Virus record (IMG/VR): IMGVR_UViG_3300009285_004743
Coordinates: 1 to 23,110 of that record
Reading direction: 5' to 3' (one strand)
Source of the DNA: a virus
Length of the DNA: 23,110 bases
Of the stretch, positions 1-23,110 are shown piece by piece. Each line of letters begins with the position of its first letter. Within the stretch, counting starts at the first letter, position 1. Under the pieces are notes generated by a model. It worked only from the letters and a program-made list of their open reading frames with translations, was not told the origin of the DNA and did not search any database. A program made the position numbers and the translations under genes.

Positions 1-107
1 GCCGCTTCGCGGCTCTGGTGGTTCACGTCGGCGTCTGCCTTTGTGGGGCAACCGGAAAAGCCCATACCCACGCAGGCAATGAGCAAGATGGAGATGGAAT
101 ACTTCAC
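1..107 (-). CDS. Lipoprotein, N-terminal part only (possible outer-membrane spanin)
   Basis: This reading frame starts with GTG at 107-105 and runs off the left edge, so only 35 residues are visible. A GGAG Shine-Dalgarno core lies at 118-115, seven bases before the GTG, which supports this non-ATG start. The residues show a short basic start, a hydrophobic stretch (SISILLIACVGMGF) and a lipobox-like FSGC with the candidate lipidated Cys at position 20. Residue 21 is Pro, so nothing indicates inner-membrane retention. It begins five bases after the receiver-domain gene stop and lies two genes downstream of a holin-like gene, which is where an Rz1-type outer-membrane spanin or another lysis lipoprotein would fit. 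The spanin role is inferred from position only; it could be any phage lipoprotein. Confidence 0.6.
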   Translation of the reverse strand, partial: MKYSISILLIACVGMGFSGCPTKADADVNHQSREA

Positions 108-111
108 TCAA

Positions 112-597
112 CTACTCCTTTCGAAATCTATTGCTCGCGCTGCCGCTGCCCGCCTTGCGGCGGCATTCGGAGAGGGTATTTGTCGCCTCCTCACGGTGCC
201 TCGCGAGCCATGCGGCGTTTTCGACCACGCGCACGATCTCGCCAGGCATCGAGGGCTTGTAGACGACCGCGTATTCCGGGTCCTGGCCCTGAAACGCGCG
301 CTCCACGTCGGCCCGGCTCCAGCCGGTGTAGATGACCGCGCCCACGCGCAGACGCTCCTCTTCGATGGCGTTGACGAGCGTCGCGCCGCTGCGGGCGATG
401 GACCCGTTGTCCAGTCCAAGGTCGATGATGGCGGCGTCAAAGCTGCCGCCCCGAAGAAGAACCAGCGCCTCATCCCCGTCGCCGACGGTCGCCGGTTCAT
501 GCCCGGCCGCGCGCAGGAGCAGGCGAAGGGATTCGCGGATGGCTTCTTCGTCGTCCACGATCAAGATTCGGTAGACCTCCTTCGGGCTCGTCGTCAT
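112..597 (-). CDS. Stand-alone response-regulator receiver (CheY-like REC) domain protein
   Basis: This 161-residue protein is a receiver domain of the two-component family, which takes a phosphoryl group from a histidine kinase onto an Asp. The landmarks are all present: acidic pair D15-D16 in ILIVDDEE, phospho-acceptor D59 in AAIIDLG, the switch Thr at T91 in YTGW, and the conserved Lys K114 in YKPS. After about residue 125 there is only a short, basic, Arg/Ser-rich tail with no recognisable DNA-binding or enzymatic output domain. The start overlaps the stop of the holin-like gene by ATGA, so the two are probably translated together late in infection. A receiver domain in a phage lysis locus is unusual. 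It could act as a phosphate sink, bind a host kinase, or regulate lysis; the sequence does not decide. Confidence 0.85.
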   Translation of the reverse strand: MTTSPKEVYRILIVDDEEAIRESLRLLLRAAGHEPATVGDGDEALVLLRGGSFDAAIIDLGLDNGSIARSGATLVNAIEEERLRVGAVIYTGWSRADVERAFQGQDPEYAVVYKPSMPGEIVRVVENAAWLARHREEATNTLSECRRKAGSGSASNRFRKE

Positions 598-803
598 TTC
601 CTCACCAGCAAAGCAATTATGATGCTCACCGCCCCGGCGATGACGGCATTGAGCACGATCTTCCAGACGTCCCAGCGCTTGGCCCCGTTGGCGTCGAGGC
701 GACGTTCGAGCTTTTCGAGCGCTTGGCCCTGGCTCTTCTGGCTCGATAGGAGGTTGCCCATCTGCTCGGTGAGCTTGTAGAGCTGCTGCTGAACGTCGCC
801 CAT
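594..803 (-). CDS. Holin-like small membrane protein (XhlA-like)
   Basis: This 69-residue protein has an amphipathic, coiled-coil-prone N-terminal half (about residues 1-40, rich in Gln, Leu, Lys and Glu). One C-terminal transmembrane segment follows at about residues 47-66 and ends in Val-Arg-Lys. That layout matches the XhlA family of small phage/haemolysin membrane proteins that act in host lysis, and the size fits. It follows the tail fibre and two small genes, the usual place for a lysis cassette, and is followed by a receiver-domain gene and a lipoprotein. An AAGGA ribosome-binding site precedes the ATG. The holin role is inferred from architecture and position; no endolysin is in the window to confirm it. 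Confidence 0.6.
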   Translation of the reverse strand: MGDVQQQLYKLTEQMGNLLSSQKSQGQALEKLERRLDANGAKRWDVWKIVLNAVIAGAVSIIIALLVRK

Positions 804-816
804 GTTGTTTCGGTCC

Positions 817-1089
817 TTACTTTTTCTTCGTGACTTGGATCGTGGCCGGAATCGTCCCCTGCTTGCCGTCCGGCATGAGAAAGGGAACGAAAGCGGCGAG
901 GTCGCAAGCGTGCCGGTTCAGCGTCTCGGTGATCTCCTTGAGGCAGTCCTGTTCCGCCTTGCGATCCGCCTGCTCAACGAGCCTTCGGGCCAATTCGACG
1001 GGATCGGCGACGGCTTGCTTGAGGAGATCCGCGTTCCCGTTCGGTTGCGGCTGTTCCACGAGGGGCAGAGCTTCCTTGGTTTGGTCCAT
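817..1089 (-). CDS. Small hypothetical phage protein (90 aa)
   Basis: The frame extends upstream of 1089, but the start is set at the ATG at 1089-1087 because a near-perfect AGGAGG lies seven bases before it, directly after the stop of the upstream gene. The product is acidic to neutral and mostly helical in appearance, with a Gln/Glu/Lys-rich first half and a Lys-Lys-Lys end. I recognise no domain, signal peptide or membrane segment. It sits between the tail-fibre region and the holin-like gene, so a role in fibre assembly or lysis is possible, but that is position only. Confidence 0.7.
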   Translation of the reverse strand: MDQTKEALPLVEQPQPNGNADLLKQAVADPVELARRLVEQADRKAEQDCLKEITETLNRHACDLAAFVPFLMPDGKQGTIPATIQVTKKK

Positions 1090-1100
1090 GGCTTGTCCTC

Positions 1101-1430
1101 CTATTCGAAAAGTGCCTTGATCTCCCCGTCGCTGAGCCCTAGCGCCTTGAGCTTTTCCATGGCGGCTTTGCGGGCCTCGATCTTGGCCACGTTGAGCAAT
1201 CGCCGCTCCTCCATTTTGGCGACGAGAGCCTGCTTTTCCGCGACCCGCTCGGCGCTCTGCTGGGCAAGTTGAATTTGATGGACGGGACCATTCTCTCCGA
1301 TCCGGATGCAATGCCAGCGGCCTTCGGGCGTCATGGCGTCCACGCGCCTTGCGTCTTTTTCGAGCATCTTTTTCCCCTCAAGCGTGGTCAAGGGGAACGG
1401 GCCGGAACATGTACAAGGTTCGATCATCAT
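1101..1430 (-). CDS. Small hypothetical protein with helical C-terminus (109 aa)
   Basis: The start used is the ATG directly after the tail-fibre stop (TAA then ATGATG), which suggests translational coupling. A competing start is the ATG at 1367-1365, which has a much better Shine-Dalgarno (GAGGGG, six bases away) and would give an 88-residue protein. The N-terminal part has two cysteines close together (PCTCSG). Residues from about 50 onward are Ala/Lys/Glu-rich and look like one long helix or coiled coil. No family is recognised. Because it follows the tail fibre directly, a fibre-assembly or fibre-tip accessory role is conceivable but not shown. Confidence 0.6.
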   Translation of the reverse strand: MMIEPCTCSGPFPLTTLEGKKMLEKDARRVDAMTPEGRWHCIRIGENGPVHQIQLAQQSAERVAEKQALVAKMEERRLLNVAKIEARKAAMEKLKALGLSDGEIKALFE

Positions 1431-2927
1431 TTAAGCCGCTTTCTGTTCCAAGCAAATCTGATGGAAGTTGACGGAAGGATCTACTCCCGGCGCAACGTTC
1501 CAGTCGCCGGTAATTTCCACTACGTTGGCGTTTGCCCATGTGACAGCAAAGCTACTAGCGAAATATGCTTGCGATTCACCGGCGCTAAAGACAAATAGTT
1601 CATCGGTGTAGTCTTCCCATGTATAGCCCGCCGACGTATTGCCTAGTACCCGGCAGGAAGATCGTCCCGTCGTCGCGCCGGTTCGAACAATGCGAACCTC
1701 CAACCAAAAAAACCCCTGACTACTCGCCGAAAGAACGATTGTATGAAGAGTTACCCCGGCACCCTTGACACGTATCGTCAAAGCGTCCGACGTACTGCGG
1801 AGATTAACTAATCCTTCCAATTGAAGAATTTGATCGTCTGCGGACATCGTACCGCCCGCAACCGAGTAACTGAAAATACTGGTTTCAACCGCCGTATTTC
1901 CGATGGTGTTCCCGTCGTCTACTGCAAGGACGGGGTTGGTGCCGCCGCTGGCCGCGACGATCTCGATTCCTCCCGCGCTGTTGTTAATTGTGATGTTCGC
2001 CCCTGCCGTCAGCGCCGCCACGACGGGAGCCGCGCCCGTCGAGCCGATGAGAAGCTGCCCGTTCGTCATCGCCCCGGCTTCGACAATCCCGCCGCCAGAG
2101 GACACCATGATCCGGCCGTTGTTCAGTGCGGTCGAGGCGTTCGTGCCCCCGTTGGCGATGGGGAGGACGCCGGTTATGCCGTTCGCAGCGTTCACCTGCG
2201 CCCAAGCCGGATTGTTCGTGCCACCCGTGTTCGAAAGGTAGCGCGTCGCCGTCGCGTCCTTGGCGAGCCGTGCCACGGTGTCGGCGGCCGAGCCGTAGAG
2301 GAGATCGCCTTGGGCGATGGTCGAGATGCCGTTGATGGAAAGCGTGAGGTCGCCTGATAGCTCACCGCCGCCCGTCAACGGCGAAGTCGTGTTGATGTTC
2401 TGGCTGATCGGAACATAACTGGCGAGGTCGGACGTCAGGACGATGATGCCCGAAGCGTCCGGGAATATGAACGTCCGATCCGCCGTGAACGTGGCCTGGT
2501 CGAAGATCGCCCAATTCGTCTCGGTCGTATTCACGAATCGCGGCCGACCGTTCGTGTCGAGGGCAAAGTGCGTCGTGATGCTGATGGTGGCGCTTTCCGT
2601 GTTGTCGTGACGGCGGAACAGCAACCAGCCCGAGGTGTTGGCGAGAGCAAGCGAAGCGTTCCCTTCCCCCCAACTCCAGCCCGTGCGAACGGTGCCGCCG
2701 CGAGGATCGGCGATTCCCGCGCCCCACCAGGTCCGGCATGCGATGCCCGCATAGGTCTGGGAAATCGAGACGCCGGGCGGGCTGAATCCGACCGTTCCCT
2801 CGTTCCAATCGTTGAGCGTCAGCTCGGGCGGTAGATAGACAATGCCGCCATCGCCGGTGCCGCCCTTGAAGCGAACGGACCGGCCAGCCGTAGCCCGCGT
2901 GAACGTAGGAGAATAGGTGGTGGCCAT
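1431..2927 (-). CDS. Tail fibre protein with repeat shaft and beta-sandwich tip
   Basis: This 498-residue protein has the look of a phage tail fibre. The N-terminal part (about 1-165) probably attaches to the tail. A central shaft (about 165-330) is rich in Gly, Asn, Thr, Ser and Ala, with fibre-type phrases such as GVLPIANGGTNAS and LLYGSAADTVARLAKDA. The C-terminal domain (about 335-498) looks like a beta-sandwich knob as found at receptor-binding tips. The DNA coding for the tip (about 1434-1900) is visibly less GC-rich than the rest of the gene, consistent with tip exchange by recombination. The gene starts a few bases after the preceding tail gene and is the last large gene before the lysis region, as usual for fibres. 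Confidence 0.85.
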   Translation of the reverse strand: MATTYSPTFTRATAGRSVRFKGGTGDGGIVYLPPELTLNDWNEGTVGFSPPGVSISQTYAGIACRTWWGAGIADPRGGTVRTGWSWGEGNASLALANTSGWLLFRRHDNTESATISITTHFALDTNGRPRFVNTTETNWAIFDQATFTADRTFIFPDASGIIVLTSDLASYVPISQNINTTSPLTGGGELSGDLTLSINGISTIAQGDLLYGSAADTVARLAKDATATRYLSNTGGTNNPAWAQVNAANGITGVLPIANGGTNASTALNNGRIMVSSGGGIVEAGAMTNGQLLIGSTGAAPVVAALTAGANITINNSAGGIEIVAASGGTNPVLAVDDGNTIGNTAVETSIFSYSVAGGTMSADDQILQLEGLVNLRSTSDALTIRVKGAGVTLHTIVLSASSQGFFWLEVRIVRTGATTGRSSCRVLGNTSAGYTWEDYTDELFVFSAGESQAYFASSFAVTWANANVVEITGDWNVAPGVDPSVNFHQICLEQKAA

Positions 2928-2948
2928 CGTCTACCCGCCTTCCCCGCT

Positions 2949-3028
2949 GCCGCCCGCCGTCAGAGAGACGCTCACCGTCACGCCTCCACGCCGCCGCCCG
3001 CCGTCAGAGAGGCGCTCACCGTCACGCC
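2949..3028. repeat. Near-perfect 36-bp direct repeat at the 3' end of a tail gene
   Basis: Copies at 2949-2984 and 2993-3028 are 36 bases long and differ at one base (A versus G at repeat position 20). Their start points are 44 bases apart. Because 44 is not a multiple of three, the second copy encountered by the minus-strand gene is read in another frame. The same peptide, GGVTVSxSLTAGG, is therefore encoded twice in two frames, once inside the 475-residue tail protein and once just after it. Confidence 0.9.
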
Positions 3029-4405
3029 GCCTTCGTTGCCAATCGCGGCGACATTCACGACGCAAGGCGTCTCGTCGAATAGAGCGCAAAGCTGCTCCCG
3101 CGTCGGACTCATGTTCGCCGTGAAATCGACTTGGCTCGTGACGACCGCTTGGGGAAACCACGCTTGAGCGAGGAATCCCATCGTCGTCGTCGCTACGCCG
3201 ACGGGCAGTTGACCCATGCCCGCATCGTAGGGCACGTTGAGGTTCGCGATCGTTTTGCCTTGTACGTCCGTCGTGGGCGAATCGCGAAGATCCGGCAAGG
3301 GAAGGATCGGGACTCCACCGGCTGGAGAACCGGGCGTCGGGATCGAAGGGGGCACTCGACAGGGTACATCCGGCGCGGTAAACCAGCATTTGGCCTCCAG
3401 GTCCCAGCGCCCTTCCTTGACAGCGTCGAAGTGCCTGTGAAGCAACGCGGGATTGTAGCGCAGGAATGCCTTGACATAGTGGGGCGGGTCGCTGGCCGGG
3501 ACGTAATCGGGCGAATCGAAATTCAGCGGCGCGTCCTGCCTTTGGGTGCGGAAGAAATAGGTTTCCGTCGAGAGATGCCCCGAATTGGTCGGCTCTCCAT
3601 CCTCCGTTTTCGTGATCTCATGCTTGTCCCCGCCCGCGACGCCGACTTCGAACGGCCCGAAGTGAACGCGACCCATCACCGCCAGCGTCTTTTTCGAGCG
3701 GTCATGAACAAACCCGAATCCCGGCGCATCGTCAGAGCAGCCGCTTCCCCCAATCTGCCACGCCAGGACGTTCGCGCCGTACCGTGGCTTGCCCCCTCGC
3801 GGCTGGGCGACGTACCAGGCTGAATGAAGAGCCGCCGAGATTCCATAGGCGGCTTTATCCGTCAGGTCGTGAACCTGGCTACTGAGGGCGGTTCCCCCGA
3901 AGCGGTTGGCCGCCACAAGCCGCCGATCCGTCGCCAAGAAGACATTTTCCTGATTGTTCTCGCTCGTACCGGCCAGCATGATTCCGAGGGTCCCCGAAGG
4001 GTGTCTTTGGCCGCCGGGGGGCAGGGTAAACGGGGCGAAACGGTCATCCGCGAGACCCGCCCAATACTGCGGCAGGACAGCCGCATCGAGTCCGACTCCA
4101 CAACGTGACGTACCCGTGGCGATTGTGTCCCCTCCAGTCGTGACGATGGCAGGCCACGCGAAATTCCAGCCGCTCGCAACCTTGTCGAGTTTTGCGCCCA
4201 GGGCGGGCCAGTTGTGGCCGCCGAACACATAGCCTACGGTATCCGGGTCAATGATCCACTGACCTTCCTGGTCGAGCTGATCGCGCCGGCCGGTGACGCG
4301 CCACGCATACAGTGCCGGTCGAAGCCCGAGATTCCACTCCGGGTTGTGGACCTGTAGCGGCAGAATGCCAGGGCCGTGCGCGACGAGAGACGTTCCTAGC
4401 TTCAT
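2978..4405 (-). CDS. Large tail/baseplate-type protein of unknown fold (475 aa)
   Basis: No specific family is recognised. The protein is rich in aromatic, Gly and Pro residues, has no signal peptide or membrane segment, and looks like a beta-rich structural protein. A Pro-rich linker (PCRVPPSIPTPGSPAG) at about residues 350-365 separates a large N-terminal part from a C-terminal part of about 110 residues. It lies between a 738-residue tail protein, whose stop it overlaps by ATGA (4405-4402), and the tail fibre, so a tail-tip or fibre-anchoring role is likely. The C-terminus ends inside a direct repeat. In the neighbouring frame a second copy of the same terminal peptide continues to a TAG at 2933-2931, three bases before the fibre start, which suggests the original C-terminus lay there. 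Confidence 0.7.
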   Translation of the reverse strand: MKLGTSLVAHGPGILPLQVHNPEWNLGLRPALYAWRVTGRRDQLDQEGQWIIDPDTVGYVFGGHNWPALGAKLDKVASGWNFAWPAIVTTGGDTIATGTSRCGVGLDAAVLPQYWAGLADDRFAPFTLPPGGQRHPSGTLGIMLAGTSENNQENVFLATDRRLVAANRFGGTALSSQVHDLTDKAAYGISAALHSAWYVAQPRGGKPRYGANVLAWQIGGSGCSDDAPGFGFVHDRSKKTLAVMGRVHFGPFEVGVAGGDKHEITKTEDGEPTNSGHLSTETYFFRTQRQDAPLNFDSPDYVPASDPPHYVKAFLRYNPALLHRHFDAVKEGRWDLEAKCWFTAPDVPCRVPPSIPTPGSPAGGVPILPLPDLRDSPTTDVQGKTIANLNVPYDAGMGQLPVGVATTTMGFLAQAWFPQAVVTSQVDFTANMSPTREQLCALFDETPCVVNVAAIGNEGGVTVSASLTAGGGVEA

Positions 4406-6618
4406 CGCGTCGTATCCGGTACAGCCAGCTTGAGCAGAAGATGGCGGGTCGGCGAATCCAAGAAGCTCACGATATCGACCGGCTGAATGGCCTCCGCCAT
4501 GGCGATCTTAGTCAGCATTGCGCCATTCGGCTGAATCGTGTGCTGCACGAGCTCCACCCGCCCGGCGGGTTCGACGCCAAGCGTCATAGCCCCCGCCGCC
4601 TCGCCCTGCAACCGATCAGTCAGGATGCCGTAGGTTCGTGCGGCGATCGCCAAGGCGATAGCTTGGAGCGACGCCCCGCCCACCGAGGACACGTCATTCA
4701 GCACGAGTCCGGTCAAGTCGGGAACGCCCTCGCGAATCCCGAAGAGCTTTTCGAGGTCTTGTTCTCTCGCGTCCAACCATGTCACCCGCGCCGTTTCGAG
4801 ACTCGGAGGGACGCGGATCTCCATGACGGGACCGCGCGCGTCCCGTAGGCCCGCCCGCGCAGGAGCGGGCAGCAGGTCCGCGATTTGTTCCGGCGCAATT
4901 TCAACCGCATAGAGTTGCCGTTCGTCATTGGGGCTGGCTGGAATGTGCGTGATGATAAAGCAACCCTTGTGTCGGTCCGTCAGCTTGGGAATGTTGTCGA
5001 TGCTGGACGAGAATACGGTGTCCCAGGTCAGGGGAACTCCCCGCTGGGTAACGTCGAGAGAGGGTCCTACCTCGACAGGGAAACCGTCCGACGCAAACGA
5101 TTCGTTGCCCGACATGGTGACCATCGAAGGAAGGAGCGTATCGTAGAAAAAGTGCTGGCGGAAATTCAGCCGCACGATGCCTTGGTCGTGGTCCAGGATT
5201 TCGACCACCACGGGGGCCGCGCGGTCGGAGCTGGTCAAGGTGTCCCCGCTGGCCGGATAGCTTCTCACGTTTCGGACCCAAGGAGCTTTTTCGGTGTCCG
5301 AAACACCCAGGCCGCGCAGGGCGTTGAACAGCATGAGTTGCGACGGAATGATGGAATAGTTCACCCAAGCCGCCGACGGGGCGCGCTGGCCGGTCGAAGG
5401 GTCCACCGTAGCGACCCGATAGGCCCTGATCGAAGAGCTGGCGTCCATCCACTTGCGGTTGACTCGGTACGTCTGGCGGTAATGTTCGCGGATCGACGCG
5501 ACACGTGCCAGCCAGTTCTCGTCAGGGCGGGGCGTACCCGTCAATTGCATCGGCGTCCACAAGTCCATGAAGGGGATAAAAGACTTGCGGATTTGGGCAA
5601 AGTCGAAGCTCGTGTAACCCGGCGGGGTGCTCCATGCGTTGAGCGCCTGCGTGAAGGTGATCCAAGTTCCAAGCGCCATGGTCTGACCACTCACTACGAG
5701 GTTGTAGTCGGGGATCGGCAGGACGTTCTCTACTTCCCGCGCGCCTTCGCTCTCTACGACGGTCGTTCCTTTCGAGGCGGGCTCGTTGATGTTGTGCCGG
5801 ATTTCGGCCTCGACCGTGAATAAGATTCTGAGCTTTGCGGGTCGGATGTTGCGATTCTCGATCCACATGATGTGCCCATGTCCGACGGCTTCGGGCAAGA
5901 TATCGTTGTAGACCGACGCCTCCTGCCCGGACGCCTTGCTGTAAAAGTGGATGTGGCCCATTCTCGTGATCTTGACCGTCGCCTCGGGCAGGTACTTGAG
6001 CAGTCGCGCCAGCGCAATGTCGCCCGTGTCGTCGATAACGAGATTCTCGATGGAAAGCGCCTCGAACGCTTCGCCGACTTGATCGTCAATGAGGATGGCC
6101 CGAACAAATCCCGAGCGGCGGCTGGCCCCGCTTGAGGTCTCCCAGTCGCGCAGGACGGTCGAGAGGTCGGTGAGGCACCGTTGTGCCGTCCATTTCGCCC
6201 CAGGAAGGGCGCCGTTCTTCTCGAAGAGCGACCACCCAAAGTAGGAGACCTGATCCGTCACGGGTTGAATCTCGATAGGCAAGTCGGCCATGCCGGGCAC
6301 GCGCTTGGTCCCGATGTGGCGGCGCATGTTGTAGCTGCGCTTGATGAGCTTGTAGCTCCAGAGCCAGCGAACGTCGGCCGCGAGGACGCGATGAATGAAG
6401 GGGTGTTCCGACTGTTCCTTGCCCAGCACATAGAGGCCCGCCGCCATGAGTTCGTCATCGACCGTCAAATCGAGCGGCCCCCGAGCATTCACGAGATCGT
6501 CGGCGGTTTTGGGATCGACGTCGAAAGCTTGGGTGTGGGGCCGCACGCCATCGCGGAACACCCACGTTACGGGAACATCCCCGAGGAGTTCGAACTGGCC
6601 CAGCTTTACTTTCGGCAT
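4402..6618 (-). CDS. Large tail protein, probable baseplate/tail-hub component (738 aa)
   Basis: This is the largest gene in the window. The product has no signal peptide or membrane helices and a mixed alpha/beta composition. I see no lysozyme, peptidase or pectate-lyase motif. It lies between a 463-residue tail protein and the 475-residue tail protein, downstream of the tape-measure-like gene. This is where siphophage distal-tail, hub and tip proteins are normally coded, so a structural role at the tail tip is inferred. The start is separated from the preceding stop by only three bases (TAA GCC ATG) with no clear Shine-Dalgarno, so translation is probably coupled to the upstream gene. Confidence 0.7.
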   Translation of the reverse strand: MPKVKLGQFELLGDVPVTWVFRDGVRPHTQAFDVDPKTADDLVNARGPLDLTVDDELMAAGLYVLGKEQSEHPFIHRVLAADVRWLWSYKLIKRSYNMRRHIGTKRVPGMADLPIEIQPVTDQVSYFGWSLFEKNGALPGAKWTAQRCLTDLSTVLRDWETSSGASRRSGFVRAILIDDQVGEAFEALSIENLVIDDTGDIALARLLKYLPEATVKITRMGHIHFYSKASGQEASVYNDILPEAVGHGHIMWIENRNIRPAKLRILFTVEAEIRHNINEPASKGTTVVESEGAREVENVLPIPDYNLVVSGQTMALGTWITFTQALNAWSTPPGYTSFDFAQIRKSFIPFMDLWTPMQLTGTPRPDENWLARVASIREHYRQTYRVNRKWMDASSSIRAYRVATVDPSTGQRAPSAAWVNYSIIPSQLMLFNALRGLGVSDTEKAPWVRNVRSYPASGDTLTSSDRAAPVVVEILDHDQGIVRLNFRQHFFYDTLLPSMVTMSGNESFASDGFPVEVGPSLDVTQRGVPLTWDTVFSSSIDNIPKLTDRHKGCFIITHIPASPNDERQLYAVEIAPEQIADLLPAPARAGLRDARGPVMEIRVPPSLETARVTWLDAREQDLEKLFGIREGVPDLTGLVLNDVSSVGGASLQAIALAIAARTYGILTDRLQGEAAGAMTLGVEPAGRVELVQHTIQPNGAMLTKIAMAEAIQPVDIVSFLDSPTRHLLLKLAVPDTTR

Positions 6619-6621
6619 GGC

Positions 6622-8013
6622 TTACACTCTGCGAGTGTTGACCGTCGCTTCCGCGGGCGGCTTGCGCTTGGGTTCCTTGTAGAACTCGAAAATGTCCGTC
6701 TTGGTTACGTTCGTCACGTCGATGGTTTGATCCGAGCCTTGACCCAACCTCAACGGCTCGACGGAGAAGCTGGTGTCCAAGTGCTTGAAGGATAGCCCGC
6801 CGGGATTCTTCATGCCATCTAGACTGCCCTGCACCGTATCCTGTCCCGCCTTGAACAGTTCCACCGGATTCTGGTGGAAGAATCCCTTGATGGTTTTGGT
6901 GTCGCTCACGATGCGGACGCGCTTGGCCGGGCCCTGAAAGGCGTACTTTGTCATCGGGTCGCCGTCCCAGACGGGCACGAGCACCCACCCCGTGCGAAGC
7001 TGGTCCTCCACTCGTAGTGTGCGGGAAAGCACTTGGCCGCCCTTGCCGCGCACGAGAAGTTGAACGCTGAATGAGTTGTTCTCATAGTCGAAATCCGGCG
7101 TCTCTTCCACGATGGCGAGCGGCCCGCCGCCCAGCGTGTCCGTCACCTGTTGGATGAGCCACCCTCGAATCGAGTCCCACTTGCCGCGAAGATCGGTCGT
7201 TCTGTCCTTATCAAGCGTCGCCGAATAGGTGACGGGTAATTCGGTCAATCGGAGGATCCCAGCCGTGGAAGGTGTGTCACCCGGCGAAGGCAACGACCGT
7301 CCCACTTGGAGCACCTGGTTCTTGATATCGGCGTCGTCCAAGCTCGACCCGCCCTGGCTGTAGACGAGTTCGCGCCAGAGCCGCTGAAACGTCAGACTCT
7401 TCGTGTTGTAGCTGTGATCGGCTTCCGGCTCCTCCACGAGTTCCCGATTGGCCGCCCCGATGCCCAGCGCCGAAAAGACGGACGTTTCCAAGGCCCCGAT
7501 GATGGCTTCATATTGAGCCCGAGCATTGTTGCCGCCAGCCGCCGTTACGGTCCCCGAGACGGTCACTGTCCGCCGCCGGTTGGCCTCGTAGGCGACTTGA
7601 ACGCTATGCTCCCGCAAGCCCGTCTGGAGTTCGGCGCCGGTATTCGCGGGAAGATCCAGTACGATCCGCACGCCGTAGATGCGCGACTTGCCCGATGCGC
7701 CCTGGTCCACCCGCTTTGTGATTTCGGGGCGGGCGTCCATGCCCGTATTCGAAGACTGGCTGAATGCGTAGAGCGTCTGGCCGCCCTGTAGGACGGTGAG
7801 GTCCTGAAACGGCATCCGAAACGCCGCCTCGACGTCGGCGATTTCGCTGGTGAAATCGGCGGCGGCGCTTTTCGAGATGAGAAACTCGCATTCGAGAATG
7901 AATTGGTCGAACCGCCTCTCGTTGAAAACGACGTCCATGATCTCGCGGCCCGAATCGCCGCCGACTTTGAGGCCGCCGTAGGTGATGGACAGGTCGCGCG
8001 TTTTAATCGCCAT
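6622..8013 (-). CDS. Tail structural protein, unknown family (463 aa)
   Basis: The product begins with a beta-rich segment and reads as a soluble structural protein, with alternating hydrophobic strands and a basic C-terminus (KRKPP). No enzyme motif, signal peptide or transmembrane segment is seen. It follows the tape-measure-like gene and precedes the 738-residue tail protein, a position typical of a distal-tail or tail-hub component. The stop is three bases before the next ATG, so the two are probably translated together. I do not recognise a named family; function is inferred from position only. Confidence 0.7.
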   Translation of the reverse strand: MAIKTRDLSITYGGLKVGGDSGREIMDVVFNERRFDQFILECEFLISKSAAADFTSEIADVEAAFRMPFQDLTVLQGGQTLYAFSQSSNTGMDARPEITKRVDQGASGKSRIYGVRIVLDLPANTGAELQTGLREHSVQVAYEANRRRTVTVSGTVTAAGGNNARAQYEAIIGALETSVFSALGIGAANRELVEEPEADHSYNTKSLTFQRLWRELVYSQGGSSLDDADIKNQVLQVGRSLPSPGDTPSTAGILRLTELPVTYSATLDKDRTTDLRGKWDSIRGWLIQQVTDTLGGGPLAIVEETPDFDYENNSFSVQLLVRGKGGQVLSRTLRVEDQLRTGWVLVPVWDGDPMTKYAFQGPAKRVRIVSDTKTIKGFFHQNPVELFKAGQDTVQGSLDGMKNPGGLSFKHLDTSFSVEPLRLGQGSDQTIDVTNVTKTDIFEFYKEPKRKPPAEATVNTRRV

Positions 8014-8015
8014 GT

Positions 8016-8888
8016 CTATGGTCTCGCGAATATCTTGTCGAAGACGCGCAAGATCCCGTCGGCCACAATACGACCGGTGGCCTCATGGGTAACCCGATTT
8101 CGCGTCCGCTCCAGCATGCCTTCGAGATACTGCTGACCCGTGCTTGCGCGAACGAACGCCCCGAAATCTTCGGTTGCCGCCGCCTCGGAAGATCCGGCGA
8201 TGACCCTGCCGCTCGCCAGGTCGAGTCCCTGATTGGCGGCCTGTAGCACGCGAAGCGGGGTCTTGACGAGTTCAAAGCCCCGCGAAATCACGCGCTGCGC
8301 GTCTCCGGCTCCCTCCCCGAATCCCGTGATGGTTCCCGAGCCGAATTCCTCGCCGATGCGCCGGGCGAATCCGCCGACCGCCGGGCCCATGACCTCGACC
8401 ACCTTTGCGCTGGCTCCCGCGATCGCAAGTGCCGCCGCCACGCGAAAAGCCGTCGATTGACCCAGGAACAACCGCGTTGCAAAGCTCGTCCGGGCCCGGC
8501 CCATTTGCGCCATCATCAGGCCGGGATGCTGAATCGCGCGAATGCCCAGCACGAACCGCCGAAGCATCTGCTGATCCTGCGGGGTCGCGCCTCCCCGTGA
8601 CGCCTCCTTGGCAATGCGCGCGCCCCCTTGACGTTCCCTCGGGAGAGCCGTTGTTTCGCGGACTTCTCGCCGCCGAGAAACCGCCCGCGCCCCTTCGGCT
8701 TGGTCAGGCCGTGTCGCCGGAGCTTGTAAGCGACGCTGAACGACACTGGCCCGCGCGGCCTGTTGGCCCGCCGGCGAACTCGCGTCAGGGAGTTTCTCGA
8801 CGCGGCGCTGGAGCTCGGCGAGTTGCTTTTCCGCGCCGCTCGTGTCGAAGGTCACGCTCGCCTTGACCGGGCCGATGATCGTCGCCAT
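8016..8888 (-). CDS. Short tape-measure-like tail protein; middle part appears frameshifted
   Basis: The N-terminus (IIGPVKASVTFDTSGAEKQ, then a Leu/Glu/Arg-rich helix) resembles starts of phage tape-measure proteins. A small hydrophobic patch (AFRVAAALAIAGASA) sits mid-protein, as tape measures often have. At 290 residues it is very short for that role, so the call is tentative. About 8628-8750 read in this frame gives an Arg-rich, low-GC3 segment, whereas the frame one base over gives a natural-looking sequence (FSVAYKLRRHGLTKPKGRGR) with almost only G or C in third positions. Good coding in the annotated frame resumes after a run of five C at 8623-8627. This looks like two compensating single-base shifts, from sequencing or real. 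Confidence 0.6.
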   Translation of the reverse strand: MATIIGPVKASVTFDTSGAEKQLAELQRRVEKLPDASSPAGQQAARASVVQRRLQAPATRPDQAEGARAVSRRREVRETTALPRERQGGARIAKEASRGGATPQDQQMLRRFVLGIRAIQHPGLMMAQMGRARTSFATRLFLGQSTAFRVAAALAIAGASAKVVEVMGPAVGGFARRIGEEFGSGTITGFGEGAGDAQRVISRGFELVKTPLRVLQAANQGLDLASGRVIAGSSEAAATEDFGAFVRASTGQQYLEGMLERTRNRVTHEATGRIVADGILRVFDKIFARP

Positions 8889-8896
8889 GGCGTTCT

Positions 8897-9706
8897 CTAC
8901 GTCACCGTAATACTGGTTCGGGTCACCCGCGCGCTGTAGTTGTCCTGATTCCCGGAACCTCGAATGTCGTTATAGGCGACCCAGAGCGAGAACGAATACG
9001 TGCCCGCCGAAAGGCCGGTCACCGTCCGATTCTCCTGCAAGCGACCGCCCGTGACCGTGACGACGGTTCCGCTCCCCGGGGTCGCCGGCGCGGTTCCGCC
9101 GCTGGCGTACTCGATCCGATAGGCTTCCCAATCGTACCGATCCGGCGACGCCTCCCACTGAAGGATGACTTGACCGGCCCCGCCCGTCGCCCGAAAGTAG
9201 GTCGCCGGGTGGTAGAACTCGGTCGTCGTGTACCAGATTTCAAAGCCGTGTTCACGGGTGGCGACGTAGTTCATGGCCTGATCCTGTCCCGACGGGCCGA
9301 CCGTAGCCGTCATGGCCGAAATCGTCAGCCCCAAGTCGGGTCCCATCCTGCCGATCGTCGCGTACAGTTCCTTCTCTAGCTCCAGAATGCCCCGCCCCTG
9401 AGAATCGTTCGTGACCCGGTTTCCCCCAATCAGGGCTTTTTCCCCGCTGAAATCACCGCCGCCCACGACCCCGATAGCGACCTCCACCCGACCGCGCATG
9501 AGTTCGGGCTGTTCCTTGTATTGGGGGTCTCCGTCGCTTGACATGAAAGGGCGCACGACCGCAAACGGAGCTTGAAGGTTCGGGAGCAGCGCATTGATGG
9601 GCCTCGCCGATATATCGACCGAACCGAAAACATTGTTCGAGGTACCGGTCCAATTCCGGGCATCAAGCACATACTGGAACTGGCGGATGATCTGCGCGCC
9701 CGTCAT
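8897..9706 (-). CDS. Tail protein with C-terminal fibronectin type III domain (269 aa)
   Basis: The N-terminal part (about 1-160) is an alpha/beta domain. Its position next to tail-tube and tape-measure-like genes would suit a tail-terminator or minor tail protein, but I cannot name the family. The C-terminal part (about 166-269) is recognisable as a fibronectin type III domain: a VILQWEASP strand, a YRIEYASG strand, the VTGLSAGTYSFSLWVAY strand pair typical of the fold, and a closing strand ending in SITVT. Such domains decorate virion surfaces and may bind cell-surface sugars. The start overlaps the preceding stop (ATGA). Confidence 0.7.
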   Translation of the reverse strand: MTGAQIIRQFQYVLDARNWTGTSNNVFGSVDISARPINALLPNLQAPFAVVRPFMSSDGDPQYKEQPELMRGRVEVAIGVVGGGDFSGEKALIGGNRVTNDSQGRGILELEKELYATIGRMGPDLGLTISAMTATVGPSGQDQAMNYVATREHGFEIWYTTTEFYHPATYFRATGGAGQVILQWEASPDRYDWEAYRIEYASGGTAPATPGSGTVVTVTGGRLQENRTVTGLSAGTYSFSLWVAYNDIRGSGNQDNYSARVTRTSITVT

Positions 9707-10059
9707 TGCTGCGTCGCCTCCTGCGTCGGCGAAACGGCGAGAAAAGCGTCGAGCGCCTGCGAAGCCTCCAGATTCTTGAGATCCTCCTCGGTCTGCTGAA
9801 TACGGGTTTCTTCGGGCTCATTGATGGCATCCGCCAGAAGTTCAGCGAACGCTTGGGCCTGACGGTAATGCGCGCGACCGAAAGCCTGTCGGCTTGCGAA
9901 ATCGAGACGTTCCCACGTTCGCCAATCCAAAACCCCGCCCGCCTCGAAGAATTCCCACGCCTCTTGCTCCAGGGCCGCGCCTTGCGTTTCATCGACGCCG
10001 CCCGAAACTCGAAGGAGCTGGCCCATGAGGGGATCGACTCTCTTCTCTTCGCCGCTCAT
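9703..10059 (-). CDS. Small helical protein, candidate tail assembly chaperone (118 aa)
   Basis: The ATG at 10059-10057 is chosen because it overlaps the stop of the tail-tube-like gene (ATGA). Upstream in-frame starts would run deep into that gene. The product is acidic and helical, with a Glu/Gln-rich C-terminal third. Tail assembly chaperones usually lie between tail-tube and tape-measure genes and look like this, but I see no clear slippery sequence for the frameshifted long form they often have. An FN3-bearing gene also lies between this one and the tape-measure candidate. The chaperone role is a guess from position and composition. Confidence 0.55.
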   Translation of the reverse strand: MSGEEKRVDPLMGQLLRVSGGVDETQGAALEQEAWEFFEAGGVLDWRTWERLDFASRQAFGRAHYRQAQAFAELLADAINEPEETRIQQTEEDLKNLEASQALDAFLAVSPTQEATQQ

Positions 10060-10628
10060 AGTTTGCTCACGAGTTCCTGCCGCCGGCCCACCTTGTAGCA
10101 CCGTCCCGCCGAATCCACGCCGGCCCACCAGACCGCGCCTACGCCGATCTCGGCGTTCAAGCCGAGGTTCAACTTGGTCGTTTCGTCGATAGCCGGAAAG
10201 GCGTGGTAGAGAATGACGAAGGGATGATAGTCGGGCGAGTACGGCGAAAAGACCAGCTTGACGGCCTTGGCGTTAAGGTCATAGCCGGGGTCGTTCTGGC
10301 CCGCGGCGGCCGGGCTGTACTCGATGTAGCTGGTGCCAAAGCTCCCGCTCACGATGTTCGGGAACATGGCCGAGAGCATGTCGGCGTCGAGCACTTCCCG
10401 AAATACGCACGCCAGCCGGGGCTCCTCTCCGGTGTAGTAGACGCGCGAAGTCGTGCCGCCCCATTCTTCCGCCTTTGAACGAGCCACTTGAACTCGGGGC
10501 TCGAAGACGACCTCTCGCGCGAAACCCAACGCCGTACCGCCGTGGGGAAAGTCCGCCGTCAAGTCCGTCGCCCCGTAGCACAAGCGACCCGGCGCGCGGA
10601 TGATCCCGCTGGCGCTTCCTGTCCCCAT
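10056..10628 (-). CDS. Tail-tube-like (major tail) protein (190 aa)
   Basis: The 190-residue product has the size and beta-rich character of a major tail or tail-tube protein. It has a segment EEWGGTTSRVYYTGEE followed by a helix (DADMLSAMFPNIVSG), a pattern I associate with phage tube proteins, and late strands (KLVFSPYSPDYHPFVILYH). It follows a gpG-like tail-completion gene and precedes a possible assembly chaperone, the usual order of head-to-tail joining genes. It overlaps the next gene by ATGA. No tail-sheath gene lies beside it, so a non-contractile tail is more likely. The family is not certain. Confidence 0.6.
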   Translation of the reverse strand: MGTGSASGIIRAPGRLCYGATDLTADFPHGGTALGFAREVVFEPRVQVARSKAEEWGGTTSRVYYTGEEPRLACVFREVLDADMLSAMFPNIVSGSFGTSYIEYSPAAAGQNDPGYDLNAKAVKLVFSPYSPDYHPFVILYHAFPAIDETTKLNLGLNAEIGVGAVWWAGVDSAGRCYKVGRRQELVSKL

Positions 10629-10637
10629 GGCCCTCTT

Positions 10638-11477
10638 CTACCCCGCTCCCCGTCTGTTCATCTTCCGTTCGAGGTAGATCCGGGTCGTTTCGAGCACCTC
10701 CTCTTGAAGCTCCGGGGTCACGCCGACCATGGGACGTTTGACGATCTGCGTCTCCAGGACATTCTTTCGCAGAAGAGGCAATAGCCGCCCCGCCGCTTGA
10801 AGTTCCTGGTTTCCTTGATTGGCCTTGGCCCGGCGCCGTTGAGTGAAAGCCCGAACGTCGTTTTCGACCGCCTCGTCAAAGCTGCCGCTCGGAGAATGGC
10901 GTTCCAACCATTTGGCGTAGCGGTCCGGGTGTTCGGCTCGCTGCTTTTCCCGATCCGCCGTGACCTTGTTTCGGCGCAAGAGTTCAGACCCGGAATCTTC
11001 CTGTGGAACCGGCGCCGGGCCACGCTGAAAGACGTCGTCTAGGTACGCCGCGATACGCCCCTGCACGTCCTCGCCGTAAGGCTGAAAGTCGGCCAGTCCT
11101 TCGTGGTGCTTCTGGGCGTAATCCTTATTCGTGCCCCATTCGACCGTTTTATCGTCGGAGACATCGAAGGTGAAGGAACCGAGCAGGCCGCCCCGGTTTC
11201 CCTCGTCGATGAGGGCGGGGCGGCGGTCAAACCGCGAAGGCTTTGGGCTCTCTCGTCCGGCGATGAAATCCGCCAAGGCGCCGGCGATGTTGAGGAATGG
11301 GTCGGGCATGCTCGGATAGCGGGCGGGCCACTCGTGCTCGCCTAGCCGCTGTTCGTAAAAGGCCCGCTGTGAAGAGGCCACGCCCAGCGCCCCGAGGCCC
11401 GTCAGAACCGGCTTGAGATCCGACAACGAGAGCCGGTACTCCCCCAACTGCCGGAGCAAGTCCTCCTTGATTCCCAT
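10638..11477 (-). CDS. Virion morphogenesis / tail completion protein, Mu gpG-like
   Basis: The protein begins with a helix and LKPVLTGLGALGVASSQRAF, followed by P-x-x-W-like text (EWPARYP). The segment about residues 87-127 reads ALIDEGNRGGLLGSFTFDV and then VEWGTNKDYAQKHHEG. This pattern (a leucine-rich G-x-L-x-x-S strand, then a strand ending in Y-A-x-x-H-x-x-G) is typical of phage virion morphogenesis proteins of the Mu gpG/tail-completion type. These sit at the head-tail joint and complete the tail. At 279 residues it is longer than most members; the extra, charged C-terminal half looks helical. Its position between a small connector candidate and the tail-tube-like gene fits that role. 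Confidence 0.7.
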   Translation of the reverse strand: MGIKEDLLRQLGEYRLSLSDLKPVLTGLGALGVASSQRAFYEQRLGEHEWPARYPSMPDPFLNIAGALADFIAGRESPKPSRFDRRPALIDEGNRGGLLGSFTFDVSDDKTVEWGTNKDYAQKHHEGLADFQPYGEDVQGRIAAYLDDVFQRGPAPVPQEDSGSELLRRNKVTADREKQRAEHPDRYAKWLERHSPSGSFDEAVENDVRAFTQRRRAKANQGNQELQAAGRLLPLLRKNVLETQIVKRPMVGVTPELQEEVLETTRIYLERKMNRRGAG

Positions 11478-11486
11478 GGCCTCATG

Positions 11487-11948
11487 TCAGGAGTCATCCA
11501 CATCGCTGGGCACGCTGCCTTGGCCGTCGGCACCGTTTCCGACCACATAATGCCGGAATCGCGCCTTGTCAAAGCTGGGCTTTTCGAGCGGCCGATCCTG
11601 CGTCGGGTCCATGTCGCTTGTGGTCGTGGGAAGAATGCGGTCCCCGCCGCCGACATCGGCCACGGTCCGCAGGGCGTCCCGAATCTGCCGGTCGGCTTCC
11701 TGCCAGGAAAGCTGGCCCGCGTAGACCTGCAACTTGAGCACGACCAGGGGTACGCCCGTTTCGACGTGGATGTCGTTCGTGTCGTCATACTCGACCTTTG
11801 CGAACCGCTTGAACGCGGCTTGAACATCCGTCGCGGCCAAGCCGAGGCGGGTCGTGTCAACGGTCGTTCCGTCCGGCTCTTGCGGATTCGTGAGCTTGAC
11901 CAGACGATCCGTACTGACCCGAGCCGTGACGCGATCCGTCAGAGCCAT
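11487..11948 (-). CDS. Head-tail connector candidate (Mu gp36-like position), 153 aa
   Basis: The N-terminus (MALTDRVTARVSTDRLVKLTNP) followed by a helix containing AATDVQAAFKRFAKVEYD and a second helical stretch (WQEADRQIRDALRTV) resembles small adaptor proteins of the Mu gp36 / head-completion type. These start with a short helix and carry an Ala-rich helix followed by a conserved Tyr. The C-terminal 40 residues are polar and probably disordered. It lies directly before the gpG-like gene, as gp36-type genes do in Mu-like phages. Similarity is loose, so the call rests as much on order as on sequence. Confidence 0.5.
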   Translation of the reverse strand: MALTDRVTARVSTDRLVKLTNPQEPDGTTVDTTRLGLAATDVQAAFKRFAKVEYDDTNDIHVETGVPLVVLKLQVYAGQLSWQEADRQIRDALRTVADVGGGDRILPTTTSDMDPTQDRPLEKPSFDKARFRHYVVGNGADGQGSVPSDVDDS

Positions 11949-11954
11949 CCTGTA

Positions 11955-12308
11955 CTACGCTCCTTGCGCCGAATTCAGCCCGACGGCGGCCGTCATTTCA
12001 TTCACGACGAGCAGTCGGATGACACTGTCCGTCTCCACCTGGAAATTGTAGGAGAGCGCGGTCAGCACGCCGAAGCTGAACGTGTACATGTCGCCCGCCT
12101 GGAGGGCGGCCGAAGCGTTGAGCCCGTTCGTAAAGCTCGTGGTGCCGTCCGTCGTGATGAGGTTAAAGACGCTACCCGTCGTGAGACAGACGGTGACAAC
12201 CCATGTACCATCGAGAACCGGCGTAACGTTCGTGGCGAGAATGTCCGTGTTCACGCCCGGCGCGGAGATGTTGTACCGTCGAACTCTACTGTTCAATTCT
12301 GCGGCCAT
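11955..12308 (-). CDS. Small beta-rich structural protein (117 aa), unknown
   Basis: The product is beta-strand-like, with alternating Val/Thr/Ser stretches and no charged helix until the end. It has no signal peptide or membrane segment. It starts three bases after the stop of the 429-residue head protein (TAA GCC ATG), with GGAG about nine bases before the ATG. It could be a second decoration protein or part of the head-tail interface. No family is recognised. Confidence 0.65.
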   Translation of the reverse strand: MAAELNSRVRRYNISAPGVNTDILATNVTPVLDGTWVVTVCLTTGSVFNLITTDGTTSFTNGLNASAALQAGDMYTFSFGVLTALSYNFQVETDSVIRLLVVNEMTAAVGLNSAQGA

Positions 12309-12311
12309 GGC

Positions 12312-13601
12312 TTAGGGCTCCGTAAACGTAACGCTTGAACCCGGACTATGGGGCAAAAACCTGTTCCAGGCCCACCAGATCCAGTACTGAATCTTGGGCC
12401 GGATCTCCGAGTCGGTCCATGTGAACTGGTCGTCTACGCGGAACGGCTGATACGTCGTGACGCTGGCCGGAAGGATCCAGTACCAGTGACCGTCGAACTC
12501 GGTGCCGGGCACCCACAGAAAGTCGTCAAGCAGGAGGTTTCCGCTCGTCCGGGTGTAAATCGCCGTCGCCTGAATGTCGTTCTGGGCGGCAAGGCGGTAC
12601 CAGCACGATTGCCCGGGCGTCGCGGGAACGAGCGTCACGTTCCAGCCCGTCGCGCCGGTGACCGTGACCGTCCGACTGGAGGCGCCGACGCTTAGCTGCA
12701 ACGTCCCGTTGGCGCTCCCGACGGCGGCGTTCCAGACGACCGCCAGCATGTAGGGCCGGTTCAAGTCGAGCTTGCCACCCCGCGTCGAAATCTTCTGGGA
12801 AAGCGTCTCGGTAGCCTTGAGATTGAGGGCGTAAGCCGTCGAGTCGCCGGGCGCCTTGCGGAAGTAATTGGTCGAATCGAAACTGTGACTGCCGATGGTC
12901 CCGATGGTCCACGAACCGATGGAGGTGGGTACGGCCGCCGTGCCCCCAAAGGTGGAAAAGGAGGCGTTGCCGAGAATCGAATTGTCGGTCGAGAGCGCGG
13001 CGATGCGACTATTCAACCCGGAGGCCGAGCGCTCGATCATGTCCCGGCCCGGCGTCGAGCCGACAAGATCGAAGACCTCTTCACCCAGGCGGGTGCCGGT
13101 GTTGAAATCAAGCACGCACTTGGCCCGGTGCGGCTCGATGTGGCAGGCTTCGAGGTCGAAGTTGTACTTGTCCTTCGTCAAGCGGATGATCTGTCCGTTG
13201 CCGACGTTGGCCGCGGCCGCGCTGGGGCTTGCGAAGCTGATTTGGCGCGACTGGACGTAGAAGTCGTTGTCGTAGAAATACTGGTAGAGTTCGTCGAGCA
13301 TGTCCTGGTCGTCGTTGAGATTCCCTCGCCCGACAATCGTCTTGCAGTATTGGCGAAGGAACGGCCGTTGAATGGCTTGGGCGATTTCCGGCGAAACAGC
13401 CCCGGCCAAAGCCGCGCGAACCGCTTGACCGGCCTCGCTGATATCATCCGCCCAGTCCGATTCGATGGCCTGGTACAGCGTGTCGAGCATGCCGAGAACG
13501 TTCTTCGAGTTGCGCCGGCCGTAAAGAAGGGTCTGGTCAAGCAAATCGACGGCCGCGCGCCAGCCGCTTTCGATCTCGGCCCGACTCGGGGCGATAGGCA
13601 T
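12312..13601 (-). CDS. Head-region structural protein with an inserted carbohydrate-binding-like jelly roll (429 aa)
   Basis: The N-terminal part (about 1-205) is helical and not recognised. From about residue 208 to 370 the sequence reads like a CBM/lectin-type jelly roll: ILGNASFSTFGG at the start, SWTIGTIGSHSF, repeated short strands, TGWNVTLVPATPG, SCWYRLAAQ and LLLDDFLWVPG near the end. This is the common order of N-x-x-F, W, Y-x-L and LxLDDF motifs in such domains. A short C-terminal part closes the protein. The gene lies between a 217-residue unknown and a small beta-rich gene, inside the head cluster, so the domain could decorate the capsid or neck. A GGAGG ribosome site precedes the start. 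Confidence 0.65.
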   Translation of the reverse strand: MPIAPSRAEIESGWRAAVDLLDQTLLYGRRNSKNVLGMLDTLYQAIESDWADDISEAGQAVRAALAGAVSPEIAQAIQRPFLRQYCKTIVGRGNLNDDQDMLDELYQYFYDNDFYVQSRQISFASPSAAAANVGNGQIIRLTKDKYNFDLEACHIEPHRAKCVLDFNTGTRLGEEVFDLVGSTPGRDMIERSASGLNSRIAALSTDNSILGNASFSTFGGTAAVPTSIGSWTIGTIGSHSFDSTNYFRKAPGDSTAYALNLKATETLSQKISTRGGKLDLNRPYMLAVVWNAAVGSANGTLQLSVGASSRTVTVTGATGWNVTLVPATPGQSCWYRLAAQNDIQATAIYTRTSGNLLLDDFLWVPGTEFDGHWYWILPASVTTYQPFRVDDQFTWTDSEIRPKIQYWIWWAWNRFLPHSPGSSVTFTEP

Positions 13602-13627
13602 TCTGGGCTATCCTCCCCGCAAACTCC

Positions 13628-14281
13628 TCACGCCGCAGCCTTGCTTGCCTTCGGGGGCACGGTAGTGGTGGCCGGCGATGGCGCCGTTTCTTGTCGAACC
13701 TGACCCAGCGCAAGCGGCGGATCCTTCAGGAATCGCCGCATGTCCGGCCGCTGGCTCTCGTCGCCCAGCTTGACGATGTACACGTACTGGGCCACCGGGC
13801 GATCCCGAAACTTGTCCGCTCGATAGAACGGCTGGTCAAGATGCATGTGATGCGCCGTCGTCTCGTTGACCCAGCGCAAGACATGTCGGCTGACGTTCTG
13901 AAGGATGCTCTTGATCTGCTCGTCGGTCCATCGGCCAAGGCAACCGGGCCGGATCTGCATTTCGGCGTCCTCGGTTCCGCCGACGACGAATCGCTCGGTC
14001 GTCCAGGCCGAGAAACTCAGGCCGCCCATGCGAAGCTGCTGATAGTTGCAGCGGCCCGACCATCGGCGGGCGGGGACGTACTCGATCCCCTGCGCGCTGA
14101 CCTTCGGCTTGGGGTAAAAGGCGTCGTGGGCATCGGCCGCCGGAAGTACCCCGTACCAGTACAGCGAACGCGGAACCTCGACGACGGGCTCCATCGCCAC
14201 GCTGAGAGGCTGCAAAAGCGCCTCCGGCATGATGATCGGCTCGTATTGGGGAGGGGACGCAGGCTGCTTTTCGGGCGCCAT
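13628..14281 (-). CDS. Hypothetical head-region protein (217 aa)
   Basis: No family is recognised. The protein has a Pro-rich start and a Pro/Ala/Thr/Lys-rich end that look disordered, around a core of about 150 residues rich in aromatic amino acids (SLYWYGVLPAADAH, QYVYIVKLGDESQRP). It follows the major capsid gene after an 88-base spacer and has a strong AAGGAGG ribosome site nine bases before the ATG, so it is probably made in quantity. A capsid-associated or connector role is possible from position alone. Confidence 0.7.
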   Translation of the reverse strand: MAPEKQPASPPQYEPIIMPEALLQPLSVAMEPVVEVPRSLYWYGVLPAADAHDAFYPKPKVSAQGIEYVPARRWSGRCNYQQLRMGGLSFSAWTTERFVVGGTEDAEMQIRPGCLGRWTDEQIKSILQNVSRHVLRWVNETTAHHMHLDQPFYRADKFRDRPVAQYVYIVKLGDESQRPDMRRFLKDPPLALGQVRQETAPSPATTTVPPKASKAAA

Positions 14282-14369
14282 GATTCAGGTCCTCCTTGAT
14301 GTTCACCGGCTTTTCAATCGGGTTGCCGCGCCGATAACGCAGACGCGGCAAGCGAAGCTTGAACAAGTC

Positions 14370-15386
14370 CTACGGCGTCACGTTGATCGTTCCGATGGGC
14401 GGCGGTCCGCCCCAACCTTCGCGCAGCTCGACCTGCACGTAGATGACTCCCGTGTCCCGGCTGATGTCCGACACTTCGGGCATCCCGAGCCATTGCTGAA
14501 GCCCCTGGCGCACCTGCCGAACCAGCGGGCGCTTGTACTCGGGCAGACCGCGCAGGAAGAGGTAGTAGGCGGCGTTCGTGATCTCGCCCAGCACGACGCG
14601 CTTGATCGGCATGGCGCCCGGAGCCAGAAGGACGTTCCCCACGCCGGCGCCCGCGTCCGTCCCCTGCACGCTCTGAATGAGCATGTTGCGGAGCGCCTTG
14701 TCCATGACGAAGGTGATCGACGGGCCGTGGAACAGCGTCACGCCGTTTCGCTCGATGGCCGTAGGGTCATGCAGCGGTTTGCTCTCCGTGTCCTGCTCCT
14801 CGAAGAAGCGCCGCTTGACGGTTTCGATGTCCGTGATGATCTGCTGCTCGGTCGTGGAACCCGTGGCCGTCGTGGTGTTTCCGCCCGAGACGCCGAAGCG
14901 GTTGGCGCTGGCGCCGTCCGTGGCGTTGTAAAGATCCGCGCCATCCGAGTTGTTCGGGATGGCGGACAGGTAGTCGTCGTTGGTCGCGGAGAACGCGCCT
15001 CCCGTGATGAACTGGACGAAGATACGACGCGCCAGGATGCCCGCATTCTGGGCCAAGCCCTGAATGCCCGCCCACGCGCTCTTGGTGCGGTCGTCCGCAG
15101 CGTCCCACTTGTGGATCGGCACCCGGCGACCCCAGCCGTGGTTGTAGATGTACATGTACTCCGACAGGACGCCCTTGGTCGGCATGATCTCGCCCTTTTC
15201 GAATCGGGCGAGATACGGCACGGTGCGAAGCCAGGAGTAGAGCTCGCGGTAGCCCTCGCTCGGCGCTTCGAACCAGATGACTTCGCCGATGGCTTGCCGG
15301 ACGTCTTCGTAGCCCGGCTTCCAGAAGTTGGCGAACTCGGCGCGAGCACCTTCCAGGAGCATCGGCCCGATTGCAGCCCAGTCCAT
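14370..15386 (-). CDS. Major capsid protein, Mu gpT-like
   Basis: The 338-residue product matches the layout of Mu-type major head subunits (gpT family), which build the icosahedral shell with an HK97-like fold. Key stretches are residues 41-64 (APSEGYRELYSWLRTVPYLA and what follows), equivalent to the family's E-x-Y-x-W-L-x-x-x-P motif, and residues 78-107 (YIYNHGWGRRVPIHKWD, then the D-D-R/K segment), equivalent to the N-x-x-W/F-x-x-x-I-x-I-x-R-x-x-x-x-D-D motif. The length is in the normal range. It lies directly after the protease/scaffold and cement-like genes, as in Mu-type head operons, with a good AAGGAG ribosome site five bases before the ATG. Confidence 0.85.
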   Translation of the reverse strand: MDWAAIGPMLLEGARAEFANFWKPGYEDVRQAIGEVIWFEAPSEGYRELYSWLRTVPYLARFEKGEIMPTKGVLSEYMYIYNHGWGRRVPIHKWDAADDRTKSAWAGIQGLAQNAGILARRIFVQFITGGAFSATNDDYLSAIPNNSDGADLYNATDGASANRFGVSGGNTTTATGSTTEQQIITDIETVKRRFFEEQDTESKPLHDPTAIERNGVTLFHGPSITFVMDKALRNMLIQSVQGTDAGAGVGNVLLAPGAMPIKRVVLGEITNAAYYLFLRGLPEYKRPLVRQVRQGLQQWLGMPEVSDISRDTGVIYVQVELREGWGGPPPIGTINVTP

Positions 15387-15401
15387 GTCGTCTCCTTTTT
15401 C

Positions 15402-15926
15402 CTAAGCGACGAGCAACGCGGCGCTACGCGCCACCTTGCCGTATGTCATCACCGTGCAGACCGCCCCCGTGTGGTAGTAAGCGATCTCGCCGATTTCGGC
15501 CCCCTGCGAGGCCGTGGTCGAAAGATCCGCGTAGTTGTCGGTCGTCGAGTAGACGAGTCGCCCGACATCGGTCTGGGCCGCGGCGCCGGAGACCGAGACG
15601 GGACCGAGCAGCGTCGCCCCCGACGTGACGATCACCTGCGGAGGCGGGGACGCGGCCGTATCGCCGGTTCCCTGGTTGTTCTGGAGGTCCGTGGCCGAAG
15701 TGATGTAGTTGAACCCGACGGCGAATCCCTGCCACATCAAGCCTTGCTGGTTCTGCCAGGGCACGGCATAGCCGCGCGAGCTCGTCATTCCGCCCGTGGT
15801 CGGGTCCGGAATGCCGACCAGCGCTCCGTGATAGATGACGTCGGCATTGACGATCGGCAGGCTGATCGTGACGTGGTAGCCGAAAATCTTGTTCGGCGGC
15901 CGGGTGGCGGCGGTCAAAGCGGCCAT
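15402..15926 (-). CDS. Capsid cement/decoration-like protein (174 aa)
   Basis: The sequence is Gly/Ala/Thr-rich and beta-structured. It contains an IYHGALVGI turn, a W-Q-G-F-A-V-G-F strand, and near the end TDVGRLVYSTTDNYADLS. These are features of small capsid cement or decoration proteins that bind the outside of the shell and stabilise it. The position, between the protease/scaffold gene and the gpT-like major capsid gene, is the usual place for such a protein. Translation starts three bases after the preceding stop, with a GGAGG about eleven bases upstream of the ATG. Exact family unknown; a head fibre or minor head protein is the alternative. Confidence 0.6.
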   Translation of the reverse strand: MAALTAATRPPNKIFGYHVTISLPIVNADVIYHGALVGIPDPTTGGMTSSRGYAVPWQNQQGLMWQGFAVGFNYITSATDLQNNQGTGDTAASPPPQVIVTSGATLLGPVSVSGAAAQTDVGRLVYSTTDNYADLSTTASQGAEIGEIAYYHTGAVCTVMTYGKVARSAALLVA

Positions 15927-15929
15927 GGC

Positions 15930-16415
15930 TTACGCGACCTCCTTCGGAATCTCGATTCCGCTCATCCGAAGCTGGATCTTGACGTACTCCTCGCGGCTCA
16001 TGGACGGCGGAAAGCCGCTGGCCTTGAGGGTGTCGAATCCGGCCGCGAACCGCGCGGCCTTTTTCTGGATCTCAGGACCCAGCTTTTCGAACTTGGAGAC
16101 TTCGGGCGTCTGGAGCAGCGAGGCCTCGAAAGCGGCCAGACTGGGAGGCGGGGCCTTGGTTCGGCCCTCCTTGTAGACGGCGACGAACTCCTTGAGGGGC
16201 TCCTCCCCCATCGCGGCGAACTTGGCGATGGCCTGCCGCGTCTTGTCCGTCACCGTGTAGCCCTCCAGCTCTTTGAGGGCCTTTTCCTCAAGCGTGCGGT
16301 TCGTGTCGCGCTTGTCGCGGTCCTTGAGGTTGTCCTCCAGGGCGGCGATGCGCGCCTCGAACTTGGCATCGGGCACGGCGACGTTCGCGCCGTCCGGCTT
16401 CTTGTCCGCGCTCAT
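15930..16415 (-). CDS. Nested scaffold protein (internal in-frame start of the protease gene), 161 aa
   Basis: Inside the protease gene, codon 362 is an ATG at 16415-16413 preceded by a strong CGAGGAG ribosome site, with eight bases between GGAG and ATG. The stretch it would encode is charged and helical, with a coiled-coil part (KFEARIAALEDNLKDRDKRD) and a C-terminal basic-hydrophobic helix, typical of capsid scaffold proteins. In lambda (C/Nu3) and Mu (I/Z) the scaffold is made separately from an internal start of the protease gene in just this way. The ribosome site is visible; separate synthesis is inferred. Confidence 0.65.
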   Translation of the reverse strand: MSADKKPDGANVAVPDAKFEARIAALEDNLKDRDKRDTNRTLEEKALKELEGYTVTDKTRQAIAKFAAMGEEPLKEFVAVYKEGRTKAPPPSLAAFEASLLQTPEVSKFEKLGPEIQKKAARFAAGFDTLKASGFPPSMSREEYVKIQLRMSGIEIPKEVA

Positions 16416-17498
16416 ATGACTGTCTCCTCGATTCGAAAGTTTTTGGGTGACGCCGGGAATCTCGTTCGGGTCGACGGGCGTGGCGTCAAGGGGCCGCGTG
16501 CAAGGATTCGCGGGCTCCTTTCCTTCTTCCTCGTTCTGCCCCATCGCCGCATTGGTCGAAGGCGGCTTGCCGGACACAAGCGTCTTTTCGATCCGGTCGA
16601 TGGCCGATTCCATCTTCGCGCAGCGCTGCTCCATCTGGGCGAAGCGGGAGGAGAACTCCAGGTGGGCAGCGAACTTGTCGCCGGCCATCGGATTCAGGAT
16701 CGTGTCGAACTTGGCGCTCGAATCCTTTTTGATGCTCCCGATCGTGAGCAGCGGGTAATGGTGATACGGCACCTTGCCCGCGAGGAGCGCCAAGCTGTCG
16801 ATGCGCCGGGCGGTCCAGTCGTGGATTTCCGGCGACACGTAGGGCAGGCGCCCGCACTGTACGTCTTCGAAGACTTCGGCGGTCACCTTCAGGTCGGCGA
16901 AGACCGTCGGCTTTGGTACGCCATCCACTTCGAAGAGCGCGACGCGCTTGGGCAGAAAATAGCCCGCGAATTTCGGATCATCGCCGCCCGAGCGGCTGTG
17001 CGTCAGATGGATCGGGGAGCAGTATTTGGCGCGCTTGTACTCTTCCTGGCCGAAGCGCACGGCGTCGCTGAGCCACTCCATGCCCACATCGAAGGGCGCG
17101 TTCTTCGTGTTCTCGGTCACGGCCGAGAGGATCGGCACGTCATGGATCGTGAAGAATCCATCCCCCGTGTCGGTCGCCGAATAGTTTCCGCCCTTGAGCT
17201 TGAGCGTTCCGCCTGCGTTGAAGGTGACGACGACGTACTCGGCGTCGTCGGGGTCTACCGCGCTCGACTTGCTTGTGGACTTGGACGGGGCGCAGATGTT
17301 GATGGCCGCCGCGACGGCCCGATCCTGTTCCCATCCCTCGTCGATCTTCTTCGAGGTGTGCCCCTTGATGCAGGCTTGCTCGGCAGGCGTGAAGCTGCCG
17401 AATTGGGCGAGGTCGATGGCGTCAACCGGTGATTCAAGCGTCGCCGATGCCGCCGTAAAGTTGGCGCCCTTTCGACGGCCCCTTAACCAGCCGAACAT
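15930..17498 (-). CDS. Prohead protease fused to scaffold, Mu gpI-like (522 aa)
   Basis: Residues 37-70 hold a short helical module (TPAEQACIKGHTSKKIDEGW, then AVAAAINICA). The protease core lies at about 115-250: FFTIHDVPIL at the start, candidate catalytic His167 in PIHLTHS, G179 in FAGYF, and candidate catalytic Ser222 in YVSPEI, followed by the LALLAGKVPYHHYP strand. This order matches Mu gpI-type prohead proteases, which cleave head proteins during maturation. Residues 362-522 are the scaffold. The stretch 285-360 is a linker rich in Glu, Asn and Pro. The gene opens the minus-strand head operon left of the opposite-strand cassette. Its ATG has no properly spaced Shine-Dalgarno; a GATAAT -10-like box lies only five bases upstream, so the mRNA may be leaderless. 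Confidence 0.75.
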   Translation of the reverse strand: MFGWLRGRRKGANFTAASATLESPVDAIDLAQFGSFTPAEQACIKGHTSKKIDEGWEQDRAVAAAINICAPSKSTSKSSAVDPDDAEYVVVTFNAGGTLKLKGGNYSATDTGDGFFTIHDVPILSAVTENTKNAPFDVGMEWLSDAVRFGQEEYKRAKYCSPIHLTHSRSGGDDPKFAGYFLPKRVALFEVDGVPKPTVFADLKVTAEVFEDVQCGRLPYVSPEIHDWTARRIDSLALLAGKVPYHHYPLLTIGSIKKDSSAKFDTILNPMAGDKFAAHLEFSSRFAQMEQRCAKMESAIDRIEKTLVSGKPPSTNAAMGQNEEEGKEPANPCTRPLDATPVDPNEIPGVTQKLSNRGDSHMSADKKPDGANVAVPDAKFEARIAALEDNLKDRDKRDTNRTLEEKALKELEGYTVTDKTRQAIAKFAAMGEEPLKEFVAVYKEGRTKAPPPSLAAFEASLLQTPEVSKFEKLGPEIQKKAARFAAGFDTLKASGFPPSMSREEYVKIQLRMSGIEIPKEVA

Positions 17499-17503
17499 CC
17501 TTA

Positions 17504-17509
17504 ATTATC
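17504..17509 (-). promoter_or_regulatory. Candidate -10 box for the minus-strand head operon
   Basis: The minus strand reads GATAAT here, one base from the TATAAT consensus, and only five bases separate it from the protease ATG at 17498. No convincing -35 box is seen. If it is used, transcription would begin at or next to the start codon. Confidence 0.3.
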
Positions 17510-17543
17510 GAACCCGCTAAGGTACTGGTCGGTACGAAAAGGC

Positions 17544-17571
17544 TTGACACTCGTGCACCCACCTGTAGCCT
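17544..17571 (+). promoter_or_regulatory. Candidate sigma70-type promoter of the plus-strand cassette
   Basis: A perfect TTGACA -35 hexamer at 17544-17549 is followed after 16 bases by TAGCCT (17566-17571), a weak -10 match. Just upstream, 17521-17534 reads GTACTGGTCGGTAC-like sequence with GTAC ends, an imperfect dyad that could be an operator. The predicted start, near 17578, lies at the left arm of the inverted repeat that follows. Confidence 0.4.
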
Positions 17572-17580
17572 GATAGGCAG

Positions 17581-17651
17581 TCATGGAACTCCTGAGACAG
17601 GCTTTCGCCCGCCCCCCTGCCAGAATCCTCTTCCTTTAGGGGGTTCCATGA
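17581..17651 (+). promoter_or_regulatory. Structured leader: 9-bp inverted repeat enclosing 53 bases, with possible short upstream ORF
   Basis: TCATGGAAC at 17581-17589 is perfectly complementary to GTTCCATGA at 17643-17651. Inside lies a small hairpin, CCTG AGA CAGG, at 17591-17601. The right arm contains an ATG (17648-17650) preceded by AGGGGG, which would start a 32-codon reading frame ending at 17746, overlapping the start of the 246-residue gene. A leader hairpin that hides or exposes this start could control the cassette, but no known riboswitch or attenuator is recognised. Confidence 0.45.
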
Positions 17652-17697
17652 CTAGGCCGGGGTGGCGGGTCGAGCCGCAAGAAAAGAGGTTAGGTGT

Positions 17698-18438
17698 ATG
17701 GTACGCAGGGCGATACTCGAAACCTTTCCCCCCAAGGATGTCGTGACCAAGGCCCCTAAGACGAACGGGGCGGCCCCGAAAGTCCAACCCCGAGGCTCCA
17801 TCGCGGTCATCGCCGTGCCGCGTGCGACCGCCAGCATCCATCTCGTCGGCACGAGCCCGCTGATCGTGCATCAATTCTCCGAAAAGGCGAAGACCATGAT
17901 GCGCGACAAGCAGACGGGCGTCGCCAGGACGGCGAAACAGGCCAAGGTGCCGTTCAACGAGTTCGTCGGCAGCCTCTACGTGATGCCGGGCAAGGCGCTT
18001 CCGAGCAAGACGCTGAAGGTCGGCGGAGCGTGGAAGTTCGTCGCGAACACATTCTACGTCCCGGCCTCCGGGCTCAAGAACGCTCTCGTAACGGCGGCGC
18101 CCCTGACGGATCTCGCCAAGACGCAGATTCGCGCGGGCATCTTCATCAAGCAGGACCGCATCCCGCTCAAGTACGAGCGGCTCGTCATGCGCGAGGACAT
18201 GGTGAAGATCGGCAAATTCCCGAACAAGGTGGCGGACATCCGCTATCGCGGCGAGTTCCAAGGGTGGTCGCTCGTCGCCGATGTGGAATTCCGAACCGAT
18301 GTCCTGTCGGCGCCGGAACTCTACAACCTCTTCGACCACGCGGGCTTTTCCATCGGCCTGCACGAATGGCGGCCGGAGAAGAACGGCTCCTTCGGGCGCT
18401 TCGAGGTCGAGAAGACGAAGGGAGGCGAGGTGCGATGA
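17698..18438 (+). CDS. Plus-strand cassette protein 1, uncharacterised phage family (246 aa)
   Basis: The start at 17698 is chosen because AGAGGT lies seven bases upstream; an in-frame upstream ATG lacks this. Two stretches stand out: HLVGTSPLIVHQFSEKAK (about 48-65), and a C-terminal FDHAGFSIGLHEWRPEKNG followed by SFGRFEV (about 211-236). I associate the pair with a family of phage proteins of unknown function with a small T-x-L-L/I-x-H-x-F start and a G-x-x-x-x-RP-x-x-x-G-x-FGRF end. The glycine-rich end vaguely recalls RAMP-type RNA-binding folds, but this is only an impression. No membrane segment or signal peptide is present. It overlaps the next gene by ATGA, so the two are one operon, opposite in direction to all other genes. 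Confidence 0.75.
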   Translation: MVRRAILETFPPKDVVTKAPKTNGAAPKVQPRGSIAVIAVPRATASIHLVGTSPLIVHQFSEKAKTMMRDKQTGVARTAKQAKVPFNEFVGSLYVMPGKALPSKTLKVGGAWKFVANTFYVPASGLKNALVTAAPLTDLAKTQIRAGIFIKQDRIPLKYERLVMREDMVKIGKFPNKVADIRYRGEFQGWSLVADVEFRTDVLSAPELYNLFDHAGFSIGLHEWRPEKNGSFGRFEVEKTKGGEVR

Positions 18439-18986
18439 CGACAGCGACGGCGACGCAAAGGACCCTCAAGGCGCAGCCGCCAGGGGAACGCAAGCCGGGC
18501 CGAAAGGCCCGGCGAAGCGCCCTCATGGAAGAGCTGGCAATGCTGGAGGCCAAGTGGGGCGGCCTATCGCCCAAGCGGTACGTCGAGTGGGCGAGGACCC
18601 ATCCCGACTCGGCCTCGTACAAGTCTATTTGGTCGTGGGACGACCGAAGGGCGGCGGCCGACTGGCGACTCGCGCAGGCCCGCAACATCATCGGCCGCTA
18701 TCGCTTCTCCATCACGATTGACGGAGAACAGTTCCAGCCACGCCTGTATAGGAACGTGATCGTGAGCGCGATAGGGGCAGAGGAGCGGCGCGAGTACCGC
18801 ACGGTGAACACGATCAAGGGCCACAAGCGGCTCGAGGCCCAAGTCCTGCAAGACGCGCTCGACCGGCTCTTGTATTGGCGCGATGAGTACGTGGCGTATT
18901 CATCGCTGTTCGGTCAATCCATGAAATGGGTCGACAAGGCGATACGCTGCATCAAGAGGAGGATCGGAAAAAGTAAAGGCAGTTGA
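18435..18986 (+). CDS. Plus-strand cassette protein 2, uncharacterised phage family (183 aa)
   Basis: The ATG at 18435 overlaps the stop of the preceding gene (ATGA), which sets the start although the frame is open further upstream. The product has a basic, low-complexity N-terminus (about 1-30), then a helical region with SIWSWDDRRAAADWRLAQAR (66-83). It resembles phage proteins carrying a W-D-D-x-x-A-A-x-x-x-R-L-x-Q-A-R motif, often seen as accessory genes of unknown function. The C-terminal third is helical and basic (KRRIGKSKGS). The last codons (GGC AGT TGA) already contain the GGCAG header of the repeat array that follows, so the array begins inside the stop region of this gene. The partnership with the preceding gene suggests a shared role, not known. 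Confidence 0.75.
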   Translation: MTTATATQRTLKAQPPGERKPGRKARRSALMEELAMLEAKWGGLSPKRYVEWARTHPDSASYKSIWSWDDRRAAADWRLAQARNIIGRYRFSITIDGEQFQPRLYRNVIVSAIGAEERREYRTVNTIKGHKRLEAQVLQDALDRLLYWRDEYVAYSSLFGQSMKWVDKAIRCIKRRIGKSKGS

Positions 18987-19563
18987 GGACCGGACCGGAG
19001 GGGAAGGGATTGGAGCGGAGCGGACCGGAAAGGCAGGGCAGGATCGGAGTGGAGGGGACCGGAAAGGACGGGAAGGGAAAGGACGGGAAAGGCAGTTGGG
19101 GAGTGGATTGGAGGGGAAGGGAACGGACTGGATTGGATAGGCAGTCTTGGCGGCGAGTGGCTGGGAGTGCATCGGATGGGAAAGTAGCGGATTGGAGGGG
19201 CAGGACGGGATCGGAACGGATAGGACCGGATAGGACGGGAAGGGAAGGGAATGGACGGGCAGTCTTGGAGCGGACAGGATCGGAGCGGAAAGGAGCGGAT
19301 CGGAGAGGAATGGATGGGCAGTTAAGGACTGGACCGGATGGGAACGGACGGGAGTGGACAGGATGGGAAAGGCAGTCTTGGAGTGGACAGGAACGGAGAG
19401 GAAAGTAGGGGACTGGAGGGTTGAGGAATGGAGAGGATGGGCAGTTGAGGATGGGAGGGGACGGGACTGGAGAGGACTGGAAGGGCAGGATTGGAGGGGA
19501 GCGGACAGGAGTGGAGAGGAAAGGACGGGACGGGAGGGGATCGGAAGGGAAAGGCAGGCGAGG
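18978..19563 (+). repeat. Array of 97 GGANN pentamers in ten blocks, each opened by GGCAGNNNN
   Basis: The plus strand reads as ten consecutive blocks. Each block is a 9-nt header (GGCAG plus four bases, most often TCTT or TTGA-like) followed by 9, 10, 8, 10, 10, 10, 9, 12, 7 and 12 pentamers. Header starts are at 18978, 19032, 19091, 19140, 19199, 19258, 19317, 19371, 19440 and 19484, with an eleventh at 19553. Of the 97 pentamers, 90 fit GGANN exactly while the NN pair takes nearly all values. Five of the seven misfits are in block four and two in block eight. No single-base slip is seen in about 580 bases. The array ends against the stop codons of two convergent genes (18984-18986 and 19566-19564). 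Block lengths are not multiples of three, so it is not coding. The 577 bases between the stops hold no other gene and no hairpin-plus-T-tract terminator. Confidence 0.95.
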
Positions 19564-19848
19564 CTAGGGATTCACGATCTCGGCATACGCCCGCATCGCG
19601 TACATCAGCTCGGTTATCCCTTTTGCGGTCAAGCCCCAGCGGCTCGCCGGTCTTCCTCGCAAGCCGCCTGCGCGTTCCGTGAACGTGCGCCGAACGAAGC
19701 TCCGCTGCTCAAGGCTCCGCAATATCCGACGCGGGTTGAGCAGTTCAACTTTGAACAAGGTGAAATGCCGAATCTCCACGTCCCCCGTCGGCAATTCCCC
19801 TTGACGATAGAGCGCCGACATGACCCGCAACGCTTCGGGTAGAATCAT
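19564..19848 (-). CDS. Small winged-helix-like protein (94 aa)
   Basis: The product has the layout of a single winged-helix domain: helix 1 (EALRVMSALYRQGEL), a middle helix pair (LLNPRRILRSLEQRSFVRR), and a wing-like strand pair (RTFTERAGGLRGRPASRWGL) followed by a closing helix (AKGITELMYAMRAYA). This resembles MarR/PadR-type DNA-binding folds of about 90 residues. The start overlaps the end of the extended head morphogenesis frame by ATGA (19848-19845). It could be a regulator of the late genes or a head protein with a winged-helix fold, as seen in some phage connectors and terminase subunits. Its stop borders the GGANN array. Confidence 0.6.
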   Translation of the reverse strand: MILPEALRVMSALYRQGELPTGDVEIRHFTLFKVELLNPRRILRSLEQRSFVRRTFTERAGGLRGRPASRWGLTAKGITELMYAMRAYAEIVNP

Positions 19849-20798
19849 GCCGCCCCAAACCCGAACGCGCCCGCGCTGATGACCCGGTTTCGAAACCCTG
19901 CGTCATTGTAGGCCCCCGGCGGAATCACAGCGGGCTTGACGTTCCCCCGCGAATCCAAAAGCCCCATGCTTTTCAGCCTCGCCCAACTGACGAGATGCAG
20001 GCCGCAACGTCACTGGAAACCGGCCGGGAGGCCCAGCGATTTCCATATCACGTCATCCGGCGCCCCCACGAGCCCGTCAGCCGCCAGATGATTGGGGCGC
20101 GTGCGGTCATCCTTGATAGCGCGCCGTTCCAGCGCCCCCACGAATTCGCGGACCTGTTCGTCGGAGGCTTGGCGGAACCGTCCGTTGGCGTAAGCGGTCG
20201 CCGCGTTCGTGCGATACACCGTCGAGGCGTAGGCCCGAGTCCACGGCCCGAGTTCTTGAATCGCCTGCTCGGCTTGCGCCGCTCCAGCCCCTTTGCCCTC
20301 TTGCAGCGCGCGCCAGATGATCTGCTGCACCTTGGCCGTCACGACCTTGGACGTCGAGCGGGCCAGGGCGAACGCGCGGGTGACCGAGTAGAGCCTCGAT
20401 ACTTCTTCGGCGCTTTTGGCAAGCGTCGGCTCCCGCCGGATCAGGTCGTCGATGGCCTCGTGAAACGTAAGCGTCTGATTGAGCGGCGTGTGGATCTCGA
20501 CGTCGGCAAGCGTCCATTCGTCGCCCTTGTGGAAGGCGGCGTTGGACGCGATGCTCCGTGCTTCTCGTAGCGTTCTCCGGCACCCGTAAAGATCGGCGAG
20601 GGCGAGCGTGTTCTGGATGAGCGTTCCGAACCGGCGAAAGGAGGCTTGGGCCTTGCCGATCTCCAACCGGAATTTCCAGTAGGCAAGATCCGCAATTCCC
20701 AGGGCGAAGAGGTCCGTCGAGCGGTCGAGCACGTCCTCCAATTCACGCCGTGCCGCGCTTTGTGCGGCCCGGATGGGATGCGTGACGCTGCCGCCCAT
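19845..20798 (-). CDS. Head morphogenesis protein, Mu gpF / SPP1 gp7-like, with in-frame UGA
   Basis: The start (20798-20796) follows the previous stop after 14 bases and a GAGAGAG ribosome site. The first 262 residues show a long helical N-terminal part and then the gpF/gp7 signature: TVYRTNAATAYANGRF (193-208), DDRTRPNHLAADG (230-242), and DDVIWKSLGLPAGFQ (248-262). The family continues with C-R-C. Here codon 263 is TGA (20012-20010), followed directly by Arg-Cys-Gly and 54 open codons ending in an ATGA overlap with the next gene. The frame after the TGA is therefore clearly part of the gene. Proteins of this family act early in head assembly and travel with the portal. Without readthrough the protein is 262 residues, with readthrough 317. 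Whether UGA is decoded, is a mutation, or is a base error is open. Confidence 0.8.
20010..20012 (-). other. UGA codon at the first Cys position of the C-R-C motif
   Basis: TGA stands where family members have TGC/TGT for Cys; it is one base away from TGC. The base after it is C, a context in which UGA is relatively leaky. From 16 bases after the UGA, CUCGUC can pair with GGCGAG around an AGUUG loop, with one U-G pair allowed. This is a weak candidate for a bacterial selenocysteine insertion hairpin. Confidence 0.55.
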
Positions 20799-20812
20799 CT
20801 TCGCTCTCTCTC

Positions 20813-21172
20813 TTACCCCGGAATGATGAGGTTGCCGTTCGCCCTTCGCAGGTCGGCGGCGGTGGCCTGCTGGATTAGATGCGCGGCTTGCCGCTTCAAA
20901 GCCACCTCGACCATCCGAATCAGTTCCGGCGGCGCCTTGGCCCACTTGGACGCCATCAAAGCCGAAACCTTGAACCCCCCTTCGACCGGCAGCATGAAGA
21001 TCCCTTTTTCCTGCGGAGTGCGGCCGGGAGCAACCACCGCCATCGTGCGGACAGTGTGCCAATCGAGATCCGCGCGGAGGGCTCCTACTTCACACTCGAA
21101 CATGAACACCATGGGCCCGACCGTGCCGTAAAGCCAGTCGTGGGGGATGCGGGGCGTTTCTTCTTGGGTCAT
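20813..21172 (-). CDS. Hypothetical protein (119 aa)
   Basis: The frame is open upstream of 21172, but the ATG at 21172-21170 is preferred because it overlaps the stop of the double-GroES-like gene (ATGA). The product has a beta-rich first half (TVGPMVFMFECEVGAL, MAVVAPGRTPQEKGIFM) and a helical second half (PELIRMVEVALKRQAAHLIQQ). No family is recognised. Its place between a chaperonin-like gene and the head morphogenesis gene suggests a head-assembly accessory, by position only. Confidence 0.65.
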   Translation of the reverse strand: MTQEETPRIPHDWLYGTVGPMVFMFECEVGALRADLDWHTVRTMAVVAPGRTPQEKGIFMLPVEGGFKVSALMASKWAKAPPELIRMVEVALKRQAAHLIQQATAADLRRANGNLIIPG

Positions 21173-21963
21173 GCCGCGGCCTCCTTCTTTTCCGATTCCT
21201 CGATGACGCACCAGACATCGAGGTCCCGCTTGGATGATCGAAGCGCGTTCACTTGGACGAGCCGATATTCGGCGCCCTTGATCTTGATGATGGCTCCTGC
21301 CACCCGATCGGCGATGACGTGATCTCCGACCTTCAAGCCGGAAAGGGCTCGGTCCCCCGAAGGCAGGAGGGCACCGGGCCCGACGGCCGCCACCCGCGCC
21401 ATCGCCCCTTTGACCGTCGGGCTGGGCATGACGAGGCCGCCAAGCATGTGCCGGGACCACTCCTCCTCGTCGTACTTGAGCAGGACCTTTTCATCCAGCG
21501 GTTCGACGGCCGTGATGTTGAGTTCTTCCTCCTTGCCCCCAAGCGTCACCTTGGCCCAAAGGCCACCGTGCCGGCGCAGGAATCGGTAGAAGGTGTTATG
21601 CCGCGCGTAATCCACCAACTCGCCGACGTACTGCATGCACAGGACATAATCGCCGGGCTGGACGTCCATGGGAATGAATGCGCCGCTCTCGGGATGACAC
21701 CAGCCCTTGCCCGCGCTTACCACTTGGCCGAAGCAGCACTCGCTCTTTTCTTGCCCGACGATGATGAGTCCGCTGGAGGTCTTGGCCCGCGCAATCTGGC
21801 GAATCTGGAGAAAGTCCTGTATCGGGCGCAGGCTCTCCGGCGCGAGGTCGTCCTGCTGACCCCACTCGTGATGGACGCCGCGCTTGATGCGCCGGTACCG
21901 CGGTCTCACATTCCAGTCGCGGCCGGCGCGGTCTTGCTCCTCGCTGACGTTTCGCTTCTCCAT
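21169..21963 (-). CDS. Double GroES/Cpn10-like co-chaperonin protein (264 aa)
   Basis: The sequence reads as two GroES-like domains in tandem. Domain 1 is about residues 45-137: LRPIQDFLQIRQI, a mobile-loop-like KTSSGLIIVG, then FGQVVSAGKGW and IPMDVQPGDYVLCMQYVGE. Domain 2 is about 152-242: VEPLDEKVLLKYDEE, the loop MLGGLVMPSP, then MARVAAVGPGALLPSGD, LKVGDHVIADRVAG, and IKIKGAEYRLVQVNAL. These are the family phrases P-L-x-D-x-V, G-G-I/L-V/I-x-P, V-x-x-V-G-P-G, V-x-V-G-D-x-V and I-x-x-x-x-Y-x-x-V. GroES normally has one domain of about 97 residues and caps the GroEL ring. Phage relatives such as T4 gp31 replace it for capsid folding. The start overlaps the glycosyltransferase gene by 58 bases; a GTG at codon 19 is a possible alternative. 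Confidence 0.8.
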   Translation of the reverse strand: MEKRNVSEEQDRAGRDWNVRPRYRRIKRGVHHEWGQQDDLAPESLRPIQDFLQIRQIARAKTSSGLIIVGQEKSECCFGQVVSAGKGWCHPESGAFIPMDVQPGDYVLCMQYVGELVDYARHNTFYRFLRRHGGLWAKVTLGGKEEELNITAVEPLDEKVLLKYDEEEWSRHMLGGLVMPSPTVKGAMARVAAVGPGALLPSGDRALSGLKVGDHVIADRVAGAIIKIKGAEYRLVQVNALRSSKRDLDVWCVIEESEKKEAAA

Positions 21964-22856
21964 CTCGTCTCAAACCCTTTCAAATCGAGCCCCGCAAATC
22001 GCTCTACCCCGTTCTTGTCCAGAAGCTCGAATATCTGCTCTTCCTGATAGGGGTGGCTGTCCAGCTTGATCTGGTCCTTGGCGATTCCGGCCCACCATTC
22101 CGGCGGTAGCGGATGAAGGTGCATCTCCCTTTCGTCCAGAGCCGCGTCGTAGATGGCGTTCAGCTCCTTGACGGTACGACGATCCGGCCAGCGGACCCGC
22201 TCGACCATGCGGTACAGGACGTGCTTTGCGATGAGGCGGCGCTTGTTGGCGAATTGCAAGTGCATCGCGCCGCCGCCCGCGTGTTCTTTCGATGGCATCT
22301 TTTCGAGCCAAGGGACATAGCGACCCCCGGCCCCCGAAGGAATACGGTTGTGGAAATGGTAGCCGTCCTCGCGCGGCTTGTGGGTCAAGGATTTATCGGC
22401 GTTGTCGTTAATGGCGATCGACAGGACCCCATGAGACCAGACGCTTCGATCCTGGCGGAAGTGATCCAAGTCGCCCCACACCGGGACCATGGGCAGTTCG
22501 AGCACTTGGCCCGGCGTCAGTCGTTCGCAGAATCCGCGCAGCTTCGGGAGGACGTTCGCCGTCGGGATCTCGTCGGCGTCGATCAGGCCAAAGTGGGTAG
22601 CGGACATGATTTCGCGGGCCGTTCTGAGTAAGCGGTCCCGTAGGTCCATCTCGGCCCAGTGCTCGCTCGGCCCCTCGAACAGCATCTTGACCCGGCCCGG
22701 ATTCAAGAGGGCGATTTCCCCGACGATTTCAACCGTGCGGTCGGTGCAGACGTGGCAGAGCACGCACACCTCGTCGCACCATTGGAGAGCCGCGGGCAAG
22801 GAAGCCCCGATAATCCATTCCTCGTTGCGGACGAGCATGCAACCGACGATCTTCAT
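21906..22856 (-). CDS. Glycosyltransferase, family 2-like (316 aa)
   Basis: Residues 2-12 (KIVGCMLVRNE) form the first strand and nucleotide-binding start typical of family 2 glycosyltransferases. CDEVCVLCHVCTDRTVEI (27-44) matches the D-E-V-x-V-x-D-x-x-S-x-D-x-T region, and DAD at 93-95 (in LIDADEIP) is the metal-binding D-x-D. No membrane segment is visible, so it is probably soluble. In phages such enzymes modify DNA bases, virion proteins or host surface sugars; the sequence alone does not tell which. The start overlaps the preceding stop (ATGA), tying it to the ABA-sandwich gene and the co-chaperonin-like gene, upstream of the head genes. Confidence 0.75.
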   Translation of the reverse strand: MKIVGCMLVRNEEWIIGASLPAALQWCDEVCVLCHVCTDRTVEIVGEIALLNPGRVKMLFEGPSEHWAEMDLRDRLLRTAREIMSATHFGLIDADEIPTANVLPKLRGFCERLTPGQVLELPMVPVWGDLDHFRQDRSVWSHGVLSIAINDNADKSLTHKPREDGYHFHNRIPSGAGGRYVPWLEKMPSKEHAGGGAMHLQFANKRRLIAKHVLYRMVERVRWPDRRTVKELNAIYDAALDEREMHLHPLPPEWWAGIAKDQIKLDSHPYQEEQIFELLDKNGVERFAGLDLKGFETRWRSETSARSKTAPAATGM

Positions 22857-23110
22857 GCTGCGGGTACCTCCACCCCAAAGGCCTTGAGGGCGGCGAGACA
22901 GATGGCGCGGGGGGCGCTATCGGCGCTGGCGACAAAAGACGCTCGCGCCACCGATCCGCCCAACATCTTCTGTTCGTAGCACCAGATCCCGGCAACCCAC
23001 TTATTCTTCGCTGGTAGCCAGTTGACTTCGAGGAGTTCGCGCTCTTTGTCTCCCACCCTATCCTTCAGCTTTTCCATGACCTCCCACGCCGCTTCAATGG
23101 AAGTCGAATA
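22853..23110 (-). CDS. Phage ABA-sandwich domain protein, C-terminal part
   Basis: The frame is open to the right edge, so the true start lies outside the window; an internal ATG at 23077 is probably not the start. The residues before that ATG read YSTSIEAAWEV, and the C-terminus reads SAPRAICLAALKAFGVEVP. The Y-S-T-D/S-I-x-A-A-W-E-V-V/M-E-K-L start and the A-P-R/L-A-I-C-x-A-A-L-K-A-x-G-V-E end are hallmarks of the small phage ABA-sandwich family, about 90-130 residues and of unknown function. It overlaps the glycosyltransferase start by ATGA. Confidence 0.75.
   Translation of the reverse strand, partial: YSTSIEAAWEVMEKLKDRVGDKERELLEVNWLPAKNKWVAGIWCYEQKMLGGSVARASFVASADSAPRAICLAALKAFGVEVPAA

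Follow-up and report, generated by a model that had tools for sequence, protein, structure and literature searches.

A probable phage VIPR system with a ten-guide, GGA-lettered array in an IMG/VR virus genome

The stretch of DNA analysed here, referred to as the window, comprises 23,110 nt (positions 1–23,110 of IMG/VR virus record IMGVR_UViG_3300009285_004743), and its gene content includes a Mu F-like head gene. The locus of interest begins with a gene for a 246-aa RAMP-fold protein, vipr (17698–18438, plus strand; ATG at 17698, stop codon at 18436–18438), which is followed by a vap-like accessory gene of 183 aa whose start overlaps the vipr stop in an ATGA (18435–18986, plus strand). A pentamer array occupies 18978–19556 on the plus strand, its 5′ end lying inside the final codons of the vap-like gene, and beyond it is a small convergent gene of 94 aa and no family (19564–19848, minus strand), a neighbor outside the system; the flanking genes thus converge on the array. 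No promoter or terminator consensus stood out at the locus, and no Rfam families were found in the window. Elsewhere on this phage contig are a response-regulator receiver domain protein (115–597, minus strand; Pfam E 1e-11), a 44-base direct repeat in 2.1 copies among the minus-strand structural genes (2936–3028), and, near the head-gene cluster, a weak match to glycosyl transferase family 2 (21909–22856, minus strand). Close phage relatives of the capsid and tail genes were not found in a search that was aimed at the host.

The array was initially noticed in a sequence-only reading, as a strictly phased GGANN array between convergent genes, and it was recovered on the plus strand in that place. 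The ten blocks then described also stand, but not their division into a 9-nt header and 7–12 pentamers; the header is better parsed as two elements, a GGCA of 4 bases and the opening pentamer of the block that follows (GTTNN, GTCNN, or GGANN), giving guides of 8–13 pentamers. With this parse, ten units of GGCA plus guide and a closing GGCA rebuild 18978–19556 letter for letter. All guides are on the plus strand: W1 (18982–19036, 11 pentamers), W2 (19041–19090, 10), W3 (19095–19139, 9), W4 (19144–19198, 11), W5 (19203–19257, 11), W6 (19262–19316, 11), W7 (19321–19370, 10), W8 (19375–19439, 13), W9 (19444–19483, 8), and W10 (19488–19552, 13). Among the total of 107 pentamers, 92 are GGANN and 105 conform to G[GT][ACT]NN, with the two off-pattern pentamers, CGAGT and GCATC, both within block 4; six of the 11 pentamers of W4 are not GGANN, and this guide is possibly decayed. 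Runs of six consecutive GGANN occurred 37 times in the array, versus none in 100 shuffles of the window.

Two of the initial figures required correction. Under the original parse, the count of 90 GGANN among 97 pentamers becomes 89 of 96–97, which leaves the near-constancy of GGA intact but not the exact number, and the header-to-header distances (54, 5, 54, 49, 59, 59, 59, 54, 69, 44, and 69) equal 9 plus a multiple of 5, that is, 4 mod 5, in every case except the single spacing of 5. The two N positions are nearly free (entropy 3.94 of 4 bits) and only 4 of 97 neighboring pentamers are identical, in agreement with the first description, and its deductions that the array is non-coding and that GGA and the 5-base pitch are kept while NN varies hold.

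Sequence and fold comparisons identify the product of 17698–18438 as a Vipr homologue with a predicted Csm3/Cas7-like RAMP fold. A phmmer search of the PDB returned one solved-structure match, 36pp (“SUSP1 Vipr protein”, E 0.0011), to which a family profile of 37 aligned relatives matched at E 3.8e-33; the protein also matched phrog_4652 (E 9e-28). Its AlphaFold model (pLDDT 86) resembled Csm3/Cas7-type RAMPs of type III and VII CRISPR systems, with a best Foldseek E of 1.6e-5 and, by VIA, a Z of 11 and an rmsd of 3.9 over 157 residues against chains of this type. Relatives of the vap-like protein (phmmer E 1e-10 to 9e-5) are encoded immediately after vipr at 16 further loci, and many carry a motif like HPLHxxFEWDDxxAA; the window protein matched phrog_15946 (E 6e-7), a phrog of no known function, and had no significant Pfam, PADLOC, or NCBIfam match. 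PADLOC and NCBIfam hold no model for either vipr or vap.

VIPR (Viral Interference Programmable Repeat) is a phage-encoded CRISPR relative that was first reported in 2026 and is only months old in print (PMC13142463; bioRxiv 2026.04.26.720920, v2 June 2026). As described in the main text of that report, it consists of a small RAMP protein, Vipr, and guide RNAs (vrRNAs) of 9–16 GGY/NN pentamers, in which the constant trinucleotide is given as GGY “or a related consensus” and NN is hypervariable; the guides target dsDNA, their NN pairs being read with one skipped base (the 1-nt skip rule), and repress competing phages (PMC13142463). The systems occur mainly in phages and proviruses, comprise seven types with accessory vap genes (vap1–6) and possibly staggered arrays, and are proposed as ancestors of the CRISPR RAMP proteins (PMC13142463). 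By gene content and array logic, the window fits published VIPR, as a GGA variant. Like the systems of Escherichia phage SUSP1 and a Pseudomonas fulva prophage in that account, it combines a Vipr homologue, an adjoining vap-like gene, and pentamers with a constant trinucleotide and hypervariable NN, in a phage genome and with the array on the vipr strand (PMC13142463). It differs from them in having GGA in place of the main-text consensus GGY and in carrying ten head-to-tail guides with 4-base GGCA separators; in addition, W9 has 8 pentamers versus the published 9–16, and no structured 3′ tail was visible in single-sequence folding of the array end and junctions (z about 0 versus shuffles), whereas such a tail is stated for the SUSP1 clade (PMC13142463). 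Class 1 CRISPR-Cas, with its Csm3/Cas7 backbone and CRISPR array, likewise shares the RAMP fold and a multi-guide array; however, the window array has a period of 5 and lacks 20–40-nt repeats with unique continuous spacers, guide information resides in two bases per pentamer, and there is no other cas-like gene.

To find similar arrays, viral and genome contigs were scanned for eight GGANN, and the counts that follow are among the matches listed. Many were simple repeats, but at least 24 free-NN stretches besides the window were obtained (23 in viral contigs and one in a Spongiibacteraceae MAG), so that the recurrence with different NN foreseen from the sequence was borne out. The same block layout was seen with other separators, specifically GGCTGTAAT (L027), GGCCGTAAA (L152), GGACGTAAC (L089), and GGCAGGCGC (L062), and with GGCA itself in L017, L098, and L103. 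These free-NN loci were selected by DNA pattern alone; nevertheless, a Vipr profile that was started from the window protein and extended by iterative searches of the fetched loci placed a vipr gene beside the array in 19 of the 24, versus 0 of 214 other pattern matches among those listed. L056, L071, and L078 nearly duplicate L031, and without them vipr adjoins the array in 16 of 21 independent loci. In three of the five free-NN loci without Vipr (L025, L073, and L093), the array is at or near the end of the stretch. The GGANN pattern is a simple DNA-level finder for such systems that requires no protein search.

In all 20 systems, the G-rich strand of the array is the vipr strand. A same-strand Vipr partner accounts for the pitch of 5 bases, for the freedom of NN, and for the strand of the array, and with its appearance the three roles suggested in the sequence-only reading, a CsrA sponge, a Rho site, and a fork barrier, were set aside. 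A G-quadruplex and a TRAP-like 11-mer ring with a 5-base pitch, both considered for the array, were likewise dropped once the Vipr partner was found. The minus strand of the array is C-rich and G-poor and genes converge on it, as would suit a large Rho utilization site in minus-strand RNA ending the upstream operon; yet such a site has no need of phasing, predicts neither the 5-base register nor a Vipr partner, and would not account for arrays located upstream of vipr (L084, L089, L306, and L310). Since the strand relation is constant, a C-rich transcript would run antisense to a conserved gene pair, and we consider a Rho site extremely unlikely. A DNA-level protein-binding or fork-barrier array, with Vipr as a DNA-binding repressor reading GGA every half turn, would agree with a phased array adjoining the gene for a nucleic-acid-binding protein. 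The solved relatives listed are, however, CRISPR RNA-binding RAMP subunits, in the published systems Vipr purifies together with its vrRNAs (PMC13142463), and free NN would be left unexplained; this very improbable reading is superseded by the recurrent same-strand partner, a Vipr/RAMP gene.

In a reverse test, Vipr relatives were collected by protein similarity alone from 28 viral contigs and 40 phage records. In most cases, vipr was adjoined by period-5 arrays in which GTT, GGT, or GGC (GKY) replaced GGA, and with blocks often ending in GGCAG, as in the window; eight of the viral loci had no run of seven clean pentamers under the strict pattern, with a weaker period-5 signal in several. Among Mycobacterium and Gordonia phages, Brocalys gp45 and UmaThurman gp39, both annotated as hypothetical, are Viprs 32–33% identical to that of the window and have adjoining 5-base arrays with blocks ending in GGCAG, but their repeats are GGC/GGT. 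Vipr homologues annotated only as hypothetical, with adjoining period-5 arrays, are present in L306–L309 and in L310 (phiSUSP1); phages with such annotations include SUSP1/SUSP2, Felixounavirus relatives, Mycobacterium and Gordonia phages, and Pseudomonas LESphi2. In mycobacteriophage LittleE (L309:2150–2500 and 3630–4000), vipr and arrays lie between the tape-measure and minor tail genes.

Outside the window, the register restarted at 4 mod 5 in 95 of 101 junctions (103 of 109 with the window included), and this restart was common to GGA and pyrimidine systems. These data bear on titration of a GGA-binding regulator such as CsrA/RsmA, or of the ribosomal anti-Shine-Dalgarno, by the array transcript. 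The CsrA core is GGA, and about 90 GGA are on the transcribed strand; however, titration requires neither an exact 5-base pitch nor a shared 4-base junction step, the constant letters of close relatives are GTT, GGT, or GGC rather than GGA, and the partner gene is vipr, for which titration offers no prediction. We consider this role highly unlikely.

The locus is very probably a phage VIPR system composed of vipr, the vap-like accessory gene, and a plus-strand vrRNA array of ten guides, and it would repress competing elements through gapped guides that pair with dsDNA. In the proposed mechanism, Vipr, as a RAMP protein, would coat the array transcript and grip the constant GGA of each pentamer, and this hold would fix the 5-base pitch. 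The two remaining, free bases would be exposed to form a gapped guide pairing with dsDNA as NN-x-NN-x-NN, provided that the published 1-nt skip rule applies to a GGA array, and only the NN letters would determine which DNA is targeted; for guide W6, the predicted dsDNA pattern is TTNGCNCANTCNGCNAANGCNTCNGANATNTG. The outcome would be repression of genes in competing phages or other mobile elements. GGCA, with its register step of −1, may mark the guide boundary, for example as the site of an RNA cut or of a filament end, and such a boundary signal is suggested because the 4-base register step recurs at junctions.

Targets were sought by comparing the 8-pair cores of W5, W6, W8, and W10 with 2.9 million viral contigs under the 1-nt skip rule, and only matches of chance number and chance quality were obtained (W8, 18; W10, 20; W6, 7; W5, 3). 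The best W6 match, 21 of 22 bases in phage contig L321, was treated as chance because the skipped base would be codon position 1 of the overlapped tape-measure-like frame, a phase derived by hand from coordinates; a W10 match extended for 20 bases before pairing failed. No target was found for a guide of the L031 system under the same rule, and clear targets were absent from the fetched loci and from the window itself. As no natural targets were found, expression of the array and targeting by it are inferred. The target scans and the off-consensus W4 would also suit a dead VIPR locus whose guides are no longer expressed or functional; however, a dead locus is improbable, as the vipr and vap-like reading frames are open and almost all pentamers of the remaining nine guides retain the pattern, without any slip in register.

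The composition of the guides was also compared with codon phase. Pooled over 16 systems, NN composition was fitted best by codon positions 1+2 (lnL +25 over 2+3 and +105 over 3+1), as would be expected were the skipped base to lie at the wobble position. None of 1000 letter shuffles, and none of 1000 random genome samples, reached the margin over 2+3, whereas 4 of 1000 letter shuffles reached that over 3+1; for the window NN alone, positions 1+2 and 2+3 fitted equally well.

When the GGA label was mapped on a tree of 47 Viprs, five changes were needed, at least three of them forced by well-supported branches, and the window Vipr was nearest to that of a pyrimidine user (L242, 43% identity). 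Retrieval of the GGA systems with a GGA pattern biases their frequency on the tree but not their scatter across it. Vipr residues tracking the A/pyrimidine letter could be compared in three independent pairs only, and no residue was assigned. A tentative proposal, to which we give slightly less than even weight, is that GGA-lettered, GGCA-punctuated arrays constitute a distinct CRISPR-like form of VIPR, with one long many-guide RNA that is cut or capped at the 4-base register step and a constant third letter that, together with Vipr, has changed several times from A to pyrimidine or back.

The locus, found from raw sequence, extends VIPR to a repeat letter absent from the main text of PMC13142463 and, further, to an explicitly punctuated array of ten guides; this novelty is judged against the main text, and the supplement may already include a GGA or GGCA-punctuated variant. 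It allows tests of which feature of the constant trinucleotide Vipr reads and of how a single VIPR transcript is split into guides. As a separate observation, GGANN blocks in one of the recovered contigs (L119:6642–7125) are followed by about three copies of a repeated tRNA-3′-half-like sequence (GGTTAGTGGGTTCGACTCCCGCATCGCC), possibly a tail or a processing signal derived from the end of a tRNA.
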